Positions 1 through 64,000 of a stretch of DNA of 64,000 nt are shown in pieces (position 1 is the stretch's first letter; every line of letters begins with the position of its first letter). Origin of the DNA: Sphingomonas sp. HF-S4 (GTDB lineage: Bacteria; Pseudomonadota; Alphaproteobacteria; Sphingomonadales; Sphingomonadaceae); assembly GCF_032911445.1 (NCBI RefSeq), contig NZ_JAWJEJ010000001.1, forward strand, positions 2,418,001 to 2,482,000. Reading direction: 5' to 3'. The notes under the pieces are model-generated. The model saw only the letters and a program-made list of their open reading frames with translations. It made no database searches and was not told where the DNA came from. The position numbers and the translations under genes were made by a program.

Positions 1-1364
1 TTGCTGAACGCATCGAAGCCGAGCGGACGCGAGAGCAGGAAGCCCTGCACCATGTCGCAACCCATCACGCTGAGCAGCGCGAGTGCCGACGGCGTCTCGA
101 CACCTTCGGCGGTGACTTCCATCTCGAGCGCGTGCGCGAGATCGATCGTCGAGCGGACGATCAGCGGATCGCGATTGCTGCTGGTCAGCTGCATCACGAA
201 CATCTTGTCGATCTTGAGCTCCTTCGCCGGCAGCCGCTTGAGATAGGCGAGCGAGGAGAGCCCGGCGCCGTAATCGTCGATCGCGAGCTTGACGCCGATA
301 TCGGCGAAGGTCTGGAGATGCTGGATCGCGCTGTCGGGATCGCGGATCACCGCTGTCTCGGTGATCTCGAAGCCGAGCTTGGCCCCGCTTGCGGTCACGA
401 CCGCGCAGGCCTCCTTCACGAACTCGGCATCGGCGAGCAGCATGCCCGAGATATTGAGGAACAGCGTGAGATCGTGCCCATGGGCAACGAGCCGCTTCTG
501 GTCGGCGATCACCTGACGCAGCGTCCACATGGTCAGCGCACCGATCTCGCCCGCCTCTTCAGCCACCGAGATGAAGTCGCCGGGGAGGATGAGCCCGCGC
601 TGCGGATGCTGCCAACGCACCAGCGCCTCGGCGCTCGCAATCTCCTGGCGCCGGACATGCACCTTGGGCTGATATTGCAGGAACATCTCGCCATTGGCGA
701 TCGCGCGGGGAAGCTCGCGCATCAGCGTCAGGCGATCGAAGGCGAGGTCGGCGCGCGACAGATCGAGAATGACGACCTTCTTCTCGTTGCGCGCTTGCTC
801 GAGCGCCGATTCCGCGGCCTCGGTCAGCCGGACGTCGTCGCAGTCCTCGCAGGGCGCCGCCGCGACGCCGAACTGCATCTGGAGCGTATAGATCTCGCCA
901 TCGAGGTCGAAGGGGCGGGCCAGCGCCTTGCGCAGCCGATCGATGTCCGCAGCCCCAGCCTCGGCGCTTTCGCGCTCGAAACCGATCTCGATCAGCGCAC
1001 GGCCCGCGGTGAGGATCCGTACATCGGGCATGAGTTCGGCGATTCGCGCCGCAATGTCGAGAACCAGGGCATCGGCGCGCGGCCGGCCGAGATGCCGGCG
1101 CAGCGTCGCGAAGTTCAAAATCTCACATTGGGACAATATCCGCCACACGCCGGCATGCCCTTCCATCGGCTTGGCGCCTGCGGACTCCGCCGGAGGGGCG
1201 CCGTCCCTCGGCTGCGGAAGCGCCGCGACCGAGCCGCGCACATGCGGCTCCGTGCGCAGCGATGGGAACGCTTTCGCAACAATTCCATTGGCTTCCACCG
1301 GGCGTGCGACCGCTTGCGATGCCGCATCCCCGCTGGGTACCGAAGGCTCCGACCCTGCCGACAT
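1..1364 (-). CDS. GGDEF-like/EAL domain protein, c-di-GMP phosphodiesterase (3' end outside window)
   Basis: The reverse strand encodes about 454 visible residues running off the left edge. The C-terminal half is an EAL domain: AEALVRW carries the EAL motif, followed by [29 protein letters not shown] and AEGVETPS, so the metal- and substrate-binding Glu, Asn, Asp-Asp, Lys and Glu positions are present and phosphodiesterase activity is plausible. DDYG replaces the usual DDFG. The middle looks like a degenerate GGDEF domain without a GGDEF signature, and the first ~70 residues are low-complexity. The ATG at 1362-1364 follows a GGACGGAG ribosome site. The role in c-di-GMP turnover is inferred from the family. 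No partner gene is visible. Confidence 0.82.
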
Positions 1365-1522
1365 AGGCTCCGTCCTACCCCGCTATCCTTGAAGGAACGG
1401 TTAAGCCGAGCCTCCGCGAAAGAGGTTTCGAAGCTGCATGCCTCCGCATAAATCCGGATTGATAAGTCGTTAATCTCCGCTTAACCACTTGATTGCGCGT
1501 TATGCGCACCGATGGGAGATCA

Positions 1523-1588
1523 ATGATGTTCGCGTTTGACCTTCTTTTCCGCGACAAGGGCACCGGCGAAGAAATTCGCCCCTTCTGA
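1523..1588 (+). CDS. possible 21-residue micro-ORF in leader/ncRNA region
   Basis: An ATG-ATG start at 1523 follows GGGAG at 1513-1517 with good spacing and reads through 21 codons (starting MMFAFDLLF, ending EEIRPF) to TGA at 1586-1588. A long hairpin (1602-1655) and an intrinsic terminator (1667-1694) follow at once, so it could be a short transcript of its own or a leader peptide before ugd. No family is recognised. Chance occurrence cannot be excluded for so short a frame. Confidence 0.35.
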   Translation: MMFAFDLLFRDKGTGEEIRPF

Positions 1589-1601
1589 CCTTGCGCGTCC
1601 T

Positions 1602-1655
1602 TCCGGGCCGGCGGTGAAGCGACTTCAGCTGTGAAGATGCGCTGACCGGCCCGGA
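1602..1655 (+). ncRNA. structured RNA hairpin between micro-ORF and terminator
   Basis: TCCGGGCCGG at 1602-1611 pairs perfectly with CCGGCCCGGA at 1646-1655. The intervening 34 nt contain a nested stem, CTTCA / TGAAG around a GCTG loop, flanked by AGCG / CGCT. Together with the terminator 11 nt downstream this looks like an untranslated structured RNA or mRNA leader. It matches no RNA family I can name. Confidence 0.4.
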
Positions 1656-1666
1656 CGACTATCGTT

Positions 1667-1694
1667 AAGCGGCTGGACCTCCAGCCGCTTTTTT
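1667..1694 (+). terminator. intrinsic terminator upstream of ugd
   Basis: AAGCGGCTGG, a four-base ACCT loop and CCAGCCGCTT form a perfect 10-bp stem followed by four further T residues. It lies 100 bp before the ugd start and could end a small transcript or act as an attenuator. Confidence 0.75.
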
Positions 1695-1793
1695 GTACCG
1701 CGCGGCTGCCGCAGCACCCCCTCGCCGCCCGCTCCCTTGCCCTGCGCCGCCAGTCGGTTAAGGCGGCGAGCATCATTCCAAAGGGGATTTGCA

Positions 1794-3110
1794 TTGCGCA
1801 TCGCGATGATCGGCACGGGCTATGTGGGGCTGGTTTCCGGCGCCTGCTTCTCGGATTTCGGCCATGACGTGGTCTGCGTCGACAAGGACGCGCGCAAGAT
1901 CGAGCTGCTCCACCAGGGCGTGATGCCGATCTATGAGCCCGGGCTCGACGCGCTGGTCGCCTCGAACGTCAAGGCGGGGCGGCTGACCTTCACCACCGAT
2001 CTCGCCGAGGGCGTAAAGGATGCCGATGCGGTGTTCATCGCAGTCGGCACACCGAGCCGCCGCGGCGACGGACATGCCGACCTCTCTTATGTCTATGCCG
2101 CGGCGCGAGAGATCGCCGAGAACCTGACCAAGCCCAGCGTGATCGTCACCAAGTCGACCGTGCCGGTGGGCACCGGCGACGAAGTCGAGCGCATCCTGGC
2201 CGAAGTGGCACCCAACGCGGGCGCCACGGTCGTTTCCAACCCCGAATTCCTGCGCGAGGGCGCGGCGATCGAGGATTTCAAGCGCCCCGACCGCGTCGTC
2301 ATCGGCACCGACGACGAGGGCGCGCGCGACGTGATGCGCGCGATCTATCGCCCGTTGTCGCTCAACCAGAACGCGCCGTTGCTGTTTACCGGGCGGCGTA
2401 CGTCGGAACTGATCAAATACGCCGCGAACGCGTTCCTCGCGGTCAAGATCACCTTCATCAACGAGATCGCCGACCTGTGCGAGGAAGTCGGCGCCGACGT
2501 GCAGGAAGTCGCGCGCGGCATCGGCATGGACAACCGCATCGGCGGCAAGTTCCTCCATGCGGGGCCCGGCTATGGCGGATCGTGCTTCCCCAAGGACACG
2601 CTGGCGCTGCTCAAGACCGCGGGCGACAACGAGACGCCGCTGCGGATCGTCGAGGCGACGGTGCAGGTCAACGACGCGCGCAAGCGGGCAATGGGCCGAA
2701 AGGTCATCAAGGCGATGGGCGGCGACGTGCGCGGCAAGACCGTCGGGCTGCTCGGCCTGACCTTCAAGCCCAACACCGACGACATGCGCGACGCGCCCAG
2801 CCTGTCGGTCGTCGCGGCGCTCGAGGATGCCGGTGCGACGGTGAAGGCGTATGACCCGGAAGGGTTCGAGCAGGCACGGCCGTTGCTGCCCAACGTGGTG
2901 TTCAGCGAAAGCGCCTATGCCGCCGCCGACGGCGCCGACGCGCTGGTCATCGTCACCGAATGGGACGCGTTCCGCGCGCTCGACCTGGGGCGGATCAAGG
3001 GGCTGCTCAAGACGCCGCTGCTCGTCGACCTGCGCAACATCTATCCGCCGGCCGAGGCGGCGCGCGCGGGGCTCAAGCTGGTCGGCGTGGGCAAGCCCGG
3101 CGCCGATTGA
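1794..3110 (+). CDS. ugd: UDP-glucose 6-dehydrogenase
   Basis: This 438-residue enzyme oxidises UDP-glucose to UDP-glucuronate with two NAD+, supplying acidic sugar for exopolysaccharide or lipid glycosylation. The N-terminal Rossmann motif GTGYVG lies at about residues 7-12. STVPVGTG, NPEFLREG and the catalytic cysteine in YGGSCFPKDT (about residue 263) are all present, and the C-terminal UDP-binding domain is complete. The length is typical for the family. I chose the TTG at 1794 because AAGGGG (1781-1786) sits 7 nt upstream and the protein then begins directly with the Rossmann strand. A longer frame from 1737 would add a basic tail not seen in the family. Confidence 0.95.
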   Translation: MRIAMIGTGYVGLVSGACFSDFGHDVVCVDKDARKIELLHQGVMPIYEPGLDALVASNVKAGRLTFTTDLAEGVKDADAVFIAVGTPSRRGDGHADLSYVYAAAREIAENLTKPSVIVTKSTVPVGTGDEVERILAEVAPNAGATVVSNPEFLREGAAIEDFKRPDRVVIGTDDEGARDVMRAIYRPLSLNQNAPLLFTGRRTSELIKYAANAFLAVKITFINEIADLCEEVGADVQEVARGIGMDNRIGGKFLHAGPGYGGSCFPKDTLALLKTAGDNETPLRIVEATVQVNDARKRAMGRKVIKAMGGDVRGKTVGLLGLTFKPNTDDMRDAPSLSVVAALEDAGATVKAYDPEGFEQARPLLPNVVFSESAYAAADGADALVIVTEWDAFRALDLGRIKGLLKTPLLVDLRNIYPPAEAARAGLKLVGVGKPGAD

Positions 3111-3186
3111 GCGAAGCGCGCGCGGTATGCGCCGCTAAACAATAACTAGATCGCGTGGCGTGGCGGTGCTTCCTAAATCGCCCGCC

Positions 3187-4146
3187 ATGCTGCATCCCCC
3201 ATCGATGGCTGGCGACACTCCGCAAGCGAACAAGTTCGGGGGTACACCGCCGCCCCTCACCCATCTCCAGCGCCTCGAAGCCGAGAGCATCCACATCCTG
3301 CGCGAGGTCGTCGCGGAGGCCGCGCGGCCGGTGATGCTCTATTCGATCGGCAAGGACAGCGCGGTGATGCTGCACCTGGCGAAAAAGGCCTTCTATCCCG
3401 CCCCACCGCCCTTCCCGCTGCTCCATGTCGATACGACGTGGAAGTTCCAGGCAATGTACGAGCTGCGCGACAAGGCGGCCAAGGCGGCGGGGATGGAGCT
3501 GCTCGTTCACAAGAACCCTGACGCGGTGGCACAGGGGATCAATCCGTTCGATCATGGCAGTCTGCACACCGATCTTTGGAAGACCGAAGGACTCAAGCAG
3601 GCGCTCGACCTCTATGGCTTCGACGCGGCGTTCGGCGGGGCGCGGCGCGACGAGGAAAAGAGCCGGGCGAAGGAGCGCGTCTTCTCGTTCCGCACCGCTT
3701 CGCATCGCTGGGACCCCAAGAGCCAGCGGCCCGAACTGTGGCACCTCTACAACGCCCGGAAAGCCAAGGGCGAAAGCATGCGGGTGTTCCCGATCTCGAA
3801 CTGGACCGAGCTCGACATCTGGCAATACATCCGCGCCGAGGGGATCGAGATCGTCCCGCTCTACTTTGCCGCGCCGCGGCCGACGGTGACGCGCGACGGG
3901 CTGCTGCTGATGGTCGATGACGACCGCTTCCGACTGCAGCCCGGCGAAGTGCCGGTCGAGCGATCGGTGCGGTTCCGGACACTCGGTTGCTATCCGCTGA
4001 CCGGGGCGGTGGAGAGCGAGGCGGCGACGCTGGAAGCGGTGATCCAGGAGATGCTGCTCACTACCACTTCCGAACGCCAGGGCCGCGCGATCGACCACGA
4101 CCAGGCGGCGAGCATGGAGAAGAAAAAGCAGGAGGGCTATTTCTGA
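3187..4146 (+). CDS. cysD: sulfate adenylyltransferase subunit 2
   Basis: CysD is the catalytic subunit of ATP sulfurylase, forming adenosine 5'-phosphosulfate from sulfate and ATP. The PP-loop-type motif [13 protein letters not shown] follows [14 protein letters not shown], and the conserved [15 protein letters not shown] and LGCYPLTGA segments are present. The stop overlaps the cysNC start by one base (TGATG), indicating translational coupling. The start is uncertain: GTG 3160, ATG 3187 and ATG 3205 are all in frame and none has a clear Shine-Dalgarno. 3187 gives about 319 residues, slightly longer than the E. coli protein at its N terminus. Confidence 0.93.
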
Positions 4147-6059
4147 TGACCTCCTATCGCCCCGACGCGCTGATCGCGTCCGACATCTCGGCGTATCTGA
4201 CGCTGCACCAGAACAAGTCGCTGCTGCGGTTCATTACCTGCGGCAGCGTCGACGACGGCAAGTCGACGCTGATCGGGCGACTGCTCTACGATTCGAAGCA
4301 GATCTTCGAGGACCAGCTTTCCGCGCTCGAATCCGACAGCAAGCGCGTCGGGACGCAGGGGCAGGAGATCGACTTCGCGCTGCTGGTCGACGGGCTCGCC
4401 GCCGAGCGCGAGCAGGGCATCACGATCGACGTCGCCTACCGCTTCTTCGCGACCGAGAAGCGCAAGTTCATCGTCGCGGATACGCCCGGGCACGAACAGT
4501 ACACGCGCAACATGGTCACCGGTGCATCGACCGCCGACTTGGCGGTGATCCTGATCGACGCGCGGAAGGGCGTGCTCACCCAGACGCGGCGGCACTCGTA
4601 TCTGGCGCATCTGCTGGGCATTCGGCATGTCGTGCTGGCGGTGAACAAGATGGACCTGATCGGCTACGACCAGGCGGCCTACGACGCGATCGTCGCGGAC
4701 TATGGCGCCTTCGCCGAATCGATTGGAATTCAAGCGTTTACCCCGATCCCGATCTCGGGATTCAGGGGCGATAACATCGCCGGGCGGTCGGGGAATACGC
4801 CTTGGTACGATGGACCGGCGCTGCTGGAACACCTGGAACATGTTGACGTCGAAGTTGACGCCGACCGCGCCAAGCCGTTCCGGCTTCCCGTCCAATGGGT
4901 CAACCGGCCGAACCTCGACTTTCGCGGGTTCGCCGGGCTGGTCGCGAGCGGCACGGTCAAGCCCGGAGACGCAGTGCGAATCCTGCCCTCGGGGCGGACG
5001 ACCACCGTGGCGCGGATCGTCGCGATGAACGGCGACCGAGATCAAGCGGGCGCCGGTGAGTCCGTCACGCTGACGCTGGCCGACGAAGTCGACTGCTCGC
5101 GCGGCGACGTGATCGCCGCGGCCGACGCGCCGCCCCAGGTCGCCGACCAGTTCAAGGCGACGATCGTGTGGATGGACCAGGCCGAATTGCTGCCCGGTCG
5201 CGCCTATTGGCTCAAGCTCGGCACCCGCACGGTGAGCGTCACCGTGCGCGAGCCCGAATATGCGATCGACGTCAACACGCTGGCGCAGACCGCAGCGCGG
5301 ACGCTCAAGCTCAACGATATCGGCGTGGCGGAGATCGCCGCCGATCGCGGCATCGTGTTCGAGCCCTATGCCGACAGCCACGATCTCGGCGGGTTCATCC
5401 TGATCGACAAGGTGACCAACGCCACCGTCGCGGCGGGGATGCTCCACCATGCGCTGCGCCGCGCGCAGAACGTCCATTGGCAGGCGGTGGAGATCACCCG
5501 CGAGGCGCATGCCGCGCAGAAGGGCCAGCAGGCGCGGCTGTTGTGGTTCACCGGGCTGTCGGGATCGGGCAAGTCGACGATCGCCAATCTGGTCGAGAAG
5601 AAGCTGCACGCGATGGGCAAGCACAGCTTCCTGCTGGACGGCGACAATGTCCGCCACGGGCTCAACCGCGACCTGGGGTTCAGCGACGCCGACCGGGTGG
5701 AGAACATCCGCCGCGTTGGCGAGGTCGCGCGGCTGATGACCGATGCCGGGCTGATCGTGCTGACGGCCTTCATCTCGCCGTTCCGCGCCGAGCGCGAGAT
5801 GGTGCGCGCGATGCTCCCCGACGGCGATTTCTTCGAGATCTTCATCGACACGCCGATCGCCGAGGCCGAGAAGCGCGACCCCAAGGGGCTGTACCGGAAA
5901 GCGCGCGCGGGCGAGATCGCCAACTTCACCGGCATCTCGAGCCCGTACGAGGCGCCCGAGCGCCCCGATATCCGCATCGATACGACGCGCGAGACCCCCG
6001 AGGAGGCGGCCGAGCGGATCGTCGAGACGATCATGGGAACGTGGAGTCCGGTGATTTGA
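4146..6059 (+). CDS. cysNC: bifunctional sulfate adenylyltransferase subunit 1 / adenylylsulfate kinase
   Basis: A 637-residue fusion of the regulatory GTPase CysN and APS kinase CysC. The CysN part has G1 [10 protein letters not shown]3 [12 protein letters not shown] and G4 NKMD, followed by EF-Tu-like beta domains. The CysC part begins near residue 455, with P-loop GLSGSGKST near residue 470 and the substrate motif [16 protein letters not shown]. It converts sulfate to PAPS together with CysD. The fusion is common in alphaproteobacteria. The ATG overlaps the cysD stop, and cysQ starts inside the 3' end, so cysD-cysNC-cysQ is one transcription unit. Confidence 0.96.
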
Positions 6060-6775
6060 CCGACGCCGAACTCGCGCGCGATATCGCAACGCAAGCGGGC
6101 GCGCTGCTGCTGCGCATCCAGGACGAATGCGCCAGCGGCGATCGCGGCGACCGCGAGGCCAATGCGCTGATCCTCGACTGGCTCGAAACCGCGCGGCCCG
6201 ACGACGCGATCCTCTCCGAAGAGAGCGCCGACGACCTCGCGCGGCTGGAGCGCAGCCGGGTGTGGATCGTCGATCCGCTCGACGGCACGCGCGAATTCGC
6301 CGAGCGGCGCGACGACTGGGCGGTGCATGTCGCGCTGGCGGTAGACGGCCGTGCGGAAGTCGGCGCGGTGGCGCTTCCACGGCTGGGGCTAACCTTGTCG
6401 AGCGCCGCGCCGCCCGCGTTGCGCGACCCGCAGACGCCGCCACGGATGCTGGTGAGCCGGACGCGACCGAGCGCCGTCTGCACCGACGTGGCGGCGCGGA
6501 TCGGCGCGGTGCCGGTGGGCATGGGCTCGGCGGGTGCGAAGGCGATGGCGGTGGTGCGCGGCGAGGCCGAGATATATCTGCACACCGGCGGCCAGCACCA
6601 ATGGGACAATTGCGCGCCGGTCGCGGTCGCGTTGGCGGCCGGACTGCACGCCTCGCGCGTCGACGGATCGCCGATCGTGTACAATTCACGCGAGACGAGC
6701 ATTCCGGACCTGCTGATCTGCCGCAAGAAATGGGCAGAGGTGGTGCTGGACGCGGTCAAGGGGTGTGGGGGCTAG
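6056..6775 (+). CDS. cysQ: 3'(2'),5'-bisphosphate nucleotidase CysQ
   Basis: An inositol-monophosphatase-fold enzyme that hydrolyses 3'-phosphoadenosine 5'-phosphate left after PAPS use. Metal-binding motifs are seen: EESADD, then [10 protein letters not shown], and QWDNCAP near the C terminus in place of the commoner WDxxAG. Length about 239 residues. The start is taken as the TTG at 6056, with GGAG 9 nt upstream, overlapping the cysNC stop by 4 bases; GTG 6041 is an alternative. The location directly behind cysNC fits PAP recycling in sulfate assimilation. Confidence 0.88.
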
Positions 6776-6787
6776 AGCGCTCCAATT

Positions 6788-6864
6788 CCGTTCGTTTCGA
6801 GCGTAGTCGAGAAACGCTTGCGCATTCCCTGAACCCGTTTCTCGACTTCGCTCCAAACGAACGG
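6788..6864. repeat. intergenic inverted repeat (CCGTTCGTTTCGAG type)
   Basis: A 29-base arm starting CCGTTCGTTTCGAGC is followed, after about 20 bases, by its near-perfect reverse complement ending AAACGAACGG. It lies just after cysQ and may act as a transcription end or REP-like element. Confidence 0.75.
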
Positions 6865-6887
6865 GGAAGAATTGCCCTTCCACATAC

Positions 6888-6992
6888 GTCACCCCGGCCT
6901 TGTGCCGGGGTCCACTGAGCCGTCATCGACTAGCTAGAGGCGATAGGGGCTCGCGTGTCGCGCGGTGGATCCCGGCACAAGGCCGGGGTGAC
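6888..6992. repeat. intergenic inverted repeat (GTCACCCCGG type)
   Basis: GTCACCCCGGCCTTGTGCC at 6888 onward is repeated in inverse orientation ending at 6992 (GGCACAAGGCCGGGGTGAC), with about 50 bases between. Each arm is itself a short hairpin. A related degraded element occurs near 59140-59216. The rest of the gap to the next gene holds nothing else I recognise. Confidence 0.75.
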
Positions 6993-7152
6993 GGGATAGG
7001 AGTGCGGCGTGATTGACCGCGACTCGCGGACTCACCGCGAGTCGCGCGTGGACGAGAGTCAACGGACATGGTAAACGGCGCCCCGGGGAGGGGCGGTTCT
7101 GGGCGACATCTGGTTCCTGCTGGCGATCGGGCTGAGCTTTGCCGGCTATGCC

Positions 7153-8238
7153 GTGTACCTGCTCGGACTGCGGCGCCATAGCGTCCAACCCAATCGCGCG
7201 TCGTGGCTGATCTGGGCGGCGGCGACCGCGATCGAGGCGCTCACCTATAGTGCCGTCAATCCGGGCGCGCCGCAGGCATTGGTCTTCATGGTCTCGGCCG
7301 CCGCGTGCATCACAGTGACGCTCGCGGTGTGGCGGCGATCGGCCTGGGCGCCGCCCTCGCCTGCCGAGAGCTTCTGCATGGCGGCGTCGCTGACTGCTTT
7401 GGTACTGTGGCTGGTGCTCCGCGAGGCATTCTGGGCGCACATGCTGGTGGTGGTCGCGGTGCCGGTGAGCTTCTGGCCGACCTGGGCGAGCGTCTGGGCC
7501 GACCGCTCGCGCGAGCGCTCGCCGGCCTGGGGGCTGTGGACCTTCGGCGACCTGGCGACGCTGCTGATCGCGGTGCGCGGGCCCGAGCTGGGGCTGGCCG
7601 AGCTCGGCTATATCCTGGTCGAATTGCTCTGCCATGCCAGCGTGTGGTTCCTGATCGGGCTGGCGACGATCAACCCGCTGCGCTCGCTGGGCCTCCGGCG
7701 CGGCGGGCTGCGCGTGTTCGAGCGCTACCGGCCTTCGGCCAATCTGTTCAGGGTCGGCGACAACCATCTCGGCAAGGCGGTGTATGCAGCTTCGGGCTTC
7801 GCCGAAGGCGACGTGCTGCTCGAATTCACCGGCGCGCGGCTGCATGCCGATCAGGTGCCGCGGCGGATGCAGGGCGCGGGCGACCGCTTCGTCCAGGTGA
7901 CGCCCGACCAGTATATGGGGCCCTCGGGCCAGCTCGACGACCTGGTCAACCATAGCTGCGCGCCCAATGCCGGGCTGCGCTTCGCCGAAACGGGCGTTTT
8001 CCTGATCGCGGTGCGCGATATCGCGGCGGGCGAGGAGATCTGCTGGGACTATTCGACCACGCTGCGCGCGTCGAACTGGCGGATGCTGTGCCACTGCAAG
8101 GCGCCGGGATGCCGGCGGGTGATCGGGAATTTCGAGACCCTGGATGCCGAGCGGCAGGCGTGGTTCCGGGCGCGGAACCTGGTGGCGCCGTATCTGCGGG
8201 ATCAAGAGGGCTTGGCGGACCGACGCATTGCCGGTTGA
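7153..8238 (+). CDS. membrane-anchored SET domain protein (SET plus post-SET)
   Basis: The first ~175 residues are hydrophobic with about five to six membrane segments. Residues ~185-325 form a SET domain with the cofactor motifs VNHSCAPN (NHSC 266-269) and GEEICWDY (293-300), then a post-SET zinc motif C-x-C-x4-C (C313, C315, C320) that would complete a zinc site with C269. SET proteins are S-adenosylmethionine-dependent lysine methyltransferases; the substrate here is unknown. Start doubtful: the GTG at 7153 lies inside the first hydrophobic segment, whereas a strong GGGGAGG at 7085-7091 lies 7 nt before an in-frame CTG at 7099 that would give a full first helix. An in-frame stop at 7072-7074 limits any extension. 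Confidence 0.75.
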   Translation: MYLLGLRRHSVQPNRASWLIWAAATAIEALTYSAVNPGAPQALVFMVSAAACITVTLAVWRRSAWAPPSPAESFCMAASLTALVLWLVLREAFWAHMLVVVAVPVSFWPTWASVWADRSRERSPAWGLWTFGDLATLLIAVRGPELGLAELGYILVELLCHASVWFLIGLATINPLRSLGLRRGGLRVFERYRPSANLFRVGDNHLGKAVYAASGFAEGDVLLEFTGARLHADQVPRRMQGAGDRFVQVTPDQYMGPSGQLDDLVNHSCAPNAGLRFAETGVFLIAVRDIAAGEEICWDYSTTLRASNWRMLCHCKAPGCRRVIGNFETLDAERQAWFRARNLVAPYLRDQEGLADRRIAG

Positions 8239-8240
8239 TC

Positions 8241-8316
8241 GTGCTCCGGCGAAGGCCGGAGCGCTGGAGGCGGCGCCGTCGCGTGCGGCTAACGCTCCGG
8301 CCTTCGCCGGAGCACG
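8241..8316. repeat. intergenic inverted repeat (GTGCTCCGGCGAAGG type)
   Basis: GTGCTCCGGCGAAGGCCGG and its inverse copy CCGGCCTTCGCCGGAGCAC flank about 30 bases, directly after the SET gene stop. It can fold into a large hairpin and may serve as a terminator. Confidence 0.7.
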
Positions 8317-8336
8317 GGGAATTGGGCTAATTTAAG

Positions 8337-8482
8337 CCCCTCCCTGAGAGGGAGGGGTTAGGGGTAGGTTTGGGCGGACGAGGCTCGATGCCTCGGCCGG
8401 CGCTTCGATGCTGGACGACGAGTCTTTTGAGCGCGCAGACGCGCGCACCCACCCCCACCCCCTCCCTTTCAGGGAAGGGAGT
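8337..8482. repeat. mosaic intergenic repeat, copy 1
   Basis: Bounded by CCCCTCCCTGAGAGGGAGGGG on the left and CCCCTCCCTTTCAGGGAAGG on the right. The interior (GGCTCGATGCCTCGGCCGGC, then TCTTTTGAGCGCGCAGACGC and CGCACCCACCCC) is clearly related to the interior of the element at 15597-15803, so this is a dispersed repeat. Confidence 0.7.
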
Positions 8483-8490
8483 TTTCGACC

Positions 8491-10332
8491 TTATGCCGCC
8501 AAATTCTCTGCTGAGGCGGTCGCAGCCGCGCCCAGCGTCAGCACTGCCCTCGCACCCCTGCCCTTGCCGTTACTCTTCAGTTCCAGCGTCCCTTCCATCG
8601 CCTGCATCGAATTCGCGCACCAATGGAGCCCAAGCCCGCCGGACTTGTGCGCGCGGGTAGAGAAGCCGCGCTGGAACAGCGTGGGCGCGACGGCGGCGTC
8701 GAAGCCTTCGCCGTCGTCGCGGATGACGATTTCGACCTGGTCGCCACTCGGCTGGACCGAAACCGCGATGCTGCCCCCGCCCCGGCCCGTCGCGGCGATC
8801 GCCTCCGCGGCGTTGGCGAAGAGGTTGCCGATCACCTGGCTGAGGATCACCCGGTTGGCGCGCACCCAACAGGGGCGCGAGGGGAAGCTGAAGGCGATCG
8901 AATTCTCGCCCGAATAGCGGGCGATCGTGGCGTTCTGCGCGACGATGTCGCTGATGTCGCACGTGCCAAGCGCCGGGCGCTCGTGCGCCGCTTCCTGCTG
9001 CTCGCCGATGATCTCGAGGACGTGGCGCAGCGCCTCGCGGCCGATGCCGAGCTGGGCGCTCCGGTCAGTACGCTCGCGCTCGATGGCGTCGAACGCGGCG
9101 GCGAGGAAGGCCGTGAGCTTCGCCCGTCGTTCGGGCGGCAGCGCGGGATCGGACAATTCGGCGAGCGCGCGGTCGATCGTCACGCGATCGACCGGGGCGC
9201 GATCCATCCCCTGGCTGAGCACGGTGGTGACCGGGTTCAGTGCGTTGCGGACATTGTGCATCACCGCCACCGCGCTCTCGCTGCGGCCGAGGGTGAAGCT
9301 CTGCACCTCGAGCTGCTCGCGCAGATCCTTCAACTGGCGGAGCATCGAATTGAAGCTGGTGACGAGGCTGCCGATCTCGTCGTCGCGCGGGGCTTCGGTG
9401 AGCAGGCCGAGATCACCCGAATTGCGCACCACCCCCATATGACGTTCGACGCGGTGCAGCGGGCGGAGCACGGTGCGGGTGATCATCCGGCGCAGCACGA
9501 GCAGCACCACCGCAAGCAGCAGCGACGAGGCGAGCACCGCGAGGACCAGCATGCGCTTGCCAAGCGTCGATAGATCGCGCGGGATCGCATAGGCGGCGCT
9601 GGCGACGGCATGGCCGTCGGCGCCGGGAATCGGCACGGCGATGCGCGTGCGCGACGGCGCGGGGGTGACGGTGACATCGTCGGCGGGCGCGGCGAGGCTG
9701 GCCTGGAGCTGGAGCAAGGTGCTGAGCTGCGCCGCGGTGAGCGTGCGCGCCATGAGAACATAGCCGCGTGGGGTGCCGGAGCCGTCGCTGCGGCGGACGC
9801 GGGCGATGCCGACCGCGGCAAGGCTGTCACCGAGGCGAAGATAGAAGCCCGCAGAACTCCGGCCGTGGAGCGTCTTCTCGAAATCGAGCCGCCTGATCGC
9901 ACCGACCAGCGCGGCGCGCATCGGGGGAACATCGGCTTCGCGCGCGACATCGATCCAGCGCGCGATCACCACCAAGCGATCGGGGCGGACATAGGCCATG
10001 CCGTTGACGTCGAGATTGACCATGGCGAGCGTCGAGAAACTCTCCTGCTCGAACGCGGCGCTCGGCGCGGCCATATAGTCCCAGGACGAATTCCAGTCGC
10101 CATAGTCCCGCACCGCGCTTTCGACCTTGGCCGCGAGATCCGCGACCACCGCCTGGGTGCGGCGGACATGCGCGGCGACGGCGTCGCGTTCGAGCCGATT
10201 GAAGTTGGGGGTGATGACCGTGGCGAGCAGCAGGGTCAGCGCCGCGGCGCCGAGCAGACCGACGCCGGTGAGGATCAGCACCAGCTTGGCGCCGAGCGAG
10301 CGCGGCAGGCGCAGGCGCGCCAGACGAGGCAT
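8491..10332 (-). CDS. CHASE4-HAMP sensor histidine kinase with atypical H-box
   Basis: 613 residues. Membrane helix ~15-41, a periplasmic CHASE4-type sensor with the hallmark DYGDWNSSWDY at 76-86, a second helix ~259-281, HAMP ~282-335, a dimerisation helix with VMHNVRNALNPVTT (His359), then an HATPase domain with NLFANAAEAI, IRDDGEGF and SGGLGLHW boxes. The H-box is unusual: His is followed by Asn-Val-Arg-Asn rather than the acidic residue of classic HisKA. The start ATG overlaps the stop of the upstream REC-GGDEF-EAL gene by one base (TGATG), so both are co-translated, and that response regulator is the likely partner. The ligand is unknown. Confidence 0.88.
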   Translation of the reverse strand: MPRLARLRLPRSLGAKLVLILTGVGLLGAAALTLLLATVITPNFNRLERDAVAAHVRRTQAVVADLAAKVESAVRDYGDWNSSWDYMAAPSAAFEQESFSTLAMVNLDVNGMAYVRPDRLVVIARWIDVAREADVPPMRAALVGAIRRLDFEKTLHGRSSAGFYLRLGDSLAAVGIARVRRSDGSGTPRGYVLMARTLTAAQLSTLLQLQASLAAPADDVTVTPAPSRTRIAVPIPGADGHAVASAAYAIPRDLSTLGKRMLVLAVLASSLLLAVVLLVLRRMITRTVLRPLHRVERHMGVVRNSGDLGLLTEAPRDDEIGSLVTSFNSMLRQLKDLREQLEVQSFTLGRSESAVAVMHNVRNALNPVTTVLSQGMDRAPVDRVTIDRALAELSDPALPPERRAKLTAFLAAAFDAIERERTDRSAQLGIGREALRHVLEIIGEQQEAAHERPALGTCDISDIVAQNATIARYSGENSIAFSFPSRPCWVRANRVILSQVIGNLFANAAEAIAATGRGGGSIAVSVQPSGDQVEIVIRDDGEGFDAAVAPTLFQRGFSTRAHKSGGLGLHWCANSMQAMEGTLELKSNGKGRGARAVLTLGAAATASAENLAA

Positions 10333-12197
10333 CAGCCGTGCGTGCCGCAGGCCGCGGCCTCGAGCTGCGTTTCCGCCTCCGAACGGCCGAGCAGGGTGCC
10401 GCGCTCGGCGAGCATCTGCGCATCCTCGGCATCGATCGGGCGGGACAGGAAATAGCCCTGCATGTGGCTGCACCCGGCGAGGCGGAGCGCCTGGAGCTGG
10501 GTGTCGGTCTCGACGCCTTCGGCGACGACTTCCATGCCGAGCGCGCGGCCGAGATGGATCACCGAATGGACGATCGCCGCGCTCTCGCGCTCGCGGCCCA
10601 TGCCGTCGACGAAGCTGCGGTCGATCTTGAGGCAATCCAATGCGAAGCGGCGGATATTGTAGAGCGACGAATAGCCGGTGCCGAAATCGTCGAGCGCGAT
10701 GCGGAAGCCCATCTGCCGCAGCTTGAACAGGATCTCGGCGGCGCGCTCGACATTGTCGAAGATCGCGGTCTCGGTGATCTCGATCTGGAAGCGGCCGGGA
10801 TCGACACCGGCGCTGGTCACGCGCTCGACGACATGCGCGACGAAATTCTGGCGGCGGAACTGGCGCGGGCTGAAATTGACCGAGACGTATTGGCCGGGCC
10901 AGGTCTTCAAGGCGACGATCGCCTCGTCGATCACCCAGTCGCCGAGCTCGTGGATCAGCTGCGATTCCTCGGCGATCGGGATGAACATCGCCGGCGGGAC
11001 CATGCCGTATTCTGGGCTGCACCAGCGGATCAGCGCCTCGAACCCAGTGATGTCGAGGTCGCGGCCGACGATCGGCTGGAAGACGAGCTTGAGCTCGCCC
11101 TTGGCGATCGCTTCGGACAGCCCGGTTTCGATCTGGCGGCGGAAACGGATCGATTCGTCCATGCTCTCGTCGAACACGCGCACGCAGCCGCGGCCCTGGC
11201 GCTTGGCTTCGTTGAGCGCGAGATCGGCGCGGCGCATCACGTCGATCGGATCGCCGATGCTGCCGGGCTCGACGACGATCAAGCCGAGGGAGGCACCACC
11301 CTGGACCGAATGGCCGAACACCTTGAAGCTGGTGCTGACTGCCTTGAGCAGGCGCTCGCACTGCATCGCCGCATCGTCCTCACCCTCGACCGGCATCAGC
11401 AGCGCGAATTCGTCGCCACCCAGCCGCGCGACGAAGCCGTCGCCCGGGATACCGGCCTGGAGGATCTCGCAGACCATGCGGATCAGTTCGTCGCCCGCCA
11501 GGTGGCCAAGCGTGTCGTTGACCAGCTTGAAGCGGTCGAGGTCCATCATCGCCATCGCGAAGCAATGCGTGCCCTTCACCGACTGGCCGAGCGCGTGGAG
11601 GAAGGCGAGGCGATTGGGAGCGTCGGTCAGCGAATCGTGGTTGGCCACGTGGACCGCGCGCGATTCGTTGGCGGCAAGTTCGAGCTTTTGTTCCTCGAGC
11701 AGGGCAATGGCGTTCTTGAGCTCGAGGTCGAGCGTCCAGCGGCGGGCGAGCGCAGTGGCGGTCTGGAGCACTTCCTCGGCCTGGAAGGGCTTGGCGATGT
11801 AGAAGATCTTGTCGGCGGGCCCCGCAGCGCGGCTGATGTCGAGCGGGCTATGGTCCGAGAAGCCGGTGACGATGACGAGGTTGATATCGGGGTCGAGCGC
11901 ACGGATCCGGCGCGCGGTTTCCTTGCCGTCGATGCCCGGAGGCATGCGGACGTCGAGGAAGGCGACCGAATAGCGTTCACCGCTGCGCAGCGATGCCTCG
12001 ACCGCGGCGACGGCGTCGAGGCCCTGCATATGGTGGTCGCAAGCGAAGGCCGGAGCGGGCTCGGCGGGTTCGCTCTCATCGCCGAACAGCTCGGCGGCCA
12101 TTGCGCCCAGCGCCTCGGCACCTGCCGGCGGCGGCGCGAAGCACTGGCGATAGGAATCGTGCATCGCCGGCTCGTCGTCCACGATCAGAATGCGCAC
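10332..12197 (-). CDS. response regulator with GGDEF and EAL domains
   Basis: 621 residues: receiver domain with phospho-acceptor D82 in FLDVRMPPG and an acidic pocket in VDDEP; a coiled linker ~150-180; GGDEF domain with intact RLGGDEF (260-264); EAL domain with FEAL (386-389), EITETAIF, ALDDFGTG, LKIDRSFV and AEGVET. Both c-di-GMP synthesis and breakdown motifs look intact, so the net activity is probably set by phosphorylation. The receiver carries an extra Ala/Pro/Glu-rich insertion at about residues 21-55. It is the first gene of a two-gene operon with the CHASE4 kinase, its probable phosphodonor. Confidence 0.92.
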   Translation of the reverse strand: MRILIVDDEPAMHDSYRQCFAPPPAGAEALGAMAAELFGDESEPAEPAPAFACDHHMQGLDAVAAVEASLRSGERYSVAFLDVRMPPGIDGKETARRIRALDPDINLVIVTGFSDHSPLDISRAAGPADKIFYIAKPFQAEEVLQTATALARRWTLDLELKNAIALLEEQKLELAANESRAVHVANHDSLTDAPNRLAFLHALGQSVKGTHCFAMAMMDLDRFKLVNDTLGHLAGDELIRMVCEILQAGIPGDGFVARLGGDEFALLMPVEGEDDAAMQCERLLKAVSTSFKVFGHSVQGGASLGLIVVEPGSIGDPIDVMRRADLALNEAKRQGRGCVRVFDESMDESIRFRRQIETGLSEAIAKGELKLVFQPIVGRDLDITGFEALIRWCSPEYGMVPPAMFIPIAEESQLIHELGDWVIDEAIVALKTWPGQYVSVNFSPRQFRRQNFVAHVVERVTSAGVDPGRFQIEITETAIFDNVERAAEILFKLRQMGFRIALDDFGTGYSSLYNIRRFALDCLKIDRSFVDGMGRERESAAIVHSVIHLGRALGMEVVAEGVETDTQLQALRLAGCSHMQGYFLSRPIDAEDAQMLAERGTLLGRSEAETQLEAAACGTHG

Positions 12198-12533
12198 GTC
12201 GATATCCCCCGAAATCTATCGGAACATGGTAAATACATGGGGTTAACGCAGTGTGAAACTCGTTACGCGGGCGGCGAAGCGTGCGGTACAAACCCGTAGC
12301 GGCGTTTCCCCGAAGAGACGGCGGCACACCCACGGCGTAGAGAGAGCGTGCGGACGGCGTCGTACCTCCCTAGTCGTCCGCCAGTAATCGCGTGCGCGTC
12401 TCCATCCCCCTGGAGCACGGCATCGCCCGGGAACAAGCCGGAGCGCTGAAGGATCCTCCCCAGCGGCTCCGGCTTGACCTGTTTACCTGGCCCCCGCCCC
12501 GCACTACGCCTCCGATGTCGATTTGGAGGATTC
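12198..12533. other. divergent intergenic region with hairpin
   Basis: This gap separates the divergent response-regulator and lyase genes. CAAGCCGGAGC (12434-12444) pairs with GCTCCGGCTTG (12466-12476), a strong stem lying about 60 bases before the lyase start. The region near 12215-12260 is less GC-rich and is the likely promoter area for the minus-strand operon. No gene is seen. Confidence 0.5.
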
Positions 12534-13406
12534 ATGGCCGACCCGCTCATCGCCCGCTCGCTGCTGTTCGCTCCCGGCGATTCCGCGCGCAAGCTGGCCA
12601 AGGCCGGTGCGAGCGGCGCCGACCTGGTGCTGTGCGATCTCGAGGACGCGGTCGCCGCGGCCAACAAGGACGCGGCACGCGCGCTCGTCGCCGAGCATCT
12701 GCGCACCACCGAACGCGCCCAGCCGCAATGGGTTCGGATCAACCCGCTCGATACCGAATATGCGCTTGCCGACCTTGCCGCGATCGTTCCGGCGAAGCCC
12801 GACGGGATCATGCTGCCCAAGGCGACGCGCGCCGAGGCCGAGCGGCTGCACCATTACCTCACGGCGCTGGAAGCCTCTGCCGGGCTGCCGGTCGGCGCCA
12901 TCCGCACGATCGTCGTCGCCACCGAGACTGCGCCTGCATTGTTCGGCCTGGGCGACTATGCCGGCACCCCGCGCCTCGCCGCGCTGACCTGGGGCGCCGA
13001 AGACAGCGCCACCGCATTGGGCGCGACCGACAATCGCGACGAAAGCGGCGAGTACGACTTTCCCTACCAGCTGTTCCGCGCGCTCGCGCTGTCCGGTGCG
13101 GCGGCGGCGGGGGTGACACCGATCGAGACGATCCACGGCGACTTCCGCGATCTCGACGGGCTCGCCAAGGTCGCCGCCAAGGCGCGCCGCACGGGGTTTC
13201 GCGGGATGATGGCGATCCATCCCGACCAGGTGGCGGTGATCAACCGGGCCTTCTCGGCTTCCGCAGCCGAAATCGAGCGCGCCGAGGCGATCGTCGCGGC
13301 GTTTGCCGCCAATCCGGGCGCCGGGACGATCGGGCTCGACGGGGCGATGCTCGACATGCCGCATCTGAAGCGCGCCCAGGCAGTGCTGGCGATGCAGAGA
13401 AGCTGA
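12534..13406 (+). CDS. HpcH/HpaI aldolase / citrate lyase beta-like (CoA ester lyase)
   Basis: 290 residues of the CitE/malyl-CoA lyase fold, a TIM barrel that cleaves or hydrolyses CoA esters using Mg2+. Seen are RSLLFAPGD at the N terminus, LCDLEDAV, VRINPLDT, DGIMLPKA, VVATETAPA, LTWGAEDSAT and GMMAIHPDQV. These are typical of the CitE-like subgroup found without the other citrate lyase subunits. The substrate (malyl-, citramalyl- or methylmalyl-CoA) cannot be told from sequence. The start is firm: GGAGG lies 5 nt before ATG 12534. No metabolic neighbours suggest a pathway. Confidence 0.85.
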   Translation: MADPLIARSLLFAPGDSARKLAKAGASGADLVLCDLEDAVAAANKDAARALVAEHLRTTERAQPQWVRINPLDTEYALADLAAIVPAKPDGIMLPKATRAEAERLHHYLTALEASAGLPVGAIRTIVVATETAPALFGLGDYAGTPRLAALTWGAEDSATALGATDNRDESGEYDFPYQLFRALALSGAAAAGVTPIETIHGDFRDLDGLAKVAAKARRTGFRGMMAIHPDQVAVINRAFSASAAEIERAEAIVAAFAANPGAGTIGLDGAMLDMPHLKRAQAVLAMQRS

Positions 13407-13478
13407 GCCGTTTCAGTTGATTATCCCGCCGCCGCTACTAGGGTTGCAGGCGTTGCAGTCGGGGGCGCGTACCGCAGG

Positions 13479-15230
13479 ATGAGCGAAGTCGGGCACGAAC
13501 CCTTGCCGGTGGGCGAGGACGAGTTCCGCATGATCGCGGACAGCGCACCGGTTGCGGTGTGGGTGACGCGGCTCGATCGCACGCGCAGTTTCGTCAACCG
13601 CGCCTATGTCGAGTTCCTCGGCGTATCCTATGACGAAGCGCTCGCCTTCGACTGGCGGCGGATCATCCACCCCGAGGACACCGCGCGGCTGCTCGCGGAA
13701 TCGATCGCGGGCGAGGCGAGCATGGCGACCTTCGCGCTCGAAGGCCGCTACCGTAGCGCCAAGGGCGAATGGCGCTGGCTCCACTCGACCTCTTCGCCGC
13801 GCCGCGACGCGCAGGGACGGCATATCGGCTTCATCGGCGTCGCGCACGACGTCACCGAAGCCAAGCTCGCCGAGCTCGCGCTGCGCGACAGCGAGGCGCA
13901 GCTTTCGGCGTTCATCGCGCAATCGACCGCGGGGTTCGCGCAGGTCGATCTCGACGGACGCTTCACCCTGGTCAACGACCGGTTCTGCGAGATCGCCGGG
14001 TGGAGCCGGGAGGAGCTGATGGCGATGCGGATGCTCGAGATCACTCATCCCGACGACCGCGGACGCAACCGCCCGCTGTTCGACCGCGCGGTGGCGATTG
14101 GCGAGCCCTACACCCACGAGAAGCGCTACATCCGCAAGGACGGCGGGGTCGTCTGGGTCAACAATTCGGTGTCGGTGATCCGCCGGCCCGACGGCGAGCC
14201 GTTCGGGGTGCTGGCAGTGACGATCGACGTCACCGATCGGCGCGAGGCCGAGGCGCGGCTGCGCGAGAGCGAGACGCGGTTCCGCACGATCTTCGAACAG
14301 GCCAACGACTTCCTGATCACCACGACGCTCGACCAGGTCATCACTTCGGTGAACCCGGCGGTCGCCGCGGCGCTGGGCTATCCTGAACATGAAATCGTCG
14401 GCGCGACCATCGGCGACTTCATGGCGCCCGACCAGCTCGCACTGGCGATGGAAGCGTTCGAGCAGAAGGTGCGCGAGGGCGGCAGCACGCGGCTGACCGT
14501 GACGGTGCGCGCGCGCGACGGGCGGCCGCTGACATGGGAGATCAACTCGCAGCTCACCACCGATGCCGAGGGCAAACCCATCGCGCTCCACGCGATCGGC
14601 CGCGACGTGACCGAGGCCAAGCGCGCCGAGACGCACCTGCGGCTGCTGGTCGACGAGCTCAACCACCGAGTGAAGAACACGCTGGCGATCGTTCAGGGCG
14701 TCGCGCGGCAGAGCTTCAAGGACGCCACCGATCCGGCGATCGCGCGCGCGGCGTTCGAAGGGCGGCTGGCGGCGCTTTCGGAGGCGCACAATCTCCTGAC
14801 CCGCGAGCATTGGGGCACGGTGTCGATGGCGCAGATCATCGGCGACGCGGTGGCGCCGCATGGCGGCAAGCAGGACCGTTTCAGCCTCGCCGGGCCCGAT
14901 TTGCCGATCCTGCCAAAGACCGCGATCAGCCTGGCGCTGGCGATCCACGAGCTGGCGACCAATGCGGTCAAGCATGGCGCGCTGTCGGTGCCCGAGGGCC
15001 GTGTGGCGATCCGCTGGGCGCGCGGGCTCGCCGATGGCCGGGCGCGGCTGTCGCTGGTCTGGGAAGAGCGCGACGGGCCCGAAGTTGTGACGCCGACGCG
15101 GCGCGGCTTCGGCACGCGGATGATCGAGCGCGGGCTCGCCGCCGAGCTGGGCGGCCAGGTGACGATCGAGTTCCGGCGCGCGGGGCTGATCTGCACGGTC
15201 GACGCGCCGCTCCCCGAGGGCGCCGAATGA
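13479..15230 (+). CDS. PAS-domain HWE-family sensor histidine kinase
   Basis: 583 residues, no membrane helices, so cytoplasmic. Three consecutive PAS/PAC units (~15-135, ~140-260, ~265-385), the first two ending in DVTEAK and DVTDRR and the last in RDVTEAKRAE. The kinase core is of HWE type: DELNHRVKNTLAIVQG around the phospho-His, GRLAALSEAHNLL, HELATNAVKHGAL as N-box, and WEERDGP supplying the W-E signature. The ATG of the next gene, a single-domain receiver, overlaps its stop (ATGA), so kinase and receiver form a pair. HWE kinases of alphaproteobacteria often sense light or redox through PAS domains; no flavin-binding LOV signature was seen. Confidence 0.9.
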   Translation: MSEVGHEPLPVGEDEFRMIADSAPVAVWVTRLDRTRSFVNRAYVEFLGVSYDEALAFDWRRIIHPEDTARLLAESIAGEASMATFALEGRYRSAKGEWRWLHSTSSPRRDAQGRHIGFIGVAHDVTEAKLAELALRDSEAQLSAFIAQSTAGFAQVDLDGRFTLVNDRFCEIAGWSREELMAMRMLEITHPDDRGRNRPLFDRAVAIGEPYTHEKRYIRKDGGVVWVNNSVSVIRRPDGEPFGVLAVTIDVTDRREAEARLRESETRFRTIFEQANDFLITTTLDQVITSVNPAVAAALGYPEHEIVGATIGDFMAPDQLALAMEAFEQKVREGGSTRLTVTVRARDGRPLTWEINSQLTTDAEGKPIALHAIGRDVTEAKRAETHLRLLVDELNHRVKNTLAIVQGVARQSFKDATDPAIARAAFEGRLAALSEAHNLLTREHWGTVSMAQIIGDAVAPHGGKQDRFSLAGPDLPILPKTAISLALAIHELATNAVKHGALSVPEGRVAIRWARGLADGRARLSLVWEERDGPEVVTPTRRGFGTRMIERGLAAELGGQVTIEFRRAGLICTVDAPLPEGAE

Positions 15231-15580
15231 GCGGCTATGGCGCTCTTCGCGTGCTCGTCGTCGAGGACGAGCCGGTCGTGGCGATGTGCCTCGAGGACAT
15301 ATTGGAAGCGCTCGACTGCGCGACGGTCGGTCCTGCCGGAGGGCTCGCCGAGGGACTGGCACTCGCCGAGCGCGAGGAGTTGGGCGCGGCAATCCTCGAC
15401 ATCAACCTGGCCGGCGAACGCAGCATCCCGATCGCCGAGGCGCTACGGGCGCGCGGCGTCCCGTTCGTCTTTGCCAGCGGCTATGGTGCGGTGCCCGAGG
15501 GGTTCGAGGAGGTGCCGCTGGTGGCCAAGCCCTATCGCGAAGCGGATATCGACGCGGCGCTGCGGGCGATATTGGGATAG
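15227..15580 (+). CDS. single-domain response regulator
   Basis: 117 residues comprising only a receiver domain: VVEDEPVVAM acidic pocket, phospho-acceptor Asp in AAILDINLAGE (about residue 58), FASGYG and the conserved Lys in PLVAKPY. There is no output domain, so it probably relays phosphate or binds a partner. It overlaps the upstream HWE kinase by four bases (ATGA). HWE kinases are frequently paired with such receivers. Confidence 0.9.
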   Translation: MSGYGALRVLVVEDEPVVAMCLEDILEALDCATVGPAGGLAEGLALAEREELGAAILDINLAGERSIPIAEALRARGVPFVFASGYGAVPEGFEEVPLVAKPYREADIDAALRAILG

Positions 15581-15596
15581 CGCCCGTTCGAAATTC

Positions 15597-15803
15597 CCCT
15601 CCCTGAAAGGGAGGGATGATCGGGTCGGCCATGCCCCCGGCATGGCCTGAACAGCGCGAGGCGCTGTTCACCCGATCATGGGTGGGTTAGCGTCGGGCGG
15701 GGCTCGATGCCCCGGCCGGCGCCTTCCGCCGGAACGTCTAGAATCTTTTGGCGCGCAGACGCGCGCACCCACCCCCGCCCCTCCCTGCAAGCAGGGAGGG
15801 GAG
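15597..15803. repeat. mosaic intergenic repeat, copy 2
   Basis: Flanked by CCCCTCCCTGAAAGGGAGGG and CCCCTCCCTGCAAGCAGGGA. It contains nested hairpins (GGCCATGCC / GGCATGGCC and GAACAGCGC / GCGCTGTTC) and an interior related to the 8337-8482 element (GGGGCTCGATGCCCCGGCCG, TCTTTTGGCGCGCAGACGC). It fills the whole gap before rfbF. Confidence 0.72.
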
Positions 15804-15883
15804 TTTGAGGGCTGACCATTCCCCATTGCGGGCTGGCCCCCGCGACTCCGTCATCCTCGCAAACGCCACGAGATGGAGCGACG

Positions 15884-16657
15884 ATGCAAACCGTAATCCT
15901 GGCCGGAGGCCTCGGCACCCGGCTCGGCGAAGAGACCTCGGTCCGGCCCAAGCCGATGGTCGAGATCGGCGGCATGCCGATCCTCTGGCACATCATGAAG
16001 ATCTATTCGGCGGCCGGGCTCAACGACTTCGTCATCTGCCTCGGCTACAAGGGCTATCTGATCAAGGAGTTCTTCGCCAACTACTTCCTTCACACCTCCG
16101 ACGTGACGATCGATCTGCGCGGCGGCAACGGCATGGAAGTACATTACGCCCGCAGCGAGCCGTGGCGGATCACCCTGGTCGAGACCGGCGCGGCGACGAT
16201 GACCGGCGGGCGCCTGGCGGCGATCCGCTCGTATCTCGATCCCGCCCAGCCGTTCTGCTTCACGTATGGCGACGGCGTCGCCGACATCGACGTCGGCCAG
16301 CTCGTCGCCTTCCACAAATCGCACGGGCTGCGCGCCACGATCACGTCGGTGTCGCCGCCAGGACGCTTCGGCGCGCTGGAGTTCGATGCGGGCCGCGTCG
16401 TCGACTTCAAGGAGAAGCCCGCGGGCGATGGCGGCCAGATCAACGGCGGCTTCTTCGTCGCCGATCCTTCGGTGCTCGATCTGGTCGACGGACCCGAGAC
16501 GATATGGGAATCGGGGCCGCTCGAGCAGCTTGCGCACAGCGGCGAGCTGATGGGCTATCGCCATGACGGCTTCTGGCAGCCGATGGATACGCTGCGCGAC
16601 AAGCTCTATCTCGAAGAGCTGTGGAAGGGCGGCAACGCGCCGTGGAAGCGCTGGTGA
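15884..16657 (+). CDS. rfbF: glucose-1-phosphate cytidylyltransferase
   Basis: 257 residues. Transfers CMP to glucose-1-phosphate to give CDP-glucose, the first step to CDP-linked deoxysugars. The nucleotidyltransferase signature LAGGLGTRLGEET with the catalytic RPKPMVEIGG lies at residues 6-30. YGDGVADID binds metal, and the C-terminal GFWQPMDTLRDK is characteristic of RfbF. GGAG precedes the ATG by 6 nt. The stop overlaps the rfbG start (GTGA), so the two are translationally coupled. No further CDP-sugar genes (such as rfbH) are seen in the window. Confidence 0.94.
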   Translation: MQTVILAGGLGTRLGEETSVRPKPMVEIGGMPILWHIMKIYSAAGLNDFVICLGYKGYLIKEFFANYFLHTSDVTIDLRGGNGMEVHYARSEPWRITLVETGAATMTGGRLAAIRSYLDPAQPFCFTYGDGVADIDVGQLVAFHKSHGLRATITSVSPPGRFGALEFDAGRVVDFKEKPAGDGGQINGGFFVADPSVLDLVDGPETIWESGPLEQLAHSGELMGYRHDGFWQPMDTLRDKLYLEELWKGGNAPWKRW

Positions 16658-17730
16658 GCGGCTGGGCGGGTCGCCGCGTCCTCGTCACCGGGCATACCGG
16701 CTTCAAGGGGAGCTGGCTGAGCCTGTGGCTCCATGCGCTGGGTGCCGAGGTAACCGGCTTCGCGCTGCCGCCGCCTTCGCGGCCGAGCCTGTTCGAAACC
16801 GCGCGGATCGCCGAGCTAGTCCGCCATGTCGAAAGCGATGTGCGCGACCTGGCGGCGGTGCGCGCCGTGATCGAGGCATCGCAGCCCGAGGCGATCTTCC
16901 ACCTTGCCGCGCAACCGCTGGTCCGCCTCTCCTATCGCGAGCCAGTGGAGACCTATGCGACCAACGTGATGGGGACGGTGCATGTGCTCGACGCGGCGCG
17001 GCGGTCACCGGACGTGCGCGCGATCGTCTGCGTCACCAGCGACAAGTGCTACGACAATCGCGAATGGGTGTGGCCCTATCGCGAGAGTGACCCGATGGGT
17101 GGGCACGACCCATACAGCAGCAGCAAGGGATGCGCCGAGCTGGTCGCCGCAGCCTGGCGCAACTCGTTCTTCGCGGAAGACGGTCCGGCGCTCGCGACGG
17201 TGCGCGCGGGCAACGTCATCGGTGGAGGCGACTGGGCCGAGGACCGGCTGGTGCCCGATCTGGTCCGCGCGTTCGAGGCCGGCGCGGCGCCGCTGATCCG
17301 ATCGCCCGACGCGGTGCGGCCATGGCAGCATGTGCTCGAGGCGCTGGGCGGCTACCTTCAGATTGCCGAGCGAATGCTGGCCGGCGAACGGCGCTTTGCC
17401 GATGCATGGAATTTCGGGCCTTCGGACGAGGATGCGCGGCCGGTCGGGTGGATCGTCGAGCGCATGCGCGCCGCCTGGGGCGGCGGCAGCGCGGCGGCGG
17501 TCGCCGACAGCGGGCCGCGCCCGCACGAGGCCGGGCTGCTGCGGCTCGATTGCTCGAAGGCGCGCGCCGCGCTGGGCTGGCGCCCTGCCCTCAGCCTCGA
17601 CCAGGCGCTCGACTGGATCGTCGCCTGGCACAAGGCCGTGGGCGATGGCACCGACGCGCGCGCAGTAACGCTCGCACAGATTGCCGACTATGCCGAAGCC
17701 AGCGGTCAGCGCCTTCGCCACGCCGCCTGA
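16654..17730 (+). CDS. rfbG: CDP-glucose 4,6-dehydratase
   Basis: 358-residue extended short-chain dehydrogenase that converts CDP-glucose to CDP-4-keto-6-deoxyglucose. The N-terminal NAD motif GHTGFKGSWL, the HLAAQPLVRLSY segment, the catalytic Y-x3-K in DPYSSSKG, and ARAGNVIGGGDW are all typical. The GTG at 16654 is chosen because it overlaps the rfbF stop (GTGA) and has GGAAG 6 nt upstream. It ends 3 bp before the convergent glmS. The product could feed an O-antigen or exopolysaccharide sugar, but the later enzymes must lie elsewhere. Confidence 0.93.
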   Translation: MSGWAGRRVLVTGHTGFKGSWLSLWLHALGAEVTGFALPPPSRPSLFETARIAELVRHVESDVRDLAAVRAVIEASQPEAIFHLAAQPLVRLSYREPVETYATNVMGTVHVLDAARRSPDVRAIVCVTSDKCYDNREWVWPYRESDPMGGHDPYSSSKGCAELVAAAWRNSFFAEDGPALATVRAGNVIGGGDWAEDRLVPDLVRAFEAGAAPLIRSPDAVRPWQHVLEALGGYLQIAERMLAGERRFADAWNFGPSDEDARPVGWIVERMRAAWGGGSAAAVADSGPRPHEAGLLRLDCSKARAALGWRPALSLDQALDWIVAWHKAVGDGTDARAVTLAQIADYAEASGQRLRHAA

Positions 17731-17733
17731 GGG

Positions 17734-19557
<1,824 letters not shown>

Positions 19558-19578
19558 TCGAGATCTTCCTCTTCCGCG

Positions 19579-19890
19579 TCAGTGCGGGAACTTGGTGTCG
19601 ATAAAGATGCGGACGAACTCCGCAGGATCGGGTTGGCCGCCATTGGCCTGCTCGAACTTGGCGCGGCCGGCTCGCCAGACCTCGGCGAGCGCGCCGGGCG
19701 TGCCGGGCGGGAACTGCATCCGCGCGACGACGATGTCGCGCCAGCCGCCGGTTTCGCCGAACATCGCATGGAATTGCGGCTCGCGCGCCCGCAACGCCGC
19801 GTCGCGCGCGGGATCGAGATGGCCGATCGCATCGAGCACATAGCTGTCGAGCAATTCGAGGAACGGCTTGCCGGTGTACCGATCGGACAT
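19579..19890 (-). CDS. conserved hypothetical protein (103 aa)
   Basis: A soluble 103-residue protein (MSDRYTGKPFLELLDSYV...) with no signal peptide, membrane segment or recognised motif. Acidic N-terminal helix, then GGWRDIVVARMQFPPGTP and a C-terminal VRIFIDTKFPH. Its ATG overlaps the stop of the upstream secreted-protein gene by one base (TGATG), and glmS starts 21 bp after it, so it is embedded in the glmU-glmS unit. Function unknown. Confidence 0.7.
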   Translation of the reverse strand: MSDRYTGKPFLELLDSYVLDAIGHLDPARDAALRAREPQFHAMFGETGGWRDIVVARMQFPPGTPGALAEVWRAGRAKFEQANGGQPDPAEFVRIFIDTKFPH

Positions 19891-20303
19891 CAGCCGGTGA
19901 CTTCGATCTGGCTGGCGGTTTCGGCATCGATCCGCGTCTGGTGATAGACGGTGCCGTCGCGCCGCGGGATCGGCACGCGCTTCGCGACGCCGGTCACGCG
20001 GATGCGCTTGCCGGCGAGAAGCTCGCGCGGCTCACCACCCAGCCGCGTCTTGAGCTCGGCGATCGCACCCGGCTTGAGCTCGACGGTGAGGTTGGCCGGA
20101 TCGCGATAGTCGGCGCTCGAATTGAGATAGACGGCGAAGCCCGATTCGCCGACCGAGCCGACCTGGAACTCGAACACACCCTCGACATCGCCCGAGGCCG
20201 CCGCGGCGATCGCCTGGGCCGGGTTCATTGCGGGTTTGGACTGCGCCGCGGCCGGCGATGCGACGAGCAGCGCCAGCGCTGCGAACCCGAGCAACTGCTT
20301 CAT
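19890..20303 (-). CDS. secreted hypothetical protein, possible OB-fold
   Basis: 137 residues. A Sec signal peptide (MKQLLGFAALALLVASPAAA, cleavage after AAA-Q) is followed by a ~115-residue periplasmic domain rich in beta-strand pattern, with VFEFQVGSVGESGFAVYLNS and KRIRVTGVAKRVPI. This order resembles small OB-fold periplasmic proteins, but that is inference. The ATG overlaps the glmU stop (ATGA) and the stop overlaps the next gene, so it is translationally coupled within the glmU-glmS unit. No cysteine or metal-binding cluster. Confidence 0.75.
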   Translation of the reverse strand: MKQLLGFAALALLVASPAAAQSKPAMNPAQAIAAAASGDVEGVFEFQVGSVGESGFAVYLNSSADYRDPANLTVELKPGAIAELKTRLGGEPRELLAGKRIRVTGVAKRVPIPRRDGTVYHQTRIDAETASQIEVTG

Positions 20304-21661
20304 TTCGACGAACCTCCCGCCTTGCGTGCCTTCATCATTTCGCGGAAGCGCGTGCCCCAGCCGGGCTTCGATTCCTGGCGTGCGCGGGCGAGGCCCAGCG
20401 CGCCGGCCTCTACATCCTGCGTCACCACCGATCCGGCGGCGACGGTCGCATCCTTGCCGATCGACACGGGCGCGACCAGCGCGCTGTTCGACCCGATGAA
20501 CGCGCCTTCGCCGATGCTCGTACGATATTTGAAGAAGCCGTCGTAATTGCAGGTGATCGTGCCGGCGCCGATATTGGCCCCCGCCCCGACTTCGGCATCG
20601 CCGAGATAAGTGAGGTGGTTGGCCTTGGCGCCCTTGCCCAGCACCGCCTTCTTGGTCTCGACGAAATTGCCGACCTTGGCATCTTCGCCGAGCACCGTGC
20701 CGGGACGCAGGCGGGCATAGGGGCCGACCACCGCGCCGGAAGCGATCTGCGCGCCCTCGATATGGCTGAAGGCGTGAATGGTGACACGGTCGGCGACTTC
20801 GACGCCGGGGCCGAAAAACACATTGGGCTCGATCAGCACGTCCCGGCCGAGCCGCGTGTCGTGCGCGAACCACACTGTCTTGGGGGCAATCAGCGTGGCG
20901 CCGTCGGTCATCGCCTGGGCCCGACGCGCCTGCTGCCACTCGGCTTCCACTGCGGCGAGTTCCGCCCGGCTGTTGACCCCGGCGACTTCGGCGGCGGGGA
21001 CTTCGATCACTGCCGAATGACGCCCCGCCGACGCTGCGACACTGACGATGTCGGGCAAATAATATTCGCCGGCGGCATTGTCGTTTCCGACCTTGGCGAG
21101 CAGATCGAACAGGTCCGCCGCGCGCGCCGCGAACAGCCCCGAATTGCACAGCGTCACTGCACGCTCTTCGGGCGAGGCGTCCTTGAACTCGACGATGCGG
21201 TCGATGCGCCCGTCCGCGTCGGCGATAACCCGGCCATAAGCGGCGGGATCGGCCGGCCGGAAGCCGAGCGCTACCGTCGCGGGTTCGTCGTCGGCGTGCA
21301 GCCGCTCGAGCATGCGGGCGAGCGTCGCGCTGCCGACCCTTGGAACGTCGCCGAACAGGACGAGGACATCGCCTTCGAACCCGGCGAGCGCGGATCGCGC
21401 TTCGAGCACGGCATGGGCGGTGCCGAGTTGCTCGACCTGCTCGACGGTCTCGACCCCGAGCGGATGCACTGCGGCCTCGACCTGCGCGCGCCCTGCACCG
21501 ACCACGACGATCGTTCGCGCCGGATCGAGCGCGGCGACGCTGTCGACCAGGTGCAGCAGCATCGGCCGCCCGGCGAGCGGGTGGAGCACCTTGTGCGTAT
21601 CGGATTTCATCCGCGTGCCCTTGCCCGCGGCAAGGATGATCGCGGCTATTGGCGATGTCAT
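20300..21661 (-). CDS. glmU: bifunctional UDP-N-acetylglucosamine pyrophosphorylase / glucosamine-1-phosphate N-acetyltransferase
   Basis: 453 residues. The N-terminal uridyltransferase domain has LAAGKGTRMKSD and VLFGDVP. The C-terminal left-handed beta-helix acetyltransferase has hexapeptide repeats, VGPYARLRPG, NFVETKKA, and GTITCNYDGFFKYRT with the catalytic region. It makes UDP-GlcNAc in two steps for peptidoglycan and LPS. The ATG at 21661 is preceded by GGAGGG with 6-nt spacing; upstream in-frame Met codons would add a non-homologous tail. It is divergent from gph and the first gene of the unit leading to glmS. Confidence 0.96.
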   Translation of the reverse strand: MTSPIAAIILAAGKGTRMKSDTHKVLHPLAGRPMLLHLVDSVAALDPARTIVVVGAGRAQVEAAVHPLGVETVEQVEQLGTAHAVLEARSALAGFEGDVLVLFGDVPRVGSATLARMLERLHADDEPATVALGFRPADPAAYGRVIADADGRIDRIVEFKDASPEERAVTLCNSGLFAARAADLFDLLAKVGNDNAAGEYYLPDIVSVAASAGRHSAVIEVPAAEVAGVNSRAELAAVEAEWQQARRAQAMTDGATLIAPKTVWFAHDTRLGRDVLIEPNVFFGPGVEVADRVTIHAFSHIEGAQIASGAVVGPYARLRPGTVLGEDAKVGNFVETKKAVLGKGAKANHLTYLGDAEVGAGANIGAGTITCNYDGFFKYRTSIGEGAFIGSNSALVAPVSIGKDATVAAGSVVTQDVEAGALGLARARQESKPGWGTRFREMMKARKAGGSSK

Positions 21662-21736
21662 TGAAAGCCCTCCGGGAACGCCCCCTGCCATGACACGCTT
21701 GCCAATTCCATAGCGATACTGGCAGGCGCCGCCGCC

Positions 21737-22414
21737 ATGACCGACTTTCCCTTCGACCTTGTCGGGTTCGATCTCGACGGAACCTTGTTCGACACCAGCG
21801 CCGACCTGGCCGATGCGGTCAATCACGCGCTGGCGCTGCTCGGGCGGCCGGCGCTGGGCGTCGATGCGGTCCGGCCGATGATCGGGCGCGGGGGGAAATT
21901 CATGCTGCAGCAGGGGCTCGAAGCGTCGGGCGGGTGCGACCCCGCCGTGCTGGAACGGCTCTATCCGGAGCTGCTCGATTATTATGGCGCCAACATCGCG
22001 CGGGCGACCTGCGCCTTTCCCGGCCTGACAGCGGCGCTGGATGCGCTTCAGGCACGCGGGGCCAAGGCCGCGATCGTCACCAACAAGGCCGAGAACCTCG
22101 CAGTGAAGCTGGTCGCCGAGCTCGGGCTAGACCATCGCTTTGCCTGCGTGATCGGCGGCGACACGATGGGCCCCGACGGCCGCAAGCCCTCCCCCGCCGG
22201 CATCGAGGAGATGATCCGGCGTTGCGGCGGCGCGCGCGCAGCCTTTGTCGGCGATTCGATCTTCGACATCGAGGCGGCACGCGCCGCCGGCATCCCCTCG
22301 ATCGCAGTCAGCTTCGGCTTCCTGTCGCAGCCGGTCGGCACGCTGGGCGCCGACGCAGTGATCGACCATTTCGACGAACTCTTGCCCGTGCTCGACCGGC
22401 TGGGCACTACCTGA
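21737..22414 (+). CDS. gph: phosphoglycolate phosphatase (HAD family)
   Basis: 225 residues of the haloacid dehalogenase fold. Motif I FDLDGTLFDT supplies the nucleophile and acid/base Asp pair (Asp11/Asp13 region), motif II Thr lies in AAIVTNKAE, Lys in GRKPSPAG, and the acidic motif IV in FVGDSIFDIEAA. Most similar in arrangement to Gph, which dephosphorylates 2-phosphoglycolate from oxidative DNA repair or oxygenase side reactions. Substrate assignment within HAD phosphatases is uncertain. It is divergent from glmU, a common sphingomonad-type arrangement. Confidence 0.85.
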   Translation: MTDFPFDLVGFDLDGTLFDTSADLADAVNHALALLGRPALGVDAVRPMIGRGGKFMLQQGLEASGGCDPAVLERLYPELLDYYGANIARATCAFPGLTAALDALQARGAKAAIVTNKAENLAVKLVAELGLDHRFACVIGGDTMGPDGRKPSPAGIEEMIRRCGGARAAFVGDSIFDIEAARAAGIPSIAVSFGFLSQPVGTLGADAVIDHFDELLPVLDRLGTT

Positions 22415-22488
22415 CCGGGAGATTCCCGGAGTTACCCGGCGCTTGCATTTGGCCCACGGGGCGCAGAGCATAGCAGGGAGAACGTGGC

Positions 22489-22953
22489 GTGGGTCGGTTT
22501 GGGGGGATGATAAAGGTGGGCGCTTCCGTCACGCCTAAGCCCGTGGGCGCCTTCGGGTTCGGCGGCCGGATCGCCGTCGCGAGGCTCGCCGAGCTCGTCC
22601 AACTCACCTTGGTCGCCGATGCGGCGATCATCGATCTTCGCGCTTATGCCGAGCGCCAGCGCGCGATCGGCGCCGCCGAGTGCCTGGAGACCGCGGGCAT
22701 CCTGTTGCCGGGCGGCAAAACCGAATTCGCCGAAGCGATGTTGTGGCAACTCGCCGACCCGATTGAGGCCGGGGCGAACGGCTTTTCTTCTTATGCCGGA
22801 GCGCCGCTGCACGATGCCGACGGCGCGCTGCTCGGGCGGATCGTGGCGCTCCAGCGCGGCCAGCGCAGCTTCGACGGGCACGACCTCAAGATCCTGCGCA
22901 CCGTCGCCGATATCGTGACGGACCTGCTGGCGCCGCCTCAGCCGGCCAGCTGA
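22489..22953 (+). CDS. GAF-like domain protein
   Basis: 154 residues. After a short basic head, residues ~25-145 read like a single GAF fold: RLAELVQLTLVADAAIIDLR, a central ADPIEAGANGFSSYAGAPL and LGRIVALQRGQRSFDGHDL. The last stretch (LLGRIVAL ... DLKILRTVADIV) is the usual GAF end where the C-terminal helix would link to an output domain, which is absent. GGGAG lies 8 nt before GTG 22489; ATG 22507 is an alternative. Its 3' end overlaps the convergent 22938-23249 gene by 16 bp. Ligand unknown. Confidence 0.65.
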   Translation: MGRFGGMIKVGASVTPKPVGAFGFGGRIAVARLAELVQLTLVADAAIIDLRAYAERQRAIGAAECLETAGILLPGGKTEFAEAMLWQLADPIEAGANGFSSYAGAPLHDADGALLGRIVALQRGQRSFDGHDLKILRTVADIVTDLLAPPQPAS

Positions 22954-23249
22954 CGCAACATCTGGGGGGCCTCGACGAAGCGCGCGAGCCGGGCGCGTCC
23001 GCGCGCGGTCAGCGCGGCGTCGACCGCCTCGGGACCGCCTGGGCCGACAACGAACGCCTCGTAGCATACCATGCCGGAGTCGTTGAGCTGCTGGAAGACG
23101 CGGATGAAATCGACCTGGCGCTCGGTGGAGGCGTGCATGCCGACATCGGCCGGACGCAGCGTGGCAACGATCGGCCAGCTCGACCAGAGTGCCTCGACGA
23201 TCGCCCGGGCGTCGGTATCGTCAAAAGCCTCTGCGGATTCGTCGTTCAC
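22938..23249 (-). CDS. hypothetical protein (103 aa)
   Basis: A soluble acidic 103-residue protein beginning MNDESAEAFDDTDARAIVEA, with a VGMHASTERQVDFIRVFQQL segment and a C-terminal ARGRARLARFVEAPQML. No signal, membrane segment or recognised family. It converges on the GAF-like gene with a 16-bp overlap at the 3' ends. Codon use looks like that of the neighbours, supporting a real gene. Confidence 0.6.
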   Translation of the reverse strand: MNDESAEAFDDTDARAIVEALWSSWPIVATLRPADVGMHASTERQVDFIRVFQQLNDSGMVCYEAFVVGPGGPEAVDAALTARGRARLARFVEAPQMLRQLAG

Positions 23250-23597
23250 AAAACTGCCTCGCTGACCTGGCTTGCACGTGCCGTTGCGCCCCTTTGCCGA
23301 TGCCCTGCTATTCCTGCCGGTAACGATTAACCTTTACCTAAGAGAGGTTAACAAACCCCTAATATCCGCCAGCGCTGCCCAATTTTCCCTCGCCTGGTCG
23401 ATTGGAATCGTTTCGTGCGCAATGATCGAGCGGTTAATTTTTCGGATTTTCAGTAACGATCGGAAAGACTGCCTCCAATGATGGCCAACTTGCGCAGCTT
23501 GGAACTTAAAATCTCAAAGCACTCGATAGATCCATACAATATAGTCAAGTTTGAACAATTAAATATTTCAGGACCATACCAATCGAATCATTAATGT
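23250..23597. other. AT-rich intergenic region
   Basis: This gap is markedly poorer in GC than its surroundings, especially 23390-23600 (runs such as TTAATTTTTCGG and TTAAATATTTCAGG). It holds the likely promoter of the minus-strand 103-residue gene and the region downstream of the nucleotidyltransferase operon. A 38-codon frame, 23478-23594 on the plus strand, has no Shine-Dalgarno and is not called. No RNA gene recognised. Confidence 0.5.
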
Positions 23598-24599
23598 TTA
23601 AGCGGATCGCGCGCCCTTGCGCCATTTGGTCCAGAGGTGCCGCGCCAGCATCGCCGGGGGCATGCGCATCGCGTGTCCCCGCAAATAGAAAGCGAGCCGA
23701 GTAACCCGGGCGGTGGGCCGACCCCAGCCGTCGCGTGCGAGCATCCGCCGTTGGAACAGCGGATCGGCGGCGTCCCAGCCGTGCCACGCCGCGTCGATCG
23801 TCGTGCCGTAGAGCCTGCGCACCTGGCGCGCGGCGCGCCGGACCGCCGCGGTCAGACCATGCTGCGCGGCGCGCGCGGCAAGCCCCTCGGCGCCCTCTTC
23901 GATCAGGCAGTGGATGTCCCAAAGGTTGCGCATCCCGCCCGCAAGGTCGCCATCGGCGAACAAATGCGCGGCGGCGTGGACGATCCGGTCGGCGGGATTG
24001 AGGACGCGCAGTCCGTTGGCAAGCAGTTCGCTGTCGGCGATCAGCGCGGCGGCATCGGGAGCGATCCGCGCAGTCAGCGGCAGGATCGTGTGGTGAACAT
24101 CGATCATCCGATCGCGCTCGCGATGGATCAGCGGCGGCAACTCGTGCATCCAGCGGCGATAATAGAGATCGTCATAGGGATCGGGCTTGACCCATTCCCA
24201 GCCCGCGGCGAGCAGCAAGGCCTCGGCCTCCTCGATCCGCTCGCGTGGCACGAGGATGTCGAGATCGCCGATCGAGCGGCCGGCGCCCGCCGACAGCCCT
24301 GCGGCGACATAGGCGGTGCCCTTGAGCAGCACTACCGGCATGCCGCTCGGCCCGAGCGCACGGCGCGCCATCTCGGCTTCCCACAAGGCCGCCGCCCTGC
24401 CTTGTGCCGCCGAGGCGCGGGCGTCTTCGAGGAGGCGCGCGGCGGCACGCGGCATCGGCAACCCGTCGAGCCGGTGCGCGAGCGTGCCGATCAGTTGCTC
24501 GGCGCGGGCGATCGCGAACAGCGCGGTCCAGCCCTGGGCGTCGAGCGTCGCGGTGGAGGCTGGATCGCGCAGCGCGTCGGCGAGGATGCGCGCGTTCAT
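23598..24599 (-). CDS. nucleotidyltransferase family protein (HPr-rel-A system)
   Basis: 333 residues resembling the NTP_transf_5 group. MPVVLLKGTAYVAAG is followed by the nucleotidyltransferase signature GRSIGDLDILVPRE, whose D-x-D would bind metal, then a helical domain with DVHHTILPL and NPADRIVHAAAHLF. The start at 24599 gives an ATGA overlap with the HprK-like gene; a Met four codons earlier is also possible. Relatives occur beside HprK-like kinases and PqqD-like proteins, including some lasso-peptide clusters where kinase and transferase modify a phosphoserine. Here no lasso cyclase is present, so the substrate is unknown. Confidence 0.82.
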   Translation of the reverse strand: MNARILADALRDPASTATLDAQGWTALFAIARAEQLIGTLAHRLDGLPMPRAAARLLEDARASAAQGRAAALWEAEMARRALGPSGMPVVLLKGTAYVAAGLSAGAGRSIGDLDILVPRERIEEAEALLLAAGWEWVKPDPYDDLYYRRWMHELPPLIHRERDRMIDVHHTILPLTARIAPDAAALIADSELLANGLRVLNPADRIVHAAAHLFADGDLAGGMRNLWDIHCLIEEGAEGLAARAAQHGLTAAVRRAARQVRRLYGTTIDAAWHGWDAADPLFQRRMLARDGWGRPTARVTRLAFYLRGHAMRMPPAMLARHLWTKWRKGARSA

Positions 24600-25456
24600 G
24601 CCGCGTCCCATAGCCGCTCGACCTGGGCGAGCGCAGTCGCGGTGTCAGGATAGTCGAGCGCACGCGCCGGCACCGACCGCACCAGCCGCGTGAGCGCATC
24701 GAACCCGCGTTCGGCGAGCGCGACGTAATTGGTCGAGGCCTGGGTGAGGCGGACGAAGGTCTCGCTCGGCAGCACTTCGCGCTCGGCGGCGGCGAAGCCA
24801 TAGCTCGGGAACAGGATCAGCCGCGGCTCCGCCGGCTCGGCCATCGTCGCGATCGCGCGCGTATCGGGGACGAGATGGCGGATATCGCCCTTGGGGGTGC
24901 CGCGGAGCAGCGGGCCGAAGCGCGCGTCGGGCAGTGCCCTTTCCATCACCGCGATCGCCTGGTTCTTGAGACTGATGAGGCGCGGAAAGGCGTGGACCAG
25001 CCCGGTGACGGGATCGAGCAGCGCGAACTCGTCGCCCATCAGCCGCCAGCCGCGCGCCATCAGCAGCGCGGCGAGGGTCGATTTGCCCGCGCCGGACAGC
25101 CCGGTCATCAGCAGCGCCTGCCCGTCGCGGGCGACCGCCGAGGCGTGGAGCAGCAGATAGCGGCGCTGGCCGAGCGCCATCTGGAGGTTCATCGCCATCT
25201 CGGCGGCGAGCAGCCCCTGCGCGAGCGGCAGCGGCGCGGCATCGGGGATGACGAAGTCGCCACCGATATGCACCGAGGGGCGCAGCACGCGGCGCCACGG
25301 TCGCGCGGCGAAGAGGTGGACGTTGAAATCGGGAATGCCGTCTTCGGGCTTGGGATAGTCGCGATAGAGGTCGTTCAGCGTTGTGATCGGCGCGAGCCAG
25401 GCGCTGCCGATGCGGAACCCGATCGGGCCGATGCGGAGCGCGGTGGCGTGCCTCAC
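24596..25456 (-). CDS. HprK-related kinase A
   Basis: 286 residues with the core of HPr kinase/phosphorylase: P-loop GLSGAGKST at 119-127, preceded by LLLHASAVARDGQALL, and GDEFALL at 141-147 as the acidic metal-binding strand. The rest of the N terminus (IGPIGFRIGS, YPKPEDGIPDF) matches the HprK-related kinase A type (TIGR04352 in my recollection) rather than true HprK; there is no nearby HPr or PTS gene. Overlaps PqqD upstream and the nucleotidyltransferase downstream by 4 bp each, so all three are co-translated. A protein- or peptide-serine kinase role is inferred. Confidence 0.85.
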   Translation of the reverse strand: MRHATALRIGPIGFRIGSAWLAPITTLNDLYRDYPKPEDGIPDFNVHLFAARPWRRVLRPSVHIGGDFVIPDAAPLPLAQGLLAAEMAMNLQMALGQRRYLLLHASAVARDGQALLMTGLSGAGKSTLAALLMARGWRLMGDEFALLDPVTGLVHAFPRLISLKNQAIAVMERALPDARFGPLLRGTPKGDIRHLVPDTRAIATMAEPAEPRLILFPSYGFAAAEREVLPSETFVRLTQASTNYVALAERGFDALTRLVRSVPARALDYPDTATALAQVERLWDAA

Positions 25457-25722
25457 AGCCGCTCCACCAGCCCGGTTGCGATGAGCTCGCCGAGGCGCGC
25501 GGCGAGCGCGGCGGGGTCGGCATCGACAAGGTCGAAGCGCTCGGCAAGGCGCGCGAGCAGGTCGGTCTCCGACAGCGGCTTCTCGGCAAGCGCTTCGAGA
25601 ATCTCGGGGACCGGGCTATCGACGATGTGCGTGATGCCCGAGGCACGATGATAGATCAGCGTCAGCGCGTCGAGGGGTACGATGCGCAGCGTTTCCTTTG
25701 GGGCGGCCTGGTAGCGCATCAT
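25453..25722 (-). CDS. PqqD-like peptide chaperone, HPr-rel-A system
   Basis: 89 residues with the PqqD/RRE fold pattern: LTLIYHRASGITHIVDSPV (beta strands contacting a peptide) followed by helices ILEALAEKPLSETDLLARL and ELIATGLVERL. PqqD-like domains bind leader peptides of ribosomally made, modified peptides and deliver them to enzymes. Being first in the three-gene unit with a kinase and a nucleotidyltransferase suggests it presents a peptide or protein substrate. No precursor gene was identified for certain. The start is one of two adjacent ATGs (25720-25722 or 25717-25719), without a good ribosome site. Confidence 0.8.
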   Translation of the reverse strand: MMRYQAAPKETLRIVPLDALTLIYHRASGITHIVDSPVPEILEALAEKPLSETDLLARLAERFDLVDADPAALAARLGELIATGLVERL

Positions 25723-25741
25723 TGGGGCCGGGCTTCATTTG

Positions 25742-25950
25742 GTTCACGCGAAGACGCGAAGACGCGAAGAATAGAAAAGTGGTTCGCGCAACGACGCGAC
25801 GACGCAACGGGGGCAGGCTGCCGGGGGGCGTACGCCGCCTTCCGATACCTTCGTCGGGCGGTACTTGCGGGTTGTTGAAGGCCGCTCGCGCGGCGAAGAT
25901 CGATCGTCGCGTCGTCGCGTCGTTGCGCGGAAAACATCTTCGCGACTTCT
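25742..25950. repeat. GACGCGAAG direct repeats and inverted GC repeat
   Basis: Three tandem copies of a GACGCGAA-type unit (25745-25770) are followed by CGCGCAACGACGCGACGACG, whose inverse (GTCGCGTCGTCGCGTCGTTG) occurs at 25907-25926. The two arms lie about 100 bases apart and flank 25806-25906, which holds no gene. It separates the HPr-rel-A operon from the upstream secreted-protein gene. Confidence 0.6.
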
Positions 25951-25984
25951 GAAACGGACGCGCGGTAAAATGTCACGCCCGCCC

Positions 25985-26058
25985 CCCGTTCGTGCTGCGC
26001 TTGTTCAACATGCGGTTTGAAGAAAGAACGGCCCTTCGACAAGCGCAGGGCGAACGGG
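25985..26058. repeat. intergenic inverted repeat (CCGTTCGTGCTG type), copy 1
   Basis: CCCGTTCGTGCTGCGCTTGT is answered by ACAAGCGCAGGGCGAACGGG, with AAAGAACGG between. A second copy is at 43611-43695. It lies immediately after the stop of the 26074-26463 gene. Confidence 0.75.
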
Positions 26059-26073
26059 TGTCTACGCCAGCGT

Positions 26074-26463
26074 TCAGCCGCGCGGCATCTGCAGCGAGGC
26101 GAAGCAGGTGAAGCCGCTGGTGCCCGATTGCAGGCGGCGGATGTAATTGGTGTAGGCGCGGCTGCGCTCGGCATCGGTGCCGGGCAGCGTGCCGCCCGAA
26201 AGCGCACGCTTGACGTCCTCCGCCTTGAACGCGGTGCCGGCAGGCGGATAGGCGCCGGGCGTGCCGGCGGGAACCAGCGTGCCGTCGGCCGCGACATAAT
26301 TGCCCGCGCGGGCCGGATCGGGCACCTGGATCTCGCAATTGATCACCGACGCGCTGGTCTGCGCCAGCGCCGGGCGGATCGAGACGATCGCCGACGCGCC
26401 CGCCGCGCCGAGCATCAATGCACGACGGCGTGAAGCAACGGGTCCGGTGGGTTGATCGGCCAT
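26074..26463 (-). CDS. secreted protein with twin-arginine-like signal
   Basis: 129 residues. The N terminus PVASRRRALMLGAAGASAI followed by PALAQ resembles a Tat signal (S-R-R-x-x-L) with an Ala-rich hydrophobic core. The mature part has two cysteines (in INCEIQVPD and FTCFASLQM) that could form a disulfide, and an AERSRAYTNYIRRLQSGTSG helix. No family recognised. It lies upstream of, and on the same strand as, the PqqD-HprK-nucleotidyltransferase unit but is separated from it by 351 bases of repeats, so a link is only suggestive. Divergent from phoR. Confidence 0.7.
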   Translation of the reverse strand: MADQPTGPVASRRRALMLGAAGASAIVSIRPALAQTSASVINCEIQVPDPARAGNYVAADGTLVPAGTPGAYPPAGTAFKAEDVKRALSGGTLPGTDAERSRAYTNYIRRLQSGTSGFTCFASLQMPRG

Positions 26464-26525
26464 GATGCCTTGTCATGCGCCCGCGCCGCTTTCGCAATCG
26501 TAAATCCGTGCCTAGAACGGGACAT

Positions 26526-27725
26526 ATGCATTCTTATCTCGGGGTCCGGACAGCATTGGCACTCGTCGTCGCGGTGATCGCCGCGGCGGCCAGCCTGGTG
26601 CTCAACGGCGACGCGCAGGCAAGCCTGATCGTGCTCGTCTGCGCCGCCGCGGCGGTGCTGATCGCGGCGGGCGGCGGCGATCCCGCCCCGGCCCCGCCAC
26701 CGCGCTGGAGCGAAGCGACTCGCGAACCCGCTATCGCCGACGTGGTCGAGGCAATCGCCGAGCCGGTGCTGGTGATCGCCGACAATCGGGTGGAAGCCGC
26801 CAATCAGGGCGCGCGCGAATTGCTCGGCGAGCATGTGCTGGGCGAGGACGTCCGCGTCGCGATCCGCCACCCCGCCGCAGCCGAGCGGCTGATGCGCGCC
26901 GACAATGGTGCTCCCGGCGCGCCGATCCACCTTGTCGGACTGGGGACGCGCGACCAGCGCTGGGAAATGCGCGTGCGCACGCTCGGCGACGGCCGGCGGG
27001 TGGTGCATCTGGTCGACCGGACGGGCAGCTATGCGGCCGAGCGGATGCGCGTCGATTTCGTCGCGAACGCCAGCCACGAGCTGCGCACCCCGCTCGCCTC
27101 GATGCTCGGCTATGTCGAGACTCTCCGGGAAGATGCCGGGGACGACCCCGAGACGCGCAGCCGCTTCCTCAAGATCGTTTTCGGCGAGGCGCAGCGGATG
27201 CAGCGGCTGATCGAGGACCTGATCTCGCTGAGCCGGATCGAGGCCGAGAAATATCGCGTCCCCGACAAGGATGTCGATCTCGCCGAACTGACCCAGCAGG
27301 TCACGGTCGAGCTGTCGGGTAGCCCGCGCGCTGCCGACCTGGTCACCCAGATCGCCGACGTGCCGCCAGTGGCGGGCGATCCGACCCAGCTCAGCCAGAT
27401 CCTCCACAACGTCATCGGCAATGCGATGAAATATGGCCGCGAAGGCACGCCGGTCACGGTCTCGCTCCAGCCCGAAGGCGAGGCGATGGTGCGCCTTACC
27501 GTGTCCGACGAAGGCGAGGGCATCCCGGCGCAGCACCTGCCGCGGCTGACCGAGCGTTTCTATCGCGTCGATTCAGGACGCAGCCGTTCGCTTGGCGGCA
27601 CCGGGCTGGGGCTCGCGATCGTCAAGCATATCGTCGAGCGGCACCGCGGCCGGCTCGATATCGCCAGCACCGTCGGCAAGGGAACGACCGTGACGATGCT
27701 GCTCCCGGTCCGCCGATTGTCATAA
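26526..27725 (+). CDS. phoR: phosphate regulon sensor histidine kinase
   Basis: 399 residues. Two short hydrophobic stretches at ~6-28 and ~32-47, a PAS-like domain ~60-170 (VLVIADNRVEAANQGARELL), HisKA with phospho-His in FVANASHELRTPLAS, N-box HNVIGNAMKYGRE, G boxes DEGEGIPAQHLPRLTERFYRVD and GGTGLGLAIVKHI. Starting at ATG 26526 gives a normal PhoR length. It is followed directly by pstSCAB-phoU-phoB and so controls phosphate starvation genes by phosphorylating PhoB. The stop overlaps the candidate Pho box before pstS. Confidence 0.92.
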   Translation: MHSYLGVRTALALVVAVIAAAASLVLNGDAQASLIVLVCAAAAVLIAAGGGDPAPAPPPRWSEATREPAIADVVEAIAEPVLVIADNRVEAANQGARELLGEHVLGEDVRVAIRHPAAAERLMRADNGAPGAPIHLVGLGTRDQRWEMRVRTLGDGRRVVHLVDRTGSYAAERMRVDFVANASHELRTPLASMLGYVETLREDAGDDPETRSRFLKIVFGEAQRMQRLIEDLISLSRIEAEKYRVPDKDVDLAELTQQVTVELSGSPRAADLVTQIADVPPVAGDPTQLSQILHNVIGNAMKYGREGTPVTVSLQPEGEAMVRLTVSDEGEGIPAQHLPRLTERFYRVDSGRSRSLGGTGLGLAIVKHIVERHRGRLDIASTVGKGTTVTMLLPVRRLS

Positions 27726-27734
27726 AGACGTAAC
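27717..27734 (+). promoter_or_regulatory. candidate Pho box upstream of pstS
   Basis: TTGTCAT, AAAG, ACGTAAC at 27717-27734 resembles two 7-bp PhoB half-sites (CTGTCAT type) with 4-bp spacing: the first matches at 6 of 7 positions, the second at 5 of 7 against CTGTAAC. It overlaps the phoR stop and lies about 20 bp before pstS. PhoB regulation is inferred. Confidence 0.4.
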
Positions 27735-27753
27735 CGAGCTGAAAGACAGGCGA

Positions 27754-28833
27754 ATGGACGTGCCCCAGCGCACGACTCGGGGTTCAGCGGGAGTTCGCGA
27801 CATTTTCGGCAGGTTGGCCCTGATTGCAGCGGCGGCGCTCACGCTCGCCGGCTGCGACAGCAACACGGCGCGCGAGATCCGCGTCGTGGGCTCGTCGACG
27901 GTGTATCCGTTCACCACTGCAGTCGCCGAGACCTTCGTCAACCAGGGTGGCGGCCGCAAGGCACCGGTGGTCGAATCGATCGGCAGCGGCGCGGGACTGA
28001 AGCGGTTCTGCGACGGCGTGGGCTGGGAATATCCCGACATCGCCAATGCCAGCCGCCGGATCAAGAAATCCGAATATGCGCTGTGCCAGAAGAACGGCGT
28101 CGGCGAGATCATGGAAGTTCAGATCGGCGTCGACGGCGTCGCGCTGGCCGAGGCGAACAACGGCCCGAAGCTGACGCTGACCAAGAAGGACGTCTATCTG
28201 GCGCTCGCCGCCAGCCCGAACGGCAAGCCCAACACGGCGCGGACGTGGCGCGACGTCAACCCGGCGCTTCCTGCGCTGCCGATCCAAGTGATGGGCCCGC
28301 CCGCGACCAGCGGCACGCGCGACGCGCTGGTCGAGCTGGTGATGGAGCCCGGCTGTGCCGCCGCCGACCCGCAGGCCAAGGCATTGAAGGCGTCGAAGGA
28401 CACCGCGCCCTATGACAGCCGCTGCAAGCGCATCCGCGACGACGGACCCTATATCGACAAGGGCGAGAACGACAATCTGATCGTCCAGGGCCTGGCCGCG
28501 AACCCCAATGCGCTCGGCGTGTTCGGCTATTCGTATCTCGAGGAGAATATCGACCGGCTCCACGGCGTGCCGATCGACGGCATCGCGCCGAGCTATGCCA
28601 GCATTGCCGACGGCTCGTATCCCGGCGCGCGGCCGCTGTTCCTCTACGTCAAGAAGCGCCACCTGCGCGCGGTGCCTGGGCTCAGCGACTTCCTCGCGCT
28701 CTACGCATCGATGTGGGCGCCCAAGGGCAAGCTCACCCAGCGCGGGCTGATCGCCGCCCCCGACGCGCTGCGTGCGCATTCGGCGCAGGTGGTGGCGCAG
28801 CGCATCGCGCTCGATCCGGCGGGGCTGCACTGA
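27754..28833 (+). CDS. pstS: phosphate ABC transporter substrate-binding protein
   Basis: 359-residue periplasmic lipoprotein. The lipobox LTLAGC places the lipidated Cys near residue 34. The phosphate-binding motifs are present: VVGSSTVYPFT, SIGSGAGLKRF, and GPPATSGTRDALVEL. It hands phosphate to PstC/PstA. The first residues before the signal (MDVPQRTTRG) are longer than usual, so a start further in is possible. Its stop overlaps pstC (TGATG). Confidence 0.94.
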   Translation: MDVPQRTTRGSAGVRDIFGRLALIAAAALTLAGCDSNTAREIRVVGSSTVYPFTTAVAETFVNQGGGRKAPVVESIGSGAGLKRFCDGVGWEYPDIANASRRIKKSEYALCQKNGVGEIMEVQIGVDGVALAEANNGPKLTLTKKDVYLALAASPNGKPNTARTWRDVNPALPALPIQVMGPPATSGTRDALVELVMEPGCAAADPQAKALKASKDTAPYDSRCKRIRDDGPYIDKGENDNLIVQGLAANPNALGVFGYSYLEENIDRLHGVPIDGIAPSYASIADGSYPGARPLFLYVKKRHLRAVPGLSDFLALYASMWAPKGKLTQRGLIAAPDALRAHSAQVVAQRIALDPAGLH

Positions 28834-30209
28834 TGAACGGCTTCGCCCTCGTCTTCCTGATCGCCGGCCTGGGGCTGATCGGCTGGCTGACCGCGCGTGC
28901 CCGCGCCAACCGGTTCGACCGCGGTGGCGCCAAGCGGCTCCATTCGCTCCCCGGTCAGCACGGCATGTACGTCGCGATGTGGACGGTGCTGCCGGCCTTG
29001 CTGTTCGTCGCGGGGTGGAATGCGATAAGCCCGGGACTGGTCAAGGAGGCCGTGCTCGAGCACCCCGCCGCGGCGCAGCTTCCGACCTTCGCCTTCGAAC
29101 GCAACGCGCTGCTCGCCGAAGCCAAGCGCGTCGCGCACGAGGAAGGCGCCACCGCGTTCGACCCGGTCGCCGAGCAACTCGTCGCCCCTACCCGCGCGGC
29201 GCAGTCGCGCTATGGCTGGATGGGCGCGGGCGTGGCGATCCTGCTCGCCTTTGCCGGTGCGGCGTTCGCCTTCACGCGCGTGCGCCCGAGCTTCCAGGCG
29301 CGTACCCAGGCCGAGCGCGGGGTGATGGTGCTGCTGCTGATCGCCTCGCTGATCGCGATCCTGACCACGCTGGGCATCTTCCTGTCGCTGCTGTGGGAAT
29401 CGCTGCGCTTCTTCCAGCAGGTGCCGATCACCGATTTCCTGTTCGGCACGCATTGGAGCCCGCAGGTGATCGACGCCGCCGATCCGGGCAAGTCGCTGGG
29501 CGCGGTCCCGCTCTTCTGGGGCACCTTCTTCATCGGCGCAGTGATCGCGATGATCGTCGCGATCCCGTTCGGGCTGATGAGCGCGATCTACCTCACGCAA
29601 TATGCCGCGCCGCGCGTACGCCGGTGGATGAAGCCGACGCTCGAGATGCTCGCAGGCGTGCCGACGGTGGTCTATGGCTATTTCGCCGCTTTGACCGTCG
29701 CGCCGGCGGTGCGCGACCTCGCCGTGTCGTTCGGCTACACCTATGCCTCGTCGGAGAGCGCCCTCGCCGCGGGCCTGGTGATGGGGGTGATGATCATCCC
29801 GTTCGTGTCGTCGATGGCCGACGATTCGATCGCCGCGGTGCCCACCGCGATGCGCGACGGCAGCCTGGCAATGGGCGCGACGACCAGCGAGACGATCTCG
29901 AAGGTGCTGATCCCCGCGGCGCTGCCCGGCGTGGTCGCAGGCGTGCTGCTCGCGGTGAGCCGCGCGATCGGCGAGACGATGATCGTCGTGATGGCCGCCA
30001 GCGGCGCGGCCAACATCACCCTCAACCCGTTCGAGAGCGCAACGACGGTCACCAAGCAGATCGTCGACCTGCTCACCGGCGAGAGCGAGTTCGACAGCCC
30101 CAAGACGCTCGCGGCGTTCGCGCTCGGCCTCACGCTGTTCGTGATCACGCTGCTGCTCAACATCGTCGCGCTGCGCGTGGTGAAGAAATACCGGGAAGCG
30201 TATGAGTAA
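28833..30209 (+). CDS. pstC: phosphate ABC transporter permease PstC
   Basis: 458 residues, longer than E. coli PstC because of an N-terminal extension of about 150 residues with two or three membrane helices and a soluble stretch rich in Ala/Glu (LLAEAKRVAHEEG). The C-terminal permease core includes VTDFLFGTHW-like sequence, FFIGAVIAMIVAIPFGLMSA and the EAA-type loop LGATTSETISKVLIPAALPG. Such extended PstC forms are common in alphaproteobacteria. Coupled to pstS and pstA by overlaps. Confidence 0.95.
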   Translation: MNGFALVFLIAGLGLIGWLTARARANRFDRGGAKRLHSLPGQHGMYVAMWTVLPALLFVAGWNAISPGLVKEAVLEHPAAAQLPTFAFERNALLAEAKRVAHEEGATAFDPVAEQLVAPTRAAQSRYGWMGAGVAILLAFAGAAFAFTRVRPSFQARTQAERGVMVLLLIASLIAILTTLGIFLSLLWESLRFFQQVPITDFLFGTHWSPQVIDAADPGKSLGAVPLFWGTFFIGAVIAMIVAIPFGLMSAIYLTQYAAPRVRRWMKPTLEMLAGVPTVVYGYFAALTVAPAVRDLAVSFGYTYASSESALAAGLVMGVMIIPFVSSMADDSIAAVPTAMRDGSLAMGATTSETISKVLIPAALPGVVAGVLLAVSRAIGETMIVVMAASGAANITLNPFESATTVTKQIVDLLTGESEFDSPKTLAAFALGLTLFVITLLLNIVALRVVKKYREAYE

Positions 30210-31479
30210 CGAGCGCGCACCCACCGACTGGAACGCCCCGGCGATGCAGAAGCGCATCCGCCGCCGCTATGCCCGCGAGCGGCGCTTCCGCTTCTTCGGG
30301 CTGGCGGCGGTGACGCTGTCGGCGGCGTTCCTCGCCTTCCTGCTCGTCACGATGGTCGCCAATGGCTGGCGCGGATTCACCCGCACCGACGTGGCGCTAG
30401 TGATCGACTTCCCGGCCACCGGGATCGAAGTCGAGCGTGCGCAGCTCAAGACGCCGGCTGCCGATCTTGCGCTGGCGGGTGCGGGGCTGGAAAATTTGGT
30501 CAAGGGCGCCGCGGCGACTGCGTTCGGCGACGAAAGCGTAATCTCGGACAGCGGCTGGCTGCGCGTGCGCGAGGCGATCAAGGCCGATCCGACGATCCTC
30601 GACCGCAAGCTGACGATCGACCTGCCCGCCTCGACGGCGATCGACCAGGCGGTGCAGGGCGACGGCAACGCCGAAGCCAAGGCGGCTGCCGCCAAGCTCG
30701 AGCAGGCCGGGGTGCTGTCGCGGCACTTCAACGCGGATTTCCTGCACAAGTCCGATTCGACCGATCCGGTCGCGGTCGGCATCTGGGGGGCGCTCAAAGG
30801 CTCGCTGCTCACGATGGCGATCACCTTCCTGATCGCCTTCCCGGTGGGCGTGCTCTCGGCAATCTATCTCGAGGAATATGCCCCGCGGAACCGCTGGACC
30901 GACCTGATCGAAGTCTCGATCAACAACCTCGCTGCCGTTCCCTCGATCATCTTCGGCCTGCTCGGGCTTGCGGTGTTCCTCGGCAGTTGGAGTTTGTTCG
31001 GCTATCAGTTCGGCCCGCTGCTGCCGCGCTCGGCGGCTTTGGTCGGCGGGCTTACGCTCGCGCTGATGATCATGCCGGTGATCGTGATCGCCAGCCGCAA
31101 CGCGATCAAGGCAGTGCCGCCGTCGATCCGCGACGCCGCGCTCGGCATCGGCGCGAGCCCGATCCAGGTGGTGTTCCACCACGTCCTGCCCCTGGCGATG
31201 CCCGGCATCCTTACCGGCACGATCATCGGCATGGCGCGCGCGCTGGGCGAGACCGCGCCGCTGCTGCTGATCGGGATGCGCGCGTTCATCGTGACTCCGC
31301 CCGGCGGGTTCACCGATCCCGCGACGGTACTGCCGGTGCAGATCTTCCTGTGGTCCGACGAAGTCAGCCGCGGCTTCGTCGAGAAGACCAGCGCCGCGAT
31401 CATCGTGCTGCTGGTGTTCCTGCTCGCCATGAACGGCTTGGCCATCTATCTTCGCAACAAATTCGAGACCCGCTGGTGA
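30202..31479 (+). CDS. pstA: phosphate ABC transporter permease PstA
   Basis: 425 residues. A basic cytoplasmic head ([17 protein letters not shown]), a first membrane helix, a periplasmic domain of about 150 residues, then the permease core with [14 protein letters not shown], the loop [20 protein letters not shown] and a late [14 protein letters not shown]. Overlaps pstC by 8 bp and pstB by one base. Together with PstC it forms the membrane channel of the high-affinity phosphate transporter. Confidence 0.95.
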
Positions 31480-32246
31480 TGACCGACGTTCCGCATAAAA
31501 TGTCCGCCCGCGGCGTGAGCGTCTTCTACGGCGACAAACAGGCCGTGAAGGACGTGTCGATCGACATCGACATGGACAAGGTGACGGCGTTCATCGGCCC
31601 GTCGGGCTGCGGCAAGTCGACCTTCCTGCGCACGCTCAACCGGATGAACGACACGATCGCCTCGGCGCGCGTCACCGGCGAGATCATGCTCGACGGCGAG
31701 AACATCTATTCGTCGGCGATGGATGTGGTGCAGCTCCGCGCGCGGGTGGGCATGGTGTTCCAGAAACCCAATCCCTTCCCCAAGTCGATCTACGAGAATG
31801 TCGCCTACGGCCCGCGCATCCACGGGCTGGCGCCGAGCAAGACCGATCTCGACGGCATCGTCGAGCGCTCGCTCAAGCGCGCCGGGCTGTGGGAAGAAGT
31901 CCGGGACCGCCTGCAGGACAGCGGCACGGCGCTGTCGGGCGGCCAGCAGCAGCGGCTGTGCATCGCACGCGCGATCGCAGTCGACCCCGAGGTCATCCTG
32001 ATGGACGAGCCCGCCTCGGCGCTCGATCCGATCGCGACCGCCAAGATCGAGGAGCTGATCCACGAGCTGCGCGGGCGCTACGCCATCGCGATCGTCACGC
32101 ACAACATGCAGCAGGCCGCGCGGGTCAGCCAGCGCACGGCGTTTTTCCACCTCGGCACGCTGGTGGAATATGGCGATACCGACCAGATCTTCACGACGCC
32201 CCATGAGGAGCGGACCAAGGACTATATCACCGGAAGGTACGGCTAA
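31479..32246 (+). CDS. pstB: phosphate ABC transporter ATP-binding protein
   Basis: 255 residues. Walker [11 protein letters not shown]-loop [16 protein letters not shown], signature LSGGQQQRL, Walker [14 protein letters not shown] and H-loop [12 protein letters not shown]. The QKPNPFP segment is characteristic of PstB. Powers phosphate import and also takes part in PhoR signalling with PhoU. ATG 31479 overlaps the pstA stop (TGATG); the stop overlaps phoU (TAATG). Confidence 0.97.
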
Positions 32247-32935
32247 TGGGGACCGGTCAGGAACATACGGTCAAGGCGTTCGACCAGGACATCAAGCAGC
32301 TCCGCGCGCTGATCAGCCAGATGGGCGGATTGGCCGAGCAGGCGATCCACGATGCGATGAAGGCGCTCCAGCGCGGCGACACCGCGCTCGCCGACGAGGT
32401 CCGCAAGAAGGACAAGGCGATCGACGCGATCGAGAGCGAGGTCGAGAAGCTCGTCGTCCGGGTGATCGCCCTGCGCGCGCCGATGGCCGACGACCTGCGC
32501 GAAGTCATCGCGGCATTGAAGATCGCCGCGGTGGTCGAGCGGATCGGCGACTATGCCAAGAACGTCGCCAAGCGCGTGCCCATGATCCACGCTGCGGGCG
32601 AGGAGCGCATCGAGGCGCTGTCGCTGCTCCCGGCAATGGCGCGGATGGCGAGCGACATGGTGCATGACGTGCTCGACGCCTTCGCCTCGCGCGACGCAGC
32701 GGCGGCGGCGCAGGTCGTCGAACGCGACAGCGCGCTCGACGATTTCTACGATTCGATCTTCCGCACGCTGGTGACCTTCATGGTCGAGAATCCGCGGACG
32801 GTGAGCCAGGTCGCGCACCTGCTGTTCGTCGCCAAGAATATCGAGCGGATCGGCGATCACGCCACTAACGTCGCCGAGATGGTGTATTTCGCTGCTACCG
32901 GCCGCTATCTTGCGGACGAAGCGGCAACGGCTTGA
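32246..32935 (+). CDS. phoU: phosphate-specific transport system accessory protein PhoU
   Basis: 229 residues, two PhoU three-helix repeats. The metal-binding-like segments RVIALRAPMADDLREVIAAL and ERIGDYAKNVAKR in the first repeat, and LLFVAKNIERIGDHATNVAE in the second, are intact. PhoU damps the phosphate regulon when phosphate is plentiful by bridging PstB and PhoR. Start overlaps the pstB stop. Confidence 0.95.
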   Translation: MGTGQEHTVKAFDQDIKQLRALISQMGGLAEQAIHDAMKALQRGDTALADEVRKKDKAIDAIESEVEKLVVRVIALRAPMADDLREVIAALKIAAVVERIGDYAKNVAKRVPMIHAAGEERIEALSLLPAMARMASDMVHDVLDAFASRDAAAAAQVVERDSALDDFYDSIFRTLVTFMVENPRTVSQVAHLLFVAKNIERIGDHATNVAEMVYFAATGRYLADEAATA

Positions 32936-32945
32936 GGACGCGTAT

Positions 32946-33638
32946 ATGGCCCGGGTAAAGATGCTTCTCGTCGAGGACGACGCCGCGATCGCCGAGCTGG
33001 TGACGTGGCACTTCAAGCGCGAGGACTACGAGGTCAAGCACACCCCCGACGGCGAGGAAGCGCTGCTGCTCGCCAAGGAAGCGACCCCCGACATCGTTCT
33101 GCTCGACTGGATGGTCGAGGGGCTGAGCGGCATCGAAGTGTGCCGTCGCCTGCGCCGCATGCCCGAGACCGCGAACATCCCGATCATCATGCTGACGGCC
33201 CGCGGCGAGGAAGAGGATCGCGTCCGCGGGCTCGAGACCGGTGCCGACGATTACGTCACCAAGCCGTTTTCCCCGCGCGAGCTCGTCGCCCGCGTCGGCG
33301 CGGTGCTGCGCCGCGTGCGCCCGGCGCTGGCGGGCGAGGCGCTCAACTATTCGGACATCGAGATGGACACCGTGGGGCACAAGGTGCGCCGCGGCGGCCA
33401 AGTCGTCTCGCTGGGGCCCACCGAGTTCCGGCTGCTCAAGCATTTCCTCGAGCATCCCGGCTGGGTGTTCTCGCGCGAGCGGCTGCTCGACGCGGTTTGG
33501 GGGCATGACAGCGATATCGAGAGCCGCACCGTCGACGTGCACATCCGGCGACTCCGGAAGGCGATCAACCATGGCGACCGTCCGGACATCATCCGCACGG
33601 TCCGCTCGGCGGGCTATGCGCTCGATGCGGGGAACTGA
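32946..33638 (+). CDS. phoB: phosphate regulon response regulator PhoB
   Basis: 230 residues, receiver plus winged-helix (OmpR/PhoB). VEDDAAIAELV acidic pocket, phospho-Asp in IVLLDWMVEGLSG (about residue 54), ADDYVTKPF, then the DNA-binding domain with VSLGPTEFRLLKHFLEH and SRTVDVHIRRLRKAI. GAGGA precedes ATG 32946; the frame from 32910 has a poorer start. Last gene of phoR-pstSCAB-phoU-phoB; the separation of phoR and phoB to the two ends is common in alphaproteobacteria. Confidence 0.95.
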   Translation: MARVKMLLVEDDAAIAELVTWHFKREDYEVKHTPDGEEALLLAKEATPDIVLLDWMVEGLSGIEVCRRLRRMPETANIPIIMLTARGEEEDRVRGLETGADDYVTKPFSPRELVARVGAVLRRVRPALAGEALNYSDIEMDTVGHKVRRGGQVVSLGPTEFRLLKHFLEHPGWVFSRERLLDAVWGHDSDIESRTVDVHIRRLRKAINHGDRPDIIRTVRSAGYALDAGN

Positions 33639-33724
33639 AGGGTCCGAGGGAGCTTTTCGCGCGAAGCCGAGTTTGACTGCACGAGAGCGCAGATTGCGCC
33701 CTTGAAGCATTCAGGAGAAGCTCG

Positions 33725-34144
33725 ATGAAGCTTATCGCATTAGCGGCCGCGCTTGCCGCAATCGGCGGCACCGCCGTCGCTCAGGACACCCCGCAGACTC
33801 CGCCCGCCACCAGCGAGCAGTCGCCCACGACCACCACGCCCGACGCCAACACGCCGCCGGCCGATCCGAACGCGGGCACCACGGGCGCTGGCACCACGAC
33901 CATGCCGCCGCCCGCAACCCCGCCTGCGCCCGATGCGTCGATGACCCCGCCCGCGCCGCCGGCACCGCCCGCAGCGGATTCGGCGATGCCCGCCACGCCG
34001 CCCGCGGCACCGATGGCTACGCCGGCGCCTGCTGCAGCGGCGCCCGCGCCGATGACTGCAGCGCCCGCCCCTGCGCCGGCAGCCGAATATCCGCTCTGTT
34101 CGAAGACGGTTACCGATCAGTGCCGTCAGCGCGGCGGTCGTTAA
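33725..34144 (+). CDS. Pro/Ala/Thr-rich secreted protein
   Basis: 139 residues: signal peptide (MKLIALAAALAAIGGTAVAQ), then ~95 residues of low-complexity Pro-Ala-Thr sequence resembling a cell-wall spanning linker, and a conserved-looking tail EYPLCSKTVTDQCRQRGGR with two cysteines. AGGAG lies 8 nt before the ATG. The tail may be the functional part and the rest a flexible spacer. Followed by a strong terminator, so it is a single-gene transcript. No family recognised. Confidence 0.75.
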   Translation: MKLIALAAALAAIGGTAVAQDTPQTPPATSEQSPTTTTPDANTPPADPNAGTTGAGTTTMPPPATPPAPDASMTPPAPPAPPAADSAMPATPPAAPMATPAPAAAAPAPMTAAPAPAPAAEYPLCSKTVTDQCRQRGGR

Positions 34145-34171
34145 GACCTACCTGCTGACGACAGCGGCGAT

Positions 34172-34213
34172 GCAGCGCTCCATTCTTCGGGATGGGGCGC
34201 TGCCTTCGTTTTT
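34172..34213 (+). terminator. intrinsic terminator
   Basis: GCAGCGCTCCAT, loop TCTTCGGG, ATGGGGCGCTGC forms a 12-bp stem with one wobble or mismatch, then CTTCGTTTTT. It ends the Pro-rich secreted-protein transcript. Confidence 0.8.
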
Positions 34214-34278
34214 GGAGACACCGCTGACACACCGCGCTTCGAGGTCTAGGAAAGCGTACTGATCGCAGGAGCGCCTTA

Positions 34279-35166
34279 ATGACCGTCCGTTTCGACAATC
34301 GCGTCGCCATCGTCACCGGTGCGGGCGGCGGTATCGGCCGCGCCTATGCACTCGAGCTGGCGAAGCGCGGGGCAAAGGTGGTGGTCAACGATCTGGGCGC
34401 CGCGCGCGACGGCACTGGGCATTCGGATGCGGCGCTCCAGGTGGTCGCCGAGATCGAGGCGGCAGGCGGCGAGGCTTTCTCCAATGGCGGCAGCGTCACC
34501 GACTATGGCCAGATGGTCGCGATGGTCGAGGCGGCGAAGACACGCTGGGGCCGGATCGACATCCTGATCAACAATGCCGGGGTGCTGCGCGACAAGAGCT
34601 TCGCCAAGATGACGCCCGAGGATTTCGCCTTCGTCGTCGACGTCCATCTCAACGGATCTGCCAATGCGACGCGCGCGGTGTGGGACATCATGCGCGAGCA
34701 GAATTACGGTCGCATCCTGATGACCGCCTCGTCGACCGGGCTGTTCGGGAATTTCGGCCAGGCGAATTACGGCGCGGCCAAGCTGGGGCTCGCGGGGCTC
34801 GCCAAGACGCTGCATCTCGAAGGCGCCAAATACGGGATCAAGGTCAACACGATCGCCCCGGTCGCGGGAACCCGGATGACCGAGGACATCTTCCCCGAAG
34901 CCGCGTTCCAGGCGTTCGCCCCCGAGAATGTCGCCCCGGCCGCGCTGTTCCTCGTCTCCGAAGACGCACCGACCAACATGATCATCGGCGCGGGCGCGGG
35001 CGTGGTCCAGGCCGCCTATGTCACGCTCACGCCCGGCGCGCGGCTGACCGAGCCGACCCCCGAGGCGGTCGCCGCGCAATGGGCCGAGATCGTCGACCGC
35101 AAAGGCGAGATCGTTCCCAATTCGGGCGCCGAGCAGACCATGTCGATCATGGCGCGGCTGCAATAG
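34279..35166 (+). CDS. SDR family oxidoreductase (MFE-2 3-hydroxyacyl-CoA dehydrogenase type)
   Basis: 295 residues. NAD motif [20 protein letters not shown], then [27 protein letters not shown], and the catalytic S-x12-Y-x3-K as [20 protein letters not shown]. The long insert after the second strand ([10 protein letters not shown]...) and [15 protein letters not shown] are typical of the dehydrogenase domain of peroxisomal multifunctional enzyme 2 and its bacterial relatives, which act on 3-hydroxyacyl-CoA. The true substrate is not provable. GGAG precedes the ATG. Confidence 0.85.
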
Positions 35167-35183
35167 TACCGCCACCGCCACAC

Positions 35184-35203
35184 TGTATTGATGCACTAAT
35201 ACA
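35184..35203. promoter_or_regulatory. 20-bp palindromic operator candidate
   Basis: TGTATTGATGCACTAATACA has perfect 6-bp half-sites (TGTATT / AATACA) around an 8-base spacer that contains TGCA. It lies 38 bp before the DUF2157 gene and would suit a dimeric regulator of the GntR type. The regulator is not identified here. Confidence 0.5.
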
Positions 35204-35241
35204 CATGTGGTAGACCCTTCTTCACAACAGGAGGATAGCCC

Positions 35242-36363
35242 ATGTACAGCGAAAGCGACCTGGCAGGCGCAGTGGAAGCGGGAGCGATCTCCCCCGACGC
35301 CGCAGCGGCCCTGCGAAACCATGTTGCCGCGAGCCGATCGACGCCCACCGTCGACGAAGAGAGCTTCCGGCTGCTCAGCGGCTTCAATGACATCTTCGTC
35401 GGGATCGCATCGATCCTGATCCTCGTCGCGGTCGGCTGGATCGGCTTCTATATCGGCGGCAAGATCATCGGCCTCGATGCCAGTGAAGGGCCGCGTCAGG
35501 TCGGCGTCGCCGTTGCGTTCGGCGGGTTCGGGGTGTCGATCACGAGCTGGCTGCTCGCCGAATATTTCACACGCCAGCGCCGGATGGCGCTGCCGAGCAT
35601 CCTGCTGCTGCTCGGCTTTGCCGGGGGGTTCTTCGTCGGCTTCGGCGCGATCTGGGGCGCCAATGCGCCGTGGATCTCCGAACAGCTGGGCCTCACCAAC
35701 GAACTGCAGCACCGCCAGCTCGCCGGCGGGATCGGCGTGGTGACCGGCATCGTGACGGCCGGGGTGACCTGGCTCCATTGGCGGCGCTTCATGGTGCCGA
35801 TCACCGTCGCGGTGGGCGCGCTCGCGCTGGTCGCCGTCGCGGTCGGCGCGGTCACCGCGTTCGTTCCCGCCTCGCAGGAGGCGCTCAATCCGATGCTGCT
35901 GATCGCCGGCGCGCTCGTCTTCGTGTTCGCGATGCGCTGGGACATGTCGGACCGCGAGCGCCGGACGCGCCGCTCGGACGTCGCCTTCTGGCTCCACCTC
36001 GCCGCGGCGCCGCTGATCGCGCATCCGGTGTTCCACATGCTCGGCGTGTTCGAAGGACCGGTCAGCGGCCCCGTCGCCGGGGTGGTGATCGCGCTCTATG
36101 TGTTCTTCGCCGGGGTGGCGCTGGCGGTGGACCGCCGCGCGCTGCTCGTCTCCAGCCTCGTCTATGTGCTGTGGGCGATGTACGCGCTGTTCGAGCAGAG
36201 CGGCGCAGTGGAGCTCGCGGCGGCGCTGACCGCTTTGGTGATCGGATCGGCGCTGCTCACCCTCTCCGCCTTCTGGCAACCGATGCGGCGCCAGGTGGTG
36301 GGGCTGCTCGGTAGCGGGATTGGGGGCCGGCTGCCGCCGACCCAGCAACTGGCGATCGCCTGA
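35242..36363 (+). CDS. DUF2157 domain membrane protein
   Basis: 373 residues. The N-terminal ~55 residues (SESDLAGAVEAGAISPDAAA) are a soluble helical cap of DUF2157 type, then about ten hydrophobic membrane helices spanning ~50-370 with few charged loops. AGGAGG lies 7 nt before the ATG. A palindromic operator candidate precedes it. Function of DUF2157 proteins is unknown; a sensor or transporter role is only a guess. Confidence 0.8.
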   Translation: MYSESDLAGAVEAGAISPDAAAALRNHVAASRSTPTVDEESFRLLSGFNDIFVGIASILILVAVGWIGFYIGGKIIGLDASEGPRQVGVAVAFGGFGVSITSWLLAEYFTRQRRMALPSILLLLGFAGGFFVGFGAIWGANAPWISEQLGLTNELQHRQLAGGIGVVTGIVTAGVTWLHWRRFMVPITVAVGALALVAVAVGAVTAFVPASQEALNPMLLIAGALVFVFAMRWDMSDRERRTRRSDVAFWLHLAAAPLIAHPVFHMLGVFEGPVSGPVAGVVIALYVFFAGVALAVDRRALLVSSLVYVLWAMYALFEQSGAVELAAALTALVIGSALLTLSAFWQPMRRQVVGLLGSGIGGRLPPTQQLAIA

Positions 36364-36433
36364 AACTCGGCTAAGCTGCGCGAGGCCCGGGAGGCGACTC
36401 CCGGGCCTTCGCCTTGACCCAAGGAAACGATCC

Positions 36434-36892
36434 ATGCTGCGTACTGCAATCACCTTCGCCATTCCGCTTGCGCTCGCGGCGGCGCCGGCCCGCGCGCAGG
36501 ACCGCGCCGACGCGCAGCTTACGAATCTGGTCCAGGATTTCGCCGCGGCCGAGCATGATTTCGACCAGAAGCGCCTCGCCGCGCTGATCACCGACGATTA
36601 TGCCGAGGTGTCGCCGCTGGGCGAACTCGACCTGCATGATGCGTTCCTGGGCTTCTACGCCGCCGACAAGAAGCAGCCCGCACCGGCGATGACCATCGGC
36701 GAGACGCTGGTCCGCCGCTATGGCGACGCGGCGTCGATCCTCACCAGCCTGTCGTTCGCGCGGCCGGGGCCGGACGGACAGCCGCGGACCGTGTCGATCC
36801 GGGCGGGGTTCCTGGCGGTGAAGGTGGGCGGGACATGGAAGCTCGCCTCGGCGCAGTACACGCCCGAGCGGCCGAAAGTGGCGGCGAAGTAA
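36434..36892 (+). CDS. secreted NTF2-like (DUF4440-type) protein
   Basis: 152 residues: signal peptide (MLRTAITFAIPLALAAAPAR, cleaved near ARA-Q), then an alpha+beta cone-fold domain: LVQDFAAAEHDFDQKRLAAL, TDDYAEVSPLGEL and VKVGGTWKLASAQY. The pattern resembles NTF2-like proteins with a cavity used for small ligands or as a catalytically inert scaffold. AAGGA precedes the ATG. No operon partner. Confidence 0.7.
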   Translation: MLRTAITFAIPLALAAAPARAQDRADAQLTNLVQDFAAAEHDFDQKRLAALITDDYAEVSPLGELDLHDAFLGFYAADKKQPAPAMTIGETLVRRYGDAASILTSLSFARPGPDGQPRTVSIRAGFLAVKVGGTWKLASAQYTPERPKVAAK

Positions 36893-36897
36893 CACGA

Positions 36898-37003
36898 AGC
36901 CCCCCTTCAGGGGAGGGGTTGGGGGGTGGGGCCTGTCCGTCTCACCGAGCCTGCGCTTGGGGCACTGCCCCACCCCAACCCCTCCCCTAAAGGGGAGGGG
37001 CTT
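36898..37003. repeat. intergenic inverted repeat (AGCCCCTCCCC type)
   Basis: Two arms (AGCCCCCCTTCAGGGGAGGG and CCTCCCCTAAAGGGGAGGGG), each a short hairpin, are inverse copies around about 35 bases. It lies between convergent genes and may terminate both. Confidence 0.75.
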
Positions 37004-37012
37004 TTTGGGAAG

Positions 37013-37351
37013 TTACTCCCCCACCAGCTTCATCAGCCGGCGTTCGACCGGGGCCAGCACCGGGCCCAGCTCGTGTCCGCGCTTGAGGATCATGCCGGCC
37101 TCGCCGACCAGCGCCCACATGCCCTGGCGGTTGCGCAGGCTGGGGCGCTTCTCGATCCGATATTCGGGGCGCTCGGCGGCGCGGCGGAACGCGGCGAAGA
37201 TTGCGGCGTCGCCGTCGAACTGGATCGCATAGTCCTTCCAATGCCCCGCCGCGACCATCCGGCCGTAGAGATCGAGGATCCGCGTCAGCTCGAGGCGCTC
37301 GAAGCCGACCTGCGACGCGCGGCCGACCGGCAGCGGGGTTACCGTTCCCAT
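37013..37351 (-). CDS. DUF2794 family protein
   Basis: 112 residues. FERLELTRILDLYGRMVAAG, KDYAIQFDGDAAIFAAFRRA and the basic EYRIEKRPSLRNRQGMWALV are features I associate with the alphaproteobacterial DUF2794 family. Soluble, function unknown. It lies downstream of, and on the same strand as, cysE with 12 bp between, so it may be co-transcribed. Confidence 0.75.
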   Translation of the reverse strand: MGTVTPLPVGRASQVGFERLELTRILDLYGRMVAAGHWKDYAIQFDGDAAIFAAFRRAAERPEYRIEKRPSLRNRQGMWALVGEAGMILKRGHELGPVLAPVERRLMKLVGE

Positions 37352-37363
37352 CAGGCCCGAAAA

Positions 37364-38056
37364 CTACGCACGGTCGCGGCGCCCGGCTTCGGCGGCTTCG
37401 CCGGCCTCGATCATCGCGTCGAGGCGCTTGCGCAGCGTCTCGAGCTCGCAGCGCATGCTTTCGAGCTTCTGGGTCGCCGGATCAAACACTTCGCTGCACG
37501 GCGTGCCATAGGGGACGAAGTCCTTCTGCCAGGTCTTCGCCTCGACCAGGGTCGGCTTGGCGGGGATGCCGACCATCACCGCGCCCTCGGGCACGTCCTT
37601 GGTGACCACGGCATTGGCGCCGATCCGTGCGCGCTCGCCCACCGTGATCGGCCCGAGCACCTGCGCGCCCGATCCGATGATCACGCCGCTCAGGATCGTC
37701 GGGTGGCGCTTGCCCGCGACGCCGTTGTCGGGCGCAGTGCCGCCCAGCGTGACGCACTGGTAGATCGTGACGTCGTCGCCGATCTGCGCAGTCTCGCCGA
37801 TCACGACGAAGCCGTGGTCGATGAAGAAATTGCGGCCGATCGTCGCGCCGGGATGGATGTCGATCGCCGTCATCCAGCGCGACCAGTGATTGACCGCGCG
37901 GGCGAGGAAGAACCAGCGGCCCTTGAACAGCCGGTGCGCGATACGGTGATAGAAGACCGCCCACACGCCCGGATAGAGCAGGATTTCCGCACGGCTGCGC
38001 GGCGCGGGATCGCGCGCGCGGATCGAATCGAGATAGGCCTTCAATCGAAGGAACAT
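37364..38056 (-). CDS. cysE: serine O-acetyltransferase
   Basis: 230 residues from the ATG at 38056. Transfers acetyl from acetyl-CoA to serine, providing O-acetylserine for cysteine synthesis. IDIHPGATIG, the catalytic FIDHGFVVIGET, VTLGGTA, KRHPTI and the hexapeptide-repeat beta helix are present. The N-terminal helical domain is short, as in EpsC/NifP-type enzymes, with a C-terminal coiled tail (CELETLRKRLDAM). AAGGGAAG precedes 38056; the ATG at 38083 has no ribosome site. Divergent from the TSUP transporter gene. Confidence 0.92.
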   Translation of the reverse strand: MFLRLKAYLDSIRARDPAPRSRAEILLYPGVWAVFYHRIAHRLFKGRWFFLARAVNHWSRWMTAIDIHPGATIGRNFFIDHGFVVIGETAQIGDDVTIYQCVTLGGTAPDNGVAGKRHPTILSGVIIGSGAQVLGPITVGERARIGANAVVTKDVPEGAVMVGIPAKPTLVEAKTWQKDFVPYGTPCSEVFDPATQKLESMRCELETLRKRLDAMIEAGEAAEAGRRDRA

Positions 38057-38212
38057 GGCCGGTCTTCCCTTTGTGCCCTTCATTTAATGCAAGCGGGCCC
38101 CGATTTCCAGAACGGGCCCCCTTCCGGCTTGTCCGGTCTAAACACGATGTATCTTGTGGGAATTCGGCGGGCACGGCATCCTGCCTGTCCAACAGCTTGA
38201 GCAAGGGCGCGG

Positions 38213-38971
38213 ATGATTTTTGGAATTGACCTCACGGCGCTGCTTCCCTTCATCGCCGTGGGCTTCGCCGCGCAGATGGTCGATGGCGCGCTGGGCATGG
38301 CGTTCGGGGTGATCTCGAACACGCTGCTGCTCAGCCTGGGCGTGCCGCCGGCAATGGCATCGGCGGGCGTGCACACCGTGGAGACCTTCACCACCGCGGT
38401 CTCGGGGATCAGCCACACGATCCACAAGAACGTCAACTGGAAGCTGTTCCTGCGTATCGCCGTGCCCGGGATGATCGGCGGTGCGCTGGGCGCTTATGTG
38501 CTCTCGAACATCGACGCGGCGATCGCAAAGCCGTTCATCCTCGCCTATCTGGCTGCGATCGGCCTGTATCTGCTGTGGCGCAGCCGGCATTACCCGCCGG
38601 TCGAGAAATCGCCCAAGGTGGTCGAGCCGCTCGGCCTGGTCGGCGGCTTCCTGGACGCGGCCGGCGGCGGCGGCTGGGGACCGGTGGTGACGAGCAACCT
38701 GCTCGTCCAGGGATCGAGCCCGCGCACCACGATCGGCACGGTCAACACCGCGGAGTTTTTCGTCACCACGACGATCTCGGCGACGTTCATCGCGCATCTC
38801 GGCTGGGAAGCGTTCACCGTCGCGACGATCGGGCTGCTGATCGGCGGCGTGCTGGCGGCGCCGCTGGGCGCGCTGCTCGCCAAGCGGATCGAGGCCAAGA
38901 CGCTGATGCTGTTCGTCGGCGTCGTGCTGACGCTCACCAGCGTCTACGGACTCTACATCGCGCTGCGATAG
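38213..38971 (+). CDS. TSUP family sulfite exporter TauE/SafE-like
   Basis: 252 residues, seven to eight membrane helices in two repeats, each with the family's Gly/Ala-rich motif (AAQMVDGALGMAFGVISNTL and GFLDAAGGGGWGPVVTSNLL). TSUP proteins move sulfite, sulfonates or other sulfur anions out of the cell. The head-to-head position with cysE supports a sulfur-related role. Substrate not provable. Confidence 0.86.
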   Translation: MIFGIDLTALLPFIAVGFAAQMVDGALGMAFGVISNTLLLSLGVPPAMASAGVHTVETFTTAVSGISHTIHKNVNWKLFLRIAVPGMIGGALGAYVLSNIDAAIAKPFILAYLAAIGLYLLWRSRHYPPVEKSPKVVEPLGLVGGFLDAAGGGGWGPVVTSNLLVQGSSPRTTIGTVNTAEFFVTTTISATFIAHLGWEAFTVATIGLLIGGVLAAPLGALLAKRIEAKTLMLFVGVVLTLTSVYGLYIALR

Positions 38972-38991
38972 ATTTTCACACTGCGACGCAG

Positions 38992-39029
38992 AATGGCCCC
39001 GGGCGCTTAGCAAGGCGTTCGGGGCCATT
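38992..39029 (+). terminator. hairpin terminator after TSUP gene
   Basis: AATGGCCCCG pairs with CGGGGCCATT (10 bp) around an 18-base loop; the following bases GTCGTTT give only a weak U-tract. Confidence 0.55.
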
Positions 39030-39074
39030 GTCGTTTCTGTGAGGTTCGCGGACTAACCCGCTGCGATACGCGCT

Positions 39075-39098
39075 CGATCAATTCGCCGCGATTGATCG
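39075..39098. promoter_or_regulatory. dyad upstream of ahpC, possible OxyR site
   Basis: CGATCAAT, eight bases, ATTGATCG forms a perfect 8-bp inverted repeat centred about 111 bp before the ahpC ATG. A second short dyad (TCACTCG / CGAGTGA) follows. A LysR-type regulator such as the OxyR encoded 2.5 kb downstream could bind here; this is inference. Confidence 0.4.
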
Positions 39099-39197
39099 CC
39101 TCACTCGATCAAAGCGAGTGAGCCTTCCCATTAGCATTGCGCCGCAACGCCCCTATATCCCGCATTGCAACACAACGCCTTTGGAGGAAATTTTCGC

Positions 39198-39761
39198 ATG
39201 GCGCTCATCGGAAGCACGATCAAGCCGTTCACCGCACAGGCTTTCAAGGAAGGCAAGTTCGTGCAGGTCACCGATGCCGACACCCGCGGCAAGTGGGCGG
39301 TGTTCTTCTTCTATCCGGCCGACTTCACCTTCGTGTGCCCGACCGAGCTCGAGGACCTGGCCGACATCTACCCCACGCTCCAGAAGATGGGCGTCGAGGT
39401 CTATTCGGTGTCGACCGACACGCATTTCAGCCACAAGGCATGGCACGACACCTCGCCGGCGATCGGCAAGATCAGCTACTATATGCTCGGCGACCAGAAC
39501 CATGTCCTCAGCACCAATTTCGACGTGCTGCGTGAGGGTCAGGGCCTGGCGGACCGCGGCACCTTCGTCGTCGATCCCGAGGGCGTGATCCAGCTGGTCG
39601 AGATCACCAGCGAGGGCGTCGGCCGCAACGCGCAGGAGCTGCTCCGGAAAATCAAGGCAGCGCAGTATGTCGCCGCGCATCCGGGCGAAGTCTGCCCCGC
39701 GAAGTGGGAAGAGGGCGAAGAGACCCTGGCCCCGTCGCTCGACCTCGTCGGCAAGATCTAA
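39198..39761 (+). CDS. ahpC: alkyl hydroperoxide reductase subunit C (peroxiredoxin)
   Basis: 187 residues, typical 2-Cys AhpC. Peroxidatic Cys47 in DFTFVCPTE and resolving Cys166 in [10 protein letters not shown]. Reduces hydrogen peroxide and organic peroxides using electrons from AhpF. GGAGGA precedes ATG 39198; the ATG at 39165 has no such site. Followed by a terminator-like hairpin and then ahpF. Confidence 0.97.
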
Positions 39762-39805
39762 CCTCTAAGGCGCCTCCTCCCCTCCCCCTGTGGGAGGCGC
39801 CGATT

Positions 39806-39839
39806 CGGCCCGGGGTGACCAGTCATCCCGGGCCGTTTT
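39806..39839 (+). terminator. intrinsic terminator between ahpC and ahpF
   Basis: CGGCCCGGG pairs with CCCGGGCCG across a 12-base loop, followed by four T residues. The 9-bp GC-only stem should stop most transcription, giving more ahpC than ahpF, and ahpF starts 25 bp later. Confidence 0.75.
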
Positions 39840-39864
39840 CATGTAAGCCTATCGGAGTTTCGCC

Positions 39865-41445
39865 ATGCTCGACGCCAACCTGACGCAGCAGCTCAAGACC
39901 TATCTGGTCAACATCAAGCAGCCGATCGAGCTGGTCGCCAGCCTGGGCGAAGATGCCAAGTCGGGCGAGCTCGAGCGGCTGCTGAACGACATTGCCGCGC
40001 TCTCCGACGACATCACCGTCGTCCGCAAGGACGATGCGCGGAAGCCCAGCTTCATGATCCGCCGCGCGGGCACCGATATCGGGGTGCGCTTCGCCGGGCT
40101 GCCGATGGGCCACGAATTCACCTCGCTGGTGCTCGCCTTGCTCCAGGTCGGCGGGCATCCGTCGCGCGCGGCGCAGGAGCTGATCGACCAGGTCAAGGAC
40201 CTCGACGGCAACTACGAATTCGAGACCTATTTCTCGCTGAGCTGCCAGAATTGCCCCGATGTGGTCCAGGCGCTCAATCTGATGGCGGTGCTCAACCCGC
40301 GCATCAAGCACGTCGCGATCGACGGCGCGCTGTTCAAGGACGAAGTCGACTCCCGGAAAGTGATGGCGGTGCCGACGGTGTTCCTCAACGGCGAACCGTT
40401 CGGCCAGGGCCGGATGGAGCTCGAGCAGATCGTCGCCAGGATCGACAGCGGCGCCGAGGCGCGCGCGGCCGAGAAGATCAAGACCAAGGACGCGTTCGAC
40501 GTGCTGGTGGTCGGCGGCGGCCCCGCGGGCGCCGCGGCGGCGATCTACGCCGCCCGCAAGGGCATCCGCACCGGCATCGCGGCCGAGCGCTTCGGCGGGC
40601 AGGTGCTCGATACGATGGCGATCGAGAATTTCATCTCGGTGCCGCACACCGAGGGGCCCAAGCTCGCCGCGCATCTGGAGCAGCACGTCAAGGACTATGA
40701 CGTCGACGTGATGAACCTCCAGCGCGCCGAGAAGCTGATCCCGGCGCCGACCCAGGGCGGGCTGCACGAAGTGCGGCTGGCGAACGGGGCGTCGCTCAGG
40801 GCGCGGACGGTGATCCTGTCGACCGGCGCACGCTGGCGGCAGATGGGCGTGCCGGGCGAGGACCAGTATCGCAACAAGGGCGTGGCGTACTGCCCGCATT
40901 GCGACGGTCCGCTGTTCAAGGGCAAGCGCGTCGCGGTGATCGGCGGCGGCAATTCAGGGGTCGAGGCGGCAATCGACCTCGCCGGGATCGTCGCGCACGT
41001 CACGCTGATCGAATATGACAGCGACCTGCGCGCCGACGCGGTGCTCCAGCGCAAGCTGGCGACGCTGCCCAACGTCCAGGTCATCACGTCGGCGCTGACC
41101 ACCGAAGTGCAGGGCGACGGCGAGAAGGTGTCGGGCCTCGTCTACAAGGACCGCAACCACGGCACCGCGCATGAGATCGCGCTCGAAGGCATCTTCGTCC
41201 AGATCGGTCTGGTGCCGAACACCGAGTGGCTCAAGGATTCGGTCGCGCTCAGCCCGCGCGGCGAGATCGAGATCGACGCGCGCGGCGAGACCTCGCAGCG
41301 CGGCATCTTCGCCGCGGGCGACGCGACGACGGTGCCGTACAAGCAGATCGTCATCGCAATGGGCGCAGGCTCGACCGCGGCGCTGTCGGCGTTCGATTAC
41401 CTGATCCGGCTGCCGGCCGAGGAATTGGTCGAAGCGGCGGCGTAA
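39865..41445 (+). CDS. ahpF: alkyl hydroperoxide reductase subunit F
   Basis: 526 residues. N-terminal tandem thioredoxin-like domain with redox pair C-x2-C in [12 protein letters not shown] motif [19 protein letters not shown]; second redox pair in [14 protein letters not shown] motif [17 protein letters not shown]; and C-terminal [20 protein letters not shown]. Transfers electrons from NADH via FAD to AhpC. Complete length for AhpF. Confidence 0.97.
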
Positions 41446-41450
41446 CCCCA

Positions 41451-41616
41451 ATTCCTCCCCGAGCTTCGCTCGGGGAGGAGGACCATGCGCAGCATGGTGG
41501 AGGGGCCGCCGCGAAGACGGCGGTGGCACTGTCGGCACACGGAGACCGCGCCTTCGGCGCGACCCTTCCACCAGCTTCGCTGGTCCCCCTCCCCCAGCAA
41601 GCTGGGGGAGGAATTG
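41451..41616. repeat. intergenic inverted repeat between ahpF and oxyR
   Basis: AATTCCTCCCCGAGCTTCG at 41451 onward and CAAGCTGGGGGAGGAATT ending at 41616 are inverse arms, each with an internal hairpin, with GGACCA / TGGTCC inner extensions. The interior holds another GC hairpin. Confidence 0.7.
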
Positions 41617-41668
41617 CCTGATCGCTTCTGCCACTCCATATCGGAAAATCAATCGACAGAGGCGATCA

Positions 41669-42568
41669 GTGGCCGCAACCTACCTCCCAACGCTCAAGCA
41701 GCTCCAATACCTCGTCGCGCTCAACGATGCAGGCCATTTCGGGCGAGCGGCGGAGGCGTGCTTCGTCACCCAGTCGACGCTGTCCGCGGGCATCCGCGAA
41801 CTCGAGACGCTGATCGGGGTGGTGCTGGTCGAGCGCACCCGCCGCGTCGTCCGCTTCACGCCGTTGGGCGAGCGGATCGTCGACAAGGCGCGGCGCGTGC
41901 TGCGCGAGGCCGATGAGCTGGGCGATCTCGCGCGTGCCGCCGGACGGCCGCTGTCGGGCGAGATGCGGATGAGCGTGATCCCGACGATCGCCCCGTTCCT
42001 GCTGCCGCGCATCCTGCCGCGGCTGCGGCGTGAATATCCCGAGTTGAAGCTGTTCCTGCGCGAGGAGACCAGCGGCCAGGCCTGCGAGCAGCTCAACCAT
42101 GGCCGCACCGATTGCGTGCTGCTCGCCCTCCCCTTCGCGTGCGGCGAGGTCGAGGCGGCGCCGCTGTTCGAGGACCGGCTGTTCGTCGCTTTTCCCGAGG
42201 GCGAGATGGACCCAACCCCGACGATCCGCCCTGCCGATATCGATGCCAACCGGCTGCTGATGCTTGAGGACGGCCACTGCCTGAAGGACCACGCCCTCGC
42301 CGCGTGCAACCGGCCCGAGCTGCGCGCCGAGGCGACGATGCTCGGCACGTCGCTGCATACGATGGTCCAGATGGTCGATAACGGCCTGGGCGTGACTATG
42401 CTGCCGCAGATGGCGGTCGATGCCGGCATCCTCGATCATACCCGCGTGACCGCGCGCCCGCTCGATGCCGAGAATGCGTCACGGCACATCGCGCTGGTCT
42501 GGCGCAAGGCATCCCCACGCGAACGCGACTTCCGGCTGCTCGCGAAAGTGCTGGCCGACGCCGCCTGA
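41669..42568 (+). CDS. oxyR: LysR family peroxide-responsive regulator OxyR
   Basis: 299 residues. LysR winged-helix N terminus (LKQLQYLVALNDAGHFGRAA, VTQSTLSAGIRELE) and a ligand/redox domain with C204 and C213 in LEDGHCLKDHALAAC. The nine-residue spacing and surrounding sequence match the redox-active Cys199/Cys208 of E. coli OxyR, so it is probably a peroxide sensor. Directly downstream of ahpCF, its likely target. GTG start with GAGG 6 nt upstream. Confidence 0.93.
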   Translation: MAATYLPTLKQLQYLVALNDAGHFGRAAEACFVTQSTLSAGIRELETLIGVVLVERTRRVVRFTPLGERIVDKARRVLREADELGDLARAAGRPLSGEMRMSVIPTIAPFLLPRILPRLRREYPELKLFLREETSGQACEQLNHGRTDCVLLALPFACGEVEAAPLFEDRLFVAFPEGEMDPTPTIRPADIDANRLLMLEDGHCLKDHALAACNRPELRAEATMLGTSLHTMVQMVDNGLGVTMLPQMAVDAGILDHTRVTARPLDAENASRHIALVWRKASPRERDFRLLAKVLADAA

Positions 42569-42587
42569 GCGTCCCTATTGTCGCGGC

Positions 42588-43595
42588 ATGACGCTCCCCA
42601 CGCCGCGACCCGTCCGCGAATGGCACGATGTCGACCGGACGCGGTTCGAGGCGGAGATCGTGCCGCTCGGCCAGCCGGCGCTGCTGCGCGGCCTCGTCGT
42701 CGGCTGGCCGGCGGTGCAGGCGCAGTCGATCGCGGGCTATCTGCGCGGGTTCGACCTGAACCGCGAGTGCGACGTGCTGGTCGGTTCGCCGGCGAGCGGC
42801 GGGCGCTTCTTCTATGGCGACGATTTCGGGGCGATGAACTTCCAGCAGCGCGGCGCGACGCTCGCGGCGCTGCTCGACCGGCTCGAAGCGGCGGCGGGCG
42901 AGGCACAACCGCCGACGCTGGCGGCACAGGCGCTGGCCGTGCCGCAGATATTGCCCGGCTTCGCGGCGGAGAACCGGCTGGCGCTGGTCGATAGCGCCGT
43001 GCCGCCGCGGATGTGGATCGGCAACCGCGCGATCGTCGCCTGCCATTACGATACGATGCGCAACCTCGCCTGCCTGGTGGCCGGGCGAAGGATTTTCACG
43101 CTGTTCCCGCCCGACCAGGTGCGCAACCTTTATGTCGGGCCGTTCGAATCGACGCCCGCGGGAACGCCGATCAGCCTGGTCGATTTCGACGCGCCCGACC
43201 TCGATCGCTTTCCCGATTTCCCCCATGCGATGGCCGCGGCGCAGGTCGCCGAGATGGCGCCGGGCGATGCGCTCTACATTCCCTATATGTGGTGGCACCA
43301 TGTCCGCGCGCTCGATGCGGTCAATCTGCTGGTCAATTACTGGTGGAACGACGCGGCCGATGCGGCGCTAGCGCCGCTCGACGCCTTCATCCACGGCCTG
43401 CTCGCGCTGCGCGACCTGCCTGAGGAGCAGCGCGCGGCGTGGCGGGCGATGTTCGAGCATTTCGTGTTTCAGGCGAACGGCGATCCGGTGGCGCACCTGC
43501 CCGTGGCAAGCCGCGGGGTGCTCGGCGGCGTGACGCCCGCCCAGGCGCGGCGGATGGCGGCGCAGCTTGGCAAGGTGTTGATGGCAAAGGGATAG
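42588..43595 (+). CDS. cupin-like (JmjC-type) domain protein
   Basis: 335 residues. A double-stranded beta-helix of the Cupin_8/JmjC kind: HxD iron motif in CHYDTMRN (H153, D155), distal His in MWWHHV (H237/H238), FTLFPPDQVRNLYVGPF and an extended N-terminal WHDVDRTRF. Such enzymes are iron(II)/2-oxoglutarate oxygenases (hydroxylases or demethylases) acting on proteins or small molecules. Starts 20 bp after oxyR. No substrate can be named. Confidence 0.8.
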   Translation: MTLPTPRPVREWHDVDRTRFEAEIVPLGQPALLRGLVVGWPAVQAQSIAGYLRGFDLNRECDVLVGSPASGGRFFYGDDFGAMNFQQRGATLAALLDRLEAAAGEAQPPTLAAQALAVPQILPGFAAENRLALVDSAVPPRMWIGNRAIVACHYDTMRNLACLVAGRRIFTLFPPDQVRNLYVGPFESTPAGTPISLVDFDAPDLDRFPDFPHAMAAAQVAEMAPGDALYIPYMWWHHVRALDAVNLLVNYWWNDAADAALAPLDAFIHGLLALRDLPEEQRAAWRAMFEHFVFQANGDPVAHLPVASRGVLGGVTPAQARRMAAQLGKVLMAKG

Positions 43596-43610
43596 CAGGA
43601 CCAGCCCTCC

Positions 43611-43695
43611 CCGTTCGTGCTGGGCTTGTCGAAGCACCGTCCTTCTTTCTCCCAGCACCGAAAGAACGGCCCTTCGACAAGCTCAGGGTGAACGG
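43611..43695. repeat. intergenic inverted repeat (CCGTTCGTGCTG type), copy 2
   Basis: CCGTTCGTGCTGGGCTTGTC and its inverse GACAAGCTCAGGGTGAACGG, with inner arms around CCGTCCTTCTTTC / GAAAGAACGG. It lies between convergent cupin and moaE genes and probably ends both transcripts. Confidence 0.75.
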
Positions 43696-43702
43696 CGTTG
43701 GG

Positions 43703-44167
43703 TCAGTCTGAGAAAGGCTGGTTTTCTGCCTCGTTCCACCGCCCCGAAGCCTCTACGTCTCCCGCGCGCGCCTCCACCCAGCGTGCATCCTCTCCGGTCT
43801 GCTCGCGCTTCCAGAACGGCGCATCGGTCTTGAGCCGGTCGATCAGATAGGCGCAGGCGTCGAGCGCCTCGCGGCGGTGGTGCGCGGCGGTGCCGATGAA
43901 GACGATGCGCTCGCCGGGGAGCATCACCCCGACGCGGTGGACCATCGTCACGCCGAGCAGCGACCAGCGCTCGGTCGCCGCCTCGGCGATCGCGATCAGC
44001 GCCTGCTCGGTCATGCCGGGATAATGTTCGAGTTCGAGCGCCGTCACGCCATCGTCGCCGCGCACCACCCCGGTGAAGGTGGCGATCCCGCCCGCGCCGC
44101 GCTCCTCGAGCGCGGCGACTTCGACCGCCAGCTCGATCGGCGCGGGATCGACCGAGACGCGGATCAT
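43703..44167 (-). CDS. moaE: molybdopterin synthase catalytic subunit
   Basis: 154 residues. Receives sulfur from MoaD and converts cyclic pyranopterin phosphate to molybdopterin. ATFTGVVRGDDG, LELEHYPGM, and the catalytic region HRRGV-like (MVHRVGVMLPGE) with AHHRREALDACAYLIDRLK and PFWKREQTGE are typical, with the C-terminal Lys of PFWKRE. Overlaps moaD by 4 bp (ATGA). The tail after residue 130 is longer than in E. coli. Confidence 0.93.
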   Translation of the reverse strand: MIRVSVDPAPIELAVEVAALEERGAGGIATFTGVVRGDDGVTALELEHYPGMTEQALIAIAEAATERWSLLGVTMVHRVGVMLPGERIVFIGTAAHHRREALDACAYLIDRLKTDAPFWKREQTGEDARWVEARAGDVEASGRWNEAENQPFSD

Positions 44168-44415
44168 CCGCCGGTCACCGGGGGGAAGATCGCCACTTCG
44201 CGCGCGGACCCAAGCGGCGCATCGAGCGCGACGAACTTCTGGTCGATCGCCGCGCGCAGCCGCGCCGGCTCGGCCATCGCCTCGGCATGGCCGGGGCTGA
44301 GCGTCGCCAGCCAGTCGATGAGATCGGCGACATTGACCACCGCCTCGGGCGGGTCGCGCTGCTCCTGGCCTGTCCCGATGCGTTCGCGCACCCAGGCGAA
44401 GTAGAGCAGGTCCAT
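44164..44415 (-). CDS. moaD: molybdopterin synthase sulfur carrier subunit
   Basis: 83 residues, ubiquitin-like fold ending in Gly-Gly (PPVTGG), the site that becomes a thiocarboxylate. N terminus MDLLYFAWVRERIG is typical of MoaD. Its ATG overlaps the pgsA stop by one base and its stop overlaps moaE, so pgsA-moaD-moaE is one unit. Confidence 0.92.
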   Translation of the reverse strand: MDLLYFAWVRERIGTGQEQRDPPEAVVNVADLIDWLATLSPGHAEAMAEPARLRAAIDQKFVALDAPLGSAREVAIFPPVTGG

Positions 44416-44969
44416 CAGGTGTCCATGTGCTTGAGGCCGACGCGGAGATAATCCCAGCCGGTGATCGCAGTCAGCACCGCCGCGCCCCACAAGGTCGCCA
44501 GCCCGACCAGCGCGACCCAGGGATATTGCGGCACCGCCTGCCCCAGGATCAGCGCGCCGAAGGCGACGAGCTGGAGCGTCGTCTTCCACTTGGCGAGTTG
44601 CGACACGGGTACCGAGACCTGGAGCTGCGCCAGAAACTCGCGCAGGCCCGAGACGGTGATCTCGCGGAGCAGGATGATCAGCGCCGCGATCAGGTGATAG
44701 TCCGCGACCACCCCCTTGCCGACCAGCATCAGGATCACCGCAGCGATCATGATCTTGTCGGCGATCGGATCGAGGAACACGCCGAGCTTCGAGACGGTGC
44801 CCTGCGCGCGCGCCAGATAGCCGTCGAAATAATCGGTAATGCCCATCAGACAGTAGATCGCGAAGGCGATGGCGTATCCGGTGCGCCATTCGGGCCACCA
44901 CAGGAACGCCGCGAGCAGCGGCACCGTGACGATCCGCGACAGTGTCAGGATGTTGGGCAACGTCAGCAT
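44415..44969 (-). CDS. pgsA: CDP-diacylglycerol--glycerol-3-phosphate 3-phosphatidyltransferase
   Basis: 184 residues, four to five membrane helices. The CDP-alcohol phosphotransferase motif D-x2-D-G-x2-A-R-x8-G-x3-D-x3-D is complete in DYFDGYLARAQGTVSKLGVF and the following LDPIAD. Makes phosphatidylglycerophosphate for membrane lipids. GGGGAG precedes the ATG at 44969; a longer frame to 45215 lacks homology. Divergent from an LplT-like transporter. Confidence 0.94.
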   Translation of the reverse strand: MLTLPNILTLSRIVTVPLLAAFLWWPEWRTGYAIAFAIYCLMGITDYFDGYLARAQGTVSKLGVFLDPIADKIMIAAVILMLVGKGVVADYHLIAALIILLREITVSGLREFLAQLQVSVPVSQLAKWKTTLQLVAFGALILGQAVPQYPWVALVGLATLWGAAVLTAITGWDYLRVGLKHMDT

Positions 44970-45123
44970 CGCCGCTCCCCTAGCACCGCTCGTGCGGAGA
45001 CCGAAACCATCTTCGTCATGCAGGTGGGACGCACATGGCGGTTGATACGTTCCGTGCCCCTCGGCTATGCGGGCCCGTCGTTTGGCGGAGGATTGCCTCC
45101 GCGCTTCAAGGACATGGTACGAT

Positions 45124-46416
45124 ATGATCGGTGCGCTCGGGTTGATGAAGGAGCGCCGCTTCCTGCCATTGTTCGTCACGCAGTTTCTCGGCGCGTTCAA
45201 CGACAACCTCTTCAAGAACGCGATGATCTTCTTCGCGACCTACCAGATCTACAATTCGGTCGAGGCGGAGACGCAGTTCAGCGCCGTCGCCACCGGGCTG
45301 TTCATCCTTCCCTTCTTCCTGTTCTCCGCGCTCGCCGGCCAGATCGCCGACAGCTACGACAAGGCGAAGATCATGCGGATCATCAAGGCAGCCGAGGTGC
45401 TGATCATGCTGGTCGGCGCACTGGGCATCTTCGTGAAGAGCCTGCCGCTGATGCTGGTCGCCCTGGTCGGGATGGGCATTCACTCGACCTTCTTCGGCCC
45501 GATCAAATATGCCGTGCTGCCGCAGCACCTCGACGAGGACGAAGTGCTCGGCGGCACCGGCATGGTCGAGGCGGGCACCTATATCGCGATCCTCTGCGGC
45601 ACGATCGCGGGCGGGCTGATCAGCCCCACCGTCGCGGCATTCGCGGTAGTCGGAGTCGCGCTGACCGGCTGGTTCGCGTCGCTGCGAATTCCCCCGGCGC
45701 CGCCGCTGGTGAAGCTCAAGCTCGACTACAACATCTTCCGCGCCTCCGCCCGGCTGATCGGCGCGACGATGCACATCCCGCGGCTCTATCTCGCGATCGT
45801 GTCGATCAGCGTGTTCTGGACGATCGCGGCGATCCTGGGCGTGCTGTTCCCGCCGCTGGTCAAGAACGTGTTCCATGCCCAGAAGGACGTGGCGAGCGTG
45901 TTCCTGGCGATCTTCTCGGTGGGCATCGCGATCGGATCGGTGATCATCAACCGGATGCTCAAGGGCCACGTCTCGGCCAAATACGCCCCTGCCTCGGTGC
46001 TGGCGATGTCGGTGTTCGTGGTCGATTTCTTCTTCGCTGCGACCTTCTTCCCGGCGGGCGACGGTGCGCTTCTCAAGACCGCCGACTTCCTCGCGCTGCC
46101 CCAGGCATGGCGCGTGCTGGTCGATCTGGGGATGATCGCGATCACCGGCGGGATGTTCGTCGTGCCGCTCTATGCGTTCCTGACCACGACGGTGGACAAG
46201 TCGCAGACGTCGCGCACGGTGGCGGCGAACAACATCGTCAATTCGGGCGCAATGGTCGCCGGATCGGTGGGCATCCTCGGCTTTACCCACATCCCGGGCG
46301 TGGAAGTGGTCCACGCGATCTGGATCGTCTTCCTGCTGTGCCTCGCCTCGGCCTATTGCGCATGGCGGCTCTACAAGGCCGAGGACGTGCCCCACGGGAT
46401 CGATCCGATCCCCTAA
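45124..46416 (+). CDS. MFS transporter, LplT-like
   Basis: 430 residues, 12 membrane helices. FLPLFVTQFLGAFNDNLFKN at the N terminus, SALAGQIADSYDKAKIMRII and HSTFFGPIKYAVLPQHLDED are characteristic of the LplT/Aas-associated major facilitator subgroup that flips lysophospholipids. In many proteobacteria this domain is fused or next to an acyltransferase; none is seen here. Its divergent position with pgsA fits phospholipid metabolism. ATG 45124 chosen; 45145 is possible. Confidence 0.8.
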   Translation: MIGALGLMKERRFLPLFVTQFLGAFNDNLFKNAMIFFATYQIYNSVEAETQFSAVATGLFILPFFLFSALAGQIADSYDKAKIMRIIKAAEVLIMLVGALGIFVKSLPLMLVALVGMGIHSTFFGPIKYAVLPQHLDEDEVLGGTGMVEAGTYIAILCGTIAGGLISPTVAAFAVVGVALTGWFASLRIPPAPPLVKLKLDYNIFRASARLIGATMHIPRLYLAIVSISVFWTIAAILGVLFPPLVKNVFHAQKDVASVFLAIFSVGIAIGSVIINRMLKGHVSAKYAPASVLAMSVFVVDFFFAATFFPAGDGALLKTADFLALPQAWRVLVDLGMIAITGGMFVVPLYAFLTTTVDKSQTSRTVAANNIVNSGAMVAGSVGILGFTHIPGVEVVHAIWIVFLLCLASAYCAWRLYKAEDVPHGIDPIP

Positions 46417-46426
46417 CGCGCGTCGC

Positions 46427-46594
46427 TCACACGATGAAGGTATAGAAGCAGACGAAGAACGCGCTGAAGCTCATCACGAGGAGCTTCCAGTCGCTGTCGT
46501 CGGCCGCCTTGCGCTCGATCGCCACGACGCGGCGCATCTGCGACCGGAACGGATGGCGGCGGGCATGGCCCTCGGCGACGAGACGAGTCTGCAT
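46427..46594 (-). CDS. small single-pass membrane protein (55 aa)
   Basis: A basic, soluble N terminus (MQTRLVAEGHARRHPFRSQM, then RRVVAIERKAADDSDW) is followed by one C-terminal membrane helix (LLVMSFSAFFVCFYTFIV). Codon use is GC-rich and consistent with the neighbours. No clear ribosome site, so the start is unsure. It converges on the MFS gene with 10 bp between stops. No family recognised. Confidence 0.5.
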   Translation of the reverse strand: MQTRLVAEGHARRHPFRSQMRRVVAIERKAADDSDWKLLVMSFSAFFVCFYTFIV

Positions 46595-46700
46595 GCGCCG
46601 AAGTTAACGACTTGTTTACTTTTTGCGCCAGCGAAGAAGAGGGTTAACGCACGTCTCCGTGCGGGACAGATTTCGCGTGGAACCGAACCGTACGCGCTGG

Positions 46701-47705
46701 TTAACGCGGCGCCGGGCCGGTGGTCGATCGCACCATCAGCTTGTGCTCGAGCGTCACCCGCGGCTCGGCCTCGGGCGATAGCATGAGGTCGGCCGCGGCA
46801 TAAGCGAGCTCGCGCACCGGCTGGCGCATCGTCGTGAGCGGCGGCCACACGGCTCGCGCCAGGTCCGAATCGTCGAAACCCGCGATCGAGAGTTCCCCCG
46901 GGATGTCGATTTCCGCCTCGTGCGCCGCCGCGATCACGCCCGCGGCCATGTCGTCATTGCCGGCGAAGATCGCAGTGGGGCGTGGATTGCGGTCCAGCAG
47001 CTTGCGCGCCGCCTCGCTGCCCGAGGCGAAGCTGTTCTCGCCGGCTGCCACGAGCCCCTCGTCGAAAGCGATGCCATGCGCCTCCAGCGCCTCGCGATAG
47101 CCCTGTAGCCGCTCCCACGTGGAAACGTGGCTCTCAAGCCCGCGGATGAAGCCGATCTCGCGGTGACCCAGCCCGATCAGATGCTCGGTGACTTCGCGTG
47201 CGGCTGCCACGTCGTCGATCGCCGCGGCCATGCCGCTAGCCTTGCGCGCGCCCGGCGCGATCCGGACATACGGGAGCCCGCGCCGGTCGAGCTCGTCGAG
47301 CAAGGCCGGCATCTCGGTCACCGGCGGCGACAGGATCACCCCGTCGAGATGCGCCTCGTCGATCAGCGCCATCACGTTCGACACGAGGTCGGGCGCCTGG
47401 CTGTCGACCGGCTGGAGCAGCAGCCGATAGCCGAGTTCGGTGCAGCGCTGCTGCGCGCCCAATTGGACGTGATAGACATAATAGGGACTGGGATTGTCGT
47501 AGAGCAGCGCGACCTGGAACGAGCGCCGCCCGGCGAGCGTGCGCGCGGCATGGCTGGGACGGAAGTTCAGCCGCGCGACGACTTCCTCGACGCGGCGGCG
47601 CGTCTCTTCGCTGACATGCTTCTCGTTGTTGAGCACGCGGCTGACGGTCTTGAACGACACGCCCGCAATCTTCGAGACTTCCTTGATCGTCGGACGGCTG
47701 GACAT
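46701..47705 (-). CDS. LacI family transcriptional regulator
   Basis: 334 residues. N-terminal helix-turn-helix (TIKEVSKIAGVSFKTVSRVL), hinge FRPSHAARTLAGRRS, then a periplasmic-binding-like sugar domain with VILSPPVTE, GHREIGFIRG, PTAIFAGNDDMAAG and FDDSDLARAVWPPLTTMRQP. Likely represses a carbohydrate gene set, but no sugar gene is adjacent here. A probable operator lies 55 bp upstream, suggesting autoregulation. Confidence 0.92.
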   Translation of the reverse strand: MSSRPTIKEVSKIAGVSFKTVSRVLNNEKHVSEETRRRVEEVVARLNFRPSHAARTLAGRRSFQVALLYDNPSPYYVYHVQLGAQQRCTELGYRLLLQPVDSQAPDLVSNVMALIDEAHLDGVILSPPVTEMPALLDELDRRGLPYVRIAPGARKASGMAAAIDDVAAAREVTEHLIGLGHREIGFIRGLESHVSTWERLQGYREALEAHGIAFDEGLVAAGENSFASGSEAARKLLDRNPRPTAIFAGNDDMAAGVIAAAHEAEIDIPGELSIAGFDDSDLARAVWPPLTTMRQPVRELAYAAADLMLSPEAEPRVTLEHKLMVRSTTGPAPR

Positions 47706-47760
47706 CGTGGAACCCCCAAGGCCGTCCCGCGAATGCGGCGGCCCTCGGGAAGGGCATATT

Positions 47761-47774
47761 TGACAGCGCTGCCA
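47761..47774. promoter_or_regulatory. LacI-type operator upstream of the regulator
   Basis: TGACAGCGCTGCCA is a palindrome around CAGCGCTG, with one mismatch in the outer half-sites. This is the form bound by many proteobacterial LacI-family sugar regulators (for example TGACAGCGCTGTCA). It sits 55 bp before the lacI-type start codon. Confidence 0.65.
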
Positions 47775-47804
47775 CCGCGCAAGTCAAACTATATGCGACA
47801 GCCG

Positions 47805-48137
47805 TCAGGCGGAGACGCCGAGTCCCGCCAGCCCCACCACCACCAGGCCGAGCGCGAGTACCACGCTTGCCCGCGCCGCCTGCGGGGCGAAGGTGAGCCC
47901 GAGCAGCACGACCCCGCCGGTGAGCGGCGCCAATCCGAACCAGGCGACCAGCGCGCGCGGCCAATCCGGGGTCAGCAGCGAGGCGACGAGCGACAGCGCG
48001 ACCATCGTCCAGCCGACGGCCGGCAGGCGCGGGGCAAGCGCGTGCTTGCTCCACCCGCCGAGCAAAGCCGCCGCGTGCCGCGACATGCTCGCGGCGATCG
48101 CGAACAGTCCGAGATAAAGGAGCCCCGCCGCGATCAT
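47805..48137 (-). CDS. DUF3325 family membrane protein
   Basis: 110 residues, four membrane helices, starting MIAAGLLYLGLFAIAASMSR. The size and arrangement match DUF3325. It is the third gene of a DUF3649-PepSY-DUF3325 unit, with ATGA overlap to PepSY. This trio is usually found beside siderophore receptors and is thought to help iron release or uptake. Confidence 0.8.
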   Translation of the reverse strand: MIAAGLLYLGLFAIAASMSRHAAALLGGWSKHALAPRLPAVGWTMVALSLVASLLTPDWPRALVAWFGLAPLTGGVVLLGLTFAPQAARASVVLALGLVVVGLAGLGVSA

Positions 48138-49621
48138 GCCGCCGCCCTCGCTCGGCGCACCGGCGTCGCGCGTCGCGGGAGCAACTGCCGCCCGACCAGC
48201 GCGGCGAACGCGGCCGCGGTGACGAGCAGCATCAGGTTGCCCAGGATGAGGACGGTGCCGCCCAGCGGCACGGACAGCGCCGCTACCAGGCAGCCCGCGC
48301 CCGTCAGTCCGAACAGCAACGGCCAGGCCAGCCGGGGCGGCAGCACCGCACCGGCGACCAGCGCCGCCGCCGCGGTCCACAAGGCGATCGAGACTTCGGC
48401 CTCGGCGCGGCCGGCAATGCCGAGCGGCAGCACGCGATTGGCCAGCAGGAAGGCCACGCAGCCGAGCGGGACCCCAGCGATCACGCCGACGTTCAGCCGC
48501 TCGAGAATACGGTTGGCGAGGGACAGCGGCGCGCGCTCGCGGCGCTTGACGATCCACAGCACCAGCCCCGAGGCGATCGTCAGCGTCAGCATCGCGCCGC
48601 CCAGGAAATAGAGCCAGCGCGTCAGCGCCGGTGCGAACCGGCCCATATGGAGGCCGTAGACAGTGTTGTAGGTCTGGATCGCCGGCCGGTTCTCGGTCCA
48701 TTCGGCGAGCATCCGCCCGGTCGCGCCGTCGAAGCTCACTTCGGCAGGCATATAGCCGACCACGCTCGCATCGGCGCGGAACACGCTCACCACCGCGCCC
48801 GAATCGCCGGGATTGAGCACATAGACCCGCCCGATCGGCGCGCCGCCGAAGCGCCGCTGCGCCTCGTGCAGCATCGGCGCCAGCGGGGCGAGCGGTGCCT
48901 TGGTGCCGGTGGGGGCGCGCTGCGCCACGCCCGGGGCAATCTCGGCATACATCGCCGCGACATTCTCGCCATAGGCCGCGTCGACACCCCAGGGCAGGCT
49001 GACCGAGGCAAGCGTGATCAGCCCGGTAAAGGTGATCATCAGGTGGAAGGGCAGCGCCAGCACGCCGAGCGCATTGTGTCCGTCTAGCCACGAGCGCTGG
49101 CCCTTGCCGGTGCGGAAGGTGAAGTAATCCCTGAAGATCCGCCGGTGCGCGATGATCCCGGTGATCAGCGCAGTCAGCATCACCGCGGCGGCGAGCGAAG
49201 CGAGCATCCGCCCCCAGGGATAGGGAAGCTCGAGCTCGAAATGGAGGCGGTAGAAGAATTCGCCGCCCATCGTCTCGCGCGCGACCGATGCACCGCTGAC
49301 CGGATCGAGCGCACGGTACAGGAACGTGCCGCCGCTGTCGTACGCCGCCTCGATCGTATTGGTCCGGTCGTCGGGCGCGGTCAGATACCAGCCGGTGGTG
49401 TCCTTGGTATTGGCGGCCAGCCAACGGCCCGCGGTGGCGAGCGCCTCGACGGGATCGGCCTTGGCGGTCGCTTCGGGACGCATCCACTGGCCGATCTCGG
49501 GCTTGAACACACTGAGCGTGCCGGCGAGGCACATCACGAACAACACCCAGCCGAGCAGCAGCCCCGTCCAGCCGTGCAGCCACGCCATGACCTGCCGCAC
49601 GCCGTCGCGAACCGCGCTCAT
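48134..49621 (-). CDS. PepSY-associated membrane protein (iron uptake-linked)
   Basis: 495 residues, four main membrane helices near ~10-35, ~135-160, ~180-205 and ~325-350 plus a hydrophobic C-terminal segment with further helices. The N terminus MAWLHGWTGLLLGWVLFVM, HFELELPYPWGRML, and DGHNALGVLALPFHLMITFT with its His and TGLITL are typical of PepSY_TM proteins related to ferric-reductase-like FpvG/PiuB. ATG 49621 overlaps the DUF3649 stop (ATGA). Likely reduces or transfers iron from siderophores; inference. Confidence 0.85.
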   Translation of the reverse strand: MSAVRDGVRQVMAWLHGWTGLLLGWVLFVMCLAGTLSVFKPEIGQWMRPEATAKADPVEALATAGRWLAANTKDTTGWYLTAPDDRTNTIEAAYDSGGTFLYRALDPVSGASVARETMGGEFFYRLHFELELPYPWGRMLASLAAAVMLTALITGIIAHRRIFRDYFTFRTGKGQRSWLDGHNALGVLALPFHLMITFTGLITLASVSLPWGVDAAYGENVAAMYAEIAPGVAQRAPTGTKAPLAPLAPMLHEAQRRFGGAPIGRVYVLNPGDSGAVVSVFRADASVVGYMPAEVSFDGATGRMLAEWTENRPAIQTYNTVYGLHMGRFAPALTRWLYFLGGAMLTLTIASGLVLWIVKRRERAPLSLANRILERLNVGVIAGVPLGCVAFLLANRVLPLGIAGRAEAEVSIALWTAAAALVAGAVLPPRLAWPLLFGLTGAGCLVAALSVPLGGTVLILGNLMLLVTAAAFAALVGRQLLPRRATPVRRARAAA

Positions 49622-49947
49622 GCCGGCGGCCCCGCCACCCAGAACACGCCATAGAGCAGCAGCGACAGCGCGACGACGCCCGCCAACGCCCGCCACGGCC
49701 CAGCGGCCAGGAAGGCCCAGATCGGCACCACGGGCGCGAGGAGAAAGGCGAGCAGGGTCGATAGCGACACCGCCTCGACGCGCGGCATCGGCAGCGTCCG
49801 CGCCAATGCCGCCGCGAGCAGCGCAGCGACCGCATAGGTGCCAAGGCACGCCGTCACCGCGCGTATCGCGATGTTCGCGCGATAGCGCCAGCCCTGGCGT
49901 TGCGACTTCGAATCGCTCGCCGCGCGCGGAACCGGCATTGTCGTCAT
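49618..49947 (-). CDS. DUF3649 family membrane protein
   Basis: 109 residues, three membrane helices after a short basic head (RRYRANI-like: GWRYRANIAIRAVTACLGTY). First gene of the DUF3649-PepSY-DUF3325 unit. GGGGGAG lies 4 nt before the ATG at 49947. A Fur-like palindrome lies about 43 bp upstream. Confidence 0.8.
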   Translation of the reverse strand: MTTMPVPRAASDSKSQRQGWRYRANIAIRAVTACLGTYAVAALLAAALARTLPMPRVEAVSLSTLLAFLLAPVVPIWAFLAAGPWRALAGVVALSLLLYGVFWVAGPPA

Positions 49948-50292
49948 TGCTCCCCCACGGATCGCCGCGGCAATAAGTGGGCGCTTATTGCTAGTCAATT
50001 GCATTAGCATAATTAAACAAACATATGTTGGATTTATATGCGCATGAGTGCCGACCAAGCCGCTGTCAGATCAGCACGATCACATACCCGGCCTGTTGCC
50101 GGCGGTGCACCGATCCTTCCCGCCCGATATCGCATTGGTTCAGTCATCTCTAATCCAATGCAAATACTTCCGACCATCTCGGGATGTTTAATTCGTGAAG
50201 AACGCCAACTTGCTTCTCGACAACTTCGCAACATCGCCTATGGGAAGCATTCGGCACCAAAGAATGCCGTCCCAAAAGGAAAAGGAGTCGCC
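49948..50292. other. AT-rich divergent promoter region
   Basis: Between the DUF3649 gene and the MucR-type regulator. 49975-50040 is AT-rich and holds the Fur-like site and probably the minus-strand promoter. 50150-50292 is moderately AT-rich and ends in AAAGGAG, the ribosome site of the regulator, and likely holds its promoter and leader. No gene called; the in-frame extension of the regulator through this region has no family similarity. Confidence 0.5.
49990..50008. promoter_or_regulatory. Fur-like 19-bp palindrome
   Basis: GCTAGTCAATTGCATTAGC is an imperfect 19-bp inverted repeat (6 of 9 arm positions pair; outer GCTA / TAGC perfect) in an AT-rich stretch upstream of the iron-linked operon. 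Size and setting fit a ferric uptake regulator site, but no consensus was computed. Confidence 0.4.
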
Positions 50293-50787
50293 ATGGCCGA
50301 TCAAGACAGCCTCAATGCAGTCGAGCTTGCCACCGAGCTGACGATTGCTTGGCTCAGCAATCAGAACAACCGCGTCGCCGCCGAGGATGTACCGGCATTC
50401 CTGCGCACCATGCACACCACCGTAACTGAGCTGGGCACTGGCAGCACGGTCAACAGCGAAGGCGATGACGCTGCGCCGGCGCAGGAATTTGCGCCCGCGG
50501 TTTCGGTCCGCAAGTCGCTGGCTTCGAAGGATCACATCCTTTCGATGATCGACGGCAAGCCGTATCGCACGCTGCGCCGCCATCTCTCGACGCACGGCCT
50601 GACGCCCGAGGATTATCGCCGCCGCTACAACCTCAAGGCCGATTATCCGATGGTCGCCGAGAGCTATTCGGAGCAGCGCCGCGCGATGGCCAAGAAGATC
50701 GGCCTCGGCGCCAAGGGCCGCGCCGCGCGTTCGCAGACCGCGCCTGCCGCCGCACCGGCAGCGCGGGGCCGCGGCAAGTCCGCCTGA
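50293..50787 (+). CDS. MucR/Ros family transcriptional regulator lacking zinc cysteines
   Basis: 164 residues. The C-terminal half carries the Ros/MucR DNA-binding fold: DHILSMIDGKPYRTLRRHLS, HGLTPEDYRRRYNLKADYPM and SEQRRAMAKKIGLG. Canonical Ros has Cys-x2-Cys then two His; here those positions are Ser84 and Asp87 with His97 and His101, and the protein has no cysteine. Zinc-free Ros homologues are known in rhizobia, so it may still fold. AAGGAG precedes ATG 50293. MucR proteins act as global regulators of surface, motility and cell-cycle genes. An Ala/Arg-rich tail follows. Confidence 0.88.
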   Translation: MADQDSLNAVELATELTIAWLSNQNNRVAAEDVPAFLRTMHTTVTELGTGSTVNSEGDDAAPAQEFAPAVSVRKSLASKDHILSMIDGKPYRTLRRHLSTHGLTPEDYRRRYNLKADYPMVAESYSEQRRAMAKKIGLGAKGRAARSQTAPAAAPAARGRGKSA

Positions 50788-50829
50788 GGGTATAGGGGGC
50801 CGCGCGGCGAGGCTGCGCGGCCCTGATTG

Positions 50830-51153
50830 TCATGCGTAGGGCGGGCGATCCTGGCGCGCGCGCCGGATCCGCAGTCCGATGAACAGCACGGTCGGCCAGA
50901 ACACCGTATTGAGCACGTCGCTCAGCGTATCGGGCATCACGCTGCCATGGACGAAATAGTCCATCACCTCATTGGCCAGTTCGGCGAGATAGACCGCGAG
51001 TAGCGGCCACGGCGTCGCCAGCGACCGTCCACTCACCACACGTGCCAACAGCAGCACCGCCATCCCGGCATGGATGTGAAGGACGGTGTCGGGCGCGCCG
51101 GTTCCGTCGCCGATCCATAGGATGAGACGGCCATAGAGTTCTGCGGGATTCAT
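50830..51153 (-). CDS. small membrane protein (107 aa)
   Basis: Residues ~20-40 and ~45-65 (VLHIHAGMAVLLLARVVSG, WPLLAVYLAELANEVMDYFV) and ~80-95 form about three membrane helices; the tail is basic (GLRIRRARQDRPPYA). The HIHAG and EVMDYF segments are polar inside the membrane part. I recognise it only as a conserved-type hypothetical. Single gene between MucR and tRNA-Ala. Confidence 0.65.
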   Translation of the reverse strand: MNPAELYGRLILWIGDGTGAPDTVLHIHAGMAVLLLARVVSGRSLATPWPLLAVYLAELANEVMDYFVHGSVMPDTLSDVLNTVFWPTVLFIGLRIRRARQDRPPYA

Positions 51154-51293
51154 CGCGCGGGCCTATCCGAGTGCGCCGCCGTCGGCCATGCCCAATGCCG
51201 CACCACCCTGGTTAAGGATACTGATCCGTCTGGAATCTGGCCCGCCCGCCGGGGTGGACGATCACGTTGCGTACTACGCTAACGCGGGGGGAA

Positions 51294-51369
51294 TGGTGGA
51301 GCCGAGGGGGATCGAACCCCTGACCTCTGCAATGCCATTGCAGCGCTCTCCCAGCTGAGCTACGGCCCC
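51294..51369 (-). tRNA. tRNA-Ala (anticodon GGC)
   Basis: The reverse strand reads GGGGCCGTAGCTCAGCTGGG at the 5' end, anticodon arm CTGCA-ATGGCAT-TGCAG with GGC at positions 34-36, T-arm GTTCGATC, and 3' CCA encoded. 76 nt, all four stems pair. Confidence 0.97.
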
Positions 51370-51457
51370 AAACCCCGGGAAGACGGGCCCTTTAGAAGGG
51401 CTCCGCGGGCTTGGCAAGGACGCTTTTTCACATAGCGCCCCTGCCCGCCGATTTTTC

Positions 51458-51778
51458 TTACTGCTCGTCCTCGTCGCTCGCCGTCTCGACCCCGAGATCG
51501 TCGTCGCCGCCGAGATCGACGTCGTCGTCGGGCGACGGCTCTTCGTCCTCGGCGATGTCCAGATCTTCGTCACCGAGATCGGAATCGGCCGCCTCCGGCT
51601 TGTCGGCATTGGCCTTGACTGCCTCGAACGGCAGCGGCTGCTTCGACTTGAGGATCGGCTCCGGATCCCAGGAGAAGGCGCAGCTGATGCAGGTGACCGG
51701 CTCGTCCTTGGTCAGATCGTAAAAGCGGGTCCCGCACTTCGGGCACGCGCGCTTGGTGCCCCATTCCGGCTTCACCAT
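51458..51778 (-). CDS. TIGR02300 family (FYDLN acid) protein
   Basis: 106 residues. The N-terminal zinc-ribbon-like part has CPKCGTRFYDL and CISCAF (four cysteines), followed by an extremely acidic tail of Asp/Glu (DLGDEDLDIAEDEEPSPDDD). This arrangement is the hallmark of the alphaproteobacterial TIGR02300 family, of unknown function. Start ATG 51778 with AGAGG upstream. Divergent from aroA, as seen in many alphaproteobacteria. Confidence 0.9.
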   Translation of the reverse strand: MVKPEWGTKRACPKCGTRFYDLTKDEPVTCISCAFSWDPEPILKSKQPLPFEAVKANADKPEAADSDLGDEDLDIAEDEEPSPDDDVDLGGDDDLGVETASDEDEQ

Positions 51779-51879
51779 GTGTTGCCTCTTGCCTTTCAAA
51801 GATATCGTGATTTCGGGTGTGACCCGGAAAGTGGTGGGCGCCTTGCCATGACGCAAGGCGGCTGTCAAAGCCGCGCGCG

Positions 51880-53205
51880 ATGTCGCACCCAAAGCCCCGC
51901 CCCCTCACCCTCTCCGCCCGCGGTCCCTTGCGCGGCACGCTCACCGTTCCGGGGGACAAATCGATCAGCCATCGTTCGCTGATGTTCTCGGCCCTGGCGG
52001 TGGGCGAAAGCCGGATCGAGGGGCTGCTCGAAGGAGAGGATGTGCTCGCCACCGCCGCCGCGATGCGCGCGATGGGCGCGACGATCGAGCGCGGCGATGA
52101 CGGCGTGTGGCGCGTACACGGCGTCGGGGTGGGCGGGCTGCTTCAACCCGAAGCGGCGCTCGACATGGGCAATTCGGGCACTTCGACCCGGCTGCTGATG
52201 GGGCTGGTCGCGAGCCATCCGATCACTGCGACGTTCACCGGCGACGCATCGCTATCCAGCCGGCCGATGGGCCGGGTGATCGAGCCGCTGTCGAAGATGG
52301 GCGCCGAGATCACTGCCAGCCCCGGCGGCCGGCTCCCCTTGATGGTGCGCGGGATCAATCCCGCGGTGCCGATCGAATACACGCTTCCGGTCGCCTCGGC
52401 GCAGGTCAAATCGGCGGTGCTGCTTGCCGGGCTCAACACGCCGGGGATCACCCGGGTGATCGAGCCGGTGCCGACCCGCGATCATAGCGAGCGGATGCTG
52501 CGCGGCTTCGGCGCCGAACTGACCGTCGAGGAGGGGCCGAGTGGCAAGATCATCTCGATCACTGGCGAGGCCGAGCTCAAGCCGCAGCATCTGATCGTCC
52601 CCGGCGACCCCTCCTCGGCCGGGTTCTGGATGGTCGCCGCGTCGATCGTCCCGGGTTCCGAGATCGTGATCCGCAACGTCTGCATGAACCCGACGCGCAC
52701 CGGGCTGATCGCCGCGCTCAAGCTGATGGGAGCCGACATCACCAAAGAAGGCGCACGCGAGGTTGGCGGCGAGGATGTCGCCGACCTGCGCGTGCGTCAT
52801 GCCCCGCTCAGGGCGATCGAAGTCCCACCCGACCTCGCGCCTAGCATGATCGACGAATATCCGATCCTGTTCGTCGCCGCGGCATTCGCACAGGGCCGCA
52901 CCGTCGCGCGCGGCGCGCACGAGCTGCGCGTCAAGGAATCGGACCGCATCGCGACGATGCGCACCGCGCTCGAGGCCGCGGGCGTGGCAACCGAGGAATA
53001 TGAGGACGGCCTCGCGATCCAGGGCTCGGGCGGCGCCTTGCTTCCCGGCAACGCGCAGGTCGCCTCCAGGCTCGACCACCGCATCGCGATGAGCATGGCG
53101 ATCGCAGCGCTCGGCGCGCAGGGGCCGATCACGATCGACGACGTCGCCCCGGTCGCGACCAGCTATCCCGATTTCTTCCAGACCCTTGAGGCGCTTGGAC
53201 AGTAA
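51880..53205 (+). CDS. aroA: 3-phosphoshikimate 1-carboxyvinyltransferase (class II-like)
   Basis: 441 residues. Sixth step of the shikimate pathway, joining PEP and shikimate-3-phosphate. VPGDKSISHRSLM, LLEGEDVLATAAAMRAMGA and the C-terminal RVKESDRIA are in the class II (Agrobacterium CP4-like) style rather than E. coli style. The PEP-site loop reads GNSGTSTRL, keeping a Gly where CP4 has Ala. cmk follows 9 bp later, so the two are probably co-transcribed, and rpsA lies beyond them. Confidence 0.96.
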   Translation: MSHPKPRPLTLSARGPLRGTLTVPGDKSISHRSLMFSALAVGESRIEGLLEGEDVLATAAAMRAMGATIERGDDGVWRVHGVGVGGLLQPEAALDMGNSGTSTRLLMGLVASHPITATFTGDASLSSRPMGRVIEPLSKMGAEITASPGGRLPLMVRGINPAVPIEYTLPVASAQVKSAVLLAGLNTPGITRVIEPVPTRDHSERMLRGFGAELTVEEGPSGKIISITGEAELKPQHLIVPGDPSSAGFWMVAASIVPGSEIVIRNVCMNPTRTGLIAALKLMGADITKEGAREVGGEDVADLRVRHAPLRAIEVPPDLAPSMIDEYPILFVAAAFAQGRTVARGAHELRVKESDRIATMRTALEAAGVATEEYEDGLAIQGSGGALLPGNAQVASRLDHRIAMSMAIAALGAQGPITIDDVAPVATSYPDFFQTLEALGQ

Positions 53206-53214
53206 GTGACTGAC

Positions 53215-53841
53215 ATGATTATCGCCGTCGATGGACCTGCGGCCTCGGGCAAGGGCACGATCGCCCGCGCGCTCGCGCGGCATTACGGGCTGCCGCACCT
53301 CGACACCGGGCTGCTCTACCGCGCCGTCGCCGCAACGGTGCTGCGCGAAGGGCTCGACCCGGCGGTCGAGGCCGACGCAGTCGCTGCCTGCGGCTTCCCC
53401 GACGCGCTGCTCGACGACCCCTCGTTGCGCACCGACGAGGTCGGCAAGGCCGCCTCGGTGGTCTCGGCGCACCCGCTGGTCCGCGCCGCGCTGCTCCAGC
53501 GCCAGCGCAGGTTCGCGCAGCAGCCCGGCGGCGCGGTGCTCGATGGCCGCGACATCGGCACGGTGATCGCGCCCGACGCGCAGGTGAAGCTGTTCGTCAA
53601 GGCAACGCCGACGATCCGCGCGCAGCGCCGCCATCTCGAGCTGCGCAAACAGGGCGCCAATGTCAGCCTCGACAAGGTGCTCGCCGACATCCGCGCCCGC
53701 GACGAGCGCGATTCGCAGCGCAGCACCGCGCCGATGCGCCAGGCCGAGGATGCCGCAGTGCTCGACACCAGCTTCCTGTCGATCGACGCCGCGATCCAGC
53801 GCGCGGTCGCGCTGGTCGAGGAACGCAGCCACGACGGCTAG
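53215..53841 (+). CDS. cmk: cytidylate kinase
   Basis: 208 residues. Phosphorylates CMP and dCMP. P-loop GPAASGKGT at 7-15, [23 protein letters not shown] and the lid with [13 protein letters not shown] 53215 gives the usual [14 protein letters not shown] start; GTG 53206 is also in frame. Downstream of aroA, upstream of rpsA, an arrangement kept in many proteobacteria (aroA-cmk-rpsA-ihfB). Confidence 0.95.
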
Positions 53842-53874
53842 CGCCTCTTCACCCGCGCAATGGCAGGCCGGCGC

Positions 53875-54156
53875 CTAGTTCTTCGGTGGAAGCGGTACTT
53901 CGCCGCCGATACCCGGCTCGATATGGCCGCGCAGGATCGTGAACATGCCTTCGGTGCCAAAGAGCTGATGGAGGATATGCAGCCCCTGCGCGAGGTCGCC
54001 GCCGAACTGGAACGAAAAGCGATTGAAGTTGCAGTTCACCATCGTCACGGGCCCGCCCGAATATTGGAGGACGATGTCCTGGAAGGTGCAGTTGGTGAAG
54101 CTGTCGCCGTCCAGCGCGAGCGTACCGGCTTCGAAAACGTGATTCTCGTGGTGCAT
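53875..54156 (-). CDS. hypothetical protein (93 aa) with beta-helix-like repeats
   Basis: 93 residues, no signal. Alternating FxNCTF / VNCNF segments (DSFTNCTFQDIVLQYSGGPV, TMVNCNFNRFSFQFGG) resemble a few turns of a right-handed beta-helix, then a helical HILHQLFGTEGMF and tail PPKN. GGAAAGA precedes the ATG. Lies on the opposite strand between cmk and rpsA. Function unknown. Confidence 0.65.
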   Translation of the reverse strand: MHHENHVFEAGTLALDGDSFTNCTFQDIVLQYSGGPVTMVNCNFNRFSFQFGGDLAQGLHILHQLFGTEGMFTILRGHIEPGIGGEVPLPPKN

Positions 54157-54469
54157 GGGTCTTTCCGCTTTGCCTGGCAGCTGCCCTTGCACGCCACGCC
54201 GTTGCTCCGCAATGGCGCGGCGCCCCACCTTGCCTCCAGGCCGCGGTTCGGGTAAGGGCCGCGCGTCCTGCGAGCGATGCTCGCGGAGGTATGGCGCATC
54301 GAGACGAGTCCCGCGCGCCGTTTTCACACGCAATGGCGTCTGGTCCTCCGCTTGTTCCTGCCCGCTGGATGCCGCGACCGGCATTCGGCTGCCGCGGCAA
54401 TTTCGGCCTCCAAGACCGCTGGATTCAACCAGCCGGCCGGAAAAAACGTGAACTAGGAACTGAACCTCT
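54157..54469. other. rpsA upstream region
   Basis: 313 bases separate the 93-residue gene from rpsA. No gene or clear hairpin element is recognised. It probably contains the rpsA promoter and leader; the last 30 bases before ATG 54470 (CGTGAACTAGGAACTGAACC) offer only a weak Shine-Dalgarno, as is usual for S1 mRNA. Confidence 0.5.
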
Positions 54470-56182
54470 ATGGCCACTACGGCAAACCCCAGCCGCGACG
54501 ATTTCGCGGCGCTCCTCGAGCAGACTCTCGGCGGCGCAGAAAGCTTTGAAGGCCGCGTCGTCATCGGCACCGTCACCGGCATCGAGAACGATCTCGCCGT
54601 GATCGACGTGGGCCTCAAGTCCGAAGGCCGCGTGCCGCTGCGCGAATTCGCAGCGCCGGGCCAGAAGGCCGAGCTCAAGGTCGGCGACGAAGTGCAGGTC
54701 TATGTCGACCGCGTCGAGAACGCCAACGGCGAAGCGATGCTCAGCCGCGACCGCGCCCGCCGCGAAGCCGCCTGGGACAATCTCGAAACCGAATTCGCCA
54801 AGACCGCGCGCGTCGAGGGCGTCATCTTCGGCCGCGTCAAGGGCGGCTTCACTGTCGACCTTTCGGGCGCAGTGGCCTTCCTCCCCGGCTCGCAGGTCGA
54901 CATCCGCCCGGTGCGCGATGTCACCCCGCTGATGGACATCCCCCAGCCGTTCCAGATCCTCAAGATGGACCGCAAGCGCGGCAACATCGTGGTGTCGCGT
55001 CGCGCGGTGCTCGAGGAAACCCGCGCCGAGCAGCGCTCGGGCCTGATCCAGTCGCTGGCCGAGGGCCAGGTGATCGACGGCGTCGTCAAGAACATCACCG
55101 ATTACGGTGCGTTCGTGGATCTCGGCGGCATCGACGGCCTGCTCCACGTCACCGACCTCAGCTACAAGCGCGTCAACCATCCGAGCGAAGTGCTCAACAT
55201 CGGTGACACGGTGAAGGTGCAGATCATCCGCATCAACCGCGACACCCAGCGCATCAGCCTCGGCATGAAGCAGCTCGAGAGCGATCCGTGGGATGGCGCC
55301 GCGGCCAAGTATCCGGTCGGCGCGAAGCTTTCGGGCCGCGTCACGAACATCACCGAATATGGTGCGTTCGTCGAGCTCGAGGCCGGCATCGAAGGCCTGG
55401 TCCACGTCTCGGAGATGAGCTGGACCAAGAAGAACGTCCATCCGGGCAAGATCGTCTCGACCTCGCAGGAAGTCGAAGTCGTGGTGCTTGAGGTCGATGC
55501 CGAGAAGCGTCGCATCTCGCTGGGCCTCAAGCAGGCGCAGAACAACCCGTGGGAGGCCTTCGCGGCTGCCCATCCGGTCGGCACCGAAGTCGAAGGCGAA
55601 GTCAAGAACGCCACCGAGTTCGGCCTGTTCATCGGCCTCGACAACGACGTCGACGGCATGGTCCACATGTCGGACATCGCCTGGGGCATCTCGGGCGAGG
55701 ACGCGCTCAACCTGCATCGCAAGGGCGAGACCGTTAAGGCGATCGTGCTCGCGATCGAGCCCGACAAGGAGCGCATCAGCCTCGGCATGAAGCAGCTCGA
55801 GCGCGGCGGCCCGTCGGCAGCGGTTGCTGCAGGCGGCGGCGACAAGCTCAACAAGAACGCCATCGTCACCGTCTCGGTGCTCGAAGTCCGCGACGCGGGC
55901 CTCGAAGTCCAGGTCGGCGAAGACGGCGCGACCGGCTTCATCAAGCGCACCGATCTCGGCCGCGACCGCGACGAGCAGCGTCCGGAGCGTTTCCAGGTCG
56001 GCCAGAAGTTCGATGCGATGGTCACCGGCTTCGATCGTTCGAAGAAGCCGACCTTCTCGGTCAAGGCGATGCAGATCGCCGAAGAGAAGCAGGCGGTTCA
56101 GCAGTACGGCTCGTCCGATTCGGGCGCGTCGCTGGGCGACATCCTCGGCGAAGCCCTCAAGGCCCGCAACGAGAAGAACTGA
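54470..56182 (+). CDS. rpsA: 30S ribosomal protein S1
   Basis: 570 residues with six S1 RNA-binding repeats. The first two (~30-100, ~115-180) bind the ribosome; the rest (~195-265 with GVVKNITDYGAFVDLGG, ~280-350 with GRVTNITEYGAFVELEA, ~365-440, ~455-530) bind mRNA. EITRDGAL-like regions are absent, as expected. Helps unfold and load mRNA. ATG 54470 agrees with the family N terminus (TANPSRDDFAALLEQTL). Followed by a terminator. Confidence 0.98.
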   Translation: MATTANPSRDDFAALLEQTLGGAESFEGRVVIGTVTGIENDLAVIDVGLKSEGRVPLREFAAPGQKAELKVGDEVQVYVDRVENANGEAMLSRDRARREAAWDNLETEFAKTARVEGVIFGRVKGGFTVDLSGAVAFLPGSQVDIRPVRDVTPLMDIPQPFQILKMDRKRGNIVVSRRAVLEETRAEQRSGLIQSLAEGQVIDGVVKNITDYGAFVDLGGIDGLLHVTDLSYKRVNHPSEVLNIGDTVKVQIIRINRDTQRISLGMKQLESDPWDGAAAKYPVGAKLSGRVTNITEYGAFVELEAGIEGLVHVSEMSWTKKNVHPGKIVSTSQEVEVVVLEVDAEKRRISLGLKQAQNNPWEAFAAAHPVGTEVEGEVKNATEFGLFIGLDNDVDGMVHMSDIAWGISGEDALNLHRKGETVKAIVLAIEPDKERISLGMKQLERGGPSAAVAAGGGDKLNKNAIVTVSVLEVRDAGLEVQVGEDGATGFIKRTDLGRDRDEQRPERFQVGQKFDAMVTGFDRSKKPTFSVKAMQIAEEKQAVQQYGSSDSGASLGDILGEALKARNEKN

Positions 56183-56190
56183 TGAGGTTC

Positions 56191-56222
56191 GGGGGGGCGG
56201 TTTCGGCCGCCTCCCCCTTCCT
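56191..56222 (+). terminator. rpsA terminator hairpin
   Basis: GGGGGGGCGG, TTTCGG loop, CCGCCTCCCCC then TTCCTT. GC-rich stem right after the rpsA stop. Confidence 0.65.
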
Positions 56223-56355
56223 TGACGTAAATTAATCCCGCAAACTGTTCATCTTCGCCTTGATGCAGGTTGCATAAGGGCGCTAGAGCAAACGCCGTTG
56301 GGGATTATGCAGCGCCGGACACACCGCAGTCCGCGCCTGCCAAGGGAGGGTGCGG

Positions 56356-56634
56356 ATGATCCGTTCTGAGCTCGTGCAACTGCTGGTGGATGACAATCCC
56401 GGTCTGTCGGCACGCGAGGTGGAAAAGATCGTCTCGGTCTTCTTCGACGAGATCGTCGGCCGCCTGACCGAGGATGGCCGTGTCGAGCTGCGCGGCTTCG
56501 GCGCCTTCTCGACCCGGGCCCGCGACGGCCGCACCGGCCGCAACCCGCGCACCGGCGAGACCGTCGACGTCGCCGCCAAGCGCGTCCCCTATTTCAAGCC
56601 CGGCAAGGAAATGCGCGTTCGCCTGAACGTCTGA
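56356..56634 (+). CDS. ihfB: integration host factor subunit beta
   Basis: 92 residues. DNA-bending HU/IHF family: [38 protein letters not shown] and [20 protein letters not shown] with the DNA-intercalating Pro. GGAGG lies 6 nt before ATG 56356. Its location after rpsA is conserved in proteobacteria and supports IHF-beta rather than HU. Confidence 0.95.
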
Positions 56635-56656
56635 TCCGCTGCCGCTTGCGAACGTG

Positions 56657-56693
56657 GAAGAGGCCGGAACCGCTTGACGGTTCCGGCCTCTTC
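56657..56693 (+). terminator. ihfB terminator hairpin
   Basis: GAAGAGGCCGGAACCG, loop CTTGA, CGGTTCCGGCCTCTTC makes a perfect 16-bp stem; the following GCGTTT is only a weak U-tract. Confidence 0.75.
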
Positions 56694-56711
56694 GCGTTTG
56701 GCGGTATTCAT

Positions 56712-56798
56712 GCGGACGTGGCGGAACCGGTAGACGCCGGAGACTTAAAATCTTCTGCCCCTCGGGGCGTGCGGGTTCGAGTCCCGCCGTCCGCACCA
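56712..56798 (+). tRNA. tRNA-Leu (anticodon TAA)
   Basis: GCGGACG acceptor stem, D-arm GGCGGAACCGGTAGACGCC, anticodon arm GGAGA-CTTAAAA-TCTTC with TAA, long variable arm TGCCCCTCGGGGCG as in class II tRNAs, T-arm GGGTTCGAGTCCC, encoded CCA. 87 nt. Confidence 0.97.
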
Positions 56799-56802
56799 AT
56801 CC

Positions 56803-57036
56803 TTAGTTGCTGTCGGGATCGTCGTCGTCGGTGGCGATGATCACGCCGCCGGCGATGATCGCAGCCACGCCGATGATCGCGATGATCGGCGCACCTGCAA
56901 TGTCCGATTCCTTTTCAGCCGTCGTCGAACCGCGGAGCGACAACTTCGACGCCGAACCCTGCGCGGCGATTGCCGGCGTCGCCACCAGCGACAAGGCGGC
57001 CAGCGCCGCCGCGCCTGTTCCCAAGATACGCTTCAT
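56803..57036 (-). CDS. small secreted protein with C-terminal hydrophobic helix
   Basis: 77 residues: signal peptide (MKRILGTGAAALAALSLVAT, cleaved after PAIAA), short polar stretch SASKLSLRGSTTAEKES, a hydrophobic helix PIIAIIGVAAIIAGGVIIA and an acidic tail DDDDPDSN. GAGGAG precedes ATG 57036. Such small anchored proteins are common in sphingomonads; function unknown. Confidence 0.7.
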   Translation of the reverse strand: MKRILGTGAAALAALSLVATPAIAAQGSASKLSLRGSTTAEKESDIAGAPIIAIIGVAAIIAGGVIIATDDDDPDSN

Positions 57037-57200
57037 ACCATTACTCCTCGCCATCATTCATGGTTCGAACCCTTCGCAGTCGAGCAGGTTCCCCAAAGCC
57101 TTGTGCGGTGCGGCAGATCGACGGTTGCGCGCGCTACGGGGGTTGGCAGCGCGCGATGCGGGCCATACACCCGCCCCATCACCCACCAACGGAAGCCCTG

Positions 57201-58664
57201 ATGCTGCGTATCTCCCTTCCCCTGCTGCTCGGCCTGGCGCTGGCGACGGGAGGATGCGGCAGCGGCGGGCAGCGCAAGGACAACACGCCGGTGGTGGTCA
57301 GCGCGGTCGGCGGCGAGGCCAAGCCGGCCGATCCCAGCACCGCGCCGCTCGGCGCCGGCGAGCGCGTGCTGATGGGCGCGACCGCGCAGGGCCTTGTCCG
57401 CTTCGATGCCGCCGGCCAGATCGAGCCGGCGCTGGCCGAGCGCTGGATCGTCATCGACGACGGCCGCAGCTACATTTTCCGCCTGCGCGAGGCCTATTGG
57501 CCCGATGGCGAGCCGGTGTCCGCGGCGCAGGTCGTCCGCGTGCTGCGCCGCGCCGCCGCGCCGGGCAGCCGCAACGCGCTAGCCCCCTTCCTCGCGGTCA
57601 TCGACGAGATCGTCGAGATGACCCCGACGGTGATCGAGGTCCGGCTCAAGCGCCCGCGACCCGACCTGCTCAAGCTGTTCGCCCAGCCTGAGCTCGCGGT
57701 GTTCCGCACCGGCAGCCTAGACGGCAGCGGGCCGTTCCTCGCCCGCCCTTTGGCGCGCGGCGTGCTGCTGCGCCCCGCGCGCGACCCGGCGCGCGGGAGC
57801 GACCCGGGCGAACCCGAGCCCGAGGAAATGGTCCAGCTGCTCGCCGAGCGCGCCGCAGTGGCGGTGGCGCGCTTCAAGGCCCGGAAATCCGACCTGGTGC
57901 TCGGCGGGAGCTTCGTCGACTGGCCGCTGCTCGCGCCTGCCGAACTGGCGCCGGCCAATATCCGCGTCGAGCAGCCGCTCGGGCTGTTCGGCCTCGTAGT
58001 CGCCAATCGCGAAGGCTTCCTCGCCGATCCCGCCAACCGCGGCGCGATCGCAATGGCGATCGACCGCATTGCGCTGGTCCAGGCAGTCCGCCCCGAATGG
58101 GCGCCGATCGAGACGCTGCTGCCCGGCCAGCTCGATTCGGCGATGCCTCCCGCCCGGCCGGGCTGGGCGACGCTGGCGCTTGACGCGCGGCGGCAATCGG
58201 CCCGCGAACGCGTCCAGGCGTGGCGCCGCGACCATCCCGAGCCGCTGCGGCTGCGGATCGCACTTCCCGCCGGCCCCGGCGCGACCCTGGTCTGGGGACA
58301 CCTTGCCGAGGCGATGCTCCGGATCGGCGCGGCGCCCGAGCGCGTCGGCCCGGACGATCCCGCCGAGCTGCGCCTGATCGACGCGATCGCGCCCTATGAC
58401 AGCGGGCGCTGGTTCGTGCAGACCGCGTGCGTGGTCTGCTCGGACGATGCAAAGGCGCTGGTCCTCGCGGGCCGCGAAGCCGTCGATCTGCCCTCGCGCG
58501 CGCAGCGGATCGCCGAGGCCGATGCGGTGCTGACCGCGGACGCCGCCTATATCCCGCTTGCCCAGCCGCTGCGCTGGTCGCTGGTCGCGTTACGGCTGGG
58601 GGCGTGGCAGGGGAACGCGCGCGGCTGGCACCCGTTGAACCATCTGCGCGACGCGAAGGAGTGA
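57201..58664 (+). CDS. ABC transporter solute-binding lipoprotein, family 5 (peptide type)
   Basis: 487 residues. Lipobox LATGGC (Cys19). The family-5 layout is seen: QGLVRFDAAGQIEPALAERW, DDGRSYIFRLREAYWPDGEP and AAQVVRVLRRAAAPGSRNAL, then NRGAIAMAIDRIALVQAV in the second lobe. Binds peptides or similar solutes; no permease or ATPase is adjacent, so it may work with others or in signalling. GGAAG precedes the ATG; overlaps the DUF4112 start by one base. Confidence 0.85.
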   Translation: MLRISLPLLLGLALATGGCGSGGQRKDNTPVVVSAVGGEAKPADPSTAPLGAGERVLMGATAQGLVRFDAAGQIEPALAERWIVIDDGRSYIFRLREAYWPDGEPVSAAQVVRVLRRAAAPGSRNALAPFLAVIDEIVEMTPTVIEVRLKRPRPDLLKLFAQPELAVFRTGSLDGSGPFLARPLARGVLLRPARDPARGSDPGEPEPEEMVQLLAERAAVAVARFKARKSDLVLGGSFVDWPLLAPAELAPANIRVEQPLGLFGLVVANREGFLADPANRGAIAMAIDRIALVQAVRPEWAPIETLLPGQLDSAMPPARPGWATLALDARRQSARERVQAWRRDHPEPLRLRIALPAGPGATLVWGHLAEAMLRIGAAPERVGPDDPAELRLIDAIAPYDSGRWFVQTACVVCSDDAKALVLAGREAVDLPSRAQRIAEADAVLTADAAYIPLAQPLRWSLVALRLGAWQGNARGWHPLNHLRDAKE

Positions 58665-59101
58665 TGAAGGTGGCGAGGCCGGAACGCATGGCTACGGGCT
58701 GGAGCGCGGCGGCGAAGGACTTGCCGCTGAGCAAGGATCCCGCACATATCCGCCGTCGGATCGAGGCGATGGAGAAGCTGCTCGAGCGCAGCTTCACGAT
58801 TCCCGGCACGCGCTTTCCCGTGGGGCTCGACGTCGTGCTCGACCTCGTGCCCGGGATCGGCACCACCATCGCCGCGGCGATGGGCGCCTATATGGCGTGG
58901 GAAGCGCGCAACCTCGGCATGTCCAAGACCCAGGTGGCGCGGATGGCGGGCAATATCGGGTTCGACTGGATGCTGGGGATGATCCCCTGGGTCGGCGCGA
59001 TCCCGGACCTGTTCTTCCGATCGAACACGCGGAACCTGCGCATCATCCGGAAGCACCTCGACAAGCATCATCCGGCAAGCGTGACGGTCGAGCACCCCTA
59101 G
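58664..59101 (+). CDS. DUF4112 domain protein
   Basis: 145 residues. Central segment FPVGLDVVLDLVPGIGTTIA, AAMGAYMAWEARNLGMSKTQ and GFDWMLGMIPWVGAIPDLFF carries hydrophobic helices in the DUF4112 pattern; the start is basic (MKVARPERMATG). The ATG overlaps the previous stop (TGATG), with AAGGAG before it. Membrane-associated, function unknown. Confidence 0.8.
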   Translation: MKVARPERMATGWSAAAKDLPLSKDPAHIRRRIEAMEKLLERSFTIPGTRFPVGLDVVLDLVPGIGTTIAAAMGAYMAWEARNLGMSKTQVARMAGNIGFDWMLGMIPWVGAIPDLFFRSNTRNLRIIRKHLDKHHPASVTVEHP

Positions 59102-59134
59102 GTTGAGGACTCCAGCAAGCGACTGACAAAGTAC

Positions 59135-59216
59135 GTCATCCCGGCCTCGAGCCGGGATCCCGCTTCTTCTGTGGAGCAAGGCAGCGGGCCCTCGGCGCAA
59201 GGCCGGGGGGACGAAG
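59135..59216. repeat. degraded intergenic repeat
   Basis: ATCCCGGCCTCGAGCCGGGAT forms a hairpin, followed by GCGCAAGGCCGGGGGGACG, resembling the GTCACCCCGG element at 6888-6992. The remaining 59217-59425 holds nothing I recognise apart from the nadC 3' side. Confidence 0.5.
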
Positions 59217-59425
59217 AAATATGAGCCCTTACCGTAAGCTTGCAATGTAGGATTTCGTCTGATGTGCTGCCCGCAGGCGGTGCTCGCCGCGCCCGTCCCC
59301 GGCTCTTTGAACGCGTGAACCTGCCCCCTCCAACAGCGCAATTATAGTACGGCTTCGCGCAACTTCTGGAATGAATAAATGCGCAAAGTGCGAAGTTAAG
59401 CCCGCCGGATCCAATACGCCGCGGC

Positions 59426-60271
59426 TCAGGCGGCAGTGAAATCAAGCCCGATATCGGCCGCCGGTGCCGATTGGGTGAGTCGTCCGACGCTCACATAGGT
59501 CACGCCAGTAGCGGCAATCGCGCCGATCGTGTCGAGGCGAACGCCGCCCGAGGCCTCGGTCGGCACCCTGCCCGCGACCAGCGCGACGGCCTCGCGCAGC
59601 GTCTCCGGGGCCATATTGTCGAGCAGCAGGTGGGTCGCGCCGGCGTCGAGCGCGGGGGCGATCTGGTCGATCCGGTCGACCTCGACGATGATGCTGGCGA
59701 TCCCTGCGGCGACGGCGCGGCGCACCGCCTCGCCGATCGAGCCGGCGACACCGACATGATTGTCCTTGATCATCGCCGCGTCCCACAGCCCCATGCGATG
59801 GTTCCGCGCGCCGCCCATGCGCGTGGCGTATTTCTCAAGCACGCGCAGGCCGGGGATGGTTTTCCGCGTGTCGAGCAAAGTGGCGCCGGTGCCGGCGATC
59901 GCATCGACATAGGACCGCGTCAGCGTCGCGATCCCTGAGAGGTGCTGGACGGTGTTGAGCGCCGAACGCTCGGCAGTGAGCATCGCGCGCGCCTTGCCGC
60001 GCAGGCGGAGCAGGTCGGTGTCTGGCGCAACCGCGTCGCCATCCTCGACCAGCCGCTCGATTGCCACGTCGGGATCGAGCGCGCGGAAGAACGCTTCGGC
60101 GATCGGCAGCCCGGCAACGGTGATCGCGTCGCGGCTGTCCATCACGCCTTCGAAAATCGCGTCGGCGGGGATCACCGCGGCGGAGGTGATGTCGCCGGCA
60201 TCGCCGAGATCCTCGGCGAGCGTGGCGCGGACGAAGGCGGCGAGGTCGAAGCGGTCGAGGGTGAAGGGCAT
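59426..60271 (-). CDS. nadC: nicotinate-nucleotide pyrophosphorylase (carboxylating)
   Basis: 281 residues. Converts quinolinate and PRPP to nicotinate mononucleotide in de novo NAD synthesis. EDLGDAGDITS, ALNTVQHLSGIATLT, LDTRKTIPGLR, RNHRMGLWDAAMIKDNHV and LDNMAPETLREAV are the QPRTase signatures with substrate-binding Arg, His and Lys. nadA, the preceding enzyme, enters at the right edge of the window, about 4 kb away on the same strand. Divergent from dinB. Confidence 0.96.
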   Translation of the reverse strand: MPFTLDRFDLAAFVRATLAEDLGDAGDITSAAVIPADAIFEGVMDSRDAITVAGLPIAEAFFRALDPDVAIERLVEDGDAVAPDTDLLRLRGKARAMLTAERSALNTVQHLSGIATLTRSYVDAIAGTGATLLDTRKTIPGLRVLEKYATRMGGARNHRMGLWDAAMIKDNHVGVAGSIGEAVRRAVAAGIASIIVEVDRIDQIAPALDAGATHLLLDNMAPETLREAVALVAGRVPTEASGGVRLDTIGAIAATGVTYVSVGRLTQSAPAADIGLDFTAA

Positions 60272-60343
60272 GGGGTGGCTCTACAGCCGACAGAGGCGGG
60301 ACGGAAGCCGCCCCACCCCCTTCGTGCTGGACGGGGATAGGCT

Positions 60344-60358
60344 GTTCCCCTATTGTTC
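60344..60358 (+). promoter_or_regulatory. LexA SOS box upstream of dinB
   Basis: GTTC, seven bases (CCCTATT), GTTC: exact match to the alphaproteobacterial LexA binding pattern GTTC-N7-GTTC. It lies 21 bp before the dinB start and about 70 bp from nadC. Confidence 0.8.
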
Positions 60359-60379
60359 GAACGACGCTAAACCGCCCAG

Positions 60380-61465
60380 GTGCCCTCGGTCCGCAAGATC
60401 ATCCATATCGACATGGACGCCTTCTATGCGTCGGTCGAGCAGCGCGACGCGCCCGAGCTGCGCGGCAGGCCCGTCGCGGTGGGTCATGGCGCGGCGCGCG
60501 GCGTGGTCGCCGCGGCAAGCTACGAGGCGCGGACCTTCGGCGTGCGATCGGCGCTGCCCTCGGTGACCGCGTTGCGGCGCTGCCCCGAGCTCGTCTTCGT
60601 GCCGCCGCGCTTCGAGGTCTACAAGGCGGTGTCGAGGCAGATCCACGCGATCTTCGCCGACTATACCGAGCTGATCCAGCCGCTGTCGCTCGACGAGGCC
60701 TATCTCGACGTCACCGCCGATCGCCAGGGACTCGGCACGGCCTGGGCGACCGCCAAGGCGATCCGTGCGCGCATCCTGGAGGAGACCGGGCTGACCGCGT
60801 CGGCGGGCATTTCGTACAACAAGTTCCTCGCCAAGCTCGCCTCGGACCATCGCAAGCCCAACGGCCAGTTCGCCGTGACGCCCGAAATGGGCGCGGCCTG
60901 GGTCGAGACGCTGCCGGTCAAGCGCTTCCACGGGGTGGGGCCGGTGACCGCAGCCAAGATGGCGCGGCTCGGGATCGAGACCGGCGCCGACCTGCGCGCC
61001 AAGCCGCTCGACTTCCTGCGCCAGCATTTCGGCAGTTCGGCGGAATGGTATCACGCGATCGCGCGCGGCGAGGACGACCGCCCGGTCAATCCGTCGCGCG
61101 AACGCAAGTCTTCCGGATCGGAAACCACGTTCGACCGCGACCTGACCGAACCCGCCGAAATCGAGGCGGGCGTGCTGCGCATGGCCGACGACGTCTGGAG
61201 CTGGTGCGACAAGGCGCAGGCGTTCGGCCGGACGGTGACGGTGAAGGTCAAGTTCGCCGACTTCAAGCAGATCACCCGCAGCAAGAGTTTTCCGAGCGCG
61301 GTGCGCACGCAGGAGGCCCTACGCGCGGCGAGCCGCGAACTGATCGCGCTGGTGCTGCCCCCCGAAAAGGGTATCCGCCTGGTGGGCGTCACGGTTTCGA
61401 ACTTCGAGCCAGGGACCGAGCATGGCGAGGCGCTGCCGCTGTTCGGCCCCGGCGAGGCCGCGTGA
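60380..61465 (+). CDS. dinB: DNA polymerase IV
   Basis: 361 residues, Y-family translesion polymerase. Catalytic acids in HIDMDAFYASVEQ (start) and SLDEAYLDVT; KLASDHRKPNGQF, GVGPVTAAKMARLGI (helix-hairpin-helix) and little-finger KFADFKQITRSKSF are present. The C-terminal beta-clamp motif appears as LPLFGPG. GTG 60380 has no ribosome site but gives the family N terminus. A LexA box sits just upstream, so it is SOS-controlled. Confidence 0.95.
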   Translation: MPSVRKIIHIDMDAFYASVEQRDAPELRGRPVAVGHGAARGVVAAASYEARTFGVRSALPSVTALRRCPELVFVPPRFEVYKAVSRQIHAIFADYTELIQPLSLDEAYLDVTADRQGLGTAWATAKAIRARILEETGLTASAGISYNKFLAKLASDHRKPNGQFAVTPEMGAAWVETLPVKRFHGVGPVTAAKMARLGIETGADLRAKPLDFLRQHFGSSAEWYHAIARGEDDRPVNPSRERKSSGSETTFDRDLTEPAEIEAGVLRMADDVWSWCDKAQAFGRTVTVKVKFADFKQITRSKSFPSAVRTQEALRAASRELIALVLPPEKGIRLVGVTVSNFEPGTEHGEALPLFGPGEAA

Positions 61466-61543
61466 CGCACAGCCGCCTATCGCGCGCCGCTCAAGCATGC
61501 CACGATCGTCGCATCGCAGTGGATTCGAAGGGGATACAGGCCA

Positions 61544-63262
61544 ATGCGCAGAAGTTTTTCCGGTGCGTCGCGGTGGGCGGCGGTCTCCACCTGTTGCGCG
61601 CTCCTGTCGCTTGCCCAGCCCGCCGGCGCGCAACCCGCCGAGCCGAGCGTCGCCGTCACGATCGACGTGGATGCATCCAGGCCGCAGGGCGAGCTCAAGC
61701 CGGTGTGGCGCTTCTTCGGCACCGACGAGCCGAATTACGCGACGATGAAGGACGGTCGCGAACTTCTGGCGCATCTGGGGGAGCTCAAGCCCAAGGCGGT
61801 CTATTTCCGCGCCCACCAGCTGATGAACACCGGCGACGGCACGCCGGCGTTCAAATGGGGCAGCACCAACCTCTACACCGAGGACAAGGACGGCAACCCG
61901 GTCTATGACTGGACGATCGTCGATCACATGATCGACACCTATCTGGCGCGTGGCGTGCGGCCGTATCTCCAGCTCGGCTTCATGCCCGAGGCCTTGTCTT
62001 CGGCGCCAGCGGGCACGCCCTATCAGCACAGCTGGCGCCCAGGCTTCGCGTACAACCTGATCGAGGGGGCGTGGAACTATCCGCCCAAGGACTACAGGAA
62101 ATGGGCCGAGCTGATCTATCAATGGACCCGGCATAACGTCGAGAAATATGGCAAGGCCGAAGTCGAGAGCTGGTATTTCGAAGTGTGGAACGAGCCCGAC
62201 GGGCCTTCGTATTGGAAGGGCACGCCGGAGGAATTCAACAAGCTCCACGACTATGCGATCGACGCGGTGCGCCGCGCATTGCCGACGGCGCGGGTCGGCG
62301 GGCCCGACGCGGCAAGCGGCGGCGGCAAGTTCATGGACCAGTTCGTCGCCCATGTCGCGCGCGGCACCAACCATGTCACGGGACAGAAGGGCACGCCAAC
62401 CGACTTCCTCGCCTTCCACGCCAAGGGCCAGCCGAGCTTCGTCGATGGCCATGTCCGGATGGGCATTGCGACGCATATCAAGCGCGTCGACACCGCCTTC
62501 GGCAAGATCGCCGCGGTACCCGAGCTCGCGACCAAGCCGATCGTGATCGGCGAGAGCGATCCGGAAGGCTGCGCCGCCTGCCCCGGACCGGCGAACGGCT
62601 ATCGCAACGGCACGATGTATTCGAGCTACACCGCGGCGAGCTTCGCGCGGATCTGGGCGCTGGCCGACAAGCACAAGGTCAATCTGGAAGGCGTGCTGAC
62701 CTGGGCGTTCACCTTCGAGGACCAGCCCTATTTCGCGGGCTATCGCCAGCTTGCCAGCAATGGCCTCGACTTGCCGGTACTCAACGTCTTCCGGATGTTC
62801 GCCAAGCTGGGCGAGACTCGCATCGCCGCGACCAGCAGCGCGCAATTGCCGCTGGAAGCGATCATCGCCGAGGGCGTCCGCGGGACACCCGACGTGGGCA
62901 CGATCGCCACCACGACGCGCGACGGCAAGGTCGCGGTGCTGGTGTGGAACTACCACGACGACGACGTCGCCGGACCCGACGCGGCGATCAAGCTGAACTT
63001 GTCCGGGCTGGGCCGGGGCGGCGGGCGCAAGGTCGTCGAGTGGCGCGTCGATCGCACTCACGCCAATGCCTATGCGGCCTGGCAGGCGATGGGCTCGCCG
63101 CAATCCCCTGACGAAAAGCAATACCGGCAGCTCGAAAAGGCGTCGCAGCTTCTGCCCGAGCCGGCCCGCGATCTTGCCGTTCGGTCCGGTCGGGCAAGCC
63201 TCGACGTGGTCGTGCCGCGCCAAGGGGTGACGTTGCTGCTCTTCGAGCGCGCGGGTCGGTAG
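61544..63262 (+). CDS. glycoside hydrolase family 39-like protein
   Basis: 572 residues. Sec signal to about residue 30 (LLSLAQPAGAQ), then a TIM-barrel with the clan-A acid/base Glu217 in FEVWNEPDG and probable nucleophile Glu337 in IVIGESDPEG, and a C-terminal beta-sandwich part with VWNYHDDDVAGPDAAI. GH39 includes beta-xylosidase and alpha-L-iduronidase activities; xylose-type substrates are likely but unproved. A periplasmic or exported enzyme. No sugar transporter is adjacent. Confidence 0.88.
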   Translation: MRRSFSGASRWAAVSTCCALLSLAQPAGAQPAEPSVAVTIDVDASRPQGELKPVWRFFGTDEPNYATMKDGRELLAHLGELKPKAVYFRAHQLMNTGDGTPAFKWGSTNLYTEDKDGNPVYDWTIVDHMIDTYLARGVRPYLQLGFMPEALSSAPAGTPYQHSWRPGFAYNLIEGAWNYPPKDYRKWAELIYQWTRHNVEKYGKAEVESWYFEVWNEPDGPSYWKGTPEEFNKLHDYAIDAVRRALPTARVGGPDAASGGGKFMDQFVAHVARGTNHVTGQKGTPTDFLAFHAKGQPSFVDGHVRMGIATHIKRVDTAFGKIAAVPELATKPIVIGESDPEGCAACPGPANGYRNGTMYSSYTAASFARIWALADKHKVNLEGVLTWAFTFEDQPYFAGYRQLASNGLDLPVLNVFRMFAKLGETRIAATSSAQLPLEAIIAEGVRGTPDVGTIATTTRDGKVAVLVWNYHDDDVAGPDAAIKLNLSGLGRGGGRKVVEWRVDRTHANAYAAWQAMGSPQSPDEKQYRQLEKASQLLPEPARDLAVRSGRASLDVVVPRQGVTLLLFERAGR

Positions 63263-63439
63263 CTGCCTGTCCGGGAGACATTGGGGCGGATCTGGAACCC
63301 CATGCGTCCAGCCGGGTCGGCTGCGCGGCTAACGGAGCGCCGTGGGTGCTATTTCCGGATAGGTCCGGGTCCCAAGCGGTTAATCTCATCGGATGATGGG
63401 AACACGCGCGATGCCGTACCCACCAAGAGAGGGTCCGAT

Positions 63440-63784
63440 ATGAAGCAGCTGATTGCCATGGGCGCTGCCGCCACTGCCTTTCTGCTATGGAGCGAGCCGG
63501 CGCTGGCGCAATATGCACCCGTGGATCCCATCCCGCTCGGCCATACCGCCACCAGCGTAATGGGAAACAAGCTATCCGGCGACATCGCCAATCGGCGGAC
63601 GCGATCGCGATCGGTTTCGAGCCGTTGCCTCGCCGATTCGGGACCCGGCCCCGAGCGGCGCGCAATGGAAGCCGAATATGCCCGGCGGTCGCGAACCGCG
63701 GGCAAGGCGAGCGCCGATGCCTGGCGCGCGCAACGCGGGCGGGAATATCGCGCCCGGCTGATCGCGCAAGGCAAGTGCAAATAG
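63440..63784 (+). CDS. small secreted hypothetical protein
   Basis: 114 residues: signal peptide (MKQLIAMGAAATAFLLWSEP, cleaved at ALA-Q), then a polar, basic mature region with two cysteines (SSRCLADSG and GKCK) and helical EAEYARRSRTAGKASADAW. GAGAGGG precedes the ATG. No family recognised. Confidence 0.65.
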   Translation: MKQLIAMGAAATAFLLWSEPALAQYAPVDPIPLGHTATSVMGNKLSGDIANRRTRSRSVSSRCLADSGPGPERRAMEAEYARRSRTAGKASADAWRAQRGREYRARLIAQGKCK

Positions 63785-63797
63785 CGTCAGGCGATCG

Positions 63798-64000
63798 TCA
63801 GTCGCCCTTCCTGGGATCCCCGCCAATCGCCGGCACCGGGCCGAGATCGCCCTGCCCTACGCTGGCGCTCGCCATTTCGAGCATGCGGTCGAGGCTCAGC
63901 TTGGCCTTCAATCGCATGCCTTCCTCGATCTCGATGCGTGGGTTGAGGTCGCGCAGCGCGAGGTAGAGCTTCTCCAGATTGTTCAGCGCCATGTACGGGC
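63798..64000 (-). CDS. nadA: quinolinate synthase, C-terminal part (5' end outside window)
   Basis: Only the last ~67 codons are visible, entering from the right edge. The sequence PYMALNNLEKLYLALRDLNP, then IEIEEGMRLKAKLSLDRMLE matches the end of NadA, including the conserved PYM before the final helix (the preceding iron-sulfur Cys would lie just at the edge). NadA makes quinolinate from iminoaspartate and dihydroxyacetone phosphate; nadC is on the same strand 3.5 kb downstream. The tail after LEMA is longer than usual. Confidence 0.85.
   Translation of the reverse strand, partial: PYMALNNLEKLYLALRDLNPRIEIEEGMRLKAKLSLDRMLEMASASVGQGDLGPVPAIGGDPRKGD

Follow-up and report, generated by a model that had tools for sequence, protein, structure and literature searches.

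The window (the whole stretch of 64,000 nucleotides that was analysed) carries on its minus strand three overlapping genes for modifying proteins and, upstream of them, the gene of a small protein that we regard as their putative substrate (precursor). The features are as follows:

23598..24599, minus strand: PF14907 nucleotidyltransferase-like protein, 333 aa (PF14907, 165.7 bits; cut-off 31.2)
24596..25456, minus strand: HprK-related kinase A, 286 aa, GTG start (TIGR04352, 236.6 bits; cut-off 200)
25453..25722, minus strand: PqqD-type protein, 89 aa, predicted RRE fold (TIGR04353, 60.1 bits; cut-off 35)
25723..26073, no strand: 351 bp between precursor gene and pqqD, with an inverted-arm element and a dispersed repeat (repeat search)
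26074..26463, minus strand: putative precursor, 129-aa open reading frame (ORF) with a twin-arginine-type signal and the tail GFTCFASLQMPRG, adjoining pqqD (ORF list)
26362..26463, minus strand: signal stretch of the precursor, residues 1–34, SRRRALMLGAAGASAIVSIRPALA, cleavage expected after ALA (named by eye)
26095..26106, minus strand: C120-F-A-S123, conserved Cys-x-x-Ser, with S123 as the proposed modified residue (invariant in 22 precursors)

The window had previously been described from its letters alone (the sequence-only reading) as holding three minus-strand genes with 4-bp overlaps. These are present: according to the ORF list, pqqD and hprK share 4 bp (25453–25456), and the overlap between hprK and the transferase gene is 4 bp if the transferase ATG is at 24599 and 16 bp if it is at 24611. 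The family names given in that reading (TIGR04352, TIGR04353 and PF14907) were confirmed by profile searches, in which the window proteins pass all three curated cut-offs. Judged by these profiles, the cassette belongs firmly to the HPr-rel-A type, as had been proposed, with PF14907 counted as part of the type according to the definition used in the sequence-only reading. Pfam's own PqqD model scored the PqqD-type protein at 13.7 bits, under its cut-off of 23.4. A genome search located PF14907 in a single gene. A second, short HprK-like gene (ORF of 148 aa, 24.5 bits to TIGR04352) lies elsewhere in the genome; by eye, its neighbors resemble rapZ and two-component genes. The window kinase itself stayed under the cut-offs of the HPr kinase models TIGR00679 (20.8 of 240 bits) and PF07475 (20.5 of 33.3 bits), and it was rejected as a canonical HPr kinase/phosphorylase.

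HPr-rel-A kinases are common in Pseudomonadota. Kinases over the TIGR04352 cut-off were present in 29 of 41 relatives; in the class, 7 of 240 genomes have one, and in the phylum, 61 of 398. Of the last, G436 (a contig-end fragment) was left out and three were already in the set. The resulting collection holds 92 kinase loci (30 + 5 + 57 new), including one kinase under the cut-off (L041, 187.8 bits). A PF14907-type match was obtained with tblastn in the DNA examined at 74 of the 92 loci; at several of the remaining loci, this DNA extends only a little way downstream.

PqqD-type protein: The structure model is of high confidence (pLDDT 95.3), and the protein is predicted to fold like the RRE domains of lasso-peptide systems. 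The best Foldseek matches are RREs or RRE-bearing proteins (ThcOx, TbiB1 with leader, McbBCD, and a lasso B1 protein with leader, 6jx3). For single-domain RREs, TMq was 0.61–0.66, a range to be read against the unrelated winged-helix protein NO66, which reached up to 0.69 and is thus as high as the RREs. The best E value was 8.3e-3, the lasso RREs gave 0.01–0.07, and nothing was returned by Foldseek at E ≤ 0.001. A PDB sequence search with this protein was unproductive.

Kinase: Residues E86, N90, H104, G124, K125, T127, D142, E143, G190, P217, and N243 are invariant in the 92 kinases, and the P-loop, the His, and the Asp-Glu pair are intact in all of them. A lasso-peptide review names, in the part consulted, a catalytic His-Lys-Asp-Asp motif (PMC9266682). 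By analogy, H104, K125, D142, and E143 would correspond to this motif.

Transferase: Sixty of the 92 transferases were aligned after selection by a pattern that included Lys-Gly and Asp-x-Asp. These two motifs are therefore conserved in the alignment by construction. Other residues outside the search pattern are also at 100% in the 60 aligned sequences.

Precursor: The operon had been described as lacking an obvious peptide. This proved wrong, as the 129-aa precursor gene lies directly upstream, outside the stretch considered in that description, and the unit reaches 26463. The gap between precursor gene and pqqD holds an element with 25-nt inverted arms (25785–25929) and a dispersed repeat (26032–26057), which occurs at 36 genomic places with up to 2 mismatches and at none in a backward control. 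The precursor gene is masked by a repeat insertion. Across 78 relatives, the distance between the two genes ranges from −7 to 468 nt. A comparison of neighborhoods across sphingomonads, suggested in the sequence-only reading as a way to find a conserved short ORF, did reveal one: in a tblastn search of 30 loci, the precursor adjoins pqqD in all 20 same-genus kinase loci, window included, at 58–84% identity aside from the window itself. The same search gave a relative with 38% identity at a locus from another family (L010) and a weak partial match at L030. Profile searches assigned the precursor to no NCBIfam family and to no Pfam family over the cut-off. The protein database contains 3181 homologues at E ≤ 0.001, and of the best 120, none has a Pfam domain and all are annotated as hypothetical or uncharacterized. 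In the window's own genome, the precursor model found one match at E ≤ 1e-6. The structure model of the precursor is poor (pLDDT 62.9), and a fold search with this model gave no match; a PDB sequence search with the precursor alignment was likewise unproductive.

Next to its position, the precursor gene shares its presence and absence with the kinase gene. Searches of 121 genomes from the genus with the precursor model (E ≤ 1e-6) and with the kinase model (E ≤ 1e-20) gave matches in 99 genomes each, and the two sets are identical. The 22 genomes without the system are the same for both genes in the 20 that were listed, and the other two follow by elimination. In this survey, the two genes of G698 lie on separate contigs, and the kinase of G685 is truncated and scores below the cut-off. 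The phoR site was inspected in 17 of the 22 genomes, leaving out three incomplete genomes and the two unlisted ones. In 15 of the 17, phoR and gph are no more than about 430 bp apart, and none of the four genes gives a match; G018 retains pieces of the kinase and transferase genes, and the phoR-site locus of G651 has no gph in it. A PhoR tree of 37 rows requires seven changes of state, six of which are forced by well supported branches. The sequence-only reading would have been refuted by genes that are not conserved as a unit in related genomes; the same 99 of 121 genomes and the joint absence at 15 of 17 sites speak for a unit. From 331 relatives found, 80 genome loci were kept, and pqqD and the kinase gene are in the DNA examined in 78 of them. 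At L209 and L215, the precursor gene is present, while pqqD and the kinase gene are absent from the DNA examined. Taken together, the four genes very likely form one unit with the upstream precursor as its substrate.

Beyond the genus, an upstream RR-type ORF within 3 kb was found at 81 kinase loci at first (82 ORFs, as L033 has two), and a second look added L129 and L133, so that a twin-arginine-type ORF precedes the cassette at 83 of 92 loci. No such upstream ORF was seen at L080, L120, L122, L123, L124, L128, L145, L147, and L151 (contig end). Because the search for the 82 ORFs required the RR pattern, all of them have it by construction. For the motif counts given below, the short ORF of L124 was dropped, one of two ORFs was picked by hand at L045 and L111, those of L081, L121, and L134 were added by eye, and L129 and L133 were excluded though they are within the 83.

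An alignment of 22 diverse precursors has five invariant residues and no others: R13, L16, and G19 in the signal, and C120 and S123 in the tail. A stretch of the type hydrophobic-[TS]-[LIFMV] occurs in the signal of 76 of the 82 precursors. Cys-x-x-Ser lies within the last 30 residues in 71 of the 82, a motif that was first spotted by eye in Sphingomonadales loci and then counted there and in the later phylum set. Its second residue is W, F, L, Y, I, or V, and none of the precursors compared has Thr in place of the conserved Ser. The tail is also present in each of the best 120 of the 3181 database homologues and in each of the 80 genome loci. At 40% identity, the precursors fall into 21 clusters, 11 of which have the motif, whereas shuffling of the mature parts gives an expectation of 1.53 (P = 3e-8 on the assumption of independent clusters, which these may not be). 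Control ORFs were taken from these loci and from the window: the Cys-x-x-Ser tail occurs in 1 of 336 other called ORFs (80–300 aa) and in none of 11 further RR-type ORFs. Of the five kinases with the top scores, four (G554, G041, G593, and G293; 391.8–411.6 bits) go with precursors that belong to the 11 exceptions in the set of 82. Within these exceptions, in L125, L118, and L130, a scripted rule located Cys-x-x-Ser within 15 residues of the mature start, and in L119 and L121 it was seen near the mature start by eye.

The signal stretch of the window precursor, SRRRALMLGAAGASAIVSIRPALA, contains an RR motif, a hydrophobic stretch, and Ala-x-Ala when read by eye, and would leave a mature part of about 95 aa that ends in GFTCFASLQMPRG. 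The Tat models TIGR01409 and PF10518 did not match the window precursor, and the precursor of L079 stayed under their cut-offs (8.6 versus 16.7 bits and 11.9 versus 22.7 bits). TatC is encoded in the genome (246.4 bits). Export of the precursor by Tat appears likely. Tat moves finished, folded proteins and for this reason fits the export of a modified protein.

We propose the following mechanism, in which phosphorylation, decoration, and export are modeled on related systems. The PqqD-type protein would act as an RRE, bind the precursor, and present it to the HprK-related kinase; our best guess for the stretch that it binds is the conserved signal. The kinase would phosphorylate the conserved Ser (S123) in the cytoplasm, a step that we hold, by analogy, to be reasonably probable. 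The PF14907 transferase may then add a group to the phospho-Ser, perhaps a sugar, as suggested by the lasso enzyme PsmN. Sugar addition is the more tentative step, and we consider it somewhat doubtful. The modified protein would finally be exported by Tat and cleaved by an ordinary signal peptidase. As a whole, the reading that we modestly favor is a four-gene system which modifies and exports one small protein and which is a Gram-negative relative of the linear polyphosphorylated peptides (LPPs). The earlier idea of a stand-alone system for phosphorylation and tailoring of a protein or peptide was in our judgment right, with the chemistry taken from analogy.

Alternatively, cleavage of the precursor could release a smaller product, either a short peptide or a small molecule, such as a phosphopeptide signal, a cofactor, or an antimicrobial, as in other PqqD-assisted pathways. 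Peptide products are usual for PqqD-type RREs, and the restriction of invariance to signal and tail over diverse loci, the wide variation in mature length, and the two precursor ORFs of L033 all count in favor of this alternative. However, the operon has no visible protease or maturation gene, and the archaeal-type (SipW-like) signal peptidase of the LPP systems (TIGR02228) had no match in the whole genome. Moreover, within Sphingomonadaceae the mature body is conserved, as 13 sequences share 24 invariant columns; this points to a function of the protein itself. We consider a cut product rather improbable.

The surroundings in Sphingomonadales bear on a regulatory alternative. Among 21 order-level loci, the window being one of them, with gene names assigned by eye, a PhoR-type gene lies just upstream in divergent orientation in 20. 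On the downstream side, 19 have a gph-type gene, after which glmU- and glmS-type genes come in most cases. The adjoining phoR-pst genes, together with the kinship of the kinase to HPr kinase (the profile scores given above and a PDB match to HprK at E = 0.019), would suit a kinase whose target is HPr or another carrier or regulator, with the precursor as a mere neighbor. Against this stand the second HprK-like gene elsewhere in the genome and the fact that control of HPr accounts neither for the RRE nor for a precursor that comes and goes together with the kinase. Because of these points, an HPr-regulating role is ranked lower, and we regard it as quite improbable.

The joint conservation of Cys and Ser at a fixed spacing would also suit a ring rather than a phosphosite, with phosphorylation activating the Ser for elimination and the Cys forming a lanthionine-like thioether, but this is highly improbable, as the cassette has no visible lyase or cyclase gene and related kinases leave the phosphate in place or have a sugar added to it.

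For the favored reading of a four-gene modification and export system, the loci outside the class provide a hint to function. In 12 longer loci, which are probably gammaproteobacterial, one sequence cluster of glycosyltransferases occurs near the cassette in 10 and one cluster of amidotransferases also in 10. A wider exopolysaccharide (XrtA) gene set is present in two of the 12, L154 and L157. On L154, genes pass the cut-offs of TIGR03007, TIGR03018, TIGR00236, TIGR03006, TIGR03019, TIGR03087, TIGR03088, and TIGR03108, and all of these families except TIGR00236 are named for the XrtA/PEP-CTERM system. The members of the glycosyltransferase and amidotransferase clusters on L154 match TIGR03087, TIGR03088, and TIGR03108 over the cut-offs. 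These exosortase-associated glycosyltransferase neighbors hint at a role in the envelope or matrix, and the polysaccharide-type neighbors outside the class are a concrete place to seek the function. An extended form of the proposal, which we consider unlikely at present, is that HPr-rel-A carries out a bacterial phosphoglycosylation. A Tat-exported carrier protein would receive a phosphate and then a sugar on its C-terminal Ser before export, and the phospho-sugar would prime or anchor an exopolysaccharide or other envelope glycan to protein in Pseudomonadota. The signal peptide would double as the RRE leader, and modification and export would therefore be coupled, so that only the modified protein leaves the cell.

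We found no paper on the HPr-rel-A family names in the open-access literature, although curated NCBIfam notes may already name the target. Searches linking the kinase with PqqD and the nucleotidyltransferase, RiPP, exosortase, twin-arginine, or Sphingomonas gave no recognizable open-access paper on the system. Compared with the HPr-rel-A system as named, the cassette at the window is the same, and a conserved precursor gene with a signal and a Cys-x-x-Ser tail is added to it. This gives a candidate target and site to a common, unexplained modification system, and a substrate family with one conserved Ser makes the cassette testable.

With the XrtA/PEP-CTERM exopolysaccharide loci, the system shares the glycosyltransferase and amidotransferase neighbors among the genes compared; the Sphingomonadales locus is unlike this type.

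The resemblance to lasso-peptide Ser kinases and transferases, noted in the sequence-only reading, was judged right. In the consulted part of the lasso review, PadeK and PsmK are described as kinases for a C-terminal Ser in lasso precursors, and PsmN as attaching one or two hexoses to that residue, possibly with a nucleotidyl step that involves a host enzyme (PMC9266682). The paeninodin and pseudomycoidin systems described there have a kinase acting on a C-terminal Ser and a nucleotidyltransferase-like protein for hexose addition (PMC9266682), as proposed for the window, and the RRE fold predicted here matches that of lasso RREs. Unlike them, the window has no lasso cyclase or B2 protease, and the substrate here would be a protein with a secretion-type signal. 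The macrolactam cyclase model NF033535 found nothing in the window, and its matches elsewhere in the genome are under the cut-off; the B2 leader protease family PF13471 occurs at two places in the genome, neither of them in the window. The earlier statement that lasso protease and cyclase are missing here is borne out by these searches, and a lasso peptide at the window was rejected.

The LPP systems are similar in other respects. As described in the consulted part of the LPP report, LppK places several phosphates on S3 of a linear peptide and does not use Thr or Tyr as substitutes, the RRE LppB recognizes the leader, a SipW-like peptidase cuts the leader off, and the transferase LppN caused no change and showed no activity in the test host (PMC13381572). 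Shared with these systems are a discrete RRE (by prediction here, with the pLDDT, TMq, and lasso-RRE E values given above), an HprK-like kinase, an NTP transferase, and the lack of a cyclase, as well as a precursor of 35–200 aa whose C-terminal part varies and a connection with polysaccharide loci (PMC13381572). According to the same part of the report, LPPs are restricted to Bacillota, patchy, and often transferred, and their own features are a [Y/W]xxP leader motif, a SipW-like peptidase, an MsbA-like exporter, and a phospho-Ser at core position 3 (PMC13381572). Here, [YW]xxP occurs in 3 of 82 leaders, the window not included, and no MsbA-like exporter was seen by eye among the operon genes. 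The unit thus works like an LPP system in parts but lacks two of the LPP features that were tested, the leader motif and the SipW-like peptidase, and strict LPP membership was rejected. In contrast to LPPs, the precursors here have a twin-arginine-type signal and a Ser that is usually near the C-terminus, and the genes occupy a fixed chromosomal site within the order. If the proposal is true, tailoring of peptides by a kinase and a transferase, as in lasso peptides and the LPPs of Bacillota, would extend to Gram-negative bacteria. The leader would there be a secretion-type signal, and the site in Sphingomonadales chromosomes is fixed, unlike the patchy pattern of natural products.

In G018, a close relative, the cassette of precursor, pqqD, HprK-related kinase and PF14907 transferase is decaying: the kinase is truncated and the transferase is broken, both still being present (loci L087 and L167), and neither a precursor nor pqqD was detected there. 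At L120 (genome G402), L123 (G348) and L147 (G390), a family kinase is present and no upstream precursor was found. Glycosyltransferase-like genes, assigned by eye, surround the L120 and L123 kinases, and a PqqD-like ORF lies on the opposite strand at L120.

A related arrangement was observed at loci L084 (7349-9907) and L085 (5892-8889). Their HprK-type kinases of 377-387 aa give weak PqqD-type matches, below the cut-off, at the N-terminus and are adjoined by a PF14907-like gene. Alongside are Gly/Asn/Ser-rich RRRFLA-type proteins of 81-90 aa, for which NCBIfam holds no family.

The precursor is doubled at L033 (G027), where two precursor-type ORFs flank pqqD within a single cassette, both with the terminus TCLQS-I:

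about 6755-7162, plus strand, precursor-type ORF
about 7564-8109, plus strand, precursor-type ORF

In the window, two small GAF-type proteins are encoded between gph, the gene downstream of the cassette in most order-level loci, and the operon. A dispersed repeat occurs at 36 places in the genome with at most 2 mismatches (15 of them exact).

22489-22953, GAF-type protein 1, PF01590 over cut-off
22938-23249, GAF-type protein 2, weak GAF_PdtaS match
26032-26057, dispersed repeat, CCCTTCGACAAGC[GT]CAGGGCGAACGG

Elsewhere in this genome (G000), a PF13471 (B2-type) gene adjoins an asparagine-synthetase-like gene (C1:3232676-3234585), and the pair could be a lasso-peptide cluster; a second PF13471 gene lies at C1:587149-587475, also outside the window. 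At L154, a locus from outside the class, the following gene stands beside the cassette:

11721-13613, amidotransferase, TIGR03108, 1018 bits

As this amidotransferase also matches the lasso cyclase model below the cut-off (239.5 bits against 525), the RRE, kinase and transferase of this locus have a remote relative of that cyclase as their neighbour.
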